Below are positions 1 through 64,000 of a DNA stretch of 64,000 nucleotides, piece after piece. How positions within the stretch are numbered: position 1 is the first letter of the stretch; every line of letters starts with the position of its first letter. A model generated the notes under the pieces. The model saw only the letters and a list, made by a program, of their open reading frames with translations, was not told the DNA's origin and did no database searches. Made by a program: the position numbers and the translations under genes. This DNA is from Oscillospiraceae bacterium (GTDB lineage Bacteria > Bacillota > Clostridia > Oscillospirales > Oscillospiraceae): assembly GCA_902774015.1 (NCBI GenBank), contig CACYHB010000001.1, forward strand, positions 192,587 through 256,586. Reading direction: 5' to 3'.

Positions 1-371
1 TCCTTGATGGACATATAAAGACGACCCATTTCTGCCAGCGCTTTGTTGCCTTCTTCCACGATGGGATCGATCTCCGGACCGTAACTCTTTTTCCTGGCGG
101 CAGCCTGCGCCTGTTCTTTTGCCTTTTCCTGCACCTGCTGATACGTCGTCTTTTTCTGCTCGGTTTTCGGGGCTTCCGTCGCTGTCTGGGCGGCCGCTTC
201 GTTTTTGGCAGAGGCGCGGCCGAACAAATAGGCGGCGCCAAGTCCGGCGCCGAGCGCCAGAAGCAGCCCCCAGATTTCATACAGGGGGAAGAAAGCGGAG
301 AAGATGATCCAGGTGATCAGAAAGCTGTATATGGGACGAAGACCGGAGCGGCGTCTGTTGAATCTTGACAC
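1..371 (-). CDS. XpaC-like membrane protein, partial (5' part only)
   Basis: The reading frame runs leftward and off the window edge, so only about 124 N-terminal residues are seen. A basic N-terminus is followed by a hydrophobic stretch of about 35 residues (two short membrane segments around a Pro-Leu turn), then an Ala/Gln/Lys-rich linker and the segment YGPEIDPIVEEGNKALAEMG. That layout resembles the XpaC family (5-bromo-4-chloroindolyl phosphate hydrolysis proteins), but too little is visible to be sure. I chose the GTG start at 371 because GGAGG lies eight bases upstream; an in-frame ATG at 386 overlaps that ribosome binding site. It is transcribed divergently from the acetyltransferase gene. 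Confidence 0.65.
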   Translation of the reverse strand, partial: MSRFNRRRSGLRPIYSFLITWIIFSAFFPLYEIWGLLLALGAGLGAAYLFGRASAKNEAAAQTATEAPKTEQKKTTYQQVQEKAKEQAQAAARKKSYGPEIDPIVEEGNKALAEMGRLYMSIK

Positions 372-413
372 GATGCTGTCCTCCATTATCAGTTCAGTAT
401 TCTAAATCAGTTT

Positions 414-442
414 ATTTTATATCGAATCGTCTAATGCGTCAA
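414..442 (-). promoter_or_regulatory. Sigma-A promoter of the XpaC-like gene
   Basis: On the minus strand TTGACG (442-437) and TAAAAT (419-414) are separated by 17 bases. The predicted start lies about 35 bases before the GTG. Confidence 0.65.
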
Positions 443-492
443 GTGCGAATCGGTGCGGGCAAAGGGGAGAAGAATGCGGGATAAAGATTATC

Positions 493-521
493 TTGCAGGA
501 TCAAGGGAAAGCTGATAGAGT
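493..521 (+). promoter_or_regulatory. Candidate promoter of the GNAT-lysozyme pair
   Basis: TTGCAG (493-498) and TAGAGT (516-521) are 17 bases apart. The TTG at 493 could be misread as a start codon in frame with the acetyltransferase; reading it as a -35 box favours the downstream ATG. Confidence 0.45.
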
Positions 522-552
522 AGTGAAAAACGCATCGAGAGGAGATACGCCG

Positions 553-1080
553 ATGGAATACCGCCGGGCAAAGACGGAAGATCTGACCGGTCTCTGGCAG
601 TTTTACAGGGAAGTGTGCGCCGTGCAGGCGCAAAGCGTTTTCAGCCCCGGCTGGCATTTCGGCATTTATCCTGCGGAAGAAGACCTGCGTGAACACGTTG
701 AAGCGGGTGAGATGCACATGTGCACAGGAGCGGAGGGGATCCTTGCGGCGGCAGTTCTGGTTGGGAAGGACGATCCCATGTATGCTGACGCTGCCTGGCT
801 CTCGGATTACCGCGGGGAAGACGCGGCCGTCATTCATCTCTTTGCCGTTCACCCCTCTCATCGCAGAGAAGGGATCTCTGACAGAATGCTCTCATACCTG
901 ATCGCCTTTGCGCGTGGCGCCGGGAAAAGGGCGCTCCGTCTGGATGTTGTCGTAGGGAATATGCCAGCGGAGCGGCTTTATCGAAAACATGGATTCCTCT
1001 TCGTCGAGGAGAGACAGGTGTATTATGAGGACACCGGAGAAATCCTGGTGCGCCTGTTTGAACGAGAGTTACAGAAATGA
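553..1080 (+). CDS. GNAT family N-acetyltransferase
   Basis: This 175-residue protein has the GNAT fold signature: the beta4/alpha3 segment IHLFAVHPSHRREGISDRML carries the R-x-x-G acetyl-CoA pyrophosphate-binding motif, and the C-terminal part LDVVVGNMPAERLYRKHGF is the usual motif B with the conserved Tyr-x-x-x-Gly-Phe. The substrate cannot be told from sequence. The ATG at 553 is preceded by GGAGA at suitable spacing; the in-frame TTG at 493 lies in the promoter. The stop overlaps the ATG of the following lysozyme gene by four bases, so the two are translationally coupled. Confidence 0.85.
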   Translation: MEYRRAKTEDLTGLWQFYREVCAVQAQSVFSPGWHFGIYPAEEDLREHVEAGEMHMCTGAEGILAAAVLVGKDDPMYADAAWLSDYRGEDAAVIHLFAVHPSHRREGISDRMLSYLIAFARGAGKRALRLDVVVGNMPAERLYRKHGFLFVEERQVYYEDTGEILVRLFERELQK

Positions 1081-2063
1081 AGAAAGAAAAGAAAAAAAGG
1101 AGATTCTGGCTTTCTTATCTGATGGTCGTCCTGATCCTTCTTATCTCCGGCGCGGTACTGATCCCGCTGCTCGTCCTTGTTCCGATGCAAAGAAATGCGG
1201 CGGGCGCCCGAAAGGGAAGCGCCCTCCTGCATTCTGAGAATGAGACACCCGTGCAAACGGAAACGGAAGCGCCGCGATCATACGCGGCGGAAATTCCCCA
1301 TTACGATCCCTCCATGACGGAATACGAAGGGTGGGTACGCTCGAACGGCGAGCTGTTTTACCTGAAAAACGGCGGCGCATTGGTCGGTTTGCAGTTGATC
1401 GACGGAAAATACTATTACTTCGATGAGCATGGCGTCAAAGCCGAGGCCCTCGGCGTGGACGTGTCCACTTACAGCGAGAATATCGACTGGGAGCGGGTGC
1501 GCCGGCAGGGGATCGGATTTGCCATTGTCCGGACAGGCGGCCGCGGCTGGTCCAGCGGCAGTATTTACGGCGATGTTCGCTGTGAAGGATTTTTACGCGG
1601 CGCAAGAAAAGCCGGCGTCAAGACGGGCGTTTATTTCTATTCCACTGCGATCAACGAGGGCGAGGCCGTTCAGGAGGCGGACGCCGTACTTCGCGTCCTG
1701 AAAGGAAGAGCGTTGGATCTGCCCGTATACGTGGACGTGGAACGCTCCGGCGAATATCCCCGCGGCAGGGCTGACACGCTCAGCGCTGCGGCACGATCGC
1801 GGATCGCATCGGCCTTTTGCGAGCGGATCCGCAGCGCAGGCTATGAGGCCGGCGTGTATTCCGGAAGATATTATTATATGACTTCGTTACTGCCTGAAGC
1901 GCTCAGCCGTTATTCGATCTGGATCGCTCACTATACGGAGGACCGTCTTCCGCCGTCTTATAAGCGGTTTTTCGACCTCTGGCAGTATACAGAGAGCGGA
2001 AACGTGGACGGGATCTGCTGCGGGACCGACATGAACGTGATGTTCTCCAGACCGAAGCAATAA
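1077..2063 (+). CDS. Membrane-anchored GH25 lysozyme
   Basis: The protein has 328 residues. A lysine-rich start precedes one membrane segment (about residues 11-36), which probably anchors it facing outward. Residues about 84-118 form a single cell-wall-binding-type repeat (GWV...YYFDEHG). From about residue 125 to the end lies a glycoside hydrolase family 25 domain: the strand LGVDVS holds Asp128, and YVDVE holds Asp220 and Glu222, the expected acidic catalytic set. GH25 enzymes are muramidases that cleave the MurNAc-GlcNAc bond of peptidoglycan. It is coupled to the upstream acetyltransferase. The single internal repeat between anchor and catalytic domain is the less usual point. Confidence 0.88.
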   Translation: MKKEKKKRRFWLSYLMVVLILLISGAVLIPLLVLVPMQRNAAGARKGSALLHSENETPVQTETEAPRSYAAEIPHYDPSMTEYEGWVRSNGELFYLKNGGALVGLQLIDGKYYYFDEHGVKAEALGVDVSTYSENIDWERVRRQGIGFAIVRTGGRGWSSGSIYGDVRCEGFLRGARKAGVKTGVYFYSTAINEGEAVQEADAVLRVLKGRALDLPVYVDVERSGEYPRGRADTLSAAARSRIASAFCERIRSAGYEAGVYSGRYYYMTSLLPEALSRYSIWIAHYTEDRLPPSYKRFFDLWQYTESGNVDGICCGTDMNVMFSRPKQ

Positions 2064-2068
2064 AATCT

Positions 2069-2097
2069 TTGCTTTTTTTTTGCAGATATGATACATT
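2069..2097 (+). promoter_or_regulatory. Candidate prfC promoter
   Basis: TTGCTT (2069-2074) and TACATT (2092-2097) are 17 bases apart. A start near 2104 would give a leader of about 115 bases containing the small open reading frame at 2142. Confidence 0.4.
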
Positions 2098-2141
2098 GGC
2101 ATAGTTTAAGATCGAATCACAACAAAAAAGGAAATCCTGCA

Positions 2142-2171
2142 ATGAGACGCATTCATCTGTCCCCACCCTGA
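2142..2171 (+). CDS. Putative prfC leader peptide MRRIHLSPP
   Basis: A nine-codon reading frame (ATG to TGA) encodes MRRIHLSPP. AAGGA lies at 2128-2132, nine bases before the ATG, a good ribosome binding site. It ends Pro-Pro directly before UGA, a context known to slow peptide release. Bases 2133-2139 (AATCCTG) are complementary to 2201-2207 (CAGGATT), next to the prfC GGAG at 2208-2211. Bases 2167-2175, which include the leader stop codon, can instead pair with 2196-2204. The peptide and its role are inferred; no known leader of this sequence is recalled. Confidence 0.5.
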   Translation: MRRIHLSPP

Positions 2172-2218
2172 GAAAGGCTCCTGCCGTTATATAGTTTTTT
2201 CAGGATTGGAGAATTTTT

Positions 2219-3811
2219 ATGGCTGATTTACGAAAAGAAATTGAAAGGCGCCGGACTTTTGCGATCATTTCGCATCCGGACGCCGGCAAAACGACATTGA
2301 CCGAGAAGCTGCTTCTCTACGGCGGCGCGATTCAATTGGCCGGCTCTGTCAAAGGAAAGGCCACGGCGCGCCATGCAGTGTCCGACTGGATGGAGTTGGA
2401 GAAGCAGCGCGGCATCTCCATCACCTCTTCTGTCATGCAGTTTGAATACGAGGGATACTGCATCAACATCCTGGATACCCCCGGCCACCAGGATTTCTCA
2501 GAGGACACTTACCGCACCTTGATGGCGGCGGATTCCGCCGTCATGGTCATTGACGCCGCAAAAGGCATTGAGCCGCAGACGCGCAAGCTTTTCAAAATCT
2601 GCGCCATGCGGCATATCCCCATTTTTACTTTTATCAACAAGCTGGACAGGGAGGCCCGCAGCCCCTATGAACTGATGGAGGAGCTGGAGAACGAGTTCGG
2701 CATCGGCACCTATCCCATGAACTGGCCCATCGGCTGCGGCCAGGATTTCAAGGGCGTGTATGACCGGGAGAAACGGGCGATCCTTGCTTTCAATGAGTTT
2801 CACCGGGGTACCAGCCGCATCAGAGCCATTGAATGTACGCTGGACGAAACGGAGAAGCTGGATGAACTGATCGGTACCCGCCTTCGGCAGAGCCTTTCGG
2901 ACGACATCGAGCTGTTGGACGGCGCGGGTTATGAGTTTGATCTGGAGGAAGTGCGACGCGGCCGTCTGAGTCCTGTGTTCTTCGGTTCTGCCCTCAATAA
3001 TTTCGGTGTGGAGCCTTTTCTGGAGAACTTCCTGAAACTCACGATGCCGCCGCTGCCGCGTATCTCCGGCGATGACATCATAGATCCCTTTGACGAGCGT
3101 TTTTCCGCTTTCGTTTTCAAGATCCAGGCCAACATGAACAAGGCCCACCGTGACAGGATCGCTTTTATGCGTATCTGCTCCGGCCGCTTTGAGCGCGACA
3201 GGGAATACTTCCATGTGCAGGGCGGAAAAGCGCTGCGCCTTGCGCAGCCGCAGCAGCTGATGGCGCAGGACCGCGCCATCATCGACGAGGCATACGCAGG
3301 TGATATCATCGGAGTATTTGATCCCGGTATTTTTTCCATCGGCGATACCATCTGCGAAAAGGGGATGAACGCGAGTTTTGAAGGCATCCCCACCTTTGCG
3401 CCGGAGCATTTTGCCGCTGTTGAGCGCATCGACACGATGAAGCGCAAGCAGTTTGAGAAGGGCATCATGCAGATCGCCCAGGAGGGCGCTATCCAGATCT
3501 TCCACGAGCCCCATACAGGCGTGGAAGAGGTAATCGTCGGTGTGGTCGGCGTGCTGCAGTTTGAAGTGCTGGAATACCGGCTGAAAACCGAGTACGGCGT
3601 AGATATTCGACGCCGTTCCATGCCTTATGAGCTTGTCCGCTGGGTGGACAGCGAGGGGATCGATATTCGCTCTCTGAATCTGACCAGCGATACCAAGTGG
3701 GTGCAGGATTTTCGCGGAAATGACCTGCTGCTGTTTACTTCCCAGTGGTGCATTAACTGGGCGCTGCAGAAGAATGAGGGACTGCGGCTGCGTGAGTTCA
3801 ACAGAGATTGA
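2219..3811 (+). CDS. prfC: Peptide chain release factor 3
   Basis: RF3 is the translational GTPase that removes RF1/RF2 from the ribosome after peptide release. The 530-residue length is typical. The G1 loop HPDAGKTT is at residues 19-26, the G3 motif DTPGH at 86-90 and the G4 motif NKLD at 140-143. The N-terminal ISHPDAGKTTLTEKLLLYGGAIQ and the C-terminal LQFEVLEYRLKTEYGVD segment are family hallmarks that separate it from EF-G. GGAG lies seven bases before the ATG. It probably has its own promoter and a leader with a small reading frame, and the next gene follows after 12 bases. Confidence 0.97.
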   Translation: MADLRKEIERRRTFAIISHPDAGKTTLTEKLLLYGGAIQLAGSVKGKATARHAVSDWMELEKQRGISITSSVMQFEYEGYCINILDTPGHQDFSEDTYRTLMAADSAVMVIDAAKGIEPQTRKLFKICAMRHIPIFTFINKLDREARSPYELMEELENEFGIGTYPMNWPIGCGQDFKGVYDREKRAILAFNEFHRGTSRIRAIECTLDETEKLDELIGTRLRQSLSDDIELLDGAGYEFDLEEVRRGRLSPVFFGSALNNFGVEPFLENFLKLTMPPLPRISGDDIIDPFDERFSAFVFKIQANMNKAHRDRIAFMRICSGRFERDREYFHVQGGKALRLAQPQQLMAQDRAIIDEAYAGDIIGVFDPGIFSIGDTICEKGMNASFEGIPTFAPEHFAAVERIDTMKRKQFEKGIMQIAQEGAIQIFHEPHTGVEEVIVGVVGVLQFEVLEYRLKTEYGVDIRRRSMPYELVRWVDSEGIDIRSLNLTSDTKWVQDFRGNDLLLFTSQWCINWALQKNEGLRLREFNRD

Positions 3812-3823
3812 GGAGGGTACGTT

Positions 3824-4423
3824 ATGGCTGAAAGCATCAAGATCGAAATATTTCGTAAAAAACTCCCGGATGATCTGACAAAATCGCTCGCGGAGACTGA
3901 CAGCCGTACCGATATCGGAAGCGGCGCAGCCCTCTCCGCTGCCGCGGCAGCCGCCTATTTCACACGTGCCGCCGCGTTGACCGCCGAGTACGGCGAAAGC
4001 AGCGAGAGGCTCTCGTACATGCAGCGCAACGGCGAGATCCTGCGCTCTTATATGGTGAACCTGATCGACGAGGATGTGAAGTGCCGCGGCCCTCTGCGCA
4101 AAGCGCAGAAGGAAGGCGAAGAGTACAAGATTGAAGCTGCCATGCAGACGGCAGCCGCCATCGCAAACGAGATCATCAACATGATGAATCAGATGCTCTC
4201 GCTGCTGGAGGAGCTTTCCCACCTGGCCGCTCCGGAGGCAAAGCACTTCGTCACGGCTTCCGCTGATCTGGCCATGGGAGCGATCCGCGCGTGCATGCGT
4301 TATGTGCTTGACCTCAGTGAAAAAAACAGTGACGATACCTACCGCTATATTGTAAAGCGTGAGAACGAGATCACGCTGGAAACCTGCAGAGAGAACTACG
4401 CCAAAATCGTGGACAGCATATGA
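3824..4423 (+). CDS. Cyclodeaminase/cyclohydrolase family protein
   Basis: This 199-residue, largely helical protein resembles the C-terminal cyclodeaminase domain of formiminotransferase-cyclodeaminase (FTCD_C). The Gly/Ala-rich turn GSGAALSAAAAAA at residues 32-44 corresponds to the folate-binding PGGGSxAA segment of that family, and the rest forms long amphipathic helices. Stand-alone members are usually described as methenyltetrahydrofolate cyclohydrolases, but no histidine-degradation genes are near and the canonical PGGG is altered here, so the reaction is uncertain. GAGG precedes the ATG and the 12-base gap suggests co-transcription with prfC. A strong terminator follows. Confidence 0.7.
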   Translation: MAESIKIEIFRKKLPDDLTKSLAETDSRTDIGSGAALSAAAAAAYFTRAAALTAEYGESSERLSYMQRNGEILRSYMVNLIDEDVKCRGPLRKAQKEGEEYKIEAAMQTAAAIANEIINMMNQMLSLLEELSHLAAPEAKHFVTASADLAMGAIRACMRYVLDLSEKNSDDTYRYIVKRENEITLETCRENYAKIVDSI

Positions 4424-4428
4424 AACGG

Positions 4429-4455
4429 AAAAGCGGCTGGAGCAGCCGCTTTTTC
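4429..4455 (+). terminator. Intrinsic terminator after the prfC operon
   Basis: The nine-base arms AAGCGGCTG (4431-4439) and CAGCCGCTT (4443-4451) flank a three-base loop and are followed by a T run. Confidence 0.9.
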
Positions 4456-4480
4456 CACGTCATTTCAAATAAGTGAAAAC

Positions 4481-4509
4481 TTGCATTTGCGGATGACATG
4501 TAGTATAAT
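4481..4509 (+). promoter_or_regulatory. Sigma-A promoter of rpe-recR
   Basis: TTGCAT (4481-4486), a 17-base spacer and a perfect TATAAT (4504-4509). The start is about 32 bases before the rpe ATG. Confidence 0.85.
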
Positions 4510-4547
4510 AAATCAGATTGACACCACAGCTTTTGGAGGCATTCGTC

Positions 4548-5201
4548 ATGATAAAGATTGCGCCGTCCATTCTGGCCGCTGATTTTGCCCGTCTTGGCGA
4601 GGAAGTGGAGGAGATTCGCCGCGGCGGCGCGGATTATCTGCATTTTGACGTGATGGACGGCGTTTTCGTCCCCAATATCTCCATAGGTCTTCCTGTACTG
4701 AAATCTCTTCGGAAAGCGACCGATATGTTCATTGACGCGCATCTGATGATCGAGCGGCCGCTGCGCTATGTGGAGCGCTTCTGCGATCAGGGAGCGGATC
4801 TGGTGAACGTGCATGTGGAGGCGGACAGCGAAGAGAACATCCTTGCCGCGCTGAAAGCGATCCGGGCAAAGGGCAGGAAATGCGGGATCACGCTTAAGCC
4901 TGCCACGCCTGCGGAGGCTGCGCGCCCCTTTTTGAAGCTCGCGGATCTGGTTCTTGTCATGACGGTGGAGCCCGGCTTCGGTGGACAGAGCTTCATGTTC
5001 GACATGCTGGAAAAGATCCGGCTTCTTCGCGTCATGCTGGATGAAGAGCACCCGGACTGCGAACTGGAAGTGGACGGCGGTATCACAGTGGAGACGGCGG
5101 TGCCAGCCAAGGCTGCCGGCGCGAATGTGCTTGTTGCAGGGAGCGCTGTGTTCGGTAAGGCTGACCGCGCTGCGGCCATTTCGGCCATTCGGAATTCTTG
5201 A
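4548..5201 (+). CDS. rpe: Ribulose-phosphate 3-epimerase
   Basis: This 217-residue TIM-barrel enzyme interconverts ribulose 5-phosphate and xylulose 5-phosphate in the pentose phosphate pathway. The family start IAPSILAADFARLGEE, the metal/catalytic strand HFDVMDGVFVPN, the HLMIE motif, MTVEPGFGGQSF and the phosphate-binding EVDGGI strand are all present in order. GGAGG lies eight bases upstream of the chosen ATG. An in-frame TTG at 4518 is too close to the promoter and was not used. recR follows after 13 bases. Confidence 0.96.
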   Translation: MIKIAPSILAADFARLGEEVEEIRRGGADYLHFDVMDGVFVPNISIGLPVLKSLRKATDMFIDAHLMIERPLRYVERFCDQGADLVNVHVEADSEENILAALKAIRAKGRKCGITLKPATPAEAARPFLKLADLVLVMTVEPGFGGQSFMFDMLEKIRLLRVMLDEEHPDCELEVDGGITVETAVPAKAAGANVLVAGSAVFGKADRAAAISAIRNS

Positions 5202-5214
5202 ACGGAGTAGAGTT

Positions 5215-5814
5215 ATGGCTTTTTTTCCCGCTTCTCTGGAAAACCTGATCGATAAGTTCGCCTCTCTTCCCGGCGTCGGGCGCAAGAGCGCGCAGAGGCT
5301 CGCTTTTCATGTGCTGGCCCTGAGCGACGAGGAGGCGCTTTCCTTTGCCGGAGCCATCACCGACGCCAAAAGAAGCGTTCACCGCTGCAGCATCTGCCAG
5401 AATCTGACGGAAGGGGAGACCTGCGCCATCTGCCAGAGCGACAGGCGCGACCGCAGCACCATTTGCGTTGTGTCCGAGCCGCGGGACGTGCTCTCCATTG
5501 AGCGCGGGCACGAGTATAACGGCACCTATCACGTGCTTCACGGCGTTCTTTCACCGATGAGTCACATCGGGCCGGATGACATCTGCATCAAGGAGCTTCT
5601 TCACCGTGTGGCGTCCGAAGAAGTGGAAGAGGTCATCATGGCCACCAATCCCGATACGGAGGGGGAGGCTACCGCCATGTATATCTCCCGCCTTCTTAAG
5701 CCTTTCAATATCCGGGTGACAAGACTTGCTTACGGTATCCCTGTGGGATCCAATCTTGAGTTTGCGGACGACGCAACGCTCAACCGCGCCATCGAAGGGC
5801 GCACGGAGATGTAA
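5215..5814 (+). CDS. recR: Recombination protein RecR
   Basis: RecR (199 residues, the normal size) acts with RecO and RecF to load RecA at DNA gaps. The N-terminal helix-hairpin-helix FASLPGVGRKSAQRLAFH is at about residues 15-32, the zinc finger C58-x2-C61 and C70-x2-C73 follows, and the Toprim part contains VSEPRDVLSIE and ATNPDTEGEATAMYIS. GGAG precedes the ATG. Sharing an operon with rpe is not the common dnaX-yaaK-recR arrangement of Bacilli. Confidence 0.97.
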   Translation: MAFFPASLENLIDKFASLPGVGRKSAQRLAFHVLALSDEEALSFAGAITDAKRSVHRCSICQNLTEGETCAICQSDRRDRSTICVVSEPRDVLSIERGHEYNGTYHVLHGVLSPMSHIGPDDICIKELLHRVASEEVEEVIMATNPDTEGEATAMYISRLLKPFNIRVTRLAYGIPVGSNLEFADDATLNRAIEGRTEM

Positions 5815-5865
5815 AAACTCCGAATAATCCGCGCGCATTTCGGCTACACTGTTTTATCACTTCTT

Positions 5866-5881
5866 TTGCCGCGCGCGGCAA
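5866..5881. repeat. Perfect 16-bp palindrome upstream of RNase J
   Basis: Bases 5866-5881 (TTGCCGCG followed by CGCGGCAA) form an uninterrupted inverted repeat about 33 bases before the RNase J start codon. It could be an operator or a short hairpin in the 5' leader; no T run follows, so it is not a terminator. I see no convincing -10/-35 pair in this gap. Confidence 0.6.
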
Positions 5882-5914
5882 TACATACGCTAACCTGAAG
5901 AAATGGAGTAATCA

Positions 5915-7570
5915 ATGATTTCAAAACTGAAAATTATCCCCCTTGGCGGTCTCGGCGAGATCGGCAAAAACATGACGGCTTTCGAGTACGGGAACGATAT
6001 CATCGTCGTGGACTGCGGCATGGGCTTCCCGGATGAAGATATGTACGGAGTGGATGTGGTTCTGCCCGATATCAGCTATCTGCGCAGCAATGCCGCCCGC
6101 CTTCGCGGCCTGATTCTGACCCATGGCCACGAGGATCATATCGGCGCTGTTCCTTATGTCCTGCGGGAGCTGGATGTTCCCATCTACACAACGCCTCTCA
6201 CGGCCGCGCTTATCGAACTGAAGCTGGAGGAGCACGATCTGCTCTATAACACACAGATCTTCACAAAAAAACCCGGCTCTGTCTTCCGCCTCGGCAACTT
6301 TACCGTGGAGTTTATCCACGTCAATCACTCGATCCCTGACGCGGTGGCGCTGGCTATCACCACGCCGCTCGGTACGGTGATCCACACCGGTGACTTCAAG
6401 ATCGACGTGACGCCTATCTCCGGCGGCATGATGGATCTGGTCCGGCTCGGAGAGCTTGGCAATCAGGGCGTGCTGGCACTTTTAAGTGATTCCACAAATG
6501 TGGAGCGTCCCGGACACTCCGAATCCGAGAGCAAGGTGGGAGAAGGCTTCAACAAGCTCTTTCTCGGATGCGACAAGCGCATCATCATCACGACTTTCGC
6601 CTCGAATGTTCACCGTCTGCAGCAGATTATCGATGTGGCCGCGAAATACGGTCGGAAAGTGGCGGTCACCGGCAGAAGCATGGAAAACGTTCTGCGCGTT
6701 TCCATGGTTCTGGGCTACATGAACATTCCGGACGGCGTCCTGATGGATCTGGATCAGATCAATAAGCTGCCGCGCAGCAAGGTTGTCATTATTTCCACCG
6801 GCAGTCAGGGCGAGGCCATGTCCGCCCTGTATCGGATGGCCTACTCAGAGCATAAGCAGATCCAGGTGGATTCCGGCGACAGAGTCATCATTTCCGCCTC
6901 GGCCATCCCGGGCAATGAGAATATGATCAGCCGCGTGATCGACGAGCTTTTCCACAAAGGCGCCGAAGTCATTTATGACCGGAATACCGACCTGCACGTC
7001 TCCGGGCATGCCTGCCAGGAAGAGCAGAAAATGATGCTGGCTCTGGTGAAACCCAGGTTTTTCATTCCCGTACACGGCGAATACCGCATGCTCATCAAGC
7101 ACGCGGAGCTTGGCCGTATGATGGGCGTGCAGCCGAAAAACATCGTCATAGCGGAAAACGGACGCGTGATCGAAATCACCAAGAAGAGCATTCGCGCGGA
7201 GGATAACGTTCCTTCCGGGGCCGTTCTGGTGGACGGCAGCATCGGCGAGGTTGGCAGTGTAGTCATGCGCGACCGTCATAAGCTGGCGGAGGACGGCATG
7301 GTTGTGATCGTTCTGCCCTTCTCCTCCTATGATCATAAACTGGTCGGAACACCGGAGATCGTGACCCGCGGCTTTATCTATGTGAAGGAAGCCGAGGAAG
7401 TGATGGAGGAGCTCAAACGGGTGACCATGGAATCTGTAGAGTCCTGTGAGGCGCAGCATATCACGGATTGGACCACCATCAAGAGCAAGGTAAAAAACAA
7501 CGTTTCCGGCTATCTCTTCAAAGCCACGCGCCGCAGCCCCATGATCCTGCCTGTCGTATCGGAGATATAA
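5915..7570 (+). CDS. rnjA: Ribonuclease J
   Basis: This 551-residue beta-CASP metallo-beta-lactamase matches RNase J, the 5'-3' exo- and endoribonuclease of Firmicutes mRNA decay and 16S/23S processing. The metal motif HGHEDH is at residues 70-75, the HSIPD and HTGDFK motifs follow, the beta-CASP region contains GSQGE, and SGHACQEEQKMM and FIPVHGEYRML are the later conserved blocks. The C-terminal dimerisation domain is complete. GGAG precedes the ATG. A 16-bp palindrome lies in the leader. Confidence 0.96.
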   Translation: MISKLKIIPLGGLGEIGKNMTAFEYGNDIIVVDCGMGFPDEDMYGVDVVLPDISYLRSNAARLRGLILTHGHEDHIGAVPYVLRELDVPIYTTPLTAALIELKLEEHDLLYNTQIFTKKPGSVFRLGNFTVEFIHVNHSIPDAVALAITTPLGTVIHTGDFKIDVTPISGGMMDLVRLGELGNQGVLALLSDSTNVERPGHSESESKVGEGFNKLFLGCDKRIIITTFASNVHRLQQIIDVAAKYGRKVAVTGRSMENVLRVSMVLGYMNIPDGVLMDLDQINKLPRSKVVIISTGSQGEAMSALYRMAYSEHKQIQVDSGDRVIISASAIPGNENMISRVIDELFHKGAEVIYDRNTDLHVSGHACQEEQKMMLALVKPRFFIPVHGEYRMLIKHAELGRMMGVQPKNIVIAENGRVIEITKKSIRAEDNVPSGAVLVDGSIGEVGSVVMRDRHKLAEDGMVVIVLPFSSYDHKLVGTPEIVTRGFIYVKEAEEVMEELKRVTMESVESCEAQHITDWTTIKSKVKNNVSGYLFKATRRSPMILPVVSEI

Positions 7571-7573
7571 GAG

Positions 7574-7906
7574 ATGAACATCCAGATTTTCGGGAAGTCC
7601 AAATGTTTTGATACCAAAAAGGCCGAGCGCTGGTTCAAGGAGCGAAGGATCAAATACCAGTACATCGACATCGTAAAATACGGCATGAGCAGGGGAGAGC
7701 TGACAAGCGTGAAAAACGCCGTGGGGCTTGAAAACCTGGCAGATCCCAAGGATCAGGATTACGCGCTCTTTCAATATCTCGCCGGGGCGGACGCCAAACT
7801 CGAAAAGCTGTATGAAGTACCGGAAATGATCCGCACTCCCGTAGTCAGAAACGGCAGGAAAGCCACCGTGGGCTTCTGCCCCGAAATCTGGAAGGACTGG
7901 GAATAA
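7574..7906 (+). CDS. ArsC/Spx-like thioredoxin-fold protein
   Basis: The 110-residue protein has the ArsC family layout: strand MNIQIFGKSKC with a single Cys at residue 11, a helix DTKKAERWFKER, the second strand YQYIDI, then RTPVVRNGRKATVGFCPEIW, which matches the usual R-x-P-hydrophobic segment. The motif is C-F-D-T rather than the C-x-x-C of arsenate reductase and Spx, so arsenate reduction is not supported; a YffB-like reductase or regulator is possible. It starts three bases after the RNase J stop, so it is co-transcribed. Confidence 0.75.
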   Translation: MNIQIFGKSKCFDTKKAERWFKERRIKYQYIDIVKYGMSRGELTSVKNAVGLENLADPKDQDYALFQYLAGADAKLEKLYEVPEMIRTPVVRNGRKATVGFCPEIWKDWE

Positions 7907-7910
7907 AACG

Positions 7911-7946
7911 AACCGATACGATTCTTCGGAATCGTATCGGTTTTTT
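7911..7946 (+). terminator. Intrinsic terminator after the RNase J operon
   Basis: A 14-bp perfect stem (7911-7924 with 7929-7942) is closed by a TTCG loop and followed by a T run. Confidence 0.95.
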
Positions 7947-8006
7947 CTGCATGTATTAGCTGCAGAAGATATATGGATCGTATCATTCCGGACGGAGGGG
8001 AAACCG

Positions 8007-8396
8007 TCAGTCTTTCCTGAGAGCCTGGAGCTTCGGCGATTCGGTCAGATGATAGCTTATGTCGATCAATGGAAATATGTCCTCCGGCATCACTGTGCCA
8101 TCCAGCAGGACGGTGATCCAATTATCATGGTGCATGTGATAGGCCGGAAGGATGCCCTCCTGGCGGCGAAGAGAAGCCGCCATGGCGGGTGAGCACTTGA
8201 GGTTGATGATATCGACGCGGGAATCTCCGCAAAGCCCAAGCCTGTTTCTGGGTACGTCCATGATCAGGGCAAACCATTTCCGACTGCCTTTGTTGCGCAG
8301 CACGGGATAGTCCGGCGCGGTGGAGAACGGATAGTCGGGTAAAATCCCATAGTTTTGCCTGACATAGTCAAAGAGGATGTCTTTTATGGATTCCAT
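8007..8396 (-). CDS. MmcQ/YjbR family protein
   Basis: A 129-residue protein of the MmcQ/YjbR family. Evidence: the N-terminal helix IKDILFDYVRQNYG, the strand RKWFALIMDVPRNRLGL, then IINLKCSPAMAASLR and the late YHMHHDNWITVLLDG strand with HLTESPKL at the end. The family has a CyaY/YjbR-like fold, is often annotated DNA-binding, and its real function is unknown. AGGAG lies nine bases before the ATG. It is monocistronic between the terminator at 8453-8483 and the convergent RNase J operon. Confidence 0.88.
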   Translation of the reverse strand: MESIKDILFDYVRQNYGILPDYPFSTAPDYPVLRNKGSRKWFALIMDVPRNRLGLCGDSRVDIINLKCSPAMAASLRRQEGILPAYHMHHDNWITVLLDGTVMPEDIFPLIDISYHLTESPKLQALRKD

Positions 8397-8418
8397 CGTT
8401 TATGCTCCTGTTTTTGAA

Positions 8419-8446
8419 ACTATATAGAGTTTATCACATTGGTCAA
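8419..8446 (-). promoter_or_regulatory. Sigma-A promoter of the YjbR gene
   Basis: On the minus strand TTGACC (8446-8441) and TATAGT (8424-8419) are 16 bases apart, just downstream of the preceding operon's terminator. Confidence 0.75.
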
Positions 8447-8452
8447 GAGCAG

Positions 8453-8483
8453 AAAAACAGCCCCGCTCATAGGAGCGGGGCTG
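8453..8483 (-). terminator. Terminator of the enoate-reductase operon
   Basis: An 11-bp perfect stem (8458-8468 with 8473-8483) with a four-base loop. Read on the minus strand it ends in five T residues. Confidence 0.93.
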
Positions 8484-8502
8484 TAGATCGTTATGCGAGA
8501 GA

Positions 8503-10575
8503 TCAGATGCGCATGCAGACATCCCATGCACGCCAGATGACGGTACGAAGGTTGCCGATGGCAACGCAGTCGCCGACACGGTGGACATGAGGAGCCTTCT
8601 CGCCGACGGGGGCGGGCACGAAGCCGATGCCGTTGACAACGGCGTCGCACTCCTGCTTGAAGGTTCCGTCGGGGGTCTTGATCATGCAGTAGCCGTCGCC
8701 GATCTCGGTGATCGTGCTGTGCAGGTACACGGGAACCTTGTGATATTCCATGGCATCACGCAGGAAGGAGGTGTTGGCAAGGCAGGTGGCCTGTGCCGCG
8801 ACGAGGTCGTTGCCGTATTCAACGATGATGGGGCTCTTCTTGAAGTTGTAGACCATGTCGTAGGCCGCCTCGCAGGAGGACTGGCCGCCGCCCAGGAACA
8901 CGACCTTCTGCAGCTTCTCGTCGGCGATCTTGCCTTCTTTGAGGAGCTCGGTAAAGGTCATGGTCTTCTCAAAGCCCTTGATCTGCGGCATCTTTCTGGG
9001 AACGGAGCCGGTGCAGACGATGATCTCGTCAAAGCCGCGCTTGATGGTGCCCAGATCGTTGACCTCGGTGTTCAGGCGGACTTCAATGCCGGCTTCCTTC
9101 ATCTCGCGCTTATACCACTCGATGAGCTGCTTGTCGTTCTCTTTGAAAGTCATGGCGGAGGCCGTCAGGAACAGACCGCCGAGCTCGCCGGATTTCTCGA
9201 ACAGCACGGGATTGTGGCCGCGCTTTTTGAGAACCAGGCAGCATTCCATGCCGCCGATGCCGCCGCCGATGACGGCGACCTTCTTCGGGTTCTTCGTGGG
9301 GACGATTTTGTAGCGATTGTGCTGCATGGTGGGCGGGTTCAGCGCGCAGCGGCCCAGATGCAGGGAGTCAGGCAGAGACTGGATGTTCTCGGTGCCCTCG
9401 AACTTGGCGAAGTTGAAGCAACCGTTGTGGCAGCGGATGCAGGGACGGATCGTGTCTTCCTTGCCCTCTTTGATCTTGGTGACCCAGTGCTCGTCGACCA
9501 GGTTCTGGCGGGCGATGGCGACAGCGTCCAGCCGACCGGCGGCGATCTCCTCGGCGGCCTTGACCGGATCCATACGACCGGCGCAGGCGACGGGGGAGTT
9601 GGTGAACTTTCTGATATGCTCGACATCTGCCAGGTTGCAGTTGTCGGGCATGTACTGAGGCGGATGCGCCCAGTACCAGGCGTCGTAGGTGCCGTTGTCG
9701 CAGTTGAAGAAATCGTAGCCGGCTTCTTCAAGGATTTTGACGGCTTTCTCGGACTCGGCCATATCGCGGCCAAACTCTTCGAACTCCTCGTAAGGCATGG
9801 CACCCTTGCGCCAGCCCTTGGTGCAGGAACGGACGGAGTAACGCAGGGAGACGGGGAAATCGGAACCGGCCTGCTTCTTGATCTCCTGCGCGATCTCGCA
9901 GGCGAAGCGCAGACGGTTCTCCAGAGAGCCGCCGTATTGGTCGGTACGGAAGTTCATGTTCGCAATGGCGAACTGGTCAAGGTTGTAACCTTCGTGAACG
10001 GCGTGAATCTCAACGCCATCCACACCGGCCTCGCGCAGCTTCTTGGCGGTGGCGCCGAAGTGCCACACCATCTCCTGAATCTCTTCGATGGTGAAGGGGC
10101 GGGAGGTCAGATTGTCGGCCCAGCGGTTGGGGGTGGCGGAGGCGGAGGCGCAGCTGTACTGCACGTCAACGATAGGAGAGGCCAATTTGTTGAGCAGATC
10201 GTTACGGGCCAGCGCGGCCATCCAGGGGGTGACGGCCATGGAACGGCCGAAGCCGCCGGCCAGCTGAATAAAGAGCTTGCCGCCGGTCTTGTGGTATTCG
10301 TCCATATAGGGCTTGAGCACGCGGTACATCTGACGGTTGGAGTCAAGCCACTTTCTGCCCATGGTATCGCGGATGACCTGCATGCCGGGGAGAACAAGAC
10401 CGACACCGTCCTTGGCGCGCTTGAGAAGGAAGTCCGCGCCCTCAAGGTCGAAGTGAGAAGGCTCCAGCCAGCCAAACAGCGTGGTGCCGCCCATGGAACA
10501 CTGCACAATGCGGTTCGGAATCTCTACTTCCCCGATCTTGAACGGGGTAAACAGAGCTTCATACTTTTTGTTCAT
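8503..10575 (-). CDS. Enoate reductase-family Fe-S flavoprotein (OYE type)
   Basis: The 690-residue protein is built like 2,4-dienoyl-CoA reductase and clostridial enoate reductases. An old-yellow-enzyme FMN barrel (residues 1-370) contains VEIHAVHEGYNLDQF at 188-202, the enoate-reductase version of the catalytic loop. A 4Fe-4S site is formed by C379-x2-C382-x3-C386 and probably C410. A C-terminal FAD/NAD(P) domain pair begins with VAVIGGGIGGME at 433-444. Such enzymes reduce activated C=C bonds in anaerobes; the substrate here is unknown. The gap before the fourth Cys (23 residues) is longer than the roughly 11 known for dienoyl-CoA reductase. It is second in an operon behind a small membrane protein. 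Confidence 0.88.
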   Translation of the reverse strand: MNKKYEALFTPFKIGEVEIPNRIVQCSMGGTTLFGWLEPSHFDLEGADFLLKRAKDGVGLVLPGMQVIRDTMGRKWLDSNRQMYRVLKPYMDEYHKTGGKLFIQLAGGFGRSMAVTPWMAALARNDLLNKLASPIVDVQYSCASASATPNRWADNLTSRPFTIEEIQEMVWHFGATAKKLREAGVDGVEIHAVHEGYNLDQFAIANMNFRTDQYGGSLENRLRFACEIAQEIKKQAGSDFPVSLRYSVRSCTKGWRKGAMPYEEFEEFGRDMAESEKAVKILEEAGYDFFNCDNGTYDAWYWAHPPQYMPDNCNLADVEHIRKFTNSPVACAGRMDPVKAAEEIAAGRLDAVAIARQNLVDEHWVTKIKEGKEDTIRPCIRCHNGCFNFAKFEGTENIQSLPDSLHLGRCALNPPTMQHNRYKIVPTKNPKKVAVIGGGIGGMECCLVLKKRGHNPVLFEKSGELGGLFLTASAMTFKENDKQLIEWYKREMKEAGIEVRLNTEVNDLGTIKRGFDEIIVCTGSVPRKMPQIKGFEKTMTFTELLKEGKIADEKLQKVVFLGGGQSSCEAAYDMVYNFKKSPIIVEYGNDLVAAQATCLANTSFLRDAMEYHKVPVYLHSTITEIGDGYCMIKTPDGTFKQECDAVVNGIGFVPAPVGEKAPHVHRVGDCVAIGNLRTVIWRAWDVCMRI

Positions 10576-10631
10576 AGTATGACCCTTTCTTTTTCATATT
10601 TTGCAAGTAGTTGACGGTTTGTTTCGCCGGA

Positions 10632-10838
10632 TTACGGGAGAAGCGCCTTCACAAAATCAATAGGCCACATCAGCAGGTCGGCGAGCAGACGAACCGTAGA
10701 GTCCAAAGCGATGTACTTGTCCTCACCAAGAACCTCAAAGAGTTTGTCGCGGACGGACTCGAGCTGCAGCAGCTTGGCGACGCCGACGCCGAGGCAGCCG
10801 AGGCACACGAGCGCAAAGAATCTCTTTGCCTTCTTCAT
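10632..10838 (-). CDS. Small membrane protein, unknown function
   Basis: This 68-residue protein is not recognised. It has a Lys-rich start, a hydrophobic segment with two Cys (FFALVCLGCLGVGVAKLL), an amphipathic middle rich in charges (LESVRDKLFEVLGEDKY) and a second hydrophobic C-terminal stretch. A very good ribosome binding site, AGGAGG, lies upstream of the ATG, and a perfect consensus promoter drives it, so I regard it as real. The enoate-reductase gene follows 56 bases downstream on the same transcript, suggesting a related role, for example membrane recruitment. Confidence 0.7.
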   Translation of the reverse strand: MKKAKRFFALVCLGCLGVGVAKLLQLESVRDKLFEVLGEDKYIALDSTVRLLADLLMWPIDFVKALLP

Positions 10839-10935
10839 GAATTTTTTCCCTCCTGTTTCGTATTTATGTTGTCATGCTTCGAGGACCAAAATGTTCAGAG
10901 CACCAAATTGGCCCTTATTATGCCATGATATGGTC

Positions 10936-10964
10936 ATTATACTGTTTCCCGGAGAAAGTGTCAA
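10936..10964 (-). promoter_or_regulatory. Perfect consensus sigma-A promoter
   Basis: On the minus strand TTGACA (10964-10959), a 17-base spacer and TATAAT (10941-10936): every consensus base is matched. The predicted start is about 90 bases before the small membrane protein gene. Confidence 0.92.
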
Positions 10965-11048
10965 GCGGCGATTGGTGCAATTTAGACAAACGAATCGAAT
11001 TGTATAAGGCCCTTTTTGCCGCTTCCTTGTGCATTTTTTAAGCTGCGA

Positions 11049-11090
11049 CAAAAAAGCACCACGGAGAAAAAATCTCTCCGTGATGCTTTG
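11049..11090 (-). terminator. Terminator of glnS
   Basis: Arms 11054-11067 and 11075-11089 form a stem with one C-A mismatch. Read on the minus strand it is followed by six T residues. Confidence 0.88.
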
Positions 11091-11103
11091 CAGATGAGCC
11101 GCT

Positions 11104-12792
11104 TTATTTCCGAAAACTGTCTTTCAGCGCAACTGAGCGGTTGAAGACAAGATGATCGGGACTTGCGTCGCGGTTATCCAGAACAAAATAGCCCTGGCGC
11201 ATGAACTGGAAGCCTTTGGAATCCTTTCCGTTTACCGGCATGGGCTCGTCTTTGAGCGAGCTCTCGACCTTGCAGCCGGTCAGGACGGTGAGGCTCACGG
11301 GATTCAGGCAGTCCAGAAAACTCTTGTCCGGGCCGTCTGGCTCGGGATCGGCAAACAGATAATCATAGAGCCGAACTTCGGCCTCGGCGCAGTTATCCGC
11401 ATCCACCCAGTGAATGGTGGCGCCTTTGACTTTCCGGCCGTCAGCCGGATCGCCGCCGCGGCTCATGGGATCGTACTCGCAGAGGATCTCGGTCACATTC
11501 CCGTCGGCATCCTTGATGCAGCCGGTGCAGGTCACAAGATAAGCGCCCTTGAGACGCACCTCATAGCCGGGATGCAGGCGTTTATACTTTGGCGCCGGGA
11601 CTTCCATGAAATCGTCCGCCTCGATCCACAGGTGACGGGAGAAGCTGACCTGGCGGCTGCCTTCTTCCGGGTGAAGAGGATTGTTTTCGATCTCCAGAAG
11701 CTCGCTTTTCCCTTCGGGGTAGTTTGTGACCGTGAGTTTTACAGGATGAAGAACTGCCATGACGCGCTGCGCGCTGTCGTTCAGATCGTCGCGCAGGCAG
11801 CTTTCCAGCAGAGCCCAGTCCACGGTGGAGTCCACCTTGCTTACGCCGATGCGCTCACAGAAATTCCGGATGGAGCGCGCGGTATAGCCGCGGCGGCGCA
11901 GACCGCAGAGGGTGGGCATGCGCGGATCGTCCCAGCCGGAGACGCGGCCTTCTTCCACAAGTTGGCGCAGTTTGCGCTTGGACATGACCGTATAGTTGAT
12001 GCCGAGACGCGCAAACTCGATCTGCCGGGGCTTGATGCCGGGGATGGAGACGTTGGAGACTACCCAGTCGTACAGCGGGCGGTGCGCCTCGTATTCCAGG
12101 GAGCAGAGAGAGTGAGTGATGCCCTCCAGCGCGTCCTGAATGGGGTGAGCAAAGTCGTACATCGGGAATATGCACCATTTGGTGCCCTGACGGTGATGCT
12201 CGATGTAGCGGATACGGTAGAGCACCGGGTCGCGCATGTTGAAGTTGCCGGAGGCGAGGTCGATCTTCGCGCGAAGCGTATATCTGCCCTCTTCGAATTC
12301 ACCGTTCCTCATGCGCTCAAAGAGCTCCAGATTCTCCTCGATCGGTCTGTCGCGCCAGGGGCTGACGGCGGGACGGGTGGTATCGCCGCGGTATTCGCGG
12401 AACTGCTCGGGCGTCAGCTCACAGACATAGGCTAGACCTTTCCTGATGAGTTCAACAGCGTATTCGTAGGTCTTTTCAAAATAGTCGGAGCCGTAGTACA
12501 GTCTGTCGCCCCAGTCGAAACCGAGCCAGTGAATGTCCTGCTGAATGGCCTCCACATACTCGGTATCCTCCTTGGCGGGGTTTGTGTCGTCAAAGCGGAG
12601 ATTGCACAGCCCGCCGAAATGCTCGGCTGTGCTGAAATCAATGGTCAGGGCCTTGCAGTGGCCGATGTGCAGATAGCCGTTGGGCTCGGGCGGAAAGCGG
12701 GTATGAACCTTCATTCCGTAACAGCGGTTGCCCTCGGAAAGATCCTCCTGCACGAAAGCCTCGATAAAGTTTCTGGTCGTAAGTTCTTCCAT
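11104..12792 (-). CDS. glnS: Glutaminyl-tRNA synthetase
   Basis: This class I synthetase charges tRNA-Gln directly. PPEPNGYLHIGHCK holds the HIGH motif at residues 42-45, and VMSKRKL is the KMSKS equivalent. The two C-terminal anticodon-binding beta barrels are complete, giving 562 residues, close to the usual 550-570. The order FRFDDTNP and the GlnRS-specific EPNGYLHIGH favour Gln over Glu. GGGAG precedes the ATG at 12792. No T-box is visible upstream, unlike valS and alaS in this window. It is monocistronic. Confidence 0.95.
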   Translation of the reverse strand: MEELTTRNFIEAFVQEDLSEGNRCYGMKVHTRFPPEPNGYLHIGHCKALTIDFSTAEHFGGLCNLRFDDTNPAKEDTEYVEAIQQDIHWLGFDWGDRLYYGSDYFEKTYEYAVELIRKGLAYVCELTPEQFREYRGDTTRPAVSPWRDRPIEENLELFERMRNGEFEEGRYTLRAKIDLASGNFNMRDPVLYRIRYIEHHRQGTKWCIFPMYDFAHPIQDALEGITHSLCSLEYEAHRPLYDWVVSNVSIPGIKPRQIEFARLGINYTVMSKRKLRQLVEEGRVSGWDDPRMPTLCGLRRRGYTARSIRNFCERIGVSKVDSTVDWALLESCLRDDLNDSAQRVMAVLHPVKLTVTNYPEGKSELLEIENNPLHPEEGSRQVSFSRHLWIEADDFMEVPAPKYKRLHPGYEVRLKGAYLVTCTGCIKDADGNVTEILCEYDPMSRGGDPADGRKVKGATIHWVDADNCAEAEVRLYDYLFADPEPDGPDKSFLDCLNPVSLTVLTGCKVESSLKDEPMPVNGKDSKGFQFMRQGYFVLDNRDASPDHLVFNRSVALKDSFRK

Positions 12793-12823
12793 ATCTTTTC
12801 TCCCAGGATTATAATTCTTTTGT

Positions 12824-12852
12824 ATTATATACGACCTTGCGAAAAAAAACAA
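12824..12852 (-). promoter_or_regulatory. Sigma-A promoter of glnS
   Basis: On the minus strand TTGTTT (12852-12847) and TATAAT (12829-12824) are 17 bases apart. Confidence 0.65.
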
Positions 12853-12917
12853 GAAAAACAAACGGCGTACAGGATCGTACAAACGCAAAAAGGATTTTAT
12901 GCAATCTGATTTTGCGA

Positions 12918-12946
12918 TTGATTATATGCCGCCATTATGGTACACT
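12918..12946 (+). promoter_or_regulatory. Candidate promoter of the flavoprotein at 12975
   Basis: TTGATT (12918-12923) and TACACT (12941-12946) are 17 bases apart. Confidence 0.55.
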
Positions 12947-12974
12947 AACATAAAAAAGATGAAGGAGAAAGAGT

Positions 12975-13784
12975 ATGGATCAGATTTATGACGTTATCAT
13001 CATCGGCGGCGGCGCAGCTGCGACTTCTGCCGTGCTGACATTGAAGAACCGCGGCAAAAGCGTGGCCGTCGTCTCCAACAGGGAGGAGACCAGCAGCCTG
13101 TATAAGGCGGAGAAGATCACCAATTATCCAGGACTTCCCCCGATGACCGGCGCGGAAATGACCGCGCTCTTCCGCAGGCAGGCGGAGGAGGCAGGCGCTG
13201 TCATGATTCACGGCCGCGCCATCTCCGTGATGCCCATGGGCGATACTTTTGGCGTTGCCGTCGGGAGCGACTACTATATGTCCAGAGCACTCATCATCGC
13301 GGCCGGCATCACAAGAGAGAAGCTCTATCCGGGAGAGGCCGAATATCTCGGCCGCGGCGTCAGCTATTGCGCCACCTGCGACGGGATGTTATATCGGGGA
13401 AAGACCGTTGCCGTTGTCGGCGGCGGAGAAGAGGCGAGACACGACGCCGACTTTCTTGAGAGCATCGGCTGCAGTGTGCTGCGCTTTGAGAAAAACGGCC
13501 GCTATGAGATCCGCGGCGGCATGAAGGCCGACACTCTTGTTTTTGCGGGCGAGGAGCACAAGGTGGACTGTGTGTTCATCATCAAGGACACGGTTTCCGT
13601 CACAAAGCTCGTTCCGGGCCTTGTGTATGAAAACGGAGCCATTGCGGTGGACCGTAAGATGCAGACCACCGTTCCCGGTGTTTTTGCCGCGGGCGACTGC
13701 ACGGGAAAGCCCTATCAGCTTGCCAAGGCGGCGGGAGAGGGGAATGTGGCCGCGCTCTCCGCCTGTGATTATCTTGCGGGATAA
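12975..13784 (+). CDS. Thioredoxin-reductase-like flavoprotein, short form
   Basis: The 269-residue protein has the TrxR architecture: an FAD-binding VIIIGGGAAATSA at residues 7-19, the redox pair C132-A-T-C135 followed by Asp-Gly, and the C-terminal FAD motif GVFAAGDCTGKPYQLAKAAGEG. The NAD(P)H domain is much reduced. GGGEEARHD at 149-157 replaces the usual GGGNSAxEE, the HRR motif that holds the NADPH phosphate is absent, and the domain is only about 70 residues. Known TrxR relatives lacking these motifs use ferredoxin or an unknown donor. GGAG precedes the ATG. No thioredoxin gene is adjacent. Confidence 0.85.
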   Translation: MDQIYDVIIIGGGAAATSAVLTLKNRGKSVAVVSNREETSSLYKAEKITNYPGLPPMTGAEMTALFRRQAEEAGAVMIHGRAISVMPMGDTFGVAVGSDYYMSRALIIAAGITREKLYPGEAEYLGRGVSYCATCDGMLYRGKTVAVVGGGEEARHDADFLESIGCSVLRFEKNGRYEIRGGMKADTLVFAGEEHKVDCVFIIKDTVSVTKLVPGLVYENGAIAVDRKMQTTVPGVFAAGDCTGKPYQLAKAAGEGNVAALSACDYLAG

Positions 13785-13798
13785 TAGGCTGTCATCGC

Positions 13799-13828
13799 TT
13801 TACAGCGCTTTCTGAAATATGCTATAAT
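13799..13828 (+). promoter_or_regulatory. Promoter of the O-acyltransferase pair
   Basis: TTTACA (13799-13804) and TATAAT (13823-13828) are 18 bases apart, with an extended TGC before the -10. Confidence 0.78.
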
Positions 13829-13860
13829 ACCCCGTCGAACGAGAGGGGGGGGAGATTCAC

Positions 13861-15282
13861 TTGCTGTTTTCCAGTACAGTTTTTGTGTTTGTGTTTCTTC
13901 CTGTCGTTTTGGCGGGGTATTATTGCTTTTTCCACAGTCAAAAGGCCCGCAACAGCTTCCTTCTGCTGGCGAGCCTGCTGTTCTATGCCTGGGGCGAGCC
14001 GGTCTACGTGCTCCTGATGATGGGCTGTATCGCGATCAACTATGGCTTCGGGCTGGCCATGGATACTTCCGTCGGTAGGGTTAAGAAGCGTTTTCTCGTT
14101 CTCGCCGTCATGCTGGATCTCGGCATTCTCTTTGTATTCAAGTACCTTGATTTCACGTTGGAGACGGTGGGATTCGTTCTGCATCGTTCTCTCCCGAAAT
14201 CGAATCTTCTTCTCCCCATAGGCATCTCCTTTTTCACATTCCAGGCTATGTCTTATGTGATCGACGTATACCGCGGCACGACGCCGCCGCAGAAGAGTCT
14301 TTTGGATCTGGGCCTGTATATATCCTTCTTTCCTCAGCTGATTGCCGGTCCGATTGTCCGCTATAATACAATAGCCGAGCAGATCCGCAGCAGGGAGACT
14401 ACGCCCGTTCAGTTCGAATACGGTGTGAGACGTTTTATCTTCGGCTTCTCCAAGAAGATCCTGCTGGCCAATACGCTCGCGGCTTCTGCTGAGAAAGCCT
14501 TTTCTCTGGCGCAGTCAGGTGATCTGTCCTGCGCGATGGCCTGGATCGGTGCACTTGCATACACGTTTCAGATATACTTCGATTTTTCCGGATACTCGGA
14601 TATGGCCATAGGTCTCGGAGCCTTGTTTGGCTTCCGCTTTGAGGAAAACTTCCGCTATCCTTATCTCTCGCATTCGGTCTCGGAATTCTGGAATCGCTGG
14701 CACATCTCTCTGGGCAAATGGTTCAGGGATTATGTGTATTTTCCGATGGGCGGCTCGCGTGTTGGCAGGAGGAAGCTGCTCCGCAATCTTTTCGCAGTCT
14801 GGCTGCTCACCGGCATCTGGCATGGCGCTGCCTGGCAGTACATCGTGTGGGGCCTGGGATACGGGACGATTATTTCTTTTGAAAAGCTGAGCGGGATTCC
14901 GAAGAAACTGAAGGATCCCGTCCTCATCCGAGCCTATGCCCTCTGCACATTTCTCGTCGTTATGGGCGGTTGGGTCATTTTCGGCGCAGCTGACCTCTCG
15001 GCCGGGCTTGCCCAGCTCAAAGCTATGCTTGGAATCGGGACGGTTTCCTTTGTTGACGGGACGGCCCGCTTCTACATCAGAGAGAATGCGTTCTTTTTTG
15101 CCGCCGCGGCGCTCTTTTCTACGCCGTTTCCCGCAAAAGCTGCGCGGAAGCTCGGCTTTATTGAGGACGCCGACCGAGTCCGCTCTGCTCTCAGGGCGCT
15201 CTGGGCAATGCTGCTGTTTCTTGTGTCCGTGTCCTATCTTGCGATGGGTGCGCACAATCCCTTTATCTACTTCACGTTCTGA
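13861..15282 (+). CDS. MBOAT family O-acyltransferase (AlgI/DltB-like)
   Basis: This 473-residue polytopic protein belongs to the membrane-bound O-acyltransferases. It shows the typical start LFSSTVFVFVFLPVV, the segment FFPQLIAGPIVRY, FDFSGYSDMAIGLG, FWNRWHISLGKWFRDYVYFPMGG with His281, and WHGAAWQYIVWG with the catalytic-type His321. Such proteins move acetyl groups across the membrane to an exported polysaccharide or wall polymer. The start is TTG with a strong G-rich ribosome binding site (GGGGGGGAG); the family N-terminus supports this start. A partner SGNH-like protein follows 12 bases later. Confidence 0.92.
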   Translation: MLFSSTVFVFVFLPVVLAGYYCFFHSQKARNSFLLLASLLFYAWGEPVYVLLMMGCIAINYGFGLAMDTSVGRVKKRFLVLAVMLDLGILFVFKYLDFTLETVGFVLHRSLPKSNLLLPIGISFFTFQAMSYVIDVYRGTTPPQKSLLDLGLYISFFPQLIAGPIVRYNTIAEQIRSRETTPVQFEYGVRRFIFGFSKKILLANTLAASAEKAFSLAQSGDLSCAMAWIGALAYTFQIYFDFSGYSDMAIGLGALFGFRFEENFRYPYLSHSVSEFWNRWHISLGKWFRDYVYFPMGGSRVGRRKLLRNLFAVWLLTGIWHGAAWQYIVWGLGYGTIISFEKLSGIPKKLKDPVLIRAYALCTFLVVMGGWVIFGAADLSAGLAQLKAMLGIGTVSFVDGTARFYIRENAFFFAAAALFSTPFPAKAARKLGFIEDADRVRSALRALWAMLLFLVSVSYLAMGAHNPFIYFTF

Positions 15283-15294
15283 GGGGGTGGAACC

Positions 15295-16470
15295 GTGAAA
15301 AAACTGTTTCATGCCCGCTGCTTCACCGCGGTATTGTTTGTGATCGTGATCGGTCTGATGTGCCTGCTTGGCGCCAGGAGTTTCGCCAGGGGCGTTTATT
15401 TCGTATCAAAAGCCCTTGCGCAGGGCGAAGCGGCGGGACCCGAATACATAGAGCTGCATTATAATAACGACTTTCCGGGGAAGAATATCTGGGTCACCCT
15501 GAACGGCGGTGTGCAGAGGCTCGCCGGAGTGCGAAGGATCAAAGACCTGCTGCGGCTGGATAACGGTCAGATCCTCTCCCTGACGGAGAGAGCGGATATG
15601 GGCGGCCATGCGGATGCGCTTCTGGCCTTTTCCCGTCGGATGGAGGAGCGCGGTATCCCCGTCGTGTATGTCAGTACGCTTACCAAGGCGGATCGGGCAG
15701 GCAAGATGCTTCCGCCCGGAATCGAAGATTTCAGCAACGATAATGCCGACCGTTTTCTCCGCTCCTTGCGGGAGAGAGGCATGGACTGTCTGGATCTGCG
15801 GGATCTTGAAGACGAGAACACCGAGCATTACGGTCAGTTCTTCAGGACGGATCTTCACTGGACGCCGGAGACCGGCTTCCTGGCATTTACGGAAATCGAC
15901 CGCTGGCTGACACAAAGAAATGCAGAGCTGTCTGTTCCCGCCCGGTGTACGGACAGAGAGCAGTACCGCTTCACCGTTTATCCCTCGTTCTTTTTCGGGA
16001 GCGCCGGAAGACAGCTTGGACCGCTCTATACCGGAAAAGACGACTTTACGGTCATTGAGCCTCTTTTCGATACGGCGCTGCTTCTGACAGGCGAGGGCGT
16101 TGAGCCGGCCCGCGAGGGGAGCTTCTCCGAGACGCTTCTCTATCCGGAACTCCTGCGGGAAAAGGACCAGTTCTCCATGTCCATGTACAGCGTCTATTGC
16201 GGCGGTGAGTTCAGCTGGCTGAGCGCGCGGCATCTTCCGGAGGAAACAACACCGGATACCAACGGCAAGACGCTTCTCATGTTGGGAGATTCCTTCTCCC
16301 AGGTCGTGATGCCGTTTTTTGCGCTGGGCTATGACCGGGTCGATTTGATCGACCTCCGGCTCTTTGACGCGGATCTCACGACATATATCGACGAATGCCG
16401 CCCGGATCTGATCCTCGTCATGTACGCGCCGCACTCTCTGTCGGAGACTTCTCTGTTCCGTTTTTCATAA
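15295..16470 (+). CDS. AlgJ/DHHW-type SGNH-like acetylation partner
   Basis: The 391-residue protein has one N-terminal membrane segment (about residues 10-27) and an extracytoplasmic domain. RTDLHWTPETG supplies the Asp186-x-His188-Trp motif of DHHW/AlgJ-AlgX proteins, and LLMLGDSFSQ near residue 330 supplies the Gly-Asp-Ser nucleophile block. Proteins of this type work with an MBOAT protein to place O-acetyl groups on a polysaccharide outside the membrane. The start is GTG with GGGGTGG upstream. Pairing with the preceding MBOAT gene supports the role; the target polymer is not encoded nearby. Confidence 0.82.
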   Translation: MKKLFHARCFTAVLFVIVIGLMCLLGARSFARGVYFVSKALAQGEAAGPEYIELHYNNDFPGKNIWVTLNGGVQRLAGVRRIKDLLRLDNGQILSLTERADMGGHADALLAFSRRMEERGIPVVYVSTLTKADRAGKMLPPGIEDFSNDNADRFLRSLRERGMDCLDLRDLEDENTEHYGQFFRTDLHWTPETGFLAFTEIDRWLTQRNAELSVPARCTDREQYRFTVYPSFFFGSAGRQLGPLYTGKDDFTVIEPLFDTALLLTGEGVEPAREGSFSETLLYPELLREKDQFSMSMYSVYCGGEFSWLSARHLPEETTPDTNGKTLLMLGDSFSQVVMPFFALGYDRVDLIDLRLFDADLTTYIDECRPDLILVMYAPHSLSETSLFRFS

Positions 16471-16494
16471 GATGCAAAAATTTGCCTGTTTCCC

Positions 16495-16523
16495 TTGACG
16501 AAAATGCCGGAATTGAGTATAAT
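16495..16523 (+). promoter_or_regulatory. Sigma-A promoter of the valS leader
   Basis: TTGACG (16495-16500), 17-base spacer, TATAAT (16518-16523). Confidence 0.9.
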
Positions 16524-16529
16524 AGCCGC

Positions 16530-16775
16530 CGTATATAGGCGCTGTGAAGGATAAGAGTACGTGTTTTGCGGATCTCAGAGAGGAAGCGGACGGTGTGAGC
16601 TTCTGTGATGCGGCACGGAAAGTCGATCTGGAGCGCCCGGAGGGAAGGGAAACTGTGTAGCTCCGGCGTCAGGCTCGCGTTAAGAGCTGTCAGAGTGCCG
16701 CTGTAAAGCGGAATTCAGGTGGTACCGCGGTAGTTTTATCGCCCTGAGACGGAAACGTCTCAGGGCGTTTCTGAT
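16530..16775 (+). ncRNA. T-box leader of valS (specifier GUC)
   Basis: The T-box AGGTGGTACCGCGG is at 16717-16730 and can pair with the acceptor end of uncharged tRNA. Stem I shows the AGAGAG bulge (16577-16582) and the GGTGTGAG distal element (16592-16599). Aligning the 3' side with the alaS leader places the specifier GTC (valine) at 16622-16624, before GATCTGGAGC. The terminator is an 11-bp stem (16741-16751 with 16756-16766) closed by GAAA. Uncharged tRNA-Val is expected to favour the antiterminator and turn on valS. Confidence 0.94.
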
Positions 16776-16798
16776 TCTTATATCAGGAGGTGGGAGCC

Positions 16799-19417
16799 GT
16801 GAAAGAGCTTCCGAAAGTGTACGAACCGAAAAAGGTCGAAAAGAAAATCTATGATTTCTGGACGGACGGCGGCTGGTTCAAGGGGGAGATCGACCCCGAG
16901 AAAAAGCCCTTCTCCATCGTCATGCCGCCCCCCAATGTCACCGGTCAGCTCCACATGGGCCACGCGCTGGATGCGACGCTGCAGGATATTCTGACGCGCT
17001 ATAAGCGCATGCAGGGCTACGCCGCCATGTGGCTCCCCGGCCAGGATCACGCGGGCATCGCCACGCAGATCCGCGTAGAGCAGGAGCTGCGTGAAAAAGA
17101 AGGACTTAGCCGCTACGATCTGGGCCGCGACAAGTTCCTGGAGCGCGTTTGGGACTGGAAGCACCAGTACGGCAACCGCATCATTGAGCAGCAAAAGAGC
17201 ATGGGCGTATCCTGCGACTGGGACCGCAACCGCTTTACCATGGATGAGGTCTGTGCCAAGGCCGTGCGCGAGACGTTCTGCGATCTCTACGAGAAGGGAC
17301 TCATTTACAAGGGCAGCCGCATCATCAACTGGTGCCCCCACTGCAGAACGGCGCTGAGCGACGCGGAGGTCGAGTATAAGGACATGCCGGGCCATTTCTG
17401 GCATATTCGTTATCCGATCGAGAATTCTGACGAGGAGTTCATCATCGCCACCACCCGTCCCGAGACCATGCTGGGCGACACCGGCGTGGCTGTTCATCCG
17501 GATGACGAGCGCTATCGCCATCTGGTCGGAAAGAACGCGATCCTGCCTCTGGTGGGCAGAAGGCTCCCCATCGTTGCGGATGAATACGTCGAACTCGGTT
17601 TCGGCACCGGTGCCGTTAAAATGACGCCCTGCCACGACCCCAACGACTATGAGGTCGGTCTGCGCCACAACCTGGAGCAGATCCAGTGCATTGATGAGGA
17701 CGCAAAGATCATCAACGGCGGCAAGTACGACGGCATGGACCGTTACGAGGCCCGCAAGGCCATTGTGGCGGATCTGGAAGAGCAGGGATTCCTCGTGAAG
17801 GTGGAGCCTTATAACCATAACGTGGGCTGCTGCTACCGCTGTGGAACCGTTGTGGAGCCGCTGACCAGCCCCCAGTGGTTTGTGAAGATGGCCCCTCTCG
17901 CCAAGAAGGCCATTGAGGTCGTCAAGGACGGGCGAATCCGCTTTGTTCCGGAGCGCTTTACCAAGACCTATCTGAACTGGATGGAGAACGTGCACGACTG
18001 GTGCATCTCCCGTCAGCTCTGGTGGGGTCACCAGATCCCGGCATGGTACTGTGAAGATTGCGGGCACATCACCGTCTCCCGGACGGACGCTTGCGAATGC
18101 GAGGCCTGCCGCAGCAAAAAAATCACCCGTGAAGAGGACGTGCTGGATACCTGGTTCTCCTCCGCGCTCTGGCCCTTCTCCACGATGGGCTGGCCGGAGA
18201 AAACGCCCGAGCTGAATTACTGGTACCCGACCTCCGTTATGGTGACGGGCTACGACATCATTTTCTTCTGGGTGGCCCGCATGATCTTCTCCGGTATGGA
18301 GCAGATGGACAAGGAGCCATTCCACACGGTCTTCATCCACGGTCTGGTGCGCGACAGTCAGGGCCGCAAGATGTCCAAGTCCCTCGGAAACGGCATCGAT
18401 CCTCTGGAAATGGTCGACCAGTACGGCGCTGACGCGCTGCGCTTCAACCTGATCACCGGCAATTCCCCCGGCAACGACATGCGCTTCTATGTGGAAAAAT
18501 GCGAGGCCATGCGCAACTTCTGCAACAAGCTCTGGAACGCCAGCCGTTTTGTGATGATGAATCTGAGCATCGACAAAAACGAGCTGCCTGAAACGCTGGA
18601 GATCGAAGACAAGTGGATCCTCTCCAAGCTGAACGACACCGTCAGGGAAGTCTGCGAAAACATGGACGCTTTTGAACTTGGCGTCGCCGCCGGCAAGATC
18701 TACGACTTTATCTGGGACTCCTACTGTGACTGGTATATCGAACTAACAAAACCTCGCCTCAACGGCGAGGATGAAGCGTCCAGGCTGAGCGCCCAGAAAG
18801 TCCTTCTGTACGTGCTGACCGAGATCCTCAAACTGGTGCACCCGTTCATGCCTTTCATTTCCGAGGAGATCTGGCAGGCGCTGCCTCACGAGGGCGAGGC
18901 CCTGATGATCCAGCGTTATCCCTCCTTTGATGAAAAGCTGAGCTTCCCGGAGGCGGAGACCAACTTCGAGATGGTCATGACCGCCATCAAGGCTGTCCGC
19001 GCCCGCAGAAGTGAGATGAACGTGCCGCCGTCACGCAAGGCGCATCTGATCATCGCAACGGATAAGAAGGACGCCTTTGAAGCCGGGAGAAGCTACATCT
19101 GCAAACTGGCCTATTCTTCCGAGGTGAGCGTTGCGGATGCCGCCCCGGCCGATACGACCGGGATGGTCTCCGTTGTAACTGACAACGCCCGTATGTTCAT
19201 GCCCATGGCGGAGCTTGTGGATCTGGAGAAGGAAAAGGCGCGCATCCATAAAGAACTGGCCAACGCCGAAAAGCAGCTGCAGGCCCAGATCGGAAAACTC
19301 TCCAATCAGAACTTTATCACCCGCGCACCGGAAGCGGTCGTCAACGTCGAGCGCGAGAAGAAGGCTAAGCTGGAGGCGCTGATCGAGAATCTGAAGCTCA
19401 GCCTCGCGCAATTCTGA
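16799..19417 (+). CDS. valS: Valyl-tRNA synthetase
   Basis: A class I synthetase of 872 residues. [16 protein letters not shown] carries the HIGH-type motif and [14 protein letters not shown] the KMSKS loop. The CP1 editing domain ([11 protein letters not shown]...) and a C-terminal coiled coil ([22 protein letters not shown]) typical of ValRS are complete. I chose the GTG at 16799, which has AGGAGG eight bases upstream; an in-frame GTG at 16790 overlaps that ribosome binding site. Expression is controlled by the T-box leader upstream. Confidence 0.97.
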
Positions 19418-19471
19418 AAGAATCCCCGGCAGTTCTCCGATTCGACACTTTTCGCAAAGAATAACAGATAG

Positions 19472-19511
19472 AATAACACCGTGCAGAAAACTGCACGGTG
19501 TTATTTTTTTC
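19472..19511 (+). terminator. Terminator between valS and spoIIAA
   Basis: A 15-bp perfect stem (19472-19486 with 19491-19505), an AAAA loop and a long T run. It ends only about 16 bases before the spoIIAA start codon. Confidence 0.95.
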
Positions 19512-19527
19512 GAATGGGGAATTGCGT

Positions 19528-19851
19528 ATGAAAGTTGAATCGGGTTATGCATCCGGGCGTTTGACGATCCGTCTTTCGGGAGAGTTGGACCATCATGCGG
19601 CGCGTTCTGCTATGGAGAAGATCGGAGAAGAACTGGATGAGTATCTGCCGAGAGAATGCGCGATGGATCTGTCGGACCTGAGCTTTATGGATTCTTCCGG
19701 GATAGCCCTGCTTGTGAATCTCCACAGGCGCATGCAGGATCTGGGCGGCAGAGTTTGGGTAGAAAACCCCTCTTCTCAGGCGCGGCGTGTTCTGGAAGCC
19801 GCAGGGATCGAGCGTTTTGTGCAGATGGCAGTAATAGGAGGAAAAGCATGA
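19528..19851 (+). CDS. spoIIAA: Anti-sigma factor antagonist SpoIIAA
   Basis: A STAS-domain protein of 107 residues. In endospore formers, dephosphorylated SpoIIAA binds SpoIIAB and releases sigma F in the forespore. The motif FMDSSGIALL at 53-62 holds the serine that is phosphorylated by SpoIIAB (the Ser of the DSSG loop). GGGGA precedes the ATG; an upstream in-frame start would fall in the terminator and was rejected. The stop overlaps the spoIIAB start (ATGA). No clear sigma-H promoter is visible in the 110 bases upstream. Confidence 0.95.
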   Translation: MKVESGYASGRLTIRLSGELDHHAARSAMEKIGEELDEYLPRECAMDLSDLSFMDSSGIALLVNLHRRMQDLGGRVWVENPSSQARRVLEAAGIERFVQMAVIGGKA

Positions 19852-20285
19852 ACATCAAAAACTACATAACGGTCGATTTTCCGAGTGTGAGCGCAAACGA
19901 GGCCTTCGCTCGCGCTGCCGCTGCCGCCTTTGCCTCCCAGCTTGATCCTACGCTGGAGGAGCTTGGCGATATCCGGACAGCCGTCAGCGAAGCGGTTACA
20001 AACGCCATCGTCCACGCTTATCCGAGTGAGATCGGCAGGATCCGGCTTCGCATGAGGATTTTGAACGAGGAAACCCTGGACATCACGGTTCGGGACTGGG
20101 GCGCGGGGATTGCCGACGTTCAGCGGGCCATGCAGCCGATGTACACAACGGGAGGAGATGAACGCAGCGGAATGGGTTTTACGATCATGCAGAGCTTTAC
20201 CGACGCTCTCCACGTCCGTTCCCGCCCCGGAAGAGGAACAAGCGTCACCATGCGGCGGCACATTCTGCGGCGCAACAGGGGATAA
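19848..20285 (+). CDS. spoIIAB: Anti-sigma F factor / serine kinase SpoIIAB
   Basis: A 145-residue GHKL ATPase. The N-box is ISEAVTNAIVHAYP-like (VSEAVTNAIVHAYPSE, about residues 42-57), the G1 box is VRDWGAGI, and the G2 region DERSGMGFTIMQSF is the ATP lid. It holds sigma F inactive and phosphorylates SpoIIAA. AGGAGG lies seven bases before the ATG. It overlaps spoIIAA by four bases and sigF by one base, which should give equimolar, coupled synthesis. Confidence 0.96.
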   Translation: MNIKNYITVDFPSVSANEAFARAAAAAFASQLDPTLEELGDIRTAVSEAVTNAIVHAYPSEIGRIRLRMRILNEETLDITVRDWGAGIADVQRAMQPMYTTGGDERSGMGFTIMQSFTDALHVRSRPGRGTSVTMRRHILRRNRG

Positions 20286-20995
20286 TGGACGAGGAAAAAC
20301 GCAGCGAAATACTCGAGGCCGGAAAGGGCAGCCGGGAGGCTGCCGGAAGACTGATTATGGAGAACAGCGGCCTGATCTGGAGCATAGCAAGGCGATATTT
20401 CGGAAGAGGCGTGGATCCGGAGGATCTTTATCAGCTGGGCTGTCTCGGCTTTCTGAAAGCGCTGGAGGGCTATGATCCGGCATTCGGCACACAGTTTTCC
20501 ACCTATGCCGTTCCGAAGATAGCCGGTGAGATCCGTCGTTTCCTCCGTGACGACGGAGCCGTCAAGGTCAGCCGGGGACTGAAGGAGCAGGCGGCAAAGA
20601 TTTTTGCAGCGCGACAGACACTTGAGCAGCGGCTTGGACGGGAACCGCTTTTATCGGAGTTATGTGCTGAAACCGGATTGAACAGGGAGGAGATCGCTCT
20701 GGCCGAAGCTGCTATCGTTCCGACGGAGAGCCTGCAGAAGGAGAGCGGAGAAGACGGCTTCACCTTGGAGCATGTTCTCGGGGACTATGGAGCCGAAGAG
20801 CGCATGGTGGAGCATGTGACGCTGCGAATGCTCATAGAGAAGCTGCCTTTGCGAGAGAAGCAGGTCGTCGCCCTGCGCTACTATCACGGGCTTACTCAGG
20901 AGGGCTGCGCAAAGGTACTGCACGTTTCCCAGGTGCAGATCTCGCGGCTGGAAAAGCGTGCGGTCGAGCGGCTTCGCGAACAGCTGCAGTCGTGA
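20285..20995 (+). CDS. sigF: Sporulation sigma factor F
   Basis: A 236-residue sigma-70 protein of the SigF/SigB/SigG group. Region 2 contains IWSIARRYFGRGVDPEDLYQLG and GTQFSTYAVPKIAGEIRRFLRDDG, region 3 the SRGLKEQA segment, and region 4 LPLREKQVVALRYYHGLTQ with the helix-turn-helix VSQVQISRLEKRAVERLR. It directs the first forespore-specific transcription. Gene order spoIIAA-spoIIAB-sigF is the conserved spoIIA operon. No terminator is evident directly after it. Confidence 0.95.
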   Translation: MDEEKRSEILEAGKGSREAAGRLIMENSGLIWSIARRYFGRGVDPEDLYQLGCLGFLKALEGYDPAFGTQFSTYAVPKIAGEIRRFLRDDGAVKVSRGLKEQAAKIFAARQTLEQRLGREPLLSELCAETGLNREEIALAEAAIVPTESLQKESGEDGFTLEHVLGDYGAEERMVEHVTLRMLIEKLPLREKQVVALRYYHGLTQEGCAKVLHVSQVQISRLEKRAVERLREQLQS

Positions 20996-21045
20996 TTATG
21001 CAATAGAGACAAGCGTGTTTTTTGTAAGATTTTCCTAAAATATCC

Positions 21046-21074
21046 TTGACAGTACATCCTTAAAGCGATATATT
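21046..21074 (+). promoter_or_regulatory. Sigma-A promoter of the aromatic operon
   Basis: TTGACA (21046-21051), a 17-base spacer and TATATT (21069-21074). The expected start near 21081 is followed by the leader peptide at 21107. Confidence 0.9.
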
Positions 21075-21106
21075 TGTTTCAGTTCTATTGAAAGGAACGG
21101 AAAACA

Positions 21107-21160
21107 ATGAGTGCGCTTTCTTATACCGCATATTATTTCTTTACTGACTCCGATCGGTAA
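21107..21160 (+). CDS. Tyr/Phe-rich leader peptide of the aromatic operon
   Basis: A 17-codon frame encodes MSALSYTAYYFFTDSDR. It has three Tyr and two Phe, with four consecutive aromatic codons (TAT TAT TTC TTT at 21131-21142). AAGGAA precedes the ATG. It lies between a strong promoter and an intrinsic terminator at 21200-21226, directly before genes for Phe/Tyr synthesis. This is the layout of a ribosome-stalling attenuator such as pheL of enteric bacteria, seen here in a Clostridia-type genome. Confidence 0.8.
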   Translation: MSALSYTAYYFFTDSDR

Positions 21161-21199
21161 GGATAATTTGTGGTGCAATAAAGCCGTTTTTGCTTTCTG

Positions 21200-21226
21200 C
21201 CGCACAGGTTATCCTGTGCGGTTTTT
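21200..21226 (+). terminator. Attenuator terminator before aroF
   Basis: A nine-bp stem (CCGCACAGG 21200-21208 with 21213-21221), a TTAT loop and five T residues, 33 bases before aroF. The segment 21167-21173 (TTTGTGG) can pair weakly with the 5' arm and ATTAT at 21132-21136 with ATAAT at 21163-21167; these would be the antiterminator and protector of an attenuator, but a fold is needed. Confidence 0.85.
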
Positions 21227-21258
21227 GCATACTCTCAATTGACAGAAGGAGAAACAGC

Positions 21259-22263
21259 ATGATCGTCGTATTAAAACACAACGTCACACAGGCCAAGAAG
21301 GAGCAGCTGATCGCCTGGCTCCAGAATCTCGGGCTGCGGATCCACGTGTCCGATGGGGACTATCAGACGGTTCTCGGCCTGATCGGCGACACGACCCGCG
21401 TAGATATGGACCTTGTTGCAAGCCTTGAGATCGTGGATTCCGTCAAACGGGTGACGGAACCCTTCAAGTGCTGCAACCGGAAGTTCCACCCCGACGATAT
21501 GGTGGTCGAAGTCGGCGATGTGAAGATCGGCGGCGGTCATTTTGCGCTGATTGCCGGCCCCTGCTCTGTAGAGAGCGAGGAGCAGATCGTGACCGTGGCA
21601 AAGGCGGTCAAGGCCTCCGGCGCGGCGCTTCTGCGCGGCGGCGCCTTTAAGCCGCGCACCTCACCCTATGATTTCGCCGGTCTCAAGGCTGAAGGTCTGG
21701 CGCTGCTGAAGATCGCCCGCGCGGAGACGGGACTCCCCATTGTAACAGAGCTTATGAATATCATGGACCTGGAGCTTTTCGACGACGTGGACGTGATCCA
21801 GGTGGGGGCGAGGAATATGCAGAATTTCGATCTGCTGCGGGAGCTCGGCAAGCTGGACAAGCCTATCCTCCTCAAGCGCGGCCTTGCAAACACGCTCAAG
21901 GAGCTTTTGATGAGCGCAGAGTACATTATGGCAAACGGCAACGAAAAGGTGATTCTGTGCGAGCGCGGCATCCGCACTTTTTCCGACTATACCCGCAATA
22001 CTCTGGATCTGTCTGCGGTTCCCATGCTTCACGAGTTGAGCCACCTGCCCGTGATCGTCGACCCCAGCCACGCCACCGGAATTGCACGTCTTGTTCCGCC
22101 CATGGCTCTTGCCGGAACTGCCGCCGGAGCGGACGGCCTCATAATTGAGGTACACAACGATCCCATGCACGCTCTGTGTGACGGCGCCCAGTCTCTGCGG
22201 CCCGAAGATTTCGACGCGCTTGCAAAGAAGGTCTTCGCCGTGCGGGAGATCATTGCGGTATGA
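21259..22263 (+). CDS. aroF: 3-deoxy-7-phosphoheptulonate synthase (type I beta)
   Basis: This enzyme condenses PEP and erythrose 4-phosphate, the first step to chorismate. The N-terminal 70-80 residues (MIVVLKHNVTQ...) form the ferredoxin-like regulatory domain of type I beta enzymes, which mediates feedback inhibition. The barrel carries AGPCSVES, GGAFKPRTSPY, QVGARNMQN, LLKRG and VDPSHATG, with the Cys of AGPC as metal ligand. Length is 334 residues. AAGGAG precedes the ATG. Its stop overlaps the tyrA start by four bases. Confidence 0.96.
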   Translation: MIVVLKHNVTQAKKEQLIAWLQNLGLRIHVSDGDYQTVLGLIGDTTRVDMDLVASLEIVDSVKRVTEPFKCCNRKFHPDDMVVEVGDVKIGGGHFALIAGPCSVESEEQIVTVAKAVKASGAALLRGGAFKPRTSPYDFAGLKAEGLALLKIARAETGLPIVTELMNIMDLELFDDVDVIQVGARNMQNFDLLRELGKLDKPILLKRGLANTLKELLMSAEYIMANGNEKVILCERGIRTFSDYTRNTLDLSAVPMLHELSHLPVIVDPSHATGIARLVPPMALAGTAAGADGLIIEVHNDPMHALCDGAQSLRPEDFDALAKKVFAVREIIAV

Positions 22264-23093
22264 CTATTGGTATCGTCGGCCTTGGCCTGATCGGCGGTTC
22301 TTTCGCCAAGGCGTACAAGGAGGCTGGCCACCGTGTCCTTGCCTGGAACCGCAGCCGTTCCGTGTTGGATTTTGCTCTGATGGCCGGAGACGCGGACGGT
22401 GAGCTCACAAAAGAGAGCGTTGCAGACTGTGACCTTGTTCTTCTCTGCATATATCCACAGGCCTCCATTGACTGGCTCAAGGACATGGCGCCTTACATAG
22501 GGAGAAAACCCCTGGTGATCGACTGCTGCGGGACGAAGCGAGTGGTCTGCGCTGCCTGTTTTCCTCTGGCAGTGCAGTACGGTTTTACCTATTTGGGGGG
22601 ACACCCCATGGCCGGTACTCATAACTCCGGGCTGAAATATGCCCGCGCCAATCTTTACCGCGGCGCGCCGATGGTGATCGTTCCGCCTGTATTTGACGAT
22701 ATTGAACTGCTGGACCGGGTCAAGGCGCTGCTCGCTCCGGTGGGTTTCGGCCGCTTTTCTGTAACGACCGCACAAAAGCATGACGCGATGATCGCCTTTA
22801 CTTCTCAGATGGCCCATGTTGTTTCCAATGCATACGTGAAAAGCCCTACGGCCTCCGTGCACAAAGGTTTTTCTGCCGGGAGCTACAAGGATCTGACCCG
22901 CGTGGCATGGCTCAACGCCCCCATGTGGGCTGAACTCTTCATGGAGAACAAGGATTATCTTCTCGGCGAACTGAATACATTGATAGACAACCTTTCCGCC
23001 TATAAAGCCGCCATGGAAAACAATGACCGGGACGAACTCACACGACTGCTGGAAGAAGGCAAGCGGCGTAAGGAAGAGGTGGACGGCAGATGA
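22260..23093 (+). CDS. tyrA: Prephenate dehydrogenase
   Basis: A 277-residue enzyme that oxidises prephenate to 4-hydroxyphenylpyruvate, the Tyr branch. The NAD-binding motif GLGLIGGSFAKA is at residues 6-17. LGGHPMAGTHNSGLKYA contains the catalytic-type His and the HPMAG motif of TyrA, and TSQMAHVVSNAY follows. There is no C-terminal ACT domain, so Tyr feedback on this enzyme is less likely and control may rest on the leader attenuator. It is coupled to aroF and aroB by ATGA overlaps. Confidence 0.93.
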   Translation: MTIGIVGLGLIGGSFAKAYKEAGHRVLAWNRSRSVLDFALMAGDADGELTKESVADCDLVLLCIYPQASIDWLKDMAPYIGRKPLVIDCCGTKRVVCAACFPLAVQYGFTYLGGHPMAGTHNSGLKYARANLYRGAPMVIVPPVFDDIELLDRVKALLAPVGFGRFSVTTAQKHDAMIAFTSQMAHVVSNAYVKSPTASVHKGFSAGSYKDLTRVAWLNAPMWAELFMENKDYLLGELNTLIDNLSAYKAAMENNDRDELTRLLEEGKRRKEEVDGR

Positions 23094-24148
23094 AACACGT
23101 GACCGTCAACGCTTCAAAAACCTACGACGTGCTCATCGGGCGCGGACTTCTGGATGAGGCTGGGGAGAGGATCCGTTCGGTCTGCGGCGCGGATACTGCC
23201 GTCATTGTCGCCGGTGATCGCGTGTGGCCGCTCTACGGAGAGCGTCTCAGTCGATCGCTGGCGGCTGCGGGTTTTCATGTCGAACATATTATCATTCCGC
23301 ATGGCGAAGAGCATAAAACGCTGGAGACCTATTCACACATCCTGAATGAACTCTGCCGTCTGCATGTCACACGCAGCGATGTGCTGGCGGCGCTGGGCGG
23401 CGGTGTGACCGGTGATCTGACCGGTTTTGCGGCCGCCACCTATCAGCGCGGCTGCGCTTTCGTACAGATCCCGACCACGCTTCTTGCCATGGTGGACTCT
23501 TCCGTGGGCGGGAAAACAGCGGTGGATCTGCCGGGAGGAAAAAACCAGGCCGGGGCGTTTTATCAGCCCTCGCTTGTCCTCTGTGATACGGACACTTTGG
23601 AAACCCTGCCGGAGGAGGAATACCGCTCAGGCTGCGCCGAGGTGATCAAATACGCTATGCTGGGGGACGCAGACTTCTTTGCATCCATACAGAGAACACC
23701 CGTTCATAAACAGATTGAAGACGTGATCGAGCGCTGCGTGAGCATGAAGCGGGAGATTGTCCGTGAAGATGAATTCGACACGGGACTCCGCCGCCTTTTG
23801 AATCTCGGACACAGCTTCGGACATGCCATCGAGCATTGCAGCGCATATCAAATCCTGCACGGCGAGGCGGTTGCCATTGGAATGGCCATGATCACACGAG
23901 CCGCCGTGAAAAAGGGGAGCTGTGAAGAAGAGACGCTGAAGCAGCTTCTGAAACTGCTCCGCGCCTATGGCTTGCCGACAGACTGCGCGTTCGGCGTTCA
24001 GGAGCTTTATGAATCTATGCGCAGCGACAAAAAGATGACCGGCAGCACCATGCACCTGGTGGTACCTGAGAAGATCGGATGCTGCCGTGTGCTGCCAGTT
24101 TCCGCGGCGGATCTTCCCGACTGGCTGTGTGCGGGAGGCGCCGTATGA
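23090..24148 (+). CDS. aroB: 3-dehydroquinate synthase
   Basis: AroB converts DAHP to 3-dehydroquinate using NAD and a divalent metal. The 352-residue protein has the NAD-binding GGGVTGDLTGFAAATYQRG, the conserved IPTTLLAMVDSSVGGKTAVDLPGGKN, the metal ligand Glu in the EVIKYA segment, and the zinc-ligand helix LGHSFGHAIE. Late motifs RSDKKMTG are intact. It overlaps tyrA by four bases and aroA by four bases. Confidence 0.97.
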   Translation: MKHVTVNASKTYDVLIGRGLLDEAGERIRSVCGADTAVIVAGDRVWPLYGERLSRSLAAAGFHVEHIIIPHGEEHKTLETYSHILNELCRLHVTRSDVLAALGGGVTGDLTGFAAATYQRGCAFVQIPTTLLAMVDSSVGGKTAVDLPGGKNQAGAFYQPSLVLCDTDTLETLPEEEYRSGCAEVIKYAMLGDADFFASIQRTPVHKQIEDVIERCVSMKREIVREDEFDTGLRRLLNLGHSFGHAIEHCSAYQILHGEAVAIGMAMITRAAVKKGSCEEETLKQLLKLLRAYGLPTDCAFGVQELYESMRSDKKMTGSTMHLVVPEKIGCCRVLPVSAADLPDWLCAGGAV

Positions 24149-25392
24149 TACACAGAGTTTTGCCCGGTCAGCGCGGCGGCTGCGTCCGGATCCCTGCCTC
24201 CAAATCACAGGCTCACCGCCTCTTGATCCTGGCGGCGCTGGGGGAGAATCCCTGCAGCATTCTATGCGATGGCATTTCTGCTGACATTTCCGCAACTGTC
24301 GCCTGCCTGCGTGCGCTCGGCGCAGAAATCGAAATCTCGGGGGAAAGGATCCATGTTTCTCCTATCCGCATAAAGCCTTCGGGTCTTCACGTGCTGCCAT
24401 GCGGAGAGAGCGGCTCTACGCTGCGCTTTCTCCTGCCCGTTTCCGGCGCCCTTGGCGCAGAGGTCGTATTTCAAATGGAAGGACGGCTGCCTCAGCGTCC
24501 GCTGGCTCCGCTGGACGGGGAGCTGATACGGCACGGGATGTCAATTCGCCGCGAGGGAAATGACCTTTTCTGCGAAGGGCAGCTGAAGCCCGGAGCCTAT
24601 GCGCTTCCCGGCAATGTGTCCTCCCAGTACGTTTCTGGCTTGCTTATGGCGCTCCCGCTTCTTCATGGCGAGAGCACGCTCGAAGTTACAGGCCCTGTGG
24701 AATCTGCGGGCTATATCGCCATGACCCAAGACGCGCTCGAACTGGCAAAAGTCAACTTCCGTAAAGAGGAGTGGTCTTACCGGATCCGGGGACAGCAGAG
24801 ACCGGCTTTCCCGGAATCTCTGCGCGTGGAAGGGGACTGGTCCAATGCGGCGTTCTTTCTCGTAGCCGGCGCGCTGTCCGCTTCCGGCATAAAGGTTCAG
24901 GGATTGAATCCTGCCTCCTCACAGGGCGACCGCGCAGTCTTGGACATCCTTCGCGCTTTCGGCGCTGATATCAGCGAACAGGAAGATGTGATTCATGTAT
25001 CCGGGGCTCATCTTCGCGGCATGGTGATCGACGCTTCGCCCATTCCGGACCTGATTCCGGTCTTGAGCGTAGCGGCCGCCGCGGCAGAGGGCGAGACCCG
25101 GATCGTGAACGCTTCCCGTCTGCGTCTGAAGGAGTCGGACCGTTTGCGTTCTACTTCGGCACTGCTGCGCGCGCTCGGCGCTGTGGTGACAGAGTACGAG
25201 GACGGACTTGTCATTCTAGGCGGTTCTGCCCTACGCGGGGGTATGATCGACAGCTGCGGAGATCACCGGATCGCCATGTCCGCCGCGGTAGCGGCGTGCA
25301 TTTGCCGCGAGGAGTTGATTGTGTCCGGCAGCGAATGTGTCAAAAAATCCTATCCTCGTTTTTGGGAAGATTGGGAGGGACTTATCAAATGA
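24145..25392 (+). CDS. aroA: 3-phosphoshikimate 1-carboxyvinyltransferase (EPSP synthase)
   Basis: EPSP synthase joins shikimate 3-phosphate and PEP. The 415-residue protein opens with the substrate-binding PASKSQAHR (Lys20, Ser21, Arg25), has CGESGSTLRFLLPV, a variant of the usual NAGTAxR PEP-binding segment, then RLRLKESDRLRST and DHRIAMSAA near the end. The CGESGSTLRF form is characteristic of class II-like enzymes. GGAGG precedes the ATG. Gene ends overlap aroB and aroC by four bases. Confidence 0.95.
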   Translation: MIHRVLPGQRGGCVRIPASKSQAHRLLILAALGENPCSILCDGISADISATVACLRALGAEIEISGERIHVSPIRIKPSGLHVLPCGESGSTLRFLLPVSGALGAEVVFQMEGRLPQRPLAPLDGELIRHGMSIRREGNDLFCEGQLKPGAYALPGNVSSQYVSGLLMALPLLHGESTLEVTGPVESAGYIAMTQDALELAKVNFRKEEWSYRIRGQQRPAFPESLRVEGDWSNAAFFLVAGALSASGIKVQGLNPASSQGDRAVLDILRAFGADISEQEDVIHVSGAHLRGMVIDASPIPDLIPVLSVAAAAAEGETRIVNASRLRLKESDRLRSTSALLRALGAVVTEYEDGLVILGGSALRGGMIDSCGDHRIAMSAAVAACICREELIVSGSECVKKSYPRFWEDWEGLIK

Positions 25393-26456
25393 GCAGCTCT
25401 TACGGACAGAACGTTCGACTGACGATCTTTGGTCAGTCCCATTCTCCTGCCATCGGAATGACCCTGGAGGGGATACCTGCAGGAGAGACCGTAGACTATG
25501 CAAAACTGCAGGCCTTCCTCAAGCGGCGCGCTCCCGGTCAAAACGCCTGGAGCACGGCAAGAAAAGAAGCCGATGTGCCGGAGTTCCTCTCCGGCCTTGT
25601 GGGCAACACGACCTGCGGAGCTCCGCTGACTGCGATCATCCGCAATACGGATACCCGCTCAAAGGATTATTCGGATCTGGCCATCAGACCGCGGCCCGGG
25701 CATGCGGACTACACGGCAGCTTTGAAATACGGCGGGCATCAGGACTATGCGGGCGGCGGGCATTTTTCCGGTCGCCTCACGGCAGCGCTCTGTATCGCCG
25801 GCGGCATCTGCCTGCAGCTGCTGGGAAAAGAGGGCGTCTCCGTGATCTCCCGTATCGCCTCTATCGGAGGCGTTGCGGATCAGGGAGAGCTTCTGCGCTC
25901 GACCGCTGAAAAAGCTTTTCCCACCGTGGACGATAGCTGCGGAGAGAAAATGCGCCGCGCCATTGCTGAGGCCAAAGAAGCGGGGGACTCCCTCGGGGGC
26001 GTGGTGGAGTGCGCGATCCTCGGTCTCCCGGCGGGCTTGGGCGATCCCATGTTTGACGGGATGGAGAACCGTATTGCGGCTATCGTTTTCGGTATTCCGG
26101 CTGTCAAGGGCCTGGAATTCGGCGAGGGTTTCGGGGCGGCGGCTCTTCACGGAAGCAAAAACAACGACCCCTATACCGTGAAAGACGGCAAGATCGTCAC
26201 CGAGAGCAATCACTGCGGAGGGATCCTGGGCGGCATCACCAATGGCATGCCCCTTGTGTTCCGGGCAGCCTTCAAGCCGACGCCCTCCATCGCTCTAAAC
26301 CAGCAGACTGTGAATCTGGCAACCATGCAGACGGAGACGCTGGCTGTTTCCGGACGTCACGACCCCTGTATCGTGCCTCGGGCTGTCCCTGTTGTGGAAG
26401 CGGCGGCGGCGATCGCCGTATACGATGCGCTGCTGCAGCGCAGAAAGGAGCTGTGA
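25389..26456 (+). CDS. aroC: Chorismate synthase
   Basis: AroC removes phosphate from EPSP to give chorismate and needs reduced FMN. The 355-residue protein starts with LTIFGQSHSPAIGMTLEGIPAG (signature 1; the usual GESHG is GQSHS here), has RPRPGHADYTAALKYG, GGGHFSGRLTA and the C-terminal SGRHDPCIVPRAVPVVEA. The GQSHS change keeps the His. GGGAGG precedes the ATG. It overlaps aroA by four bases and pheA follows after two bases. Confidence 0.95.
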   Translation: MSSSYGQNVRLTIFGQSHSPAIGMTLEGIPAGETVDYAKLQAFLKRRAPGQNAWSTARKEADVPEFLSGLVGNTTCGAPLTAIIRNTDTRSKDYSDLAIRPRPGHADYTAALKYGGHQDYAGGGHFSGRLTAALCIAGGICLQLLGKEGVSVISRIASIGGVADQGELLRSTAEKAFPTVDDSCGEKMRRAIAEAKEAGDSLGGVVECAILGLPAGLGDPMFDGMENRIAAIVFGIPAVKGLEFGEGFGAAALHGSKNNDPYTVKDGKIVTESNHCGGILGGITNGMPLVFRAAFKPTPSIALNQQTVNLATMQTETLAVSGRHDPCIVPRAVPVVEAAAAIAVYDALLQRRKEL

Positions 26457-26458
26457 GG

Positions 26459-27598
26459 ATGGATCTGCTGGACTATCGGAATGAACTTGACGGATTGGAC
26501 GCGGAGCTTCTCCAGCTCTTTTGCCGTCGTATGGAGATCGCCGCGAAGATCGGCGCGTATAAAAAGGAGCACGGGCTTCCTGTGCAGGACCCAGGGCGCG
26601 AGAGGCAGATCCTTCTGAAAATCGCTGAGCAGAGCCCGGAGGGCTTGGGCGACTATGCGGTTTCCCTCTATTCACTGATCTTTGAGCTCTCCCGCGCAAG
26701 TCAGAATCGGATGATGGGGGAGAACTCGCCGCTGACGGCAAGGATCGAGCGCGCGATCGCCGAAACGCCTGCGCTTTTTCCGCAGAGCGCCACGGTGGCC
26801 TGTCAGGGCGTCGAGGGTGCTTATTCCCAGATCGCCTGTGAGAAACTCTTTCGACTCCCGAATATCTTTTACTTTTCCAGCTTCGAGGCGGTCTTCTCCG
26901 CCGTCGACAAGGGCCTTTGCCGATACGGAGTGATCCCGGTGGAAAACAGCACCGCCGGATCTGTGAATGCTGTCTACGACCTGATGATGAAGTACAAGTT
27001 TCGCATCGTGCGCAGCGTACGCCTTCAGGTTGACCACAATCTGCTGGTAAAGCCGGGCACGAAGCTAACCGAGATCCGGGAGATTTATTCACATCAGCAG
27101 GCGATCAGCCAATGTGCGCGTTTCCTGCAGGGGCTTCCCGGCGTAAAGGTCGTCCCGTGTGAAAATACCGCTGTTGCGGCGAAGCTTGCCGCTGAGTCGG
27201 ACGGCAGCGTGGCGGCCCTTTCATCTCGCGTTTGCAGCAAGCTCTACGGGCTGGAGTGTCTCGCCGCCTCCGTTCAGGATCGCGACAACAACAGCACGCG
27301 TTTCATCTGTATCTCCAAGCACCTGGAAATCTATCCCGGTGCCGACCGAACGAGCCTGATGATGGTGCTGCCGCACACGCCGGGCAGCCTCTACAAGGTA
27401 CTTGTCCGTTTCTATGCGCTTGGGCTAAATCTTAATAAACTGGAGAGCCGCCCGCTGCCGGAACGCAATTTCGAATTCATGTTCTACTTTGATCTTGACA
27501 CTCCTGTCTATTCTCCCGGTTTCCTGCAGCTGATGGGGGAGATGGAGACAATCTGCGAGGAATTCAATTATCTGGGAAGCTACAGTGAGGTGATTTGA
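26459..27598 (+). CDS. pheA: Bifunctional chorismate mutase / prephenate dehydratase
   Basis: This P-protein takes chorismate to phenylpyruvate. Residues 1-85 are an AroQ-type chorismate mutase (LLDYRNELDGLDAELLQLFCRRMEIAAKIG). The dehydratase domain follows, with ACQGVEGAYSQIA, IPVENSTAGSV and the catalytic DNNSTRF. A C-terminal ACT domain contains LNLNKLESRPLPERNFEFMFYFD, whose ESRP motif binds Phe for feedback inhibition. Length is 379 residues. The ATG at 26459 is nine bases after AAAGGAG; an in-frame GTG at 26453 is too close to it. Confidence 0.95.
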   Translation: MDLLDYRNELDGLDAELLQLFCRRMEIAAKIGAYKKEHGLPVQDPGRERQILLKIAEQSPEGLGDYAVSLYSLIFELSRASQNRMMGENSPLTARIERAIAETPALFPQSATVACQGVEGAYSQIACEKLFRLPNIFYFSSFEAVFSAVDKGLCRYGVIPVENSTAGSVNAVYDLMMKYKFRIVRSVRLQVDHNLLVKPGTKLTEIREIYSHQQAISQCARFLQGLPGVKVVPCENTAVAAKLAAESDGSVAALSSRVCSKLYGLECLAASVQDRDNNSTRFICISKHLEIYPGADRTSLMMVLPHTPGSLYKVLVRFYALGLNLNKLESRPLPERNFEFMFYFDLDTPVYSPGFLQLMGEMETICEEFNYLGSYSEVI

Positions 27599-28819
27599 AT
27601 GCGCTGCGGTTTGCTGGGAGAGAAGCTGGGGCACAGCTATTCTCCCGCCATCCACGGGATGCTGGCCGATTATGAGTATCGGCTTTATGAAAAGAGTATC
27701 GAAGAGGTGGAGGATTATTTGCTCCACGGGGATTGGGACGGCCTGAATGTGACCATTCCCTATAAAAAAACGGTGCTGCCATACTGTGCGCGGCTTTCTG
27801 ACCGGGCAAGGCGGATCGGCGCAGTGAACACGCTGGTGCGGCTGCCGGACGGAGGCATCTTCGGCGACAACACCGACGCCTACGGGTTTGAAAAATTGAT
27901 CGGACGCGCCGGGATCTCGGTCGAAAGGAAGAAGGCTCTCGTCCTCGGAAGCGGGGGCGCCTCCGTCATGGCTGTAGAGGTGCTGCGTTCTCTTAAAGCG
28001 TCTCCTGTTGTGGTGATTTCCAGAAACGGTGAGGATAATTACAACAATATCCATCGCCATGCAGATGCGCAGATCATAGTGAATACCACGCCCGTGGGCA
28101 TGTTTCCGAAAAACGGTGCTTCCGCTGTGGATCTTCGGTGCTTCCCAGCCTGCGAGGGAGTTCTGGACGTGGTCTACAACCCCGCCAGGACGGCGCTTCT
28201 GCTGCAGGCGGAGAAGCTGGGGATCCCGCATGCGGGGGGACTCTATATGCTTGTCGGGCAGGCCAAGCGCTCCTGTGAGCTGTTTACGGGAAACCCCGTC
28301 GCCGACACTGAGATCGAGCGCATTGAGAGTACTCTGGCCCGCGCCATGCAGAATATCGTGCTGATCGGCATGCCGGGCTGCGGAAAATCCTCCATCGGCG
28401 CGCTCCTGGCCGAAAAACTGGATCGGCCGCTTTTTGAAGCAGACGCCATGATCGAGAAAGAAGTCGGCTGCTCCATACCGGACATTTTTGCCGACGGTGG
28501 GGAAGAGCGTTTCCGTATGGAGGAAACGGCGATTCTGCGGGAACTGGGGAAGCGCTCCGGCGCTGTGATCTCCACAGGCGGCGGCTGCGTCACCCGTGAG
28601 GAAAACTATGATCTGCTCCACCAAAACGGTGTGATCATCTGGCTTACGCGTGATCTCTCCCTGCTTCCCAAAGAGGGAAGACCGCTCTCTCTTGCAAACG
28701 ATCTGTACGATATGTATAAAAAGCGCAGGCCGATGTATGAGCGTTTTTCCGACTACGTCATCGACAACAACGGAAGCAAGGAAGACACCGTTGCACAGAT
28801 CCTGGAGGTACTCGCATGA
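27599..28819 (+). CDS. aroE-aroK: Shikimate dehydrogenase-shikimate kinase fusion
   Basis: One 406-residue chain carries two consecutive pathway steps. Residues 1-245 are AroE: SYSPAIHG (shikimate-binding Ser residues), NVTIPYKK with the catalytic Lys, GDNTDAYG and the NADP-binding turn GSGGAS. Residues about 250-406 are AroK: Walker A GMPGCGKSS, ERFRMEE, STGGGCV, the lid Arg in EGRPLS and KRRPMYERF. In AroK the usual D-x-D after strand 2 is FEADAMIE, so the first Asp is Glu. The frame is continuous across the junction with no internal ribosome binding site required. It starts directly after the pheA stop. Confidence 0.93.
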   Translation: MRCGLLGEKLGHSYSPAIHGMLADYEYRLYEKSIEEVEDYLLHGDWDGLNVTIPYKKTVLPYCARLSDRARRIGAVNTLVRLPDGGIFGDNTDAYGFEKLIGRAGISVERKKALVLGSGGASVMAVEVLRSLKASPVVVISRNGEDNYNNIHRHADAQIIVNTTPVGMFPKNGASAVDLRCFPACEGVLDVVYNPARTALLLQAEKLGIPHAGGLYMLVGQAKRSCELFTGNPVADTEIERIESTLARAMQNIVLIGMPGCGKSSIGALLAEKLDRPLFEADAMIEKEVGCSIPDIFADGGEERFRMEETAILRELGKRSGAVISTGGGCVTREENYDLLHQNGVIIWLTRDLSLLPKEGRPLSLANDLYDMYKKRRPMYERFSDYVIDNNGSKEDTVAQILEVLA

Positions 28820-29265
28820 AGATTCTTGTGATCAACGGGCCGAATCTGAATCTCCTTGGGCTGCGGGAACCGGATATTTACGGCAGGAGGAATTATGCTG
28901 CGCTGCAGGATTATATCCGTGAGAGCGCGGCCGATGCCGGAACGGAGGTGGAGATCTTCCAGTCCAACCACGAGGGTGAGATCGTCGATGCGATCCAGGA
29001 GGCCTTCGGCGTGTTTGATGGGATCGTGATCAACCCCGCCGCGTACACGCACACCAGCGTCGCCATTCTCGACGCGCTGAAGGCCGTCGCGCTTCCTGCC
29101 GTGGAGGTCCATCTTTCGGACGTCTCCAAGCGGGAGAGCTTCCGGCAGATCTCCTTTGCCGGGATGGCCTGCATTGCGACCTATATGGGCCTGGGTTTCG
29201 ATGGCTACCGCCGCGCGATCTTTCATCTCCGGGACTTTTGCAACGGCGAGGTGAAAGACGCATGA
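28816..29265 (+). CDS. aroQ: 3-dehydroquinate dehydratase, type II
   Basis: A 149-residue type II dehydroquinase, which dehydrates 3-dehydroquinate to 3-dehydroshikimate. The start ILVINGPNLNLLGLREPDIYG holds the essential Arg17 and Tyr22, NPAAYTHTS holds the catalytic His, and EVHLSDVSKRESFR gives the substrate-binding residues. It is placed last among the pathway genes and overlaps both the aroE-aroK fusion and the following gene by four bases. Confidence 0.97.
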   Translation: MKILVINGPNLNLLGLREPDIYGRRNYAALQDYIRESAADAGTEVEIFQSNHEGEIVDAIQEAFGVFDGIVINPAAYTHTSVAILDALKAVALPAVEVHLSDVSKRESFRQISFAGMACIATYMGLGFDGYRRAIFHLRDFCNGEVKDA

Positions 29266-29975
29266 TCGCTGTTTTTGTCAATATGGGGACTGTACTTGTG
29301 GGGAGCCTGCTCGGCATTCTGCTGCGCAACCGCCTCAGGCAGAGTCTTCAGGACGCTCTGATGAAGGCGTTGGGCCTGTGCACTGTGCTGATCGGCATAT
29401 CCAGCGCCATCGGCACCGCTGACGTCCTTTGCATCATCATATGCATGGTGATCGGTACGGCGCTGGGGGAATGGCTGCGTATTGATGACGGCATTGAACA
29501 TGCCGGGGACTGGATCAAAGCGAAGCTCTTCAAAACCGGAGGAAGCGAAAACCGCTTCACCGAGGGATTTGTTTCGGCATGCATCCTCTTCTGCATCGGG
29601 TCCATGACCATCGTCGGTTCGCTTGAAGCCGGCATCAATCATAATTACAGCATCATTTACGCCAAGAGCACCCTGGATTTTGTCTCTTCCATGGCCTTCG
29701 GGGCAGCCATGGGATTCGGGGTGACCTGCTCTGTCCTTTTCATTCTGCTGTTTCAGGGTGGGTTGACGCTTTTATCCGGCCTGCTTGCCCCGGTGCTGAG
29801 TACGGCAACCGTCACAGAGATGTCGGCCGTGGGTGGTGTCATTCTGATCGGGATGGCGATCAACATGCTGGGGCTTTCCAAAGAGCGCATCAAGGTCGCA
29901 AACATGCTCCCGGCCATCTTTTTGCCGATTGCGTATTTTCCGATTGCTGCTCTTCTGTCAGGGATTCTTCATTAA
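29262..29975 (+). CDS. DUF554 family membrane protein
   Basis: The 237-residue protein has six to seven hydrophobic segments and matches the DUF554 family: MGTVLVGSLLGILLRNRL at the start, LGEWLRIDDGIEHAGDWIK in the first loop, FVSACILFCIGSMTIVGSLEAGI and the late GGVILIGMAINMLGLSKERIKVANMLPA. Function is not established. Its start overlaps the aroQ stop by four bases with GAGGTGA upstream, so it is translated as part of the aromatic operon; transport of an aromatic metabolite is a guess from that context. A terminator follows. Confidence 0.85.
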   Translation: MIAVFVNMGTVLVGSLLGILLRNRLRQSLQDALMKALGLCTVLIGISSAIGTADVLCIIICMVIGTALGEWLRIDDGIEHAGDWIKAKLFKTGGSENRFTEGFVSACILFCIGSMTIVGSLEAGINHNYSIIYAKSTLDFVSSMAFGAAMGFGVTCSVLFILLFQGGLTLLSGLLAPVLSTATVTEMSAVGGVILIGMAINMLGLSKERIKVANMLPAIFLPIAYFPIAALLSGILH

Positions 29976-29978
29976 GTC

Positions 29979-30025
29979 AAGAAACACCGGTGTCTTTCCT
30001 TCGCGGGAAAACACCGGTGTTTCTT
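29979..30025. terminator. Bidirectional terminator
   Basis: Arms 29979-29993 and 30011-30025 are perfectly complementary (AAGAAACACCGGTGT), with an inner CTTTCC/GGGAAA extension. It serves the aromatic operon and the convergent DMT transporter gene, whose stop codon lies inside it. Confidence 0.88.
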
Positions 30026-30908
30026 ATTGTTTACTTGAATCTTTACACGGTAGTCCCGTTTCCGCCAGAAGGACCGAACAGAAGATCAGCGCAAAGCCCA
30101 GGAGAAGTCTCGGTGTGATCTGTTCATGGTAAAACAGCACTGACGTCAGAACACCGAACACAGATTCAAGCGTCATGATCACAGCCGCAGTGGAAGAAGG
30201 AGTTGATTTCATACCCCAGGCTTCCAGAAAGAAACAGACTCCGGTGCAAACGAAGCCCATATAGGCGATATTGAACCAAGCGGCAGGAGATACGTTCACG
30301 GGAACCGGCTCCAGCGGCAGCGCGCCAGCCCAGCAGATAGCGGCAGCAACGGCGAACTGGATCACCGACAGGCAGAGCGCATCGCCGCCCTCCCCGTACT
30401 GTTCCACAACAATGATCTGCAGGGCATAAAAGATCCCGCAGGCGAGCGTGAGCGCATCGCCGATGTTGAAACCGCTCTGCGCACCGCTCAGGGACACAAA
30501 GCCGATGCCGACAAGGCACAGGATCGCCGCAAGCACATGCTGCGTCTGCGGCTTCCGACGATAGATCATCCACGCGAGAAAAGGGACCAGAACGCAATAA
30601 ACAGCGGTGAGAAAAGCATTTTTTCCGGGCGTTGTGTTTTTCAGACCGTAAGTCTGAAGGATATAGGCCGCGGCAAGGCACAGGCCCATCAGAACGCCGC
30701 CCCGAAGCTGGAGACGCCTGACGCGCAGGAGACGTTTTCCGGCAAATGCACCGAGGAGCAGAGCCGCAAGGGAAAAACGAATCGCAAGGATCCATAGCGT
30801 CCCTACGCTCTCCAATGTGTTTTTCAGGATCACGAAAGAGGTGCCCCAGAGAAGGGAAGTGGCAAAGAGGGCTGCCTGCCCGGCAAAGGAAGGTCTTTTG
30901 TTGCTCAT
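30024..30908 (-). CDS. DMT-superfamily (EamA) transporter
   Basis: The 294-residue protein has ten hydrophobic helices arranged as two EamA repeats. The first repeat has LLWGTSFVILKNTLESVGTLWILAIRFSLAALLLG and PGKNAFLTAVYCVLVPFLAW; the second starts at about residue 150 with NIGDALTLACGIFYALQIIVVE. It is probably a metabolite or drug exporter; the substrate cannot be predicted. The ATG overlaps the pcrA stop by four bases, so it is coupled to the helicase gene, an odd functional pairing. Confidence 0.88.
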   Translation of the reverse strand: MSNKRPSFAGQAALFATSLLWGTSFVILKNTLESVGTLWILAIRFSLAALLLGAFAGKRLLRVRRLQLRGGVLMGLCLAAAYILQTYGLKNTTPGKNAFLTAVYCVLVPFLAWMIYRRKPQTQHVLAAILCLVGIGFVSLSGAQSGFNIGDALTLACGIFYALQIIVVEQYGEGGDALCLSVIQFAVAAAICWAGALPLEPVPVNVSPAAWFNIAYMGFVCTGVCFFLEAWGMKSTPSSTAAVIMTLESVFGVLTSVLFYHEQITPRLLLGFALIFCSVLLAETGLPCKDSSKQ

Positions 30909-33277
30909 GGATTCAGCTTTGTCATGTGAAGCGCTGCAGCCCGAAGCATGAGCTTCTTGCTGCCGATCCGGTCAAAGTCGACTTCAATCAGGAAATCCCC
31001 GCCCATGGGTGTCATCTTGACAAGGGTCCCGGGACCGAACGCCTTATGCTGCACGCGGTCTCCGACTGCGAATGTTGCAGCGGCGGCGGAGGCCTTCGGC
31101 GCGGCGGGAGCCGACACAGAATGTGCTTTCGGTTCCGGCGGACGCTTCTGACGGTAAGGGATATCCTGCCTCTGCTCCCTGTACCCATAACCCTTCGGGA
31201 CGTTCTTCCTGATATGTTCTTCCGGTATTTCATCTACAAAGCGGGAAACCCGGTTTGCTGTGGTCCGGCCGAAGAGCATACGCTGCCGGGCGCAGCTGAG
31301 ATAGAGCTGGCGCTTGGCCCGCGTGATGGCAACGTAGCAGAGCCTCCGTTCTTCTTCCATCTCCTCCGGCTCGCCAATGGCACGGATCCCGGGGAAGATG
31401 CCCTCCTCGGCGCCGACGATGAACACAGTGGGGAATTCCAGCCCCTTTGCGCTGTGCATGGTCATCATGATCACGCTGTCGGCGTCCCGATCGAAGTTGT
31501 CCAGATCGGTGTACAGCGCGACATTTGCCAGATACCCCTCCAGTGTAAGATCGCCGGATTCTTTCATAAAACTGAGCATGGAGCTCTTCAGCTCGCGGAT
31601 ATTTTCAGCGCGCGTCTTGTCCTTGTCGTCATCAGAGCTTTCCAGCGTGAGAAGATAGCCTGTCTTTTCCAGCAGCTCGTCGTAGAGCGCATCGGGAGGA
31701 TTGTTCTCCGCAAAAGCGCGCAGCGCGTCGATCATCTGGGCAAACTGCCGCAGCTTTACCGCGGGGCGTGCAAGCTCCTGGTAACGATCCGCTTCCCGGA
31801 GAATGTCAAACATGCTCTTTCCGTTTTGAACTGCAAGCTGCCTTACCAGCTCAATGCTGCGTTCACCGATCCCGCGGGGCGGACTGTTGATGATGCGCGT
31901 GAGACGCAGATCGTCAGCCGGGGTGCAGATTACGTTCAGATATGCCAGCATATCCTTGATTTCCGCATGGTCGAAGAAGCGGGTCCCGCCGATGACCCGA
32001 TAGGGAATGCCGTTTCGTTTGAAGGCAAACTCCAGCTGGTTCGACTGGGCATTCATTCGGTACAGTACCGCATGGTCGCGCCAGTTGGCGCCGCTGCCGT
32101 AATCCGCGAGTATTTTGGAGGCGACGAACTGTGCCTCCTCATGCTCGTTTTCGGCGCAATAGAGTTCAATGAGCTGCCCGGCGCCTGCATCGGTCCACAG
32201 TTCCTTGCCTTTCCGGCCAAAGTTGTGGCGGATCACTGCGTTGGCGGCGTCCAGAATGTGGGAGGTGCTGCGGTAATTCTGCTCCAGCCGGATCGTACGG
32301 CAATTGGGATATTGCGATTCGAAAGAGAGAATGTTTTCAATGGTAGCGCCGCGAAATTTATAGATGCTCTGGTCGTCGTCGCCGACAACACAGATATTCC
32401 CCGAGCCTCCGGCCAGCGTGGATGCGAGCAGATACTGGAGATGGTTCGTGTCCTGATACTCGTCGATCAGCACATACTGGAAACGCCTCTGCCAGTAACT
32501 GCGGCATTCCTCGTCTTCCTTAAGAAGCTTGACCGTAAAGGCGATCAGGTCGTCAAAGTCCATGGCATTGGCAGCAAACAGACGGCGCATGTATTCCTGA
32601 TACACCTGGCCTACCTTGGCTCTTCTCACGTCGCTGCTGCCGCGAGCCTGCTGCATGTACTCCTCCGGCGTAATGCAGGAGTCTTTCGCACGGCTGATCT
32701 CAGCGAGAATGGCTCTGGGAGGAAAGCTTTTCTCTTCAAGATCCATATCCTTGAGAATGCGCTTCATCAGGCTCTGACAGTCGGCGGTATCGTAAATGGA
32801 GAAAGCGGTGCTGAAGCCCAGCTTCTCCGCATCCCGCCGAAGAATACGGACACAGGCGGAGTGAAAGGTGCAGGCCCAGATGTCGTTCGCCTCTTCGCCC
32901 AGCATCCGCTCCAGACGCTCCTTCAGTTCGCCGGCGGCTTTGTTGGTAAAGGTGATGGCCAGGATGCGCCAGGGAGCGACAGGTTCCAGTGCGGCAAGCT
33001 GCTGCGCGGCGCTGTCGCCCCGCTCCAGCAGACGCAGGGTGTGCTCGTCCGCTCCGACAGGGACTACGTCACTGTCGCCGGCTCTCCCGTATTTGAGCAG
33101 ATTTGCAATTCGGTTGATGAGCACCGTTGTTTTCCCGCTGCCGGCACCTGCGAGGATCAGCAGGGGACCTTCCGTTGCCATGACGGCTTCGATCTGCCGA
33201 TCGTTAAGACCGGCAAAATCTGCGCGCACGACGGCCTTGCGTGCTGCGATATATCTTTTTTCAAAATCATTCATCAT
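30905..33277 (-). CDS. pcrA: ATP-dependent DNA helicase PcrA/UvrD
   Basis: A superfamily 1 helicase of about 790 residues that unwinds DNA in repair and removes stalled complexes. Walker A LAGAGSGKTT is at about residues 43-51; LNDRQIEAV is the Q motif; DEYQDTN is motif II; VVGDDDQSIYKFRGA motif III; EQNYRS motif IV; TMHSAKGLEFP motif V; and VAITRAKRQLYLS motif VI. The C-terminal FAVGDRVQHKAFGPGTLVKM is the Tudor-like domain that contacts RNA polymerase in PcrA. Two adjacent ATG codons (33277, 33274) are possible starts; the likely promoter lies immediately upstream. Confidence 0.95.
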   Translation of the reverse strand: MMNDFEKRYIAARKAVVRADFAGLNDRQIEAVMATEGPLLILAGAGSGKTTVLINRIANLLKYGRAGDSDVVPVGADEHTLRLLERGDSAAQQLAALEPVAPWRILAITFTNKAAGELKERLERMLGEEANDIWACTFHSACVRILRRDAEKLGFSTAFSIYDTADCQSLMKRILKDMDLEEKSFPPRAILAEISRAKDSCITPEEYMQQARGSSDVRRAKVGQVYQEYMRRLFAANAMDFDDLIAFTVKLLKEDEECRSYWQRRFQYVLIDEYQDTNHLQYLLASTLAGGSGNICVVGDDDQSIYKFRGATIENILSFESQYPNCRTIRLEQNYRSTSHILDAANAVIRHNFGRKGKELWTDAGAGQLIELYCAENEHEEAQFVASKILADYGSGANWRDHAVLYRMNAQSNQLEFAFKRNGIPYRVIGGTRFFDHAEIKDMLAYLNVICTPADDLRLTRIINSPPRGIGERSIELVRQLAVQNGKSMFDILREADRYQELARPAVKLRQFAQMIDALRAFAENNPPDALYDELLEKTGYLLTLESSDDDKDKTRAENIRELKSSMLSFMKESGDLTLEGYLANVALYTDLDNFDRDADSVIMMTMHSAKGLEFPTVFIVGAEEGIFPGIRAIGEPEEMEEERRLCYVAITRAKRQLYLSCARQRMLFGRTTANRVSRFVDEIPEEHIRKNVPKGYGYREQRQDIPYRQKRPPEPKAHSVSAPAAPKASAAAATFAVGDRVQHKAFGPGTLVKMTPMGGDFLIEVDFDRIGSKKLMLRAAALHMTKLNP

Positions 33278-33284
33278 GCCGCCG

Positions 33285-33313
33285 ATTGTACCACAGTTTC
33301 CCGATCCGTACAA
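33285..33313 (-). promoter_or_regulatory. Candidate pcrA promoter abutting the start codon
   Basis: On the minus strand TTGTAC (33313-33308) and TACAAT (33290-33285) are 17 bases apart. The predicted start falls at 33277-33279, at or one base before the ATG. Confidence 0.55.
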
Positions 33314-33342
33314 GCCTTAAGAATTGTTAAGCGCGGCACTGC

Positions 33343-33371
33343 TTGCCAATTGCATCACCGTAGTGTATAAT
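33343..33371 (+). promoter_or_regulatory. Sigma-A promoter of the sirtuin-tmk pair
   Basis: TTGCCA (33343-33348), 17-base spacer, TATAAT (33366-33371). Confidence 0.82.
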
Positions 33372-33402
33372 ATTTCAAAACAACCGGAAAGGAGCGAAGC
33401 GC

Positions 33403-34119
33403 ATGGACGAGCAGATCCTGCAGCTCAGACAGTGGGTCGCGGAGAGCGATAACATCGTTTTTTTCGGCGGAGCCGGCGTCAGCACCGAAAGCGGGATTCC
33501 AGATTTTCGCAGTGTGGACGGGCTGTATAACCAGAAATGGCGCTATCCGCCCGAGACGATCCTGAGCCACAGCTTCTTTGAACGCGATCCCGAGGAGTAT
33601 TACCGCTTTCACCGCGAAAAACTTGTGATCGAAGGCGTGAAGCCCAACAGAGCCCACCTTCGTCTTGCAGAGCTGGAGAAAGAAGGAAAGCTCCGCGCTG
33701 TGATCACGCAGAATATCGACGGCCTGCATCAGGCCGCCGGGAGCGAGAACGTTCTGGAGCTTCACGGGAGCATTCTGCGTGCTTACTGCTCGCGCTGCCG
33801 CCGCCCTTATCCTGCGCAGCGCATGAATCACGGGACCGGCGTTCCCCGCTGCGCCTGCGGCGGCGTGATCCGGCCGGATATCGTGCTGTATGAGGAGCCG
33901 CTGGATCAGGACATCATGCGGGCGGCCATTGATTACATTCGGAAGGCGGACGTGCTGATCATCGGCGGCACCTCGCTCAACGTATATCCCGCCGCAGGGC
34001 TGATCAACTATTACCGCGGCACAAAACTCGCGCTTGTCAACCGCGGAAAAACGCCGTATGACAGCTATGCGGATCTGGTGATCCATAAGAATATCGGCGA
34101 TGTTTTCAGCCAGATCTGA
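33403..34119 (+). CDS. cobB: NAD-dependent protein deacylase (Sir2/CobB)
   Basis: A 238-residue sirtuin that removes acyl groups from lysines using NAD. GAGVSTESGIPDFRS is at residues 24-37, QNIDGLH at 103-109 and the catalytic His at 121 in ELHGS. The zinc site is C129-x2-C132 with C150-x-C152, a C-x-C variant of the usual second pair. GGTSLNVYPAA is the NAD ribose site. An AAAGGAG-like site precedes the ATG. tmk follows after nine bases. Confidence 0.94.
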   Translation: MDEQILQLRQWVAESDNIVFFGGAGVSTESGIPDFRSVDGLYNQKWRYPPETILSHSFFERDPEEYYRFHREKLVIEGVKPNRAHLRLAELEKEGKLRAVITQNIDGLHQAAGSENVLELHGSILRAYCSRCRRPYPAQRMNHGTGVPRCACGGVIRPDIVLYEEPLDQDIMRAAIDYIRKADVLIIGGTSLNVYPAAGLINYYRGTKLALVNRGKTPYDSYADLVIHKNIGDVFSQI

Positions 34120-34128
34120 GGAGAGAAG

Positions 34129-34797
34129 ATGGGTAAAGGAAAGCTGATCGTGCTCGAGGGGATCGACGGAAGCGGCAAATCCGCACAGTACCGCCGCCTT
34201 TGCGCACGAATGGAACGGGACGGAATCGAGTATAATCATATCGTGTTCCCGCGGTATGATAAGGAGAGCAGCGCACTGATCCGCATGTATCTCGGCGGGG
34301 AATTCGGCAGCAGCCCCGACGACGTGAATGCATACGCTGCTTCCACGTTCTATGCCGTCGACCGTTTTGCCGCATACCGGACGGATTGGGGTGACATATA
34401 CGAGCAGGGAGGATTGATCCTTTCCGACCGTTATACGACGTCGAACGCTGTCCATCAGGGCTCAAAACTCCCGGATGAGGAGCTGCCTGCTTTCTTCCGG
34501 TGGCTGTCCGATCTGGAATATGTAAAGATGGGGCTGCCCAGGCCCGACCTTGTGATCTATCTGGATGTTGATGTGGAGACTTCGCTTGCCCGTATGCGGC
34601 GCAGGCAGGAAAAAAACCATACCAGCGCCGATATCCATGAGAAGGACGTCACCTATCTTCAGCGCTGCCTTCGGACGGCGAACATGGCAGCTGATTACTA
34701 CGGATGGACGCGCATCCCTTTCCTGAAAGACGGAAAAGAAAGAGAACTGGAAGAAAAAAACGCGGAGATTTACGGCATCATTCAGAGATATCTGTAA
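34129..34797 (+). CDS. tmk: Thymidylate kinase
   Basis: The 222-residue protein has the P-loop EGIDGSGKS at residues 10-18, the base-recognition segment FYAVDRFAAY with the Asp-Arg pair, ILSDRYTTSN, and the lid region LARMRRRQEKN. It phosphorylates dTMP to dTDP. It is placed with the sirtuin gene rather than with holB, and the DRF rather than DRY motif is a mild variant; a second dTMP kinase elsewhere cannot be excluded. GAGGAGAG precedes the ATG. Confidence 0.85.
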   Translation: MGKGKLIVLEGIDGSGKSAQYRRLCARMERDGIEYNHIVFPRYDKESSALIRMYLGGEFGSSPDDVNAYAASTFYAVDRFAAYRTDWGDIYEQGGLILSDRYTTSNAVHQGSKLPDEELPAFFRWLSDLEYVKMGLPRPDLVIYLDVDVETSLARMRRRQEKNHTSADIHEKDVTYLQRCLRTANMAADYYGWTRIPFLKDGKERELEEKNAEIYGIIQRYL

Positions 34798-34823
34798 AAG
34801 AAGAGGGCCTCTTTCGAGGCCCC
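34798..34823 (-). terminator. Terminator of the Cys-rich gene
   Basis: A seven-bp stem GGGCCTC/GAGGCCC (34805-34811 with 34816-34822). A T-rich tract follows only when read on the minus strand. Confidence 0.7.
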
Positions 34824-34837
34824 GTCGCTTGATTGTT

Positions 34838-34981
34838 TCAGCAGCAGCCGTTCCCGCAGCCGCAGCCGTTGTTGTTGTCGCAGCCGCAGCCGCAGTTGAA
34901 GCCGTTGTTGCCGCAGCCAAAGAGGATAATCAAAAGAATGATGATCCAGAGGCCGTTGCTGTTGCAGTTGTTACAGAACAT
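34838..34981 (-). CDS. Cysteine-rich membrane miniprotein
   Basis: A 47-residue protein with ten cysteines. It has an N-terminal C-x2-C pair (Cys3, Cys6), one hydrophobic helix of about ten residues (LWIIILLIILF) and a Cys/Gly/Asn tail (CGCGC, CGCG, CC at the end). Similar small proteins in Firmicutes are often labelled chorion-class high-cysteine proteins; their role is unknown, with spore-coat or metal binding as possibilities. AAAGGA lies about eight bases before this ATG. An upstream in-frame ATG lacks one, so I use the shorter form. It is divergent from mltG. Confidence 0.72.
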   Translation of the reverse strand: MFCNNCNSNGLWIIILLIILFGCGNNGFNCGCGCDNNNGCGCGNGCC

Positions 34982-35136
34982 GGCAGGTCCTTTCTCCGCA
35001 CGTAGTAGCCGCTGCGCATCCTGCGGATTGAATGGCAGTTTTCTCTCACAATTCGGCACGGTTCCCGTGCTCAAGCCATCTTATGCACCTTTTACCCCTG
35101 CGGTTCCGGTGCCGTTACAGCAGCGAGGATGAATAC

Positions 35137-36477
35137 ATGGCAGAACAAAACGATAAAATTGTACAGGTGTTACGATCAGAAGAAGAACGCAGCGGCAAAA
35201 AGGCCGCGGGACGCAACGATTCTTCAGATGCAAAAGGAAGACCCCAGCGTGAGAAGAGTTCTTCCTTTGTGAGTATGGATAAGCTTTTGATCGACGAAAC
35301 AGGGCAGGAACCCAAGAATTATACGGGAGACGAAACTTCGGAACGGGACTATCGGCCCATTCGCCAGAGCCACGAATATCGCTCCGGCTGCCTGGGCGGC
35401 ATTATGTATTTCGTCTTTATTCTTTGCGTCAGCGTGGTCCTTGCCTGCCTGACATGGATGGCAGCAAGCGATATGCTGGCGCTGAATAAGGCGCCGTATA
35501 CGACTACCGTCACGCTTCCTATGAGTATTTTCAGCTCCGAAACCGTGGATACCTTTGATGAAAACGGAGTCAAGACAGGCACAAAGCGTGTCACCCACGC
35601 CGATATGGAGTATGTATCAAATACGCTTAAGGAAGCAGGCCTTATTGAATACAAATGGCTCTTTGAGTTGTTTGGCCGTTTCTCACATGCTGACACAAAG
35701 ATTAAACCCGGTGAATATGAACTGCAGTCCACCTTTGATTACCGCGCCCTTGTACAGAATATGCGGCCGGGCTCCGGCTCTGCTGTGACTGTTCAGGTCA
35801 CGTTCCCCGAAGGCTTCAGCCTGCGGCAGACATTTCTGCTGCTGGAAGAAAAAGGCGTGGCCAATTACGATGATCTGATGAATGCCGCGGCAAGCTATAA
35901 ATTCAACTATGACTTTCTTGAGGACATGGAATCCACGCAGGCAAACCGTCTGGAAGGCTTCCTGTTCCCGGACACTTATGAGTTTTATGTGGGGATGCAG
36001 TCCTCCAGTGCGATCAACAAATTCCTGGAGAATTTCCACTACCGTATCACTGCGGAGCTTCTGCAGCGTATGGAAGAACGCGGACAGAACATTCATGAGG
36101 TCATAACCATTGCCTCCATGATCGAGAAGGAAGCTGCAAACGATAACGAGCGCGCCACTATTGCCTCGGTCATTTATAACCGTCTGCGGGCGGGCATGCC
36201 TCTCGGAATTGACGCGACGACGCTGTATCTCTATCCGGATCATGAGGGCGCGCCGACTGCGTCCATGCTGGAAGAGGATACGCCCTATAATACCCGACTG
36301 TATACCGGCCTGACGCCTACGCCGATCTGCAATCCCGGCCTTGCCTCCATCCGCGCCGCTCTCTATCCGGAGAATACGAATTTCTACTACTATGCGCTGG
36401 ACACGAGCACCGGCCTGCATAAGTTCTTCACCAATGCCAATGAATTCAACAACTTTGTCGCAACCCAGAGCTATTGA
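35137..36477 (+). CDS. mltG: Endolytic murein transglycosylase MltG
   Basis: A 446-residue YceG-family lytic transglycosylase that cuts nascent glycan strands. A cytoplasmic acidic/basic N-terminal region of about 85 residues precedes one membrane helix (CLGGIMYFVFILCVSVVLACLTWM region). The catalytic domain has LEGFLFPDTYEF, ITIASMIEKEA with the catalytic Glu, VIYNRLRAGMPLGIDATTLY and TPYNTRLYTGLTPTPICNPG. The long N-terminal cytoplasmic tail is unusual but seen in Firmicutes. GAGG precedes the ATG. The next gene overlaps its 3' end. Confidence 0.93.
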   Translation: MAEQNDKIVQVLRSEEERSGKKAAGRNDSSDAKGRPQREKSSSFVSMDKLLIDETGQEPKNYTGDETSERDYRPIRQSHEYRSGCLGGIMYFVFILCVSVVLACLTWMAASDMLALNKAPYTTTVTLPMSIFSSETVDTFDENGVKTGTKRVTHADMEYVSNTLKEAGLIEYKWLFELFGRFSHADTKIKPGEYELQSTFDYRALVQNMRPGSGSAVTVQVTFPEGFSLRQTFLLLEEKGVANYDDLMNAAASYKFNYDFLEDMESTQANRLEGFLFPDTYEFYVGMQSSSAINKFLENFHYRITAELLQRMEERGQNIHEVITIASMIEKEAANDNERATIASVIYNRLRAGMPLGIDATTLYLYPDHEGAPTASMLEEDTPYNTRLYTGLTPTPICNPGLASIRAALYPENTNFYYYALDTSTGLHKFFTNANEFNNFVATQSY

Positions 36478-37672
36478 GCCGCCTGAGCTGCTGGCTCCTG
36501 CAGGGGATCCGGAGCGGCTGAAAATGGCCATTCTTTACGGAGCTGACGCCGTCTATCTTGCCGGACACAAATTCGGTATGCGCTCGGCCGCTGTAAGCTT
36601 TTCGGACGAGGCACTCCGGGAGGCCGTGCGCTACGCGCATGCACACGGCGTAAAAGTGTATGTTACCTGCAATACGCTTCCGCGGGAAGAAGAACTCGGA
36701 GAAATCCCGGCCTATCTTGGGTTCCTGGAGAGCGCCGGCGTCGATGCGCTGATCATTGCGGATCTTGGCGTCATGGAACTTGCAAAGATATATGCGCCGG
36801 GACTGGCCAGGCACGTCAGTACGCAGTTCGGCGTCATCAACAGCGCCGCCGCGAACGCTTTGCATTTGCTCGGCGCCGATACGGTCGTGCTGGCACGGGA
36901 GACGCCGTTGGAGGATATTCGCAGGATACGCGCGAATACCCCGGACACGCTGCGGATCGAGGCCTTTGTACACGGCGCCATGTGCGTCTCCTTCTCGGGG
37001 CGCTGTCTGCTCTCCAATTATATGACCGGGCGCGACGCCAACCGCGGCCAGTGTGCCCAGCCCTGCCGCTGGAAATATCATCTTGTTGAGGAGACGAGGC
37101 CCGGGCAGTATTTCGAGATCAGCGAGGACGGCGGGACGCATATCATGAACTCCCGGGATATGTGCATGATCGAGCATATCCCGGAGCTGATCGATGCCGG
37201 GGTCGGAAGTCTGAAGATCGAGGGCCGCATGAAGTCCGCCTACTATACGGCGGTCGTGACCAATGCCTATCGTCACGCTATCGACGCCGCTGTCAAAGGA
37301 GAGAAGCTGGATCCTGTCTGGATCCGGGAGACCGACATGGTGAGCCACAGACCGTATACCACCGGCTTTTATTTCGGGGAGCCGGGTCAGTATTACGAGG
37401 ACGGGATGTATACTACCGGCGCCGATGTGGTGGCCGTTGTGGAGAGCTGCGACGGGAACGGGAATGCTTTGCTGACCCAGCGAAACAAGTTCTCCTGCGG
37501 TGATGAACTGGAATTGCTTTGCCCCGGACAGAAACCACTGTCTTTCTCAGCGGACAATCTGCGAAATGAAGAAGGGGAGAGCATACCGGATACCCGCCGC
37601 GCCATGATGGCTTTTCGGATGCCCCTGCCGATCCCCGCTCCCGCAGGCTCTCTTGTGCGAAAATGCCGCTGA
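36440..37672 (+). CDS. Peptidase U32 family protein
   Basis: About 410 residues. PPELLAPAGDPERLKMAILYGADAVYLAG is the family start, and the U32 signature EAFVHGAMCVSFSGRCLLSN with CAQPCRW supplies the Fe-S-type cysteines seen in family members that hydroxylate or modify RNA (RlhA, TrhP). YrrN/YrrO homologs sit beside MltG in Bacillus, so the context is conserved. The start is uncertain: conserved sequence begins only four codons after the mltG stop region, ATG at 36440 and TTG at 36455 have no ribosome binding site, so translational coupling is likely. Confidence 0.88.
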   Translation: MNSTTLSQPRAIEPPELLAPAGDPERLKMAILYGADAVYLAGHKFGMRSAAVSFSDEALREAVRYAHAHGVKVYVTCNTLPREEELGEIPAYLGFLESAGVDALIIADLGVMELAKIYAPGLARHVSTQFGVINSAAANALHLLGADTVVLARETPLEDIRRIRANTPDTLRIEAFVHGAMCVSFSGRCLLSNYMTGRDANRGQCAQPCRWKYHLVEETRPGQYFEISEDGGTHIMNSRDMCMIEHIPELIDAGVGSLKIEGRMKSAYYTAVVTNAYRHAIDAAVKGEKLDPVWIRETDMVSHRPYTTGFYFGEPGQYYEDGMYTTGADVVAVVESCDGNGNALLTQRNKFSCGDELELLCPGQKPLSFSADNLRNEEGESIPDTRRAMMAFRMPLPIPAPAGSLVRKCR

Positions 37673-37677
37673 ATCCC

Positions 37678-37705
37678 TTGACAATTGTGCATCTTGTGAT
37701 AAAAT
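37678..37705 (+). promoter_or_regulatory. Sigma-A promoter of the alaS leader
   Basis: TTGACA (37678-37683), a 16-base spacer and TAAAAT (37700-37705), preceded by TGA as an extended -10. Confidence 0.85.
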
Positions 37706-37711
37706 TACATA

Positions 37712-37925
37712 GGCTTTGACGAAAAGAGTCAGAAGCAGCGCACTTCAGAGAGGGATCGGAAGCTGTGAGATCCTGTGCGCGATTCCGGCGGCCGCTTCCG
37801 AGCCTCCCTGCGATGAGCGGGGCGTATGCCTGCGTTAAAGGCGCTTGAGAAGTCGCGAAAGCGACAATCAGGGTGGTACCGCGAATTCACCTTCGCCCCT
37901 GTTCGGGGCGGAGGTATCTTTTTTT
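37712..37925 (+). ncRNA. T-box leader of alaS (specifier GCC)
   Basis: The T-box AGGGTGGTACCGCG is at 37870-37883. Stem I has the AGAGAG element (about 37747) and its specifier-loop 3' side reads GGCGGCCGCTTCCGAGCC; aligned with the valS leader this puts GCC (alanine) at 37791-37793. The terminator stem around CGCCCC/GGGGCG (37894-37910) is followed by a run of seven T residues ending at 37925. It should raise alaS expression when tRNA-Ala is uncharged. Confidence 0.94.
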
Positions 37926-37935
37926 GGAGGACAAA

Positions 37936-40572
<2,637 letters not shown>

Positions 40573-40585
40573 AGGAGGTTAGAAC

Positions 40586-40933
40586 ATGAAAGACGAAAAC
40601 TGCCTGTTCTGTAAAATCATCGCCGGGGAAATCCCCAGCAGCAAGGTCTATGAGGACGACGACGTATTTGCGTTTCGTGATATCAATCCCCAGGCTCCCG
40701 TGCACGTACTCGTTGTGCCCAAAAAGCACATCTGCTGCGCCCGCTGCATCAATGCTGATAATTCCGCTGCCGTAGCAAAATGCTTTGAAGCGGTTGCTAA
40801 AATCGGCAAGGCTGAGGGGCTTGAGAACGGATACCGCGTCATCAACAACTGCGGGGAAGACGGCGGTCAGTCTGTCATGCACCTGCATTTCCATTTGATC
40901 GGCGGCGTGAAGCTCGGCGAAAAGATCATCTGA
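40586..40933 (+). CDS. HIT family hydrolase (Hint-like)
   Basis: A 115-residue histidine-triad protein. CLFCKIIAGEIPSSKVYEDDDVFAF is the family start and the triad His99-x-His101-x-His103 lies in VMHLHFHLIGG. The Cys at 6 and 9 with later residues may bind zinc. Hint proteins hydrolyse aminoacyl-AMP and other adenosine phosphoramidates; being next to alaS fits clean-up of aminoacyl adenylates, which is inference. GGAGG precedes the ATG. Confidence 0.93.
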   Translation: MKDENCLFCKIIAGEIPSSKVYEDDDVFAFRDINPQAPVHVLVVPKKHICCARCINADNSAAVAKCFEAVAKIGKAEGLENGYRVINNCGEDGGQSVMHLHFHLIGGVKLGEKII

Positions 40934-40938
40934 TTCTG

Positions 40939-40968
40939 CGCATCCGCAGGGAAAAACCCTGCGGATGT
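40939..40968 (+). terminator. Hairpin after the HIT gene
   Basis: An 11-12 bp stem (40940-40951 with 40957-40967) with an AAAAA loop. Only a weak T-rich tract follows, so it may attenuate rather than fully stop transcription into comEC. Confidence 0.6.
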
Positions 40969-40994
40969 ATCATATTTCCGGAGGAAAAAAGATA

Positions 40995-43283
40995 ATGCGC
41001 GTTTTGGCCACATTTGCTTTTTCCTTCTCCGCGGCGATTTTCTCAGCTGTATATTTTCTGCCTTTTTCATGGACGCCTTATCTGAGCGTCGTTCTGCTCT
41101 TTTCCGGGCTGCTGTTGCTGCTGACGAGACAGCGTTGGACGCGCCTGTTTGTTCTTATGCTGCTCGGAGCGGCTGTCGGCCTGGGTTGGTTCTATATTCA
41201 CGATCTGCAGACCATCGAGAAGGCACGCCTCGTGGCGGGGACGGAGCGGCAGGTGGAAGCCAGGGTGCTGGAGTACCCGAAGTCATACGAAAACTACTGT
41301 CGTTTGACGGTCAGGATTGAAAACGGGGATCTGCCGCGTCTCAATGCCCTCGTCTATGACCGCAGCACCTCTTCTTCCGCTTTGGAGCCGGGGGACAGGA
41401 TCGTGTTTTCGGCAAAGCTCAGCGTCGCTGACAGGCGGTACAATGAAGAGATCGGCGATTATCTTGCACGGGATATTTATCTCAAGCTGAACGCTGTTTC
41501 CACGCCAAAACTGATCCAGGCGGCAGGCTCGTATGAACGCCTCCCTGTGAGGATCCACCACATGCTGGTTCGCCATATAGAAGAGATCTTTCAGCCGGAT
41601 TCAGCCGCGTTTATGAAATCGCTCCTTCTGGGCGATAAGACGGATCTTTATAATAGGGAAGGGGACTACCTGCATCTGAGCCGTGCTGGAAACATGCACG
41701 CGCTGGCGGTTTCCGGTCTGCATATCTCATTTCTTGTAGGGCTTATTCAACTTGTGTTCGGGAAACAGCGTTTTGCCTCTGTTTTGACGATCGTACTGGT
41801 TTGGTGTTTCGTTCTGATCACCGGAGCAAGCCCGTCGGCAGTGCGCGCGGGCGTTATGCAGAGTCTCCTGCTCCTCGCGCCGATCCTCTATCGGGAAAAC
41901 GATCCGCCCACCACGCTGGCTTTTGCGCTGGGCCTCATTCTTCTGCATAACCCTCGTGCCGCGGCAAGCGTCAGTCTCCAGCTCTCCTTCGCGGCAATGG
42001 CGGGAATTCTGTGTTTCGGAAGCGCTCTGTACAACAGCTTCGTTTCTTTTATGCCGGCGGGACGGATGCGCCGCCTGCTGAACGGCGTTGCTGCGGCTGC
42101 GGCCAGCTCACTGGCGGTCCTGCCCTTCACGGTTCCGCTCACGGCTGTCCATTTTGGCTATGTTTCTCTTGTTTCTCCCGTCTCCGGCGTTCTCTGCTTT
42201 TTTGCAATCTCCCTTTGCTTCTGTCTCGGCTATCTCGCCTGCCTCTTCTCCCTCGTTTTTCTCCCGTTTGGCCTGCTGCTTGCACGGATCGCTGCGCTGC
42301 TCGGACAGTACATCTTATGGGTTTCCGGGCTGCTGTCTTCACTGTCGAATGCTGTCGTTTATCTGGAATCCGCCTGGTTTCTTTTCTGGCTGTGCGGCGT
42401 CTATCTTCTGTTTCTGCTGGCGCGTTTTCTCCCGCTCAGGCGTTTGGAAAAGCTGCTGCTCCCCGGTGTGCTTTCTATCCTTGTGATGATGTTGCTTTCC
42501 AATGTGGAGAGACTGCACTACGAACAGGAGGATGGCTTCTTCTCCGCCCTGGACGTAGGACAAGGACAGTGCCTGTGTGTATTTGACGAAGATTTGACCG
42601 TTGTCATTGACTGTGGAAACCAGATGTCTCTATCCAACGCAGGAGATCTTGCAGGTCGTTTTCTGATCTCCAGAGGCAGACGATCGGTGGATACGCTGAT
42701 TCTGACGCATCTGGATTCAGACCACGTGAACGGCGTCACGATGCTGATGGAGATGATCCCCGTCAAACGCATCGTGATCCCTGCCGGAATGGACGATGGC
42801 AGCGGCTGTTTACAGGCGATCGCCGCAAAAGCAGAGCTTTTGAATACGGAATTCGTTCGTTTGTCTGAGGACAGTGAACTGCGCCTGAAGAATTCGTCTC
42901 TGCGTGTTTTTGCTCCGCTTTCACAGGAAGATATGAATGACAGCGGACTGTTTGTTGACGTTTCATACGACGGTTACGACATTCTTGTGTCCGGCGATGC
43001 CTCCCAGGAAATGGAGCGTGCATTCTTGATGCATGCGCTGCCGGATCCGATCGAACTGCTTGTGATAGGCCATCACGGCTCACGCTTCTCCTCTTCGGAG
43101 GATCTGCTGCGCTCTACGGGGGCGGATACGGCGATCATCAGCGTCGGCTATAATACCTACGGCCACCCTGATGAACAAACGCTTGAACGATTGGCTTCGA
43201 ACCATTATAATGTTTACCGTACCGATCTGGACGGGACCATCACTTTTCATATTGAGGGCGGTCATGGCAAAAAAGAATCCTAA
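40995..43283 (+). CDS. comEC: ComEC/Rec2 DNA-uptake channel
   Basis: A 762-residue protein in three parts: an N-terminal DUF4131 region with several helices, the central competence domain (MKSLLLGDKTDL, MHALAVSGLHISFLVGL, ASPSAVRAGVMQSL) with multiple membrane helices, and a C-terminal metallo-beta-lactamase-like domain (LDVGQGQC, LTHLDSDHVNG, VIGHHGS). ComEC transports single-stranded DNA into the cytoplasm and the C-terminal domain probably degrades the other strand. GGAGG is 11 bases before the ATG. holA overlaps its end by 20 bases. No other late competence genes are in this window. Confidence 0.93.
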   Translation: MRVLATFAFSFSAAIFSAVYFLPFSWTPYLSVVLLFSGLLLLLTRQRWTRLFVLMLLGAAVGLGWFYIHDLQTIEKARLVAGTERQVEARVLEYPKSYENYCRLTVRIENGDLPRLNALVYDRSTSSSALEPGDRIVFSAKLSVADRRYNEEIGDYLARDIYLKLNAVSTPKLIQAAGSYERLPVRIHHMLVRHIEEIFQPDSAAFMKSLLLGDKTDLYNREGDYLHLSRAGNMHALAVSGLHISFLVGLIQLVFGKQRFASVLTIVLVWCFVLITGASPSAVRAGVMQSLLLLAPILYRENDPPTTLAFALGLILLHNPRAAASVSLQLSFAAMAGILCFGSALYNSFVSFMPAGRMRRLLNGVAAAAASSLAVLPFTVPLTAVHFGYVSLVSPVSGVLCFFAISLCFCLGYLACLFSLVFLPFGLLLARIAALLGQYILWVSGLLSSLSNAVVYLESAWFLFWLCGVYLLFLLARFLPLRRLEKLLLPGVLSILVMMLLSNVERLHYEQEDGFFSALDVGQGQCLCVFDEDLTVVIDCGNQMSLSNAGDLAGRFLISRGRRSVDTLILTHLDSDHVNGVTMLMEMIPVKRIVIPAGMDDGSGCLQAIAAKAELLNTEFVRLSEDSELRLKNSSLRVFAPLSQEDMNDSGLFVDVSYDGYDILVSGDASQEMERAFLMHALPDPIELLVIGHHGSRFSSSEDLLRSTGADTAIISVGYNTYGHPDEQTLERLASNHYNVYRTDLDGTITFHIEGGHGKKES

Positions 43284-44313
43284 AGAGGATAACAAACTGA
43301 ATTATGCAGCAGAGATTCGTGCGCTGAAAGAGCGAGGCCCGGAACGCCTCTACTTTCTTTGGGGTCCGGAGGATTATTTGCGCGAGCAGTACCTGCAGAC
43401 ACTGAAGCGTGTCTGCCTGCCCGAAGGGGAGGACAGCTTCAGCTTCAAGCGTCTCAACGGACCGGAGCTGGATGCCGTACTGCTGCAGGAGGCGATCGAC
43501 GCGATGCCCTTCCTGACGGACAGGAGCTTTGTGGAGCTTCGTGACGTCGATCTCAATCGAGTGAAGGAAGCGGATCTCGTCCTTTCGCTGCTTCAGGATA
43601 TTCCGGATTACTGTACTGTCGTGTTCGTTCAGAATGCGCAGTTTGAGCCTGACGGAAGGCTGAAGCTCGTCAAAGGCCTCCGCAGTGCGGGAAGGGATCT
43701 GAAGTTTTCACAGGCCTCACAGGGACAGCTCATCGACTGGGTGGTCCGCCGTTTCGCCGCACTGGGAAAAGGGGTGGATCTGGAAAGTGTTCAGCGTCTT
43801 ATCATGATAAGCGGCGATTTGATGAACCGGCTGATCCCGGAGATCGAAAAAATCGCTGCTTATGCCAAAGGTGACAAAGTCACCGTGGCAGACGTGGAAG
43901 CGGTTGCTAACCACATTCCCGAGGCGGTGATCTTTGACATGACGGATTATATTGCCCAGAAAAAGTATAACGCCGCATTGTCTGTGCTGGCTGAACTGAT
44001 GGCGGATAAGAACAATGAGCCGATCCCGATTTTGGCCCTCCTCGGAATGCAGATGAGCAGGCTCTATGCCGCCCGCATCGCCATTGAGCGCGGGCTTGGC
44101 GCACGATTCGTTATGGAAGTCTGTGCCGTCAAGCATGATTTTGTAGCGACGAAGCTGCTGCAGTCAGCGCGCGGATTCAGCTTGCCCCAGCTGAAACGCG
44201 CTGTGGAGTTATGTGCAGAAGCGGATTATAAAATCAAAAGCAGCACTCTGGATGACAGAGCGCTGCTGACGGAAACTGTCCTTCGGATCGCGGCAGGTGA
44301 AGGCCATGCCTGA
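43264..44313 (+). CDS. holA: DNA polymerase III subunit delta
   Basis: A 349-residue clamp-loader delta subunit that opens the sliding clamp. Residues 20-45 (LKERGPERLYFLWGPEDYLREQYLQ) match the domain I start, MPFLTDRSFVELRDVD is the clamp-interaction region, and domain III holds YKIKSSTLDDRALLETVL-like sequence at the end. There is no Walker A, as expected for delta. Following comEC is the conserved order in Firmicutes. The ATG at 43264 overlaps comEC. Confidence 0.92.
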   Translation: MAKKNPKEDNKLNYAAEIRALKERGPERLYFLWGPEDYLREQYLQTLKRVCLPEGEDSFSFKRLNGPELDAVLLQEAIDAMPFLTDRSFVELRDVDLNRVKEADLVLSLLQDIPDYCTVVFVQNAQFEPDGRLKLVKGLRSAGRDLKFSQASQGQLIDWVVRRFAALGKGVDLESVQRLIMISGDLMNRLIPEIEKIAAYAKGDKVTVADVEAVANHIPEAVIFDMTDYIAQKKYNAALSVLAELMADKNNEPIPILALLGMQMSRLYAARIAIERGLGARFVMEVCAVKHDFVATKLLQSARGFSLPQLKRAVELCAEADYKIKSSTLDDRALLTETVLRIAAGEGHA

Positions 44314-44917
44314 AATTCTCGAAGCAATCATAGTGGAAGGCCGCTATGATAAAAACACGTTGAGCCAGATCGTTGACGCTGTGATCCTGGAGACATCAGG
44401 CTTCGGGATTTTCAACGACAGGCAGAAGCAAAAGCTATTTCGCACGATTGCAGAGAAGCGCGGCCTGATCGTCCTGACAGATTCTGACGGAGCAGGCTTC
44501 ATGATACGCAATTTTCTGAAATCCTGTGTGGATCCCTCACAGATCAAGCACGCCTATATTCCAGATGTGTACGGAAAAGAACGCAGAAAAAGCAAGGCAT
44601 CCAAAGAAGGAAAGATGGGCGTGGAAGGCATGAGACCGGAGATCCTCCTGGACGCACTGCGGCGTGCCGGGGCCACCTTTATCGGAGAAGACAGGATCCG
44701 CGCCCCTGAGGAAACCATCCGAAAGGCCGATCTTTATCGACTGGGTCTCAGCGGGGGAGAGGGCAGCCAAGAAAAAAGAGCAGCACTTCTGCAAGCGCTG
44801 GAGCTGCCTGCTCGTCTTTCTGCCAACGGACTCCTGGACGTTTTGAATGCGCTGATGGATCGGCAGGAATTCATTTCCCTCGCATCCTCCATTCTTCCAC
44901 GATCGGAGGAACAATAA
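44306..44917 (+). CDS. rnmV: Ribonuclease M5 family Toprim protein
   Basis: A 203-residue protein with an N-terminal Toprim domain: EAIIVEGRYDK with Glu11 and VLTDSDGAGFMIRN with Asp59 and Asp61, followed by YIPDVYGKERRKS. RNase M5 matures 5S rRNA in low-GC Gram-positive bacteria. The C-terminal half is the family's helical RNA-binding part. AGGTGAAGG precedes the ATG at 44306; a GTG nine bases upstream lacks a good site. It overlaps the holA end by eight bases and the convergent small gene by 47 bases. Confidence 0.88.
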   Translation: MPEILEAIIVEGRYDKNTLSQIVDAVILETSGFGIFNDRQKQKLFRTIAEKRGLIVLTDSDGAGFMIRNFLKSCVDPSQIKHAYIPDVYGKERRKSKASKEGKMGVEGMRPEILLDALRRAGATFIGEDRIRAPEETIRKADLYRLGLSGGEGSQEKRAALLQALELPARLSANGLLDVLNALMDRQEFISLASSILPRSEEQ

Positions 44918-45128
44918 CGCCGAAGAGAAGGGAAGTCTGCGCACACTCGTTGAGTGTCAACGCTGTTTGAAAACACCGGTAGCTGTGAACTCGGTCACCC
45001 GACCAGGCAATCAGAAAAAACACCGCTCCCAGCAGCAGCGCACAGCAAAGCTGAATACTGCGGATCTGTATGTACCAGGCTTCCGGACACATACGGAGCA
45101 TACGTCGGGCCACTGCCAGCAGTTTCAT
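44871..45128 (-). CDS. Small membrane protein, unknown function
   Basis: An 85-residue protein that I do not recognise. A basic N-terminal part (MKLLAVARRMLR) leads to one clear membrane helix (CCALLLGAVFFLIAWSG), then a Cys-containing loop and a second moderately hydrophobic stretch (TSLLFGVIVPPIV) before a charged tail. GAGGTGA lies six bases before the ATG at 45128, which supports expression. Its 3' end overlaps the convergent RNase M5 gene by 47 bases. It has no visible homology-defining motif. Confidence 0.55.
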   Translation of the reverse strand: MKLLAVARRMLRMCPEAWYIQIRSIQLCCALLLGAVFFLIAWSGDRVHSYRCFQTALTLNECAQTSLLFGVIVPPIVEEWRMRGK

Positions 45129-45333
45129 CTGGATCACCTCGGTGAAATTGTAGTTCGTCTGACCTGGCTTTTCAAGCCGCAGGTTCTTCCAGATTCCATG
45201 TATTTATCCAAGATTTACATTTTATGGCTGCTGGATTTTAACAGCTGAAAAGGAAACGCTGCCGCTCACTTTTCACTTTTCAACCCGCCGGACTGCCCGG
45301 ACACGCATATAATTCTCACGGCGAGTGTAAAAG

Positions 45334-45360
45334 GACCGCTCCGAATGGAGCGGTCTTTTT
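45334..45360. terminator. Terminator of tRNA-Arg
   Basis: A nine-bp stem GACCGCTCC/GGAGCGGTC (45334-45342 with 45347-45355). On the minus strand it follows the tRNA gene directly and is trailed by CCTTTT; on the plus strand it is followed by five T residues. Confidence 0.85.
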
Positions 45361-45362
45361 GA

Positions 45363-45439
45363 TGGCACCCACGAGAGGATTCGAACCTCCGACCCCTCGC
45401 TTAGGAGGCGAGTGCTCTATCCTGCTGAGCTACGTGGGC
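45363..45439 (-). tRNA. tRNA-Arg (anticodon CCU)
   Basis: The 77-base gene folds as a cloverleaf: acceptor GCCCACG/CGTGGGT, D arm, anticodon stem CTCGC/GCGAG around loop CTCCTAA, and T arm GGAGGTTCGAATCCTCT-like. The anticodon CCT reads AGG codons. The 3' CCA is encoded. A terminator lies just downstream on the minus strand. Confidence 0.98.
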
Positions 45440-45581
45440 ATATTATCAGCTTTGGTATTCTACCGCAGATTCATTGCGCTGTCAATCGCTTATCGACAGT
45501 GGATCACGGGGATCTGTCTTTTTCTGTAACAGCAGATCCGGCTGTTTTCCTGAACAGAAAGTAAATTTTCGGTATGCCAGA

Positions 45582-45610
45582 TTGAAATGAAGCTGCAAAG
45601 CGTGTATACT
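45582..45610 (+). promoter_or_regulatory. Sigma-A promoter of the ABC transporter gene
   Basis: TTGAAA (45582-45587), 17-base spacer, TATACT (45605-45610). Confidence 0.72.
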
Positions 45611-45659
45611 ACATTAAACTGTCTTAAAAAGCAATAGTATTCACGCTGGAAGGATCATT

Positions 45660-48575
45660 ATGCTCAAGCTCAAGGAAATCAGAAAAGAATACAGCGTCGG
45701 GGATTCGGTCGTTCATGCTTTGAAGGGAATCGATTTGTCCTTTCGAGAGAATGAATTCGTTGCGGTTCTCGGTCATTCCGGCTGCGGCAAGACCACTCTG
45801 CTGAATATCATCGGAGGTCTGGACCAGTACAGCTCGGGCGACCTGATAATCAACGGCAAGTCTACGAAGAACTTTACGGACGGTGATTGGGACGCTTATC
45901 GCAATCATTCCATCGGATTCGTCTTCCAGTCCTATAACCTGATCCCGCACCAGACGGTTTTGTCCAATGTCGAACTTGCGCTGACGCTCTCCGGCGTCGC
46001 CCCTGCCGAACGGAGAGCGCGAGCAATCGAGGCGCTCGAGAAAGTAGGACTCGGCGATCAGATCCACAAAAAACCAAATCAAATGTCGGGCGGTCAGATG
46101 CAGCGGGTGGCCATTGCCCGCGCGCTGGTTAACGATCCCGATATTTTGCTTGCCGATGAACCTACCGGCGCACTGGACTCGGATACCTCCGTGCAGATCA
46201 TGGATATTCTTCGCGAGATAGCCAGGGACAAGCTGATCATTATGGTAACGCATAACCCGGAGCTTGCAGAGGGCTATGCCAGCCGCATCATCCGGCTGAA
46301 AGACGGCGTTATCGTGGGAGACAGCGATCCTTTTGATGCGCCGGACGACGTGCAGAGTCCTGCATCGCGGAAAAAGACCTCCATGAGCTTCTTTACCGCG
46401 CTTGCCCTCTCCACCAACAATCTGATGACCAAAAAAGCCCGAACCCTGCTGACGGCTTTTGCCGGCAGCATCGGTATCATCGGTATCGCACTCATCATGT
46501 CGCTCTCCAACGGTATCCAGAATTATATTGACAAGGTGCAGGAAGATACCCTTTCCAGCTACCCGATCACCATTCAGGCCGAGAGCGTGGACATGACGAG
46601 CCTGATGACTTCCCTGATGGGCATTCAGTCAGACAACGACGGTACCCGCCACGAGAAAGACGCTGTTTATTCAAGCTCCGTTCTATATGATATGGTAAAC
46701 TCCTTGGTGTCCGCAGATATGGAGACCAACAATCTGAAGGCCTTCAAGGAATACATCGAGGACGAAAACAGCGAGATCAACCAATATATCAGCTCCGTAC
46801 AATACTCATACAACGTGGACATTATGCCATATGCAGAGGATGCGAACGGTCATATCGCCCGCACAGACGCTACCGATGTTATGCAGGAGGCCATGGCTTC
46901 TGCGTTTGGCGGGGATTATTCCAGTTATTTCTCTACCTATGGCACGATGTTCAAGCAGATGGACGTGTGGATCGAAATGTTGCCGGGTGAGCACGGAGAG
47001 CTGATCAATCCGCTGCTTGAAAAACAATACGACTTGCTCCACGGCAGGTGGCCGGAGTCCTATGACGAGGTCGTTCTTGTGGTAGACGAAAACAATGAGA
47101 TATCCGACCTCGTGCTGTATTCCCTCGGTCTCAAGGCAAACGATGAAATTTCCAGCAACATGGAGTTGCTCATGGCGCAGGAGACTATGGAAACAGCCGA
47201 CGAGAGCTGGAGCTATGAAGAAATCTGCAATATGTCCTTCCGCTATATCTTCCCGTCGGACAAATACCAGTATGACGAGGAGACGGGGGAGTACATCGAC
47301 CTCTCTGCGGAAGAGTTGGGTCTGCGAACGCTTTACAACAACGGGCTGGAACTGAAGATCGTAGGTATCGTGAGGCAGAACAGCGATGCTCTGTCCGGGA
47401 TGCTCTCCGGCGCGGTGGGTTATACCCACGAGCTCGTCGAGCAGATCATGGCAAAGGCGAAAACCAAGGATCTGGTCAAGCGTCAATTGGAAGATCCGGA
47501 CCATGAAGTGTTCAACGGCCTTCCTTTCCTGGACAAGGAAGACGAGGCTATGACGAACCGGCGCAAGATGCAGGCGGCGGAAGACTATATCGCCGCAGCC
47601 GATGATGAAACCATCGCCGATCTGTATGTGCAGTTTATGTGCGAGCCGGAGGATTCTTACGTCCAGGACCTGATTGATGAGCAGATGGAGGGAACGACAA
47701 GGGAGGATATTGAAAAGCTTGTCATGGATTATTACCCCGAGTATTCCTCCATGCTCAGCCAGATGGACGACGAAACGCTCAACAATTATATGAGCCAGAT
47801 GATCGCCCAGCAGGTGAAAGAACAATATGCGCTTCAGATGCGGGCGCTGTATGAGAAGCTCCCGGACAGCGAGCTTGTCAATAATTTCAACATGCTCTCT
47901 CTGGAGGATGAGGATTACCTTTGGATCTATAACAACGCCATGCCGCCGGTGTACTCCACCAGCACGCTGAAAGAAACGCTCAAGAAGCTGGGCTATGTGG
48001 ATTTGGAAAGCCCTTCCACCATCAACATTTATGCCTCCACCTTTGAAAACAAGGATGCCATAGCCGATGCGATCCAGGCTTATAATGACTCCGTCTCTGA
48101 GGAAAATCAGATCAGTTACACTGATATGGTGGCCCTGCTTATGAGCTCCATTACATCCATCATCAATGTGATCAGTTACGTGCTGATCGCCTTTGTGGCG
48201 ATCTCGCTGGTGGTCTCCTCTATCATGATCGGCATCATCACCTATATCAGTGTCCTTGAGCGAACCAAGGAGATCGGTATCCTGCGTGCCATCGGCGCTT
48301 CAAAGCGCGACGTCTCCCGGGTCTTCAACGCAGAGACCTTCATTATCGGCTTTGCCGCCGGCGCCATCGGCATTTTGATGACTTTACTGCTGAATATCCC
48401 CATCAATATTATCGTGCACGATCTGACCGGGATCATGGCTCTCAACTCCAAGCTGCCATGGGCCGGTGCTGTTGGACTTGTGCTGATCAGCGTGATCCTG
48501 ACGTTCATAGCCGGACTCATCCCGTCAGGCCTGGCTGCTAAGAAGGACCCTGTGGAAGCACTCAGAACCGAATAA
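45660..48575 (+). CDS. ABC transporter, ATPase fused to FtsX-type permease
   Basis: A 971-residue single chain. Residues 1-230 are a LolD/MacB-type ATPase: Walker A GHSGCGKTT at 38-46, signature MSGGQMQRVAIARAL near 142, Walker B ILLADEPTG near 162. A linker leads to a membrane helix at about 260-285 (ARTLLTAFAGSIGIIGIALIMSLS), then a large extracytoplasmic region of over 500 acidic residues, then three C-terminal helices of the FtsX family with RTKEIGILRAIGASKRDV. Such type VII systems transmit force to outside partners or move peptides and lipoproteins. The substrate is unknown. It is monocistronic. Confidence 0.92.
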   Translation: MLKLKEIRKEYSVGDSVVHALKGIDLSFRENEFVAVLGHSGCGKTTLLNIIGGLDQYSSGDLIINGKSTKNFTDGDWDAYRNHSIGFVFQSYNLIPHQTVLSNVELALTLSGVAPAERRARAIEALEKVGLGDQIHKKPNQMSGGQMQRVAIARALVNDPDILLADEPTGALDSDTSVQIMDILREIARDKLIIMVTHNPELAEGYASRIIRLKDGVIVGDSDPFDAPDDVQSPASRKKTSMSFFTALALSTNNLMTKKARTLLTAFAGSIGIIGIALIMSLSNGIQNYIDKVQEDTLSSYPITIQAESVDMTSLMTSLMGIQSDNDGTRHEKDAVYSSSVLYDMVNSLVSADMETNNLKAFKEYIEDENSEINQYISSVQYSYNVDIMPYAEDANGHIARTDATDVMQEAMASAFGGDYSSYFSTYGTMFKQMDVWIEMLPGEHGELINPLLEKQYDLLHGRWPESYDEVVLVVDENNEISDLVLYSLGLKANDEISSNMELLMAQETMETADESWSYEEICNMSFRYIFPSDKYQYDEETGEYIDLSAEELGLRTLYNNGLELKIVGIVRQNSDALSGMLSGAVGYTHELVEQIMAKAKTKDLVKRQLEDPDHEVFNGLPFLDKEDEAMTNRRKMQAAEDYIAAADDETIADLYVQFMCEPEDSYVQDLIDEQMEGTTREDIEKLVMDYYPEYSSMLSQMDDETLNNYMSQMIAQQVKEQYALQMRALYEKLPDSELVNNFNMLSLEDEDYLWIYNNAMPPVYSTSTLKETLKKLGYVDLESPSTINIYASTFENKDAIADAIQAYNDSVSEENQISYTDMVALLMSSITSIINVISYVLIAFVAISLVVSSIMIGIITYISVLERTKEIGILRAIGASKRDVSRVFNAETFIIGFAAGAIGILMTLLLNIPINIIVHDLTGIMALNSKLPWAGAVGLVLISVILTFIAGLIPSGLAAKKDPVEALRTE

Positions 48576-48589
48576 TGCTTTCAGCAAAA

Positions 48590-48623
48590 AAACGGACTGT
48601 GACAAACGTCACAGTCCGTTTTC
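48590..48623. terminator. Bidirectional terminator
   Basis: A 14-15 bp stem (48590-48604 with 48609-48623) with an AAAC loop and A/T-rich flanks on both sides, between the convergent ABC and hypA-like genes. Confidence 0.92.
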
Positions 48624-48625
48624 AG

Positions 48626-48970
48626 TTACATGGCTTCGATTTCCTTGATGTTGTACTCATTGCCCGTAATCAGGAACGTGTTTCCGCTCTGGCAATACGG
48701 GCATATTTTTTTGTACTTCATCGTCGGATAGGTTTTTCCGCAATCCTGGCAATAAGTAACGGCCTCCAGCTTCTCGATCTTCAGTTCGGTTTTCTGGAAA
48801 TGCTCCGTTTTGGCACGGGCGTATTCCCAGAAATCCTGAAGATACTCGGGGATGATGCCGCTGACTTCGCCAACCTCAAGCGTGATGGAGCCGACCTCTT
48901 TCAGATCGTTTTCCACCATCAGCTTCTCCACGGCGTCAATGACGTAATAAATTGTACCAAGCTCGTGCAT
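48626..48970 (-). CDS. hypA: HypA/HybF-like metallochaperone
   Basis: A 114-residue protein with the HypA layout: MHEL at the N-terminus (His2 is the nickel ligand in HypA), the strand VGSITLEVGEVSGIIPEYLQDFW, and a zinc site of two C-x2-C pairs (CQDC and CPYC, 12 residues apart). HypA inserts nickel into [NiFe] hydrogenase or urease. No hydrogenase or other hyp gene is in the window; instead the gene starts two bases after the large Fe-S flavoprotein, so a different client is possible. Confidence 0.85.
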   Translation of the reverse strand: MHELGTIYYVIDAVEKLMVENDLKEVGSITLEVGEVSGIIPEYLQDFWEYARAKTEHFQKTELKIEKLEAVTYCQDCGKTYPTMKYKKICPYCQSGNTFLITGNEYNIKEIEAM

Positions 48971-48972
48971 TC

Positions 48973-51678
48973 TTAACCCTTGCGAATGATCTTGATAGCC
49001 TGTTTGCCGGCGTACTTGAGCATCGGGCCGACCTTGTCTTCACAGCGCACCATGGTAGAAGCCTCGGGAACGTCGCGCTCCAGATGGATCGCATCAAACA
49101 TGCAGCGGGTCGTGCACAGACCGCAGCCGATGCAGCGGTTCCGGTCAACAACACTTACACCGCAGCCGAGGCAGCGGGAAGCCTCCGCCTTGACCTGCTC
49201 TTCGGTAAAGGTGAGACGGTCGTGCTCGAAGGATCTGGCCTTGGCAGGATCATGCAGGATCTGCTGGCGGGCAGGCTTGTCGAAGCTGTCAACACCGAGA
49301 ACGACGTTGTCCTTGTCAAGCTCATAGAACTCACGCAGGTTGCGGCCGACGGTAAGGCTCTGGCCTTCCTGTACAAAGCGGTGCAGAGACTCGGCGCCTT
49401 CACGGCCGGCTGCGATGGCGTCAATGGCAAACTTCGGGCCGGTGTAAACGTCGCCGCCGACAAAAATATCATCCTGCTCGGTCTGATAGGTGACGGGATC
49501 GGCGATGGCATTGCCCTTCTTGCCGGTCTTGAGCGCGCCCACATCCAGGCCGCCCCAGTCGATGCTCTGACCCACGGCGGCAAGCACGGAATCAAGCTCG
49601 ATGGTCTCAAACTTACCGGTGCCGACGGGCTTTCTGCGTCCCTTCTCATCGGGCTCGCCCAGCTCCATCAGTTCGACCTTCAGCCCGCAGACCTTGCCGT
49701 CTGCGCCGAGGATCTCCACAGGAGCGTTCAGGAAGCAGAACTTGACGCCTTCGGCCTTGGCCTCGGCAACCTCTTCCTTGTCAGCGGGCATCTCTTCTTC
49801 GCTGCGGCGGTAAATCACATAAGTCTCGGCGCCGAGACGGACTGCCGTGCGGCACACGTCCATGGCAACATTGCCGCCGCCGATGACGGCGCACTTCTTG
49901 CCGATTTCGGGTCTGCCGCCCAGGTTGACCTCACGCAGGAAATCAACGCCGCCGTAAACACCCGCCAGCTCTTCGCCGGGGATGTTGAGCTTGGAACTCT
50001 TCTGGGCGCCGATGGCCACATAGAAGCCCTTATAGCCCTGCTCGCGCAGCTGCTGGATCGTAACGTCCTTGCCGATCTCGGTATTCATCTGGAACTTAAC
50101 GCCCATCTTTTCCAGAACTTCGATCTCACCCTTGAGGGCGCTGCGATCCAGACGATAGCTGGGAATGCCCATGATGAGCATGCCGCCGGGGGCAGGATTG
50201 CGGTCAAATACGGTTACGTTGGTATAGCCCATGTGGGCCAGGTAGTAAGCGCAGCTCATACCCGCAGGACCGGCGCCGATGATGGCGACTTTCTCTTCGT
50301 AAGGCTTGTCAATGGGTCTGCGGTAAAGGGGAGCAGGAACGTAGCGTTCTTCACTCTTGAGATCCTGCTCGGCGATGAATTTCTTGATCTCATCAATGGC
50401 AAGCGCCTTGTCAAGTGCGCCGCGGGTGCAGGCGTCCTCGCAGCGGCGGTTGCAGACGTAGCCACAGACAGAGGGGAAGGGGTTATCCTGCTTGATGAGC
50501 TTCAGAGCATCCAGGTAACGGCCTTCCTTGGCCAGCTTGATATAGCCCTGGATGGCAATATGGGCTGGACATGCGGTTTTGCAGGGAGCGGTGCCGCTCT
50601 CGTGGCAGTTCTTACGGTTATCCACAACATAGTTGGGATTCCATTTGTCCTTGCCCCATTTGAGGCCGGAGGGCAGTTCCTGCTTGGGATACTCCACCTC
50701 GCCCTGCTTGGTGCAGAGTTTCTGACCGAGCTTCACAGCTCCTGCGGGACATACTTCGACGCATTTGCCGCAGGCAACGCAGTTTTCCTTGTTCACATGA
50801 GCGCGATAAGAGGAAGCGGAGAGGTTGGGAGTGTTGAAGTACTGGCTGGTACGCAGCGCAAAGCAGACGCCCACATCACAGTTGCAAAGACCGAAGATCT
50901 TGTCGGAACCGTCAATATTGGTGGTCTGATGGACATAGCCGTTGTCCTCGGCACGCTGGCAGATGGCAAGAGCCTCTTCCTTGGTGATGCGGCGGCCCTT
51001 GCCGGTCTCGACAAGATAATCAGCGAAGTCACCCAGGCCGATGCAGCAGTCGTCCTGGATCTCGCCGGAGCCCTGCCCGAAGAGACGGCGTGCGTTGCGG
51101 CAGGAGCAATAGCCGACGGAAAGTTTGCCGTCATATTTATCCAGCCAGTGGGAAATATGCTCGATGGAAATGGACTTGTTCTCGTGCTGGATCGCTTTCT
51201 CCACTGGGATGACATGCATGCCGATGCCGTCGCCGCCGGGAGGGATCAGGTGGGTCTTGCCTTCCAGGGGGAGGAAAGTCATCTTGTCAAAGCTGTCGGC
51301 GAGCTCGGGGTATTTTTCAACCTGCCAGAGCACCATATTCGTCATCTCGGCAATGCCGGGGACGAACAGCTGGACATACCACTGTTTCTCGTGCTGAGGA
51401 TTCTCGCGGTGATACTCGACGATACCGTGCATGGCAGCGTCGGTCAGCAGCTCCTCGATTCTCGCTTCGGACTTGCCGGTCAGCTTGGCGATCTCAGCGG
51501 TGGTCTTGGGCTTGCGCAGACCCATCTTGAGCATGACCTCTGCAATTTCGTCGCTTGAACAGGCGCGGTCAAGGATGATGTACTCAGGGTCGGTTTCTGT
51601 CAGTCTCTTGAGACCGAGCTTATAGGGAATGCGGTCGGTGATCATTTTGCCAAGGTCAAACAGAATCTCTCTTGCCAT
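48973..51678 (-). CDS. 901-residue Fe-S flavoprotein with GltD-like core
   Basis: A multidomain redox protein. Residues about 40-95 look like a winged helix. Cys clusters at 191-212 (GYCSCRNARR..DDCC) and 265-272 (CNCDVGVC) are followed by a ferredoxin motif C300-x2-C303-x2-C306-x3-C310. From about 355 comes a glutamate-synthase small-subunit core: CKTACPAHI, VCGYVCNRRCEDAC, FAD motif VAIIGAGPAGMSCAYYL at about 464, and CAVIGGGNVAMDVCRTAVRLGA for NAD(P). The C-terminus has another 2[4Fe-4S]-type site (CLGCGVSVVDRNRCIGCGLCTTRC). No GltB partner is present. Electron transfer between NAD(P)H and an unknown partner is inferred. AAAGGAG precedes the ATG. Confidence 0.87.
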   Translation of the reverse strand: MAREILFDLGKMITDRIPYKLGLKRLTETDPEYIILDRACSSDEIAEVMLKMGLRKPKTTAEIAKLTGKSEARIEELLTDAAMHGIVEYHRENPQHEKQWYVQLFVPGIAEMTNMVLWQVEKYPELADSFDKMTFLPLEGKTHLIPPGGDGIGMHVIPVEKAIQHENKSISIEHISHWLDKYDGKLSVGYCSCRNARRLFGQGSGEIQDDCCIGLGDFADYLVETGKGRRITKEEALAICQRAEDNGYVHQTTNIDGSDKIFGLCNCDVGVCFALRTSQYFNTPNLSASSYRAHVNKENCVACGKCVEVCPAGAVKLGQKLCTKQGEVEYPKQELPSGLKWGKDKWNPNYVVDNRKNCHESGTAPCKTACPAHIAIQGYIKLAKEGRYLDALKLIKQDNPFPSVCGYVCNRRCEDACTRGALDKALAIDEIKKFIAEQDLKSEERYVPAPLYRRPIDKPYEEKVAIIGAGPAGMSCAYYLAHMGYTNVTVFDRNPAPGGMLIMGIPSYRLDRSALKGEIEVLEKMGVKFQMNTEIGKDVTIQQLREQGYKGFYVAIGAQKSSKLNIPGEELAGVYGGVDFLREVNLGGRPEIGKKCAVIGGGNVAMDVCRTAVRLGAETYVIYRRSEEEMPADKEEVAEAKAEGVKFCFLNAPVEILGADGKVCGLKVELMELGEPDEKGRRKPVGTGKFETIELDSVLAAVGQSIDWGGLDVGALKTGKKGNAIADPVTYQTEQDDIFVGGDVYTGPKFAIDAIAAGREGAESLHRFVQEGQSLTVGRNLREFYELDKDNVVLGVDSFDKPARQQILHDPAKARSFEHDRLTFTEEQVKAEASRCLGCGVSVVDRNRCIGCGLCTTRCMFDAIHLERDVPEASTMVRCEDKVGPMLKYAGKQAIKIIRKG

Positions 51679-51833
51679 ATAAGTTCTCCTTTCTCTATCG
51701 TAAAATGTTTTTCTCACAGATTGAAATCCACATTTATACATAATAAGAATATCACAAAGAAGCGCAAAAGTCACTATACAAAAGCATGCCGGATGATGAA
51801 TTTTTGTGCGTTCTGTTGCTTCTTCGCCAGTAC

Positions 51834-51863
51834 TTGACGGACAAGCTCAAAAAGGGTTATTAT
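51834..51863 (+). promoter_or_regulatory. Candidate tex promoter
   Basis: TTGACG (51834-51839), 18-base spacer, TATTAT (51858-51863). Confidence 0.55.
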
Positions 51864-51917
51864 TTACAGGAATCTAAGCACCTCAGATGAGGGCAGTTTA
51901 CCGGATCGAGGAAGAGT

Positions 51918-54077
51918 ATGGAAGAAATGGCCAGCATCCTGGCTGAAGAATTGGGTCAAAAGCCGGAATATATTGAAAACGTAGTGCATCTGCTGGACGA
52001 AGGGAACACGATCCCGTTCATCGCGCGCTACCGCAAGGAGCTTCACGGCTCCATGGACGATACACTGCTGCGCACTCTGGAAGCCAGGCTGCAGTATCTG
52101 CGCGGTCTCGGGGAAAGAAGAGAATCGATCCTTGCGTCGGTTGCCGAACAGGGAAAGCTGACAGATGAGCTGTCTGCGGCGATCCGCTCCGCAAAGACTC
52201 TCGCGGAGCTGGAGGATCTTTATCGGCCTTATAAGCAGAAACGTCGCACGCGTGCGACCGTCGCCAGAGAGAAAGGGCTGGAACCTCTGGCAGAGATCCT
52301 GTTTCGGCAGGGGAGGGATTGTCCGATACCGGAGCTGGAGGCACAAAAATACATTGATCTTGATGAAGGTGTCAATTCCGTCGAGGATGCGCTTGCAGGC
52401 GCAAGCGATATTATCGCTGAGCACATCAGCGACGACGCCTCCATCCGCGCATCCCTCAGAAAACTCGTGGAGCGGATCGGGGAACTCCGGTCACAGGCGT
52501 CGACGGAGGAGGATTCCGTCTACCGTCTGTATTATGACTTTACCCAGCGCATCTCCAGACTGCATGGGCACCAGATACTGGCCATCAATCGGGGCGAAAA
52601 GGAAAAATGCCTGAAGGTCTCGCTGCAGCTGGACCATGAGCTTGCAATGCAGACGGTGTATCGGGCCGTCGTGGTCCCGGGCTCCCGTTCCATGCAGTTT
52701 GTGAGGGCAGCCGCACTGGATGCCTATGACCGTCTGATCTTTCCCTCCGTGGAGAGGGAAACTCGTTCGGAGCTGACTGCCGCAGCCTGTGAGGGGGCGA
52801 TCGGGCAGTTTGCCCTCAATCTCAGGCCACTGCTGATGCAGCCGCCCGTCAAAGGAAAAGTGACCATGGGGCTGGATCCCGGATACCGCATGGGCTGTAA
52901 GGTAGCCGTCGTAGACGGAACAGGGCTTGTTCTGGATACGGCTGTAGTATATCCAACCCACGGAGAGCGGCAGAAAGAGGAAGCCATAGCAAGGCTGTCA
53001 AGCCTTGTGCAAAAATACGGCGTGGAGCATCTCGCCATCGGAAACGGGACAGCCAGCCGGGAAACAGAGCAGATGGCTGTAGAGCTGATCCGCAGGGAAG
53101 CGGAAAAAGGGAGAGCGCTCAGCTATATGATCGTGTCCGAGGCGGGTGCCTCCGTCTATTCTGCCAGCAAGCTCGGCGCTGAGGAATTCCCGCAGTATGA
53201 CGTAAACCTTCGATCCGCTGTCTCCATCGCCAGACGGCTGCAGGATCCTCTCGCGGAGCTCGTGAAGATCGAACCGAAAGCCATCGGCGTCGGCCAGTAT
53301 CAGCACGATATGCCGGAAAAAGAGCTGGATCACGCGCTGGTCAGCGTTGTGGAGGACTGTGTCAATGCCGTGGGCGTGGACGTAAATACCGCCTCTCCTT
53401 CACTGCTGCGCCGTGTTTCCGGCCTGACCGCTGTCACCGCAAAAAATATCGTCGCCTATCGGGAAGAAAACGGTGCTTTTTCAAGCCGGGCCGAGTTGAA
53501 AAAGGTGCCGAAGCTGGGACCTAAGGCATTTCAGCAGGCGGCGGGATTCCTGCGTGTGCCTGAGAGCCGGAATACCCTGGATAACACGGCTGTACACCCG
53601 GAATCCTATGCTGCCGCTGAGAAAATGCTGAAGCTGTTGGGCTTTTCGCCCGCTGATCTGCGTGCCGGAAAGCTTACCGATCTGCCTGAGCGCCTGCGCG
53701 TCTATGGTGCTGAAAAAGCTGCCGGAGAGCTGGGCATCGGGCTTCCTACCCTGCAGGACGTTGTGAGCGAGCTGCAGAAGCCCGGCCGCGACATTCGTGA
53801 TTCGCTGCCGCAGCCGATCCTGCGCACCGACGTACTTTCCATAGCCGATCTGAAGCCTGGGATGACGCTCAGCGGTACCGTCCGAAATGTGATCGACTTC
53901 GGCGTCTTTGTGGATATCGGCGTCCATCAGGACGGGCTTGTGCACATCTCCGAGATCTGCGACCGCTTCCTGAAACACCCGTCTGAAGTCCTGTCTGTCG
54001 GCGACGTGGTAAAGGTCAAGGTCCTGGATGTGGACGAAAAGAAAAAACGGATCAGTCTGTCGATAAAACAGGTTTAA
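51918..54077 (+). CDS. tex: Tex-family RNA-binding transcription accessory protein
   Basis: A 719-residue Tex protein. The N-terminal helix-turn-helix region (NTIPFIARYRKELHG), the YqgF/RNase H-like domain (LDPGYRMGCKVAVVDGTG), a helix-hairpin-helix pair (NTASPSLLRRVSGLTAVTAKNIV) and a C-terminal S1 domain (LKPGMTLSGTVRNVIDFGVFVDIGVHQDGLVH) are in the standard order. Tex binds RNA and RNA polymerase and is the bacterial relative of Spt6. A GAGG-type site precedes the ATG. The dipeptidase follows after 35 bases with no terminator between. Confidence 0.95.
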   Translation: MEEMASILAEELGQKPEYIENVVHLLDEGNTIPFIARYRKELHGSMDDTLLRTLEARLQYLRGLGERRESILASVAEQGKLTDELSAAIRSAKTLAELEDLYRPYKQKRRTRATVAREKGLEPLAEILFRQGRDCPIPELEAQKYIDLDEGVNSVEDALAGASDIIAEHISDDASIRASLRKLVERIGELRSQASTEEDSVYRLYYDFTQRISRLHGHQILAINRGEKEKCLKVSLQLDHELAMQTVYRAVVVPGSRSMQFVRAAALDAYDRLIFPSVERETRSELTAAACEGAIGQFALNLRPLLMQPPVKGKVTMGLDPGYRMGCKVAVVDGTGLVLDTAVVYPTHGERQKEEAIARLSSLVQKYGVEHLAIGNGTASRETEQMAVELIRREAEKGRALSYMIVSEAGASVYSASKLGAEEFPQYDVNLRSAVSIARRLQDPLAELVKIEPKAIGVGQYQHDMPEKELDHALVSVVEDCVNAVGVDVNTASPSLLRRVSGLTAVTAKNIVAYREENGAFSSRAELKKVPKLGPKAFQQAAGFLRVPESRNTLDNTAVHPESYAAAEKMLKLLGFSPADLRAGKLTDLPERLRVYGAEKAAGELGIGLPTLQDVVSELQKPGRDIRDSLPQPILRTDVLSIADLKPGMTLSGTVRNVIDFGVFVDIGVHQDGLVHISEICDRFLKHPSEVLSVGDVVKVKVLDVDEKKKRISLSIKQV

Positions 54078-54112
54078 GGTCATTTTACTTTGAAAGGAAC
54101 AGGTGAGAAACC

Positions 54113-55576
54113 ATGCCTTGCACGACGATACTTGTCGGGAAAAAAGCCAGCAACGATCTCTCCACGATGATCGCACGCACGGATGACGGGCATTTTGATG
54201 TAAAAAAGCTCATCGTCGTCGAGCCAAAAGATCAACCCAGGAAATACCGTTCGGTGATCTCTCATGCCGAGGTTGAGCTTCCCGAAAATCCCATGCGCTA
54301 CACGGCTTGCCCCAGCGTGGATCCGGAGCAGGGGATCTGGGCCGCCACCGGTATCAACGCGGCCAATGTAGGGATGACTGCAACGGAGACCATCACCAGC
54401 AATCCACGCGTGCTTGCAGCGGACCCGCTGGTCGTCCTTCAGAAAGCGAAGAACAGACGGGAAAAGGACGTCCCCGGCGGCCTGGGGGAAGAAGACTTTG
54501 TTGTTCTTGTTCTGCCGTATATCCACAGCGCCAGAGAGGGCGTGGAGCGGCTTGCCTCCCTGCTGGAACGCTACGGCACCTATGAGTCCAACGGGATCGC
54601 CTTTAATGATGAAAACGAAGTCTGGTGGATGGAAACTATCGGCGGTCACCACTGGATCGCCCGCCGCGTGCCGGATGAAGTCTGCGTCATCAATCCCAAT
54701 CAGTTCGGCATGGATGGTTTTGATCTGGAGGACGCTTTCGGTGAACGAAAGGCGCATCTCTGCTCCGCCGATCTGAGGGAATTCATAGCGGTCAACCATC
54801 TGGATCTGAATCAGGACGGCAGCTTTAACCCGCGGGCTGTTTTCGGATCCAGGCGGGACATGGATCACATATACAATACGCCCCGCGCCTGGTTCATGGG
54901 CCGTTATCTGGCGCCGACGAGATATCACTGGGATGGCGAGCATGCCGACTATACGCCGGAGAGCGACAACATTCCCTGGTCCATTGTCCCCGAGCGGAAA
55001 GTAGCGGTGGAGGACGTGAAATACCTGCTCTCCTCCCATTATCAGGGTACGCCCTATAATCCCTATACCAGCCAGAACACCGGCAAGCGCGGGATGTACC
55101 GCTCCATCGGCATCAACCGTACCGGCGTCACCTCCGTTTGCCAGATCCGCAGCGACGCGCCGGAACAGCTCAAGGGCCTCGAATGGGTCTGTTTTGGCTC
55201 CACGACCTTCAGCGCATTGCTTCCGGTCTATCCCTGTGTGCCGAAGATGCCGAAATACCTCAGCGACGTTGCGCTTGACGTTTCAACGGAGAACTTCTAC
55301 TGGGCCAGCAGACTGATCGGCGCTCTGGCGGATCCTAATTATCCCAGCACTGTGCAGAATATCGAGCGCTATCAGCTCGCCGTTATGACAAAGGGTCGTC
55401 AGCTGATTATGGAGTATGACAGGAAATATGCCGAAAGCGGAAACGAAAAGCTGTTGACAGAGGCGAACGAAAAGCTCTGCACGATGGCAAAGGCAGAATC
55501 GACAGCTGTGCTCAACAAGGTGCTTCTGACTGCCAGCGAACATATGAAAAACGGCTTTAATCTTGCGGACAACTGA
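54113..55576 (+). CDS. C69 family dipeptidase
   Basis: A 487-residue peptidase of family C69 (PepD type), an N-terminal nucleophile hydrolase. The start MPCTTILVGKKASNDLSTMIARTDD places the nucleophile at Cys3, exposed after processing; ARTDD, VSISHAE-like and SNGIAFNDENEVWWMET are later conserved blocks, and RRVPDEVCVINPNQFG follows. It is a cytoplasmic dipeptidase of broad specificity in related species. AAAGGAAC precedes the ATG. It is probably co-transcribed with tex. Confidence 0.9.
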   Translation: MPCTTILVGKKASNDLSTMIARTDDGHFDVKKLIVVEPKDQPRKYRSVISHAEVELPENPMRYTACPSVDPEQGIWAATGINAANVGMTATETITSNPRVLAADPLVVLQKAKNRREKDVPGGLGEEDFVVLVLPYIHSAREGVERLASLLERYGTYESNGIAFNDENEVWWMETIGGHHWIARRVPDEVCVINPNQFGMDGFDLEDAFGERKAHLCSADLREFIAVNHLDLNQDGSFNPRAVFGSRRDMDHIYNTPRAWFMGRYLAPTRYHWDGEHADYTPESDNIPWSIVPERKVAVEDVKYLLSSHYQGTPYNPYTSQNTGKRGMYRSIGINRTGVTSVCQIRSDAPEQLKGLEWVCFGSTTFSALLPVYPCVPKMPKYLSDVALDVSTENFYWASRLIGALADPNYPSTVQNIERYQLAVMTKGRQLIMEYDRKYAESGNEKLLTEANEKLCTMAKAESTAVLNKVLLTASEHMKNGFNLADN

Positions 55577-55586
55577 TAAGATGAAA

Positions 55587-55615
55587 CCCGCGTTCCGGCC
55601 GCACACCGGGACGCG
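55587..55615. terminator. Hairpin between convergent genes
   Basis: CCCGCGTTCCGG and CCGGGACGCGGG (around 55587-55614) form a stem of about 12 bp. T tracts are weak on both sides, so its efficiency is uncertain. Confidence 0.55.
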
Positions 55616-55622
55616 GGATTCT

Positions 55623-56396
55623 CTATGAACGGCACTGCATGCCCGTGTTGTCTATATACGTTTCTCCGTTCAAAAGGATCTGTGAAACGGGAACCACAGT
55701 ATAACCGTTTGCAATCAGTGTCTCCAGGATGCCGGGCAGAGCCTCCGGCGTATGCTCCGCTGCGTTATGGAACAGGACAATGCTTCCGGGTTTGACTTTC
55801 CGGATAACTCGCTGCGTGATCTCATCGGCGGAAATTCCTTTCCAGTCGAGACTGTCCACGTCCCACTGGATCGGCTCAATCCCCAGAGAGCGGATCGTCT
55901 GAATCACGTGGTCGTCGTATTCGCCGTAGGGACAGCGAAAGAGCGTGGGAGCAACGCCTGTGATCGCTTCGATCTTCCCGTTGCAGGCACCGATATCGCT
56001 GACGATCTGTTCGGCTGTCAGCTGAGAAAAATGATCGTGATGCGCGGAGTGATTCATCACTTCGTTTCCGGCGTCGCTCAACGCCTTGACGGACTCCGGA
56101 TACTTATCCACCCAATCCCCGACAACAAAAAATGTTGCGTGCACCTTGTACCGCTCAAGAATATCGATCAGAGTTTGCGTATCCTCATTGCCCCATGCGG
56201 CATCGAAAGAAATAGCGACAGCTTTGTCATCTCTCTGAACCGAATATACGGGCAGCTGCCGTTTCGAAGCGGAGACGCCCACAAGGACGGGCGTGTTCAC
56301 CGTCCAGAAGATCAGCAGTACCGCAAAGATCACAAACAGGGCAGACAATATGCTTCTGTGCTTCGCCAGGATTTGTTTGAGTTCCATCATGTCCAT
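55623..56396 (-). CDS. pdaB: PdaB-like polysaccharide deacetylase
   Basis: A 257-residue CE4 deacetylase with one N-terminal membrane helix (about 16-33). Motif 1 is SFDAAWG (Asp65; the FDAAWG form is typical of the sporulation protein PdaB rather than the usual TFDD), motif 2 HSAHH (His116, His120) supplies the zinc ligands, motif 3 RCPYGEYD and motif 4 WDVDSLDWKG are present, and LFHN closes the site. PdaB is needed to keep the spore cortex intact. AAGGAG is close to the first ATG; a second ATG six bases on is equally possible. Confidence 0.88.
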   Translation of the reverse strand: MDMMELKQILAKHRSILSALFVIFAVLLIFWTVNTPVLVGVSASKRQLPVYSVQRDDKAVAISFDAAWGNEDTQTLIDILERYKVHATFFVVGDWVDKYPESVKALSDAGNEVMNHSAHHDHFSQLTAEQIVSDIGACNGKIEAITGVAPTLFRCPYGEYDDHVIQTIRSLGIEPIQWDVDSLDWKGISADEITQRVIRKVKPGSIVLFHNAAEHTPEALPGILETLIANGYTVVPVSQILLNGETYIDNTGMQCRS

Positions 56397-56412
56397 CAGC
56401 TCCTTTTGTTCT

Positions 56413-56440
56413 ATCCTATGATCTGCGGGGGCGGATTATG
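56413..56440 (-). promoter_or_regulatory. Possible SigE/SigG-type promoter of the PdaB-like gene
   Basis: On the minus strand CATAATC (56440-56434) and CATAGGAT (56420-56413) are 13 bases apart, similar to the spacing and boxes seen before spoIVA. No sigma-A boxes are seen on this strand. Confidence 0.3.
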
Positions 56441-56441
56441 G

Positions 56442-56470
56442 TTGCTATCGCAGGCGGAATGTGATAAAAT
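56442..56470 (+). promoter_or_regulatory. Promoter of ruvCAB
   Basis: TTGCTA (56442-56447), 17-base spacer, TAAAAT (56465-56470) with TGA as extended -10. Confidence 0.65.
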
Positions 56471-56488
56471 CCATTAGGATGTGATGAA

Positions 56489-57001
56489 ATGCGGATTTTA
56501 GGGATAGATCCCGGCATTGCCACGATCGGCTTCGGCGTGGTAGATGCCCAGAAAAACGAGACCAGACTGATCAAATGCGGCGTCATCTCAACTCCTGCGC
56601 ATACAAGCCTTTCCAGTCGGCTGGAGCAGATCTATCACGATATGTGCGATCTGCTGGAGATTTTCAAACCCGACGCCGTTTCCGTTGAGGAGTTGTTTTT
56701 CAACACGAATATCACGACTGGTATTGCCGTAGCGCACGGCAGGGGAGTGATCCTTCTGGCCTGTCAGAAGGCGGGCGTCAGGATCTATGAATACACCCCC
56801 CTGCAGGTAAAACAGGCTGTTGTTGGATATGGCCGGGCAGAGAAAAAGCAGGTGATGGACATGGTCCGCAGGATCTGCAATCTGTCGTCGCCGCCCAAGC
56901 CTGACGATGCTGCGGATGCGGTGGCGCTGGCCCTGTGCCATGCGCGCAGCTCCACATCGCTGCTGTACAAAGGAGAGAGGGACGAATGTTCTACCATTTA
57001 A
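56489..57001 (+). CDS. ruvC: Holliday junction resolvase RuvC
   Basis: A 170-residue RNase H-fold endonuclease that cuts Holliday junctions. MRILGIDPGIATIGFG holds the first catalytic Asp (Asp7), VEELFFNTN the Glu, and KPDDAADAVALALCH the C-terminal acidic residues. Length is typical. It overlaps ruvA by 16 bases, and ruvCAB order makes a complete branch-migration and resolution unit. Confidence 0.97.
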   Translation: MRILGIDPGIATIGFGVVDAQKNETRLIKCGVISTPAHTSLSSRLEQIYHDMCDLLEIFKPDAVSVEELFFNTNITTGIAVAHGRGVILLACQKAGVRIYEYTPLQVKQAVVGYGRAEKKQVMDMVRRICNLSSPPKPDDAADAVALALCHARSSTSLLYKGERDECSTI

Positions 57002-57591
57002 CCGGAACGGTTGCCGAGTTTGGCCAGAATCTTGTGGTTCTGGACTGCGGCGGCATTGGATTTGCTCTGAACGCCACCTTGCATACCATTTCACGCCTGA
57101 AAACGGGGGAGACTGCCCGGCTTTATGTGGCGGAATCCATTGGTGAGACCAATTTTGACCTTTATGGTTTCGCGGATAAAACGGAGAAACGCTGTTTTGA
57201 AATGCTGATCTCCGTCTCCGGCATCGGCCCCAAGGCAGCGCTCTCCATCCTTTCCTACAACACGCCGGAGGGACTCGCGCTTTCTGTAATGAACAACGAC
57301 GTCAAGTCGCTGACTATGGCGCCCGGGATAGGAAAGAAGATCGCCCAGAGGGTGATTCTGGAACTCAAGGATAAGATCGCCAAGGAGATGGACAGCTCCA
57401 ATATCGATATACCCACAATCAGCACACCCGTCGGCGCGGCAGAGAACAGCAGTGTAAACGACGCGATGGCCGCCCTGACCGTACTGGGCTACAGCAGCGC
57501 AGAGATTGCCCCGGTTCTCAAGCAGCTTGACCTGAGCGGCATGAACGCCGAGCAGATCATCAAAGCCGTACTCAGGCATATGGTGAAATAA
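56986..57591 (+). CDS. ruvA: Holliday junction DNA helicase subunit RuvA
   Basis: A 201-residue protein: an N-terminal OB fold ([26 protein letters not shown]), two helix-hairpin-helix motifs ([14 protein letters not shown] and [19 protein letters not shown]) and the flexible linker to domain III ([15 protein letters not shown]), which binds RuvB. An AGGAGAG site precedes the ATG. ruvB begins 11 bases after the stop. Confidence 0.97.
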
Positions 57592-57602
57592 CAGGTGATT
57601 TC

Positions 57603-58643
57603 ATGAGTATTAATTTTTCCGAAGATTCAGGCAGCGAGATCATTACCACTACCGCAAGCCTCCCGGAAGACAGCGGAGAAGGTTCTCTCCGCCCGCGCAC
57701 GATCACGGAGTACATCGGGCAGGAAAAGGCGAAGGGGAATCTGGAGATTTTTATCAACGCTGCCAAGATGCGCGGTGAAGCGCTGGACCATGTCCTGCTT
57801 CACGGGCCCCCGGGGCTGGGAAAAACAACGCTTGCTGCCGTGATTGCCAATGAGATGGGCGTCAACATGCGCATCACTTCCGGCCCTGCCATCGAGAAGC
57901 CGGGCGATCTGGTCGCGATGCTGACAAATCTCAATGAGGGCGACATTCTGTTTGTCGATGAGATCCATCGCCTGAACCGCGCCTATGAAGAGATCCTCTA
58001 TCCCGCTATGGAAGATTATGCCATTGATATTATTCTCGGCAAGGGTCCTTCCGCAAACTCTCTGCATTTGGATCTGCCCCATTTTACGCTCATTGGCGCC
58101 ACGACCCGTTCCGGCCAGCTCACAGCGCCGCTGCGGGACCGCTTTGGCGTATCCCTCCGTTTGGAGCTTTATACTGCGGAAGAACTGAAACGCATCGTGG
58201 AACGCTCTGCCGGCATTCTTGATGTGGAGATCGATCCCCGCGGTGCTTATGAGATCGCGTCCCGCTCCCGCGGCACGCCCCGTATCGCAAACCGCCTTCT
58301 GCGCCGTGTCCGAGACTATGCGCAGGTGAAAGCCGACGGCGTGATTACCCGGGAGGTCGCGGATGAAGCTCTGTCGCGTCTCGAAGTGGATAAGCTCGGT
58401 CTGGACGCGCTGGACCGCCGTATGCTTCGGGCGATCATTGAGCTGTATAACGGGGGCCCTGTCGGTCTGGAGACGCTTGCCGCAACGATCAACGAGGAAG
58501 CAGTCACGCTGGAGGATATGTATGAGCCCTATCTGCTGCAGATGGGTTTTTTGACCCGCACCCCCCGCGGCCGCTGTGTGACGCGCAGGGCTTACGAACA
58601 CCTGGGAATCTCCTATCTGGGGCAGCAAAGCCTTGAGATGTGA
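57603..58643 (+). CDS. ruvB: Holliday junction DNA helicase subunit RuvB
   Basis: A 346-residue AAA+ motor that drives branch migration with Ruv[17 protein letters not shown] is the family start, [11 protein letters not shown] the Walker [14 protein letters not shown] the Walker [19 protein letters not shown] contains sensor 1 and the arginine finger, and [20 protein letters not shown] is sensor 2. The winged-helix C-terminus is complete. AGGTGA precedes the ATG. Confidence 0.98.
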
Positions 58644-58698
58644 CCGGGTGATATCCCATTCAACTTAACAAAAGATAAAAAAATTGAAAGAAACTCTA

Positions 58699-58726
58699 TT
58701 GACTTTGTACAATCCTGCGGTATAAT
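58699..58726 (+). promoter_or_regulatory. Sigma-A promoter of the SigH-type gene
   Basis: TTGACT (58699-58704), a 16-base spacer and TATAAT (58721-58726). Confidence 0.82.
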
Positions 58727-58764
58727 ACAAAGTGTAATTTTGGCAGTTTGATTTGTGAATTGTG

Positions 58765-59379
58765 ATGGAATACGCGAATTTGTCGGACAATTCTCTGCAG
58801 GCTAAGGCAGCGGCGGGGGATCGCGGTGCAGAGGAAGCGCTTTCCGAACGCTACATGCGTTTGGTGCGAATCTGTGCCCGTCCTTTGTTTCTCGCCGGCG
58901 GCAGCAGTGAAGATCTGATCCAGGAGGGAATGATCGGCCTTCTTTCGGCTATTCGTTCCTTTGATCCTGAGAGCGGTTCTTCTTTTCATACCTTTGCAGA
59001 GCTTTGTATCCGAACGCGTCTTTTGTCCGCTGTCAAGTCCGCATCCCGAAAAAAGCATCTCCCGCTCAATGACGGTCTTTCTCTCGAGCAACTCTCGGAA
59101 GATCCCGGTTCGCAGCTATCGGCAACTCCAGAGGTTTTCCGGCAGGATCCGGAGAATCTGGTTCTGGCCAGAGAGAGCAAGGAAGAACTTTACGCGGTCT
59201 TTTCCCGCTGCCTGTCCAAAATGGAAAATAGAGTGCTGACCTGTTATTTAGACGGGCTGTCCTATCGCGAAATCGCCGCAATTCTCAACAAGGATGAAAA
59301 GGCGGTTGACAACGCAGTGCAGCGAATAAGGCGCAAGCTGGCGCGGAACCTTAACCCTGGCGACATCAGCTCTGACTGA
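58765..59379 (+). CDS. sigH: SigH-type (sigma-30) RNA polymerase sigma factor
   Basis: A sigma-70 family protein of about 204 residues. Region 2 has LIQEGMIGLLSAIRSFDPESGSSFHTFAELCIRTRLLSAVKSASRKKHLPLN, which matches SigH of Bacillus closely in pattern, and region 4 has LSKMENRVLTCYLDGLSYREIAAILNKDEKAVDNAVQRIRRKL. SigH drives early sporulation genes including spoIIA. No clear ribosome binding site is seen; GTG 58762 and ATG 58765 are both possible starts. It has its own sigma-A promoter. Confidence 0.87.
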   Translation: MEYANLSDNSLQAKAAAGDRGAEEALSERYMRLVRICARPLFLAGGSSEDLIQEGMIGLLSAIRSFDPESGSSFHTFAELCIRTRLLSAVKSASRKKHLPLNDGLSLEQLSEDPGSQLSATPEVFRQDPENLVLARESKEELYAVFSRCLSKMENRVLTCYLDGLSYREIAAILNKDEKAVDNAVQRIRRKLARNLNPGDISSD

Positions 59380-59425
59380 TCGCAAATACAGCCGATACGG
59401 CAACAATCAAAAGAGAGGATTCAAA

Positions 59426-59704
59426 ATGTACGAAGACAAGACCTTAGTTTGCAAAGAGTGTGGTAAAGAGTTCGTGTTTACCGCCGGTGAGCAGGAGTTT
59501 TACGCTGAGCGCGGCTTCCAGAACGAGCCCCAGCGCTGCAAGCCCTGCCGCGACGCTCGCAAGAACGCTGCTCGCGGTCCCCGTGAGTTCTTCACCGCTA
59601 CCTGCGCTGCCTGCGGCGGCGAGGCGAAGGTTCCCTTTGAGCCCAAGTCCGATCGTCCCGTTTACTGCAGCGAGTGCTTCGCTAAGATGAGAGAGCAGGC
59701 CTGA
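59426..59704 (+). CDS. Zinc-ribbon protein (three C-x2-C sites)
   Basis: A 92-residue basic protein with C-x2-C pairs: CKEC near residue 9, CKPC near 38, CAAC near 58 and CSEC near 80. The first half (LVCKECGKEFVFTAGEQEFYAERGFQ..P.RCKPCR) is the zinc-ribbon of the zf-trcl/CxxC_CXXC_SSSS families; the role is unknown, with a nucleic-acid or ribosome-linked function possible. Codon choice is markedly restricted (for example GCT/GCC for Ala, CGC/CGT for Arg, CCC/CCT for Pro) compared with neighbours, suggesting high expression. GAGAGGA precedes the ATG. A terminator follows. Confidence 0.85.
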   Translation: MYEDKTLVCKECGKEFVFTAGEQEFYAERGFQNEPQRCKPCRDARKNAARGPREFFTATCAACGGEAKVPFEPKSDRPVYCSECFAKMREQA

Positions 59705-59716
59705 TCCGCCTGTAGG

Positions 59717-59753
59717 AAAGTGGGGTACGAATCCGTATCCCACTTTTTATTTT
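59717..59753 (+). terminator. Terminator of the zinc-ribbon gene
   Basis: Arms AAAGTGGGGTACG and CGTATCCCACTTT (59718-59730 with 59734-59746, one G-T pair) with an AATC-type loop and T run. Confidence 0.9.
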
Positions 59754-59769
59754 ACCAGAGGTGAATGAA

Positions 59770-59970
59770 ATGGAAATCACGCGCGAAACGCTGATCGCAG
59801 AGATCGTTGAGAATTGCCCGCAGGCAATGCCGGCTTTTCAGGAAATCGGGATGCACTGCATGGGCTGCGCCATGGCCAGCGGAGAAACGCTTGAACAGGC
59901 CTGTGCCGCCCACGGGGTGGACCCCGATGAATTCCTCGTCTATCTGAAGGCCTTTCTGGAGACCTGCTGA
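59770..59970 (+). CDS. DUF1858 redox-disulfide domain protein
   Basis: A 66-residue protein of the DUF1858 family (hybrid-cluster-associated redox disulfide domain). The signature is IGMHCMGCAMASGETLEQAC, with the C-x2-C pair (Cys30, Cys33) in a helical bundle start, preceded by PQAMPAFQE. Members are thought to carry a redox-active disulfide or bind a metal; the partner is unknown. GAGGTGA lies seven bases before the ATG. It lies between two terminators, so it is monocistronic or follows read-through. Confidence 0.88.
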   Translation: MEITRETLIAEIVENCPQAMPAFQEIGMHCMGCAMASGETLEQACAAHGVDPDEFLVYLKAFLETC

Positions 59971-59978
59971 TTTGTGAG

Positions 59979-60003
59979 AAAGCCGGATCTGTTCCGGCTT
60001 TTT
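59979..60003 (+). terminator. Terminator of the DUF1858 gene
   Basis: Nine-base arms AAAGCCGGA/TCCGGCTTT (59979-59987 with 59993-60001), a five-base loop and a T run, about 20 bases before trmK. Confidence 0.9.
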
Positions 60004-60022
60004 CCTGTTATTGGACATAAGT

Positions 60023-60724
60023 ATGAAAAAACGACTGGAATGTATCGCTGCCAAAATACCGGACGGCACAGGCGTGATCGACGTGGGTACGGATCACGGG
60101 TATCTGCCTGCGGCGCTTGCCGAACGCGGCTACCGTGGGAATCTGCTGGCGTCCGATATTGGCGAGGCACCGCTGCAGACGGCACGGGAGCACGCAAAGG
60201 AAGCCGGCGTCGAGAATAAGATCCGCTTCCTTTGCTGCGACGGTCTTGAACTCTGTCCGCCCGATGCGGTGGATTGTATTGTGATCGCCGGGATGGGCGG
60301 CGATACGATCTGCGGAATCCTGGACAGAGCCGAATGGTGCATGGATCCGCAGTACCTTTTTATTTTTCAGCCCATGACGCGCGCGGAGGTCCTGCGTTAC
60401 TGGCTTGTATACAATGAGTTCGCCATCGTCGAAGAAGATCTCGTTGAGGATGGCGGCATTCTGTATTCCGTTTTCTGCGCGCGCTTTGCAGGACACACCA
60501 GCTTGAAGGAAGCAGAGCTCTTTACCGGAGAATATGAAAAGATCGCTTCTCTTGAGCTGTTTCCGGTATTATGGGAGAAGCTATACCGCCGTTTTCGGAA
60601 GCTGCACTCGTCGCTTGAGACGTCCGGTGCCGGTGATGAAGACGGGAGACTCGCCCTCAGCGCTTTAATATGCAGGCAATTGGAGGAGATGGAACCACAT
60701 GACGACGATTCTGGATGTATATGA
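60023..60724 (+). CDS. trmK: tRNA (adenine(22)-N(1))-methyltransferase TrmK
   Basis: A 233-residue SAM-dependent methyltransferase that makes m1A22 in tRNA. VIDVGTDHGYLPAALAERG is motif I, NLLASDIGEAPLQTAREHA follows, and IVIAGMGGDTICGIL is the characteristic TrmK block with the IAGMGG loop. QPMTRAEVLRYWL is the next conserved segment. The ribosome binding site is weak. It overlaps the Nif3-like gene by 26 bases, the usual neighbour of trmK in Firmicutes. Confidence 0.93.
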   Translation: MKKRLECIAAKIPDGTGVIDVGTDHGYLPAALAERGYRGNLLASDIGEAPLQTAREHAKEAGVENKIRFLCCDGLELCPPDAVDCIVIAGMGGDTICGILDRAEWCMDPQYLFIFQPMTRAEVLRYWLVYNEFAIVEEDLVEDGGILYSVFCARFAGHTSLKEAELFTGEYEKIASLELFPVLWEKLYRRFRKLHSSLETSGAGDEDGRLALSALICRQLEEMEPHDDDSGCI

Positions 60725-61463
60725 TGTCCTGTGCCGGATAGCGCCGCCGGAACTCCAGATGGGCTTTGACAATGCGGGTTTTCTCGTCGGAAACGGTGAG
60801 AGGGAAGTGGACACGGTTCTTATCACATTGGATATTACATCCGAAGTGATCGACGAGGCAAAGGAACTCGGCGCGCAGCTGATCGTCTCTCACCATCCGG
60901 TCATTTTCCGGCCGCTGAAATGCGTAAACGCGGACGGGGAAGGTGCCCTCGTTTTCAAGCTGATTGAGAACCGGATCGCCGCGATTTGCATGCACACCAA
61001 CCTTGATATTGTAGAAGGTGGCGTGAACGATGTGCTTCTTTCCCGTTTCGGGGCACAAAAGCTGGAGTCATTGGACGCAGATCACTGTGGAAGGATAGGG
61101 CTTCTGAAGGAAGAAATGCCGCTGTCAGCCTTTCTGAGCCTCTGCAAAGAGAAGCTTCAGGTCAATGCGCTGCGCTATGTGAACGGAGGCAAAACCGTCC
61201 GGAAGCTCGCTGTTATGGGAGGTTCCGGAGGCGACGCAGTTCAGGATGCGATCGAGAAGGGATGCGATACCTATGTCACGTCTGACGTGAAGTATCATCA
61301 GTTTCTGGAGGCACGGGAGTTGGGTCTGAATCTCATTGACGCCGATCATTTCTGCACTGAGAATCCCGTAATTCCAGTTCTCGCTGATAAGCTTCGGAAT
61401 GTGTTTCCGACCTTATGCGTAGAAATATCAAAACGTCATCACCAGACCGTTTCTGTATTTTGA
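60699..61463 (+). CDS. Nif3-like dinuclear metal center protein
   Basis: A 254-residue member of the Nif3/DUF34 family. LIVSHHPVIF and AICMHTNLDIVEGGVNDVL carry the metal-binding His residues, GGSGGDAV is the central turn, and DVKYHQFLEA and DHFCTENPV complete the site. The family binds two metal ions and may have GTP cyclohydrolase I type II-like activity, unproven. The ORF overlaps trmK by 26 bases. It is followed by the hairpin that also forms the spoIVA leader. Confidence 0.9.
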   Translation: MTTILDVYDVLCRIAPPELQMGFDNAGFLVGNGEREVDTVLITLDITSEVIDEAKELGAQLIVSHHPVIFRPLKCVNADGEGALVFKLIENRIAAICMHTNLDIVEGGVNDVLLSRFGAQKLESLDADHCGRIGLLKEEMPLSAFLSLCKEKLQVNALRYVNGGKTVRKLAVMGGSGGDAVQDAIEKGCDTYVTSDVKYHQFLEARELGLNLIDADHFCTENPVIPVLADKLRNVFPTLCVEISKRHHQTVSVF

Positions 61464-61471
61464 TGAAGCCG

Positions 61472-61500
61472 GCATAAACAAGCTCCGCTCGCCATAGACT
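61472..61500 (+). promoter_or_regulatory. spoIVA: Candidate sigma-E promoter of spoIVA
   Basis: GCATAAA (61472-61478) and CATAGACT (61493-61500) are 14 bases apart; the -10 fits the sigma-E consensus CATACAMT at seven of eight bases. No sigma-A boxes are seen. The start is predicted near 61507. Confidence 0.55.
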
Positions 61501-61536
61501 CGTACAAACGAGAAATGGAAGAGCGGAGGCTTTTTT
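61480..61536 (+). terminator. Long hairpin with T run in the spoIVA leader
   Basis: Arms AAGCTCCGCTC (61480-61490) and GAGCGGAGGCTT (61521-61532, one bulged G) enclose an inner CTCGT/ACGAG hairpin, and a six-T run ends at the spoIVA ATG. It probably terminates nif3 read-through. The spoIVA ribosome binding site GGAGG lies inside the 3' arm. Confidence 0.75.
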
Positions 61537-63015
61537 ATGACCGAAAACAATATTTACAAAGACATTTCTGCCCGTACAGGCGGCGCGTTTCTTCTGGGCG
61601 TTGTCGGTCCTGTCAGGACAGGAAAATCTACCTTCATCAAGCGCTTCATGGAGACAATGGTCATCCCGAGGATTGAAAACACCTATATGCGGGAGCGCGC
61701 AAAGGATGAACTCCCGCAGAGCGGCTCAGGTAAAACGATTATGACGGCGGAACCGAAATTCGTTCCTGAGAATGCAGTGTCCATACGCCTTGACAACAGC
61801 AATGAGATTTCGGTCCGCCTTGTGGACTGCGTGGGCTATATGGTGGAAGGCGCTGTCGGACAGTTTGAAGACGGCAGCGAGCGCATGGTGACAACTCCAT
61901 GGTTCGATCATGAGGTCAGCATCACCGACGCAGCCGAAAAGGGTACAAGAAAAGTGATCGCCGAGCACTCGACCATCGGGATCGTTATCACCTCGGACGG
62001 AAGCATCTGTGAAATCCCTCGGGAGAATTACAGAGAGGCGGAAGAACGCGTGATCCGCGAACTGCAAGAGATCGGAAAGCCATTTGTCGTTCTGCTGAAC
62101 AGCTGCGAACCGGATTCCGAGAAGACGCTCCGTCTTGCCGCAGAGCTTGAGGCCAGCTACGGAGTCGTATGTCTGCCGGTGAGCTGCCAGAACATGGACG
62201 AAAAGGATATTAATAAGATCCTGCAAAGCATCCTGCAGGAATTTCCGCTGCGTTCTGTCGGCGTGTTTCTGCCGGAATGGTTGGAAGCGCTGGACAATGA
62301 GACGTCCATCAAATCAGAAATCCTCGGGCTCATCAAAGAGCAGGGGGAGAATCTTCACAAAATCAAAGATGTACAAACACTGCTGGAATCCCTGCGAAAT
62401 CCCGAGCTTGTGAGCGAGGCGGAGTGCACGGAATCGGATCTCGGCAGCGGAGCGGTGAATATTCGGATCCGTCTGCCGAGAAGTCTGTACTATCAGACAA
62501 TCAGTGAGCAGACGGGCTGGACGATCCGAAACGACGGAGATCTGATTGCAACGCTTGCGGATATGAGCGTAATCAAGGCTGATTATGACCGCCTGCGGGA
62601 TGCTCTTGCCGACGTACGCAGCAAAGGCTACGGCGTCGTGATGCCGGATTCTTCCCAGATGCAGCTGGAGGAACCCCAAATCGTGAGGCAAAGCGGGAAA
62701 TACTCCGTCAAGCTGAAAGCAAGCGCACCGGCTATTCACATGCTGATGACTAATGTGGAAACCGAAGTCACGCCGGCCATCGGCGGTGAAACAGCCTCCG
62801 AAGACATCATAAACTTTTTGCTGGAAGGTTTTGACGGTGATGTGAATCGGATCTGGCAGTCGAATATCTTCGGAAAACCACTCAATGATATTGCGGAGGA
62901 AGGACTCGCAACAAAAATCCAGTCACTGCCAGAGGATGCGAAAGGAAAGCTGCAGGAGGCCCTGCAGCGTGTCTTGAATGAAGGGAGCGGAGGACTGTTG
63001 TGTATATTGCTCTGA
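61537..63015 (+). CDS. spoIVA: Stage IV sporulation protein A
   Basis: SpoIVA is the ATPase that polymerises on the forespore surface and forms the basement layer of the spore coat. At 492 residues it equals the Bacillus subtilis length. The P-loop VVGPVRTGKST is at about residues 23-32, DCGVGYMV-like VDCVGYMVEGA, TSDGSICEIPRENY and LLNSCEPD are the conserved GTPase-like blocks, and the hydrophobic C-terminus (GLLCILL) is the membrane/SpoVM-interacting end. GGAGG lies seven bases before the ATG inside a hairpin arm. A candidate sigma-E promoter precedes it. Confidence 0.97.
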   Translation: MTENNIYKDISARTGGAFLLGVVGPVRTGKSTFIKRFMETMVIPRIENTYMRERAKDELPQSGSGKTIMTAEPKFVPENAVSIRLDNSNEISVRLVDCVGYMVEGAVGQFEDGSERMVTTPWFDHEVSITDAAEKGTRKVIAEHSTIGIVITSDGSICEIPRENYREAEERVIRELQEIGKPFVVLLNSCEPDSEKTLRLAAELEASYGVVCLPVSCQNMDEKDINKILQSILQEFPLRSVGVFLPEWLEALDNETSIKSEILGLIKEQGENLHKIKDVQTLLESLRNPELVSEAECTESDLGSGAVNIRIRLPRSLYYQTISEQTGWTIRNDGDLIATLADMSVIKADYDRLRDALADVRSKGYGVVMPDSSQMQLEEPQIVRQSGKYSVKLKASAPAIHMLMTNVETEVTPAIGGETASEDIINFLLEGFDGDVNRIWQSNIFGKPLNDIAEEGLATKIQSLPEDAKGKLQEALQRVLNEGSGGLLCILL

Positions 63016-63024
63016 CCGGCTGCG

Positions 63025-63053
63025 TTGACTTGTCACTTCGAAGACGCTATAAT
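63025..63053 (+). promoter_or_regulatory. Sigma-A-type promoter of cwlD-radA
   Basis: TTGACT (63025-63030), a 17-base spacer and TATAAT (63048-63053). Confidence 0.82.
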
Positions 63054-63077
63054 ACGATAGGCAGGAGGTAGATGCCG

Positions 63078-63794
63078 GTGTTTTATGTGATCCGCCTGAG
63101 AAACGCCGGAAATGCGGCAGCCTGGATCTGCTTTCTGCTGGCGGGATTTATTCTCTTTCGCGCGCTGTCTGTTTTTCGTGTGATGCAGACCGCTGAACTG
63201 TTCGCCGGAGAACCTGTTCTTGTGATCGACGCCGGACACGGCGGTTTTGACGGCGGAGCCGTTGCTGTCAACGGTGTACGGGAGAGCGATATCAATCTTG
63301 CCATTTCCTTAAAACTGGATGCTCTTGCCGGCTTTCTGGGGCATCGTACGGTCCTTACGAGGGCAGACGACAGCCGCAGGACAGATCTGCTTTCCTACAG
63401 CGAGCACGAAGATCTCGTCCACAGGGCCGAGCTCGTCAATAAATTACCCAATCCCGTTCTTTTCAGCATCCACCAGAACTATTATCCCACGACACAGCCT
63501 TATGGGGCGCAGGTTCTCTACGCGCACGACGAGAGGAGCACACTGCTTGGAAAGATTGCCCAAAGCAATCTTGTCTCGTCTTTACAGCCGGAAAACCGGC
63601 GTCTGGCAGAACCCGCGCCGAAAAGCCTGTTTCTCACATCCCATGTAAATTGCCCGGCGATATTGGTGGAATGCGGCTTTTTGTCCAACTACAATGAGAT
63701 GGAAAAACTGATGTCCGATACGTATCAAACGGCGCTGGCTGCTGTGCTGATGGCTAGCTACCTTCAATATCTGCCTCAGCATGAACATATATAG
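63078..63794 (+). CDS. cwlD: N-acetylmuramoyl-L-alanine amidase CwlD
   Basis: A 238-residue Amidase_3 enzyme with an N-terminal membrane helix (about 12-30). VLVIDAGHGGFDGGA holds the first zinc-ligand His (His53), FSIHQNYY the catalytic-core His, and VECGFLSNYNE the late Glu. CwlD makes muramic-delta-lactam in spore cortex together with PdaA. The GTG at 63078 is nine bases after AGGAGG; an ATG at 63072 is only three bases from it. radA begins nine bases after the stop. Confidence 0.9.
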   Translation: MFYVIRLRNAGNAAAWICFLLAGFILFRALSVFRVMQTAELFAGEPVLVIDAGHGGFDGGAVAVNGVRESDINLAISLKLDALAGFLGHRTVLTRADDSRRTDLLSYSEHEDLVHRAELVNKLPNPVLFSIHQNYYPTTQPYGAQVLYAHDERSTLLGKIAQSNLVSSLQPENRRLAEPAPKSLFLTSHVNCPAILVECGFLSNYNEMEKLMSDTYQTALAAVLMASYLQYLPQHEHI

Positions 63795-63803
63795 GAGAAC
63801 GAC

Positions 63804-64000
63804 ATGGCGAACAAAAGAAAAACCGCATACTGCTGTTCCGAGTGTGGCAACGAGACAGCAAACTGGGCCGGAAAATGCCCTGCGTGCGGCGCATGGAATA
63901 CCCTGACTGAGATAACGCTCGATACAAAAGGAGGCAAGAGGGGCTTAGGCTCTGTTCGCGCTTCCGCAGCATGGAAAGCGAAGAAGATGGCCGACCTGGA
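63804..64000 (+). CDS. radA: DNA repair protein RadA, partial (5' part)
   Basis: Only 65 residues are in the window. The N-terminal zinc finger CSECG (C11-x2-C14) and CPACG (C25-x2-C28) with ANWAGKCPACGAWNT is diagnostic for RadA/Sms, a RecA-related helicase in recombination and branch migration. GGAG precedes the ATG. The gene runs off the right edge. Confidence 0.92.
   Translation, partial: MANKRKTAYCCSECGNETANWAGKCPACGAWNTLTEITLDTKGGKRGLGSVRASAAWKAKKMADL

Follow-up and report, generated by a model that had tools for sequence, protein, structure and literature searches.

Why should a nine-codon reading frame that ends in two proline codons and a stop codon lie directly upstream of the gene for peptide chain release factor 3 (RF3)? 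The question is raised by a 64,000-nt stretch of an Oscillospiraceae genome, referred to here as the window. In it, prfC runs on the forward strand from the ATG at position 2219 to position 3811 and encodes a protein of 530 amino acids, which profile matches identify as RF3 (TIGR00503, 660.8 bits with a cutoff of 466.95; NF001964, 733.7 bits with a cutoff of 473). The leader frame, on the same strand at 2142 to 2171 (ATG AGA CGC ATT CAT CTG TCC CCA CCC TGA), encodes MRRIHLSPP, starting with the ATG at 2142 and stopping with the TGA at 2169 to 2171, 47 nt before prfC. It has its own Shine-Dalgarno (SD) sequence, AAGGA at 2128 to 2132, in which AGGA ends 9 nt 5' of the ATG, and the SD of prfC is GGAG at 2208 to 2211. 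A sequence-only reading of the locus had picked out this frame and its ribosome binding site, which our analysis confirms, and had proposed that they form an autoregulatory circuit for termination. A C-terminal proline slows release. To our knowledge, prfC has not been described as autoregulated, and both the role of RF3 in living cells and the way its level is set are poorly understood.

Frames of this kind recur in the window's genus. From 102 genomes, after removal of duplicates and of contigs with fewer than 120 nt upstream, we obtained 88 readable prfC leaders, and 18 of these carry a short, SD-preceded upstream open reading frame (uORF) of 5, 9, or 15 codons that ends in Pro-Pro-stop. 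The nine-codon form is found in the window and in L010, L011, L013, L174, L129, L133, and L175; the five-codon form in L025, L027, L032, L033, L034, L036, L119, and L132; and the fifteen-codon form in L134 and L170. The residues ahead of the Pro-Pro-stop end vary, and the nine-codon bodies are unlike one another (MRRIHL, MKKPRF, MKLTRT, MKLTRL, MKHFRL, MNRTNP, MKRKLL, and MICMKT). The end itself is kept through synonymous change, with CCA, CCG, or CCC as the first proline codon, CCA, CCC, or CCT as the second, and TGA or TAA as the stop, so the conservation of frame and end on which the sequence-only reading had staked its proposal is found in these 18 of the 88 leaders. The prfC tree places the window in a clade of seven rows (97, starred): five have a nine-codon frame ending Ser-Pro-Pro, which has been lost in the other two, L009 and L012. 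All eight five-codon rows together make up one side of a branch (support of 92 among labeled rows). The fifteen-codon frame of L134 and L170 opens like prfC (ATGAC(T/G)GATTGGCATAAA versus ATGACTGATCTGCAAAAA) and resembles a duplicated prfC start region.

A second kind of frame occupies the same place in the prfC leaders of relatives, namely, an SD and then AUG or GUG directly abutting a stop codon. Such start-stop frames were curated in 31 prfC leaders spanning 12 genera: 7 in the window's genus and 24 in 11 others (g14, g31, g33, g55, g56, g62, g66, g72, g74, g96, and g97), the latter count (24/134) not being a frequency, since several leaders were fetched from known-positive genera. Both kinds of uORF end 43 to 78 nt upstream of prfC. 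Of 41 cases in which an SD, CC, and RTG occur together at −90 to −40 before prfC, 30 have a stop as the very next codon; after SD plus RTG in control leaders, a stop comes next in 2 of 66. These 30 frames start with ATG (24) or GTG (6) and stop with TAA (21), TAG (7), or TGA (2). A CC within 4 nt 5' of the start is present in 30/31 curated start-stop leaders versus 81/344 control gene starts. In the classical release assay, the one used for the first studies of RF3, the substrate is fMet-tRNA set against a stop codon.

Most of the prfC leaders that we examined carry neither kind of frame, which makes the uORF a lineage trait of one family of gut-dwelling bacteria rather than of Oscillospirales at large. 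A first even draw across the family gave start-stop frames in 9/68 leaders and free-standing Pro-Pro-stop frames in 0/68, and under the strict filter given below neither kind appeared in 55 leaders from other families of the order and class. One Pro-Pro-stop frame lies outside the genus, in L346 (genus g52), where MLTAAFRRGITPP-UAG follows GGAGG.

Several other arrangements were seen ahead of prfC. In eight relatives (L194, L197, L198, L221, L337, L339, L364, and L334), a long upstream gene, open for 192 to 240 codons before its stop, itself terminates in Pro-Pro-stop 49 to 109 nt before prfC; seven of these genes have a related C terminus (..RLSPP or AAMCPP), and that of L334 is a different gene. 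Such ends could substitute for the uORF or could be a coincidence. uORFs ending in Pro-Ile-UAG (L255 and L366) or Pro-His-UAG (L256 and L260) follow GGAGG or AAGGAG, all four with UAG as the stop. In the start-stop position, L168 and L193 have a three-codon M-x-Cys-UGA frame (MPC and MRC), in L168 behind the same GGAGGGCAAAACC. Among four named relatives outside the counted set (L074, L075, L059, and L067), two Lachnospiraceae MAGs have ATG-CCC-TGA ahead of prfC, a Ruminococcus MAG has ATG-TGA behind GGAGG, and a Ruminococcaceae MAG has TTG-AAG-CCA-TGA.

Short frames are common, and the whole pattern might be chance, an annotation artifact, or a reflection of genome relatedness. The genus members are indeed related, and uORF labels cluster on the prfC tree. 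We therefore give the counts under a strict filter, which asked for a 4-nt SD at 5 to 12 nt, an ATG or GTG start, at most 20 codons, and a stop 40 to 80 nt upstream of the gene. In the genus, 15/88 prfC leaders had a Pro-Pro-stop frame and 7/88 a start-stop frame; in other genera of the family, the counts were 5/134 and 26/134, respectively, in a set enriched by the partial choice of later stretches from known-positive genera. The resulting 33 start-stop leaders were reduced to 31 by dropping L251, whose match lies within a 329-codon upstream frame, and L338, which by eye overlaps a promoter-like −10. The 20 Pro-Pro-stop leaders were reduced to the 15 of the genus plus L346 by removing the ends of long upstream genes (L197, L198, L221, and L339). 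L033, L134, and L170 miss the strict SD rule and enter only the count of 18/88, and loci L038 to L117, which partly repeat G-handle genomes, were left out of the counts.

Under the same filter, leaders of neighboring genes gave 0/299 for each kind. Among 672 control gene leaders, of which prfA and frr loci contributed 113 and the window 29, there was no Pro-Pro-stop frame and one start-stop frame; control genes came from a simple open reading frame caller, not from annotation. Shuffling the 222 family prfC leaders in 60 rounds yielded a mean of 0.05 Pro-Pro-stop frames (maximum, 1) and 1.05 start-stop frames (maximum, 3). A looser filter does find start-stop frames in 4/344 control leaders, with 0/344 for Pro-Pro-stop, and finds each kind in 18/181 prfC leaders. 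A strict start-stop module pattern had 10 matches in 300 family genomes; 5 were ahead of prfC, 1 was ahead of recA, and the other 4 fell within long frames. A backwards control of this pattern likewise matched in some genomes. The recA case is GGAGGGGTCCCCATGTAA in L442, 70 nt upstream of a gene that we take to be recA-like from its N terminus. Given the neighboring-gene, wider-control, and shuffle counts, the spread of start-stop frames over 12 genera, and the occurrence of three Pro-Pro-stop lengths in one genus and one such frame in another, chance or artifact is almost certainly not the explanation.

The uORF also goes with a longer leader. A promoter motif drawn by eye from the genus leaders (TTGCNTTT, 10 to 11 nt, TATGNTAANAT) is represented in the window, on the forward strand, by a −35-like upstream element, TTGCTTTT, at 2069 to 2076, and an extended −10-like element, TATGATACATT, at 2087 to 2097. 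These positions were not among the hits of a generic sigma-70 promoter scan of the window. The spacing of the motif is the same whether genus leaders have a uORF (23) or lack one (35), and the end of the −10 match lies 87 to 121 nt from the prfC ATG in 23/23 scored leaders with a uORF versus 28 to 67 nt in 32/35 scored leaders without one. A leader with a uORF is therefore longer by about 60 nt. In the three exceptions without a uORF, the motif lies 107 (L009), 155, and 161 nt from prfC, and L009 has retained the long leader and is missing the frame. From the promoter position, the short frame with its own SD directly 5' of prfC would share the prfC transcript, and in the window the uORF would lie about 40 nt from an mRNA start placed by the motif. 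MRRIHLSPP-UGA is a genuine frame, not a chance occurrence, and has a leader of its own downstream of a conserved promoter.

How might such a frame act on prfC? Segments with the capacity to pair with the ribosome site of prfC are located at the uORF stop or within about 17 nt of it. In the window, the 5' arm of an SD-hiding helix predicted by RNAalifold consists of the Ser-Pro-Pro-stop codons (2161 to 2170, as 2161 to 2165 plus 2167 to 2170, forward strand), and the 3' arm (2201 to 2211, as 2201 to 2204 plus 2207 to 2211, forward strand) includes the prfC SD. Across the five leaders with Ser-Pro-Pro-stop, 97.8% of cells are paired, and there is one compensatory change (A2165-U2207 in the window versus G-C in the four others); the pairing is thus kept, but its covariation does not go beyond shuffles (98/500). 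When all eight nine-codon leaders are taken, 77.8% of cells pair. In the eight five-codon leaders, a segment past the stop pairs with the prfC SD and start codon in 87.5% of cells, a value reached by 8/500 shuffles. RNAalifold proposed a helix between the uORF end and the prfC site unaided in both the five-codon class and the Ser-Pro-Pro nine-codon class, and covariation counts were weak across the aligned classes. The sequence-only reading had drawn a switch among three CCTG segments, each able to pair with a CAGGA next to the prfC SD. All of these motifs are present (CCTG at 2136, 2167, and 2180; CAGGA at 2201), but only the segment at 2167 to 2170, inside the Pro-Pro-stop codons, belongs to the helix kept in four close relatives, and the 2180 segment was not found in those four.

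Long-segment pairing had a mean z of −1.03 in 39 leaders with a uORF, −0.11 in 331 control genes, and −0.22 in 142 prfC leaders without a uORF; it was weak in the start-stop class (mean z of −0.56 over 16 leaders). In the window by itself, neither uORF-to-SD pairing (z of 0.14) nor whole-leader folding (z of 0.56; 141/200 shuffles at least as stable) beat shuffles. RNAalifold found no common helix in eight aligned start-stop leaders, and a common fold for that class was rejected. For the 12 nt preceding RTG in that class, pairing with the prfC site has a mean energy of −8.73 kcal/mol, compared with −4.67 for shuffled segments (0/200 as low) and −7.58 with swapped partners (permutation P value = 0.001), in a test that is post hoc because the segment was chosen after these sequences had been read.

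The Ser-Pro-Pro leaders, whose proline codons themselves form the arm that pairs with the SD, invite the thought that CCN CCN is merely an anti-Shine-Dalgarno sequence and that the frame is not translated for any purpose. We consider this very improbable, since the five-codon arm lies past the stop and yet Pro-Pro-stop is kept in 8/8 leaders with synonymous changes, the fifteen-codon frames keep Pro-Pro-stop without SD pairing of that kind, and start-stop frames vary both of their codons yet keep the start adjoining the stop.

We then predicted SD access with the region up to 11 nt beyond the uORF stop treated as occupied. Access to the prfC SD rises upon occupancy in 7/8 nine-codon and 7/8 five-codon leaders (14/16); it drops in the window (0.22 to 0.01) and in L033 (0.49 to 0.43) and is unchanged in the two fifteen-codon leaders. 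Among 16 start-stop leaders it goes up in 7, mostly slightly, goes down in 8, and is equal in 1. By simple folding, neither the window itself nor the start-stop class shows opening, and the homeostatic sign, with occupancy opening the prfC site, is supported by folding in the Pro-Pro-stop classes only.

At the level of sequence, the comparison establishes the frames, their ends, their place, their lineage distribution, their specificity to prfC, and the conserved pairing in two Pro-Pro-stop classes; stalling at the uORF, its dependence on RF3, and the direction of control are what we infer from them. We lean, with moderate confidence, toward translational attenuation: prfC translation would be set by the clearance, with the help of RF3, of a uORF that should be hard to terminate. 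Termination would be slow at the uORF, either at Pro-Pro-stop or at a start-stop frame in which fMet-tRNA faces the stop at once, and a segment that can pair with the prfC SD or start codon would sit at the uORF stop, just past it, or immediately 5' of the start-stop codons. At low RF3 levels, ribosomes would linger at the uORF stop and cover or disturb this segment, leaving the prfC site open for the synthesis of more RF3; when RF3 is plentiful, the uORF would be cleared fast, the helix would re-form, and prfC would be turned down. The 43 to 78 nt between the uORF stop and the prfC ATG would leave room for both ribosomes. If occupancy does open the prfC site, the loop is homeostatic. Passages of PMC5373646 report that loss of RF3 in Escherichia coli raises stop codon occupancy 2.5-fold and alters leader-controlled genes, and passages of PMC10192219 report that RF3 with RRF promotes drop-off of short peptidyl-tRNAs. 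The sign of an occupancy effect depends on the RNA, since in E. coli expression fell when stop occupancy was prolonged at the trp and ivb leaders (PMC5373646).

Frames with unrelated peptides, at one site before one gene and sharing a stop that should be slow to release, are most economically explained by a leader that measures RF3-aided clearance. Whether this extends to a family-wide termination homeostat, in which RF3-dependent ribosome clearance is assayed within the prfC leader itself, by a minimal start-stop or Pro-Pro-stop uORF, and the two kinds have been interchanged in evolution, seems to us evenly balanced. The uORF may instead sense translation more broadly, through RF1/RF2, RRF, EF-P, or the supply of initiation, with RF3 as one output and with EF-P or RF1/RF2 limiting in the Pro-Pro-stop leaders. 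Pro-Pro-stop also involves EF-P, and start-stop frames engage initiation and termination only and use all three kinds of stop. This account is possible though unlikely, given that in the genus no start-stop or Pro-Pro-stop frame meets the filter among the 113 control leaders called in 60 prfA and frr loci and that a Pro-Pro bond cannot matter in start-stop leaders.

A further account keeps the sign of RF3-dependent attenuation but needs no RNA switch: a ribosome near the 5' end would keep the mRNA from being degraded, or a ribosome that escapes recycling would move on and restart at prfC. It fits the weak or absent pairing of the start-stop class by folding and the closeness of the window uORF to the putative mRNA start, at a distance of about 40 nt. 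PMC5972666 reviews how ribosomes reinitiate downstream of short and start-stop uORFs, mainly in eukaryotes. We hold this account to be decidedly unlikely, as it leaves both the conserved pairing of the Pro-Pro-stop classes and the anti-SD signal before start-stop codons unexplained. Control of prfC by RF3-aided clearance of its uORF is retained as the best reading. Compared with the sequence-only reading, it loses the switch as drawn and the TnaC-like arrest and is strengthened by the start-stop frames of relatives; as a sequence-based inference, the core idea of RF3 autoregulation remains, in a wider form than first proposed.

Start-stop and Pro-Pro-stop are chemically different poor substrates for termination, and both are paired with the RF3 gene. 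An RF3 gene whose leader holds a frame that should be hard to finish suggests that the cell senses and adjusts its own termination capacity, and these leaders may point to the reaction by which the cell itself judges termination and may offer ready-made reporters of RF3 activity. If this is true, the peptide-free start-stop frame would be a natural bacterial sensor and, as far as we know, these would be the first conserved start-stop uORFs controlling a bacterial gene.

Among known systems, a described RNA family was rejected for this leader, as Rfam gave no match over it; the two matches in the window at the gathering threshold are a T-box leader elsewhere (16535 to 16749; RF00230, 119.9 bits) and a tRNA. 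A transcription attenuator was rejected for the window leader on the count of 0 terminator-like sites at 1950 to 2300. In open-license literature on prfC or RF3 leaders, uORFs, and bacterial start-stop frames, we found no description of a prfC leader. The prfB frameshift resembles our case in that expression of a release factor gene senses termination efficiency, but there the in-frame stop lies inside the gene; a prfB-type frameshift was rejected for prfC, which is one open frame (2219 to 3811) with its signal in a separate uORF 43 to 78 nt upstream.

The tnaC leader shares the Pro-stop end, termination as the controlled step, and the influence of RF3. Arrest of the TnaC type calls for a peptide of tunnel length whose residues ahead of Pro-stop are conserved, and TnaC has a longer arrest peptide, depends on tryptophan and tunnel contacts, and controls transcription termination. 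The prfC leaders differ in that their peptides are of 1, 5, 9, or 15 residues with unconserved bodies and no terminator-like site was found in the window leader region, and the nascent-peptide arrest suggested by the sequence-only reading was rejected, as the nine-codon bodies differ and five-codon and start-stop forms exist. In CutF-cutO, as described in passages of PMC9973294, a stalling-like motif with a C-terminal proline upstream opens a stem-loop that shields the next SD; that system differs in sensing copper by an exported protein, through a frame that is not minimal, ahead of a gene that does not encode a release factor. Attenuators of the erm type are alike in having a short leader frame with its own SD; in them a paused ribosome alters the pairing that hides the next SD, as would happen in the prfC leaders under the attenuation reading. 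Unlike these, the prfC leader involves no drug; its supposed signal is the speed of termination, the gene that it would control encodes a termination factor, and its frame can be as short as a start codon followed by a stop.
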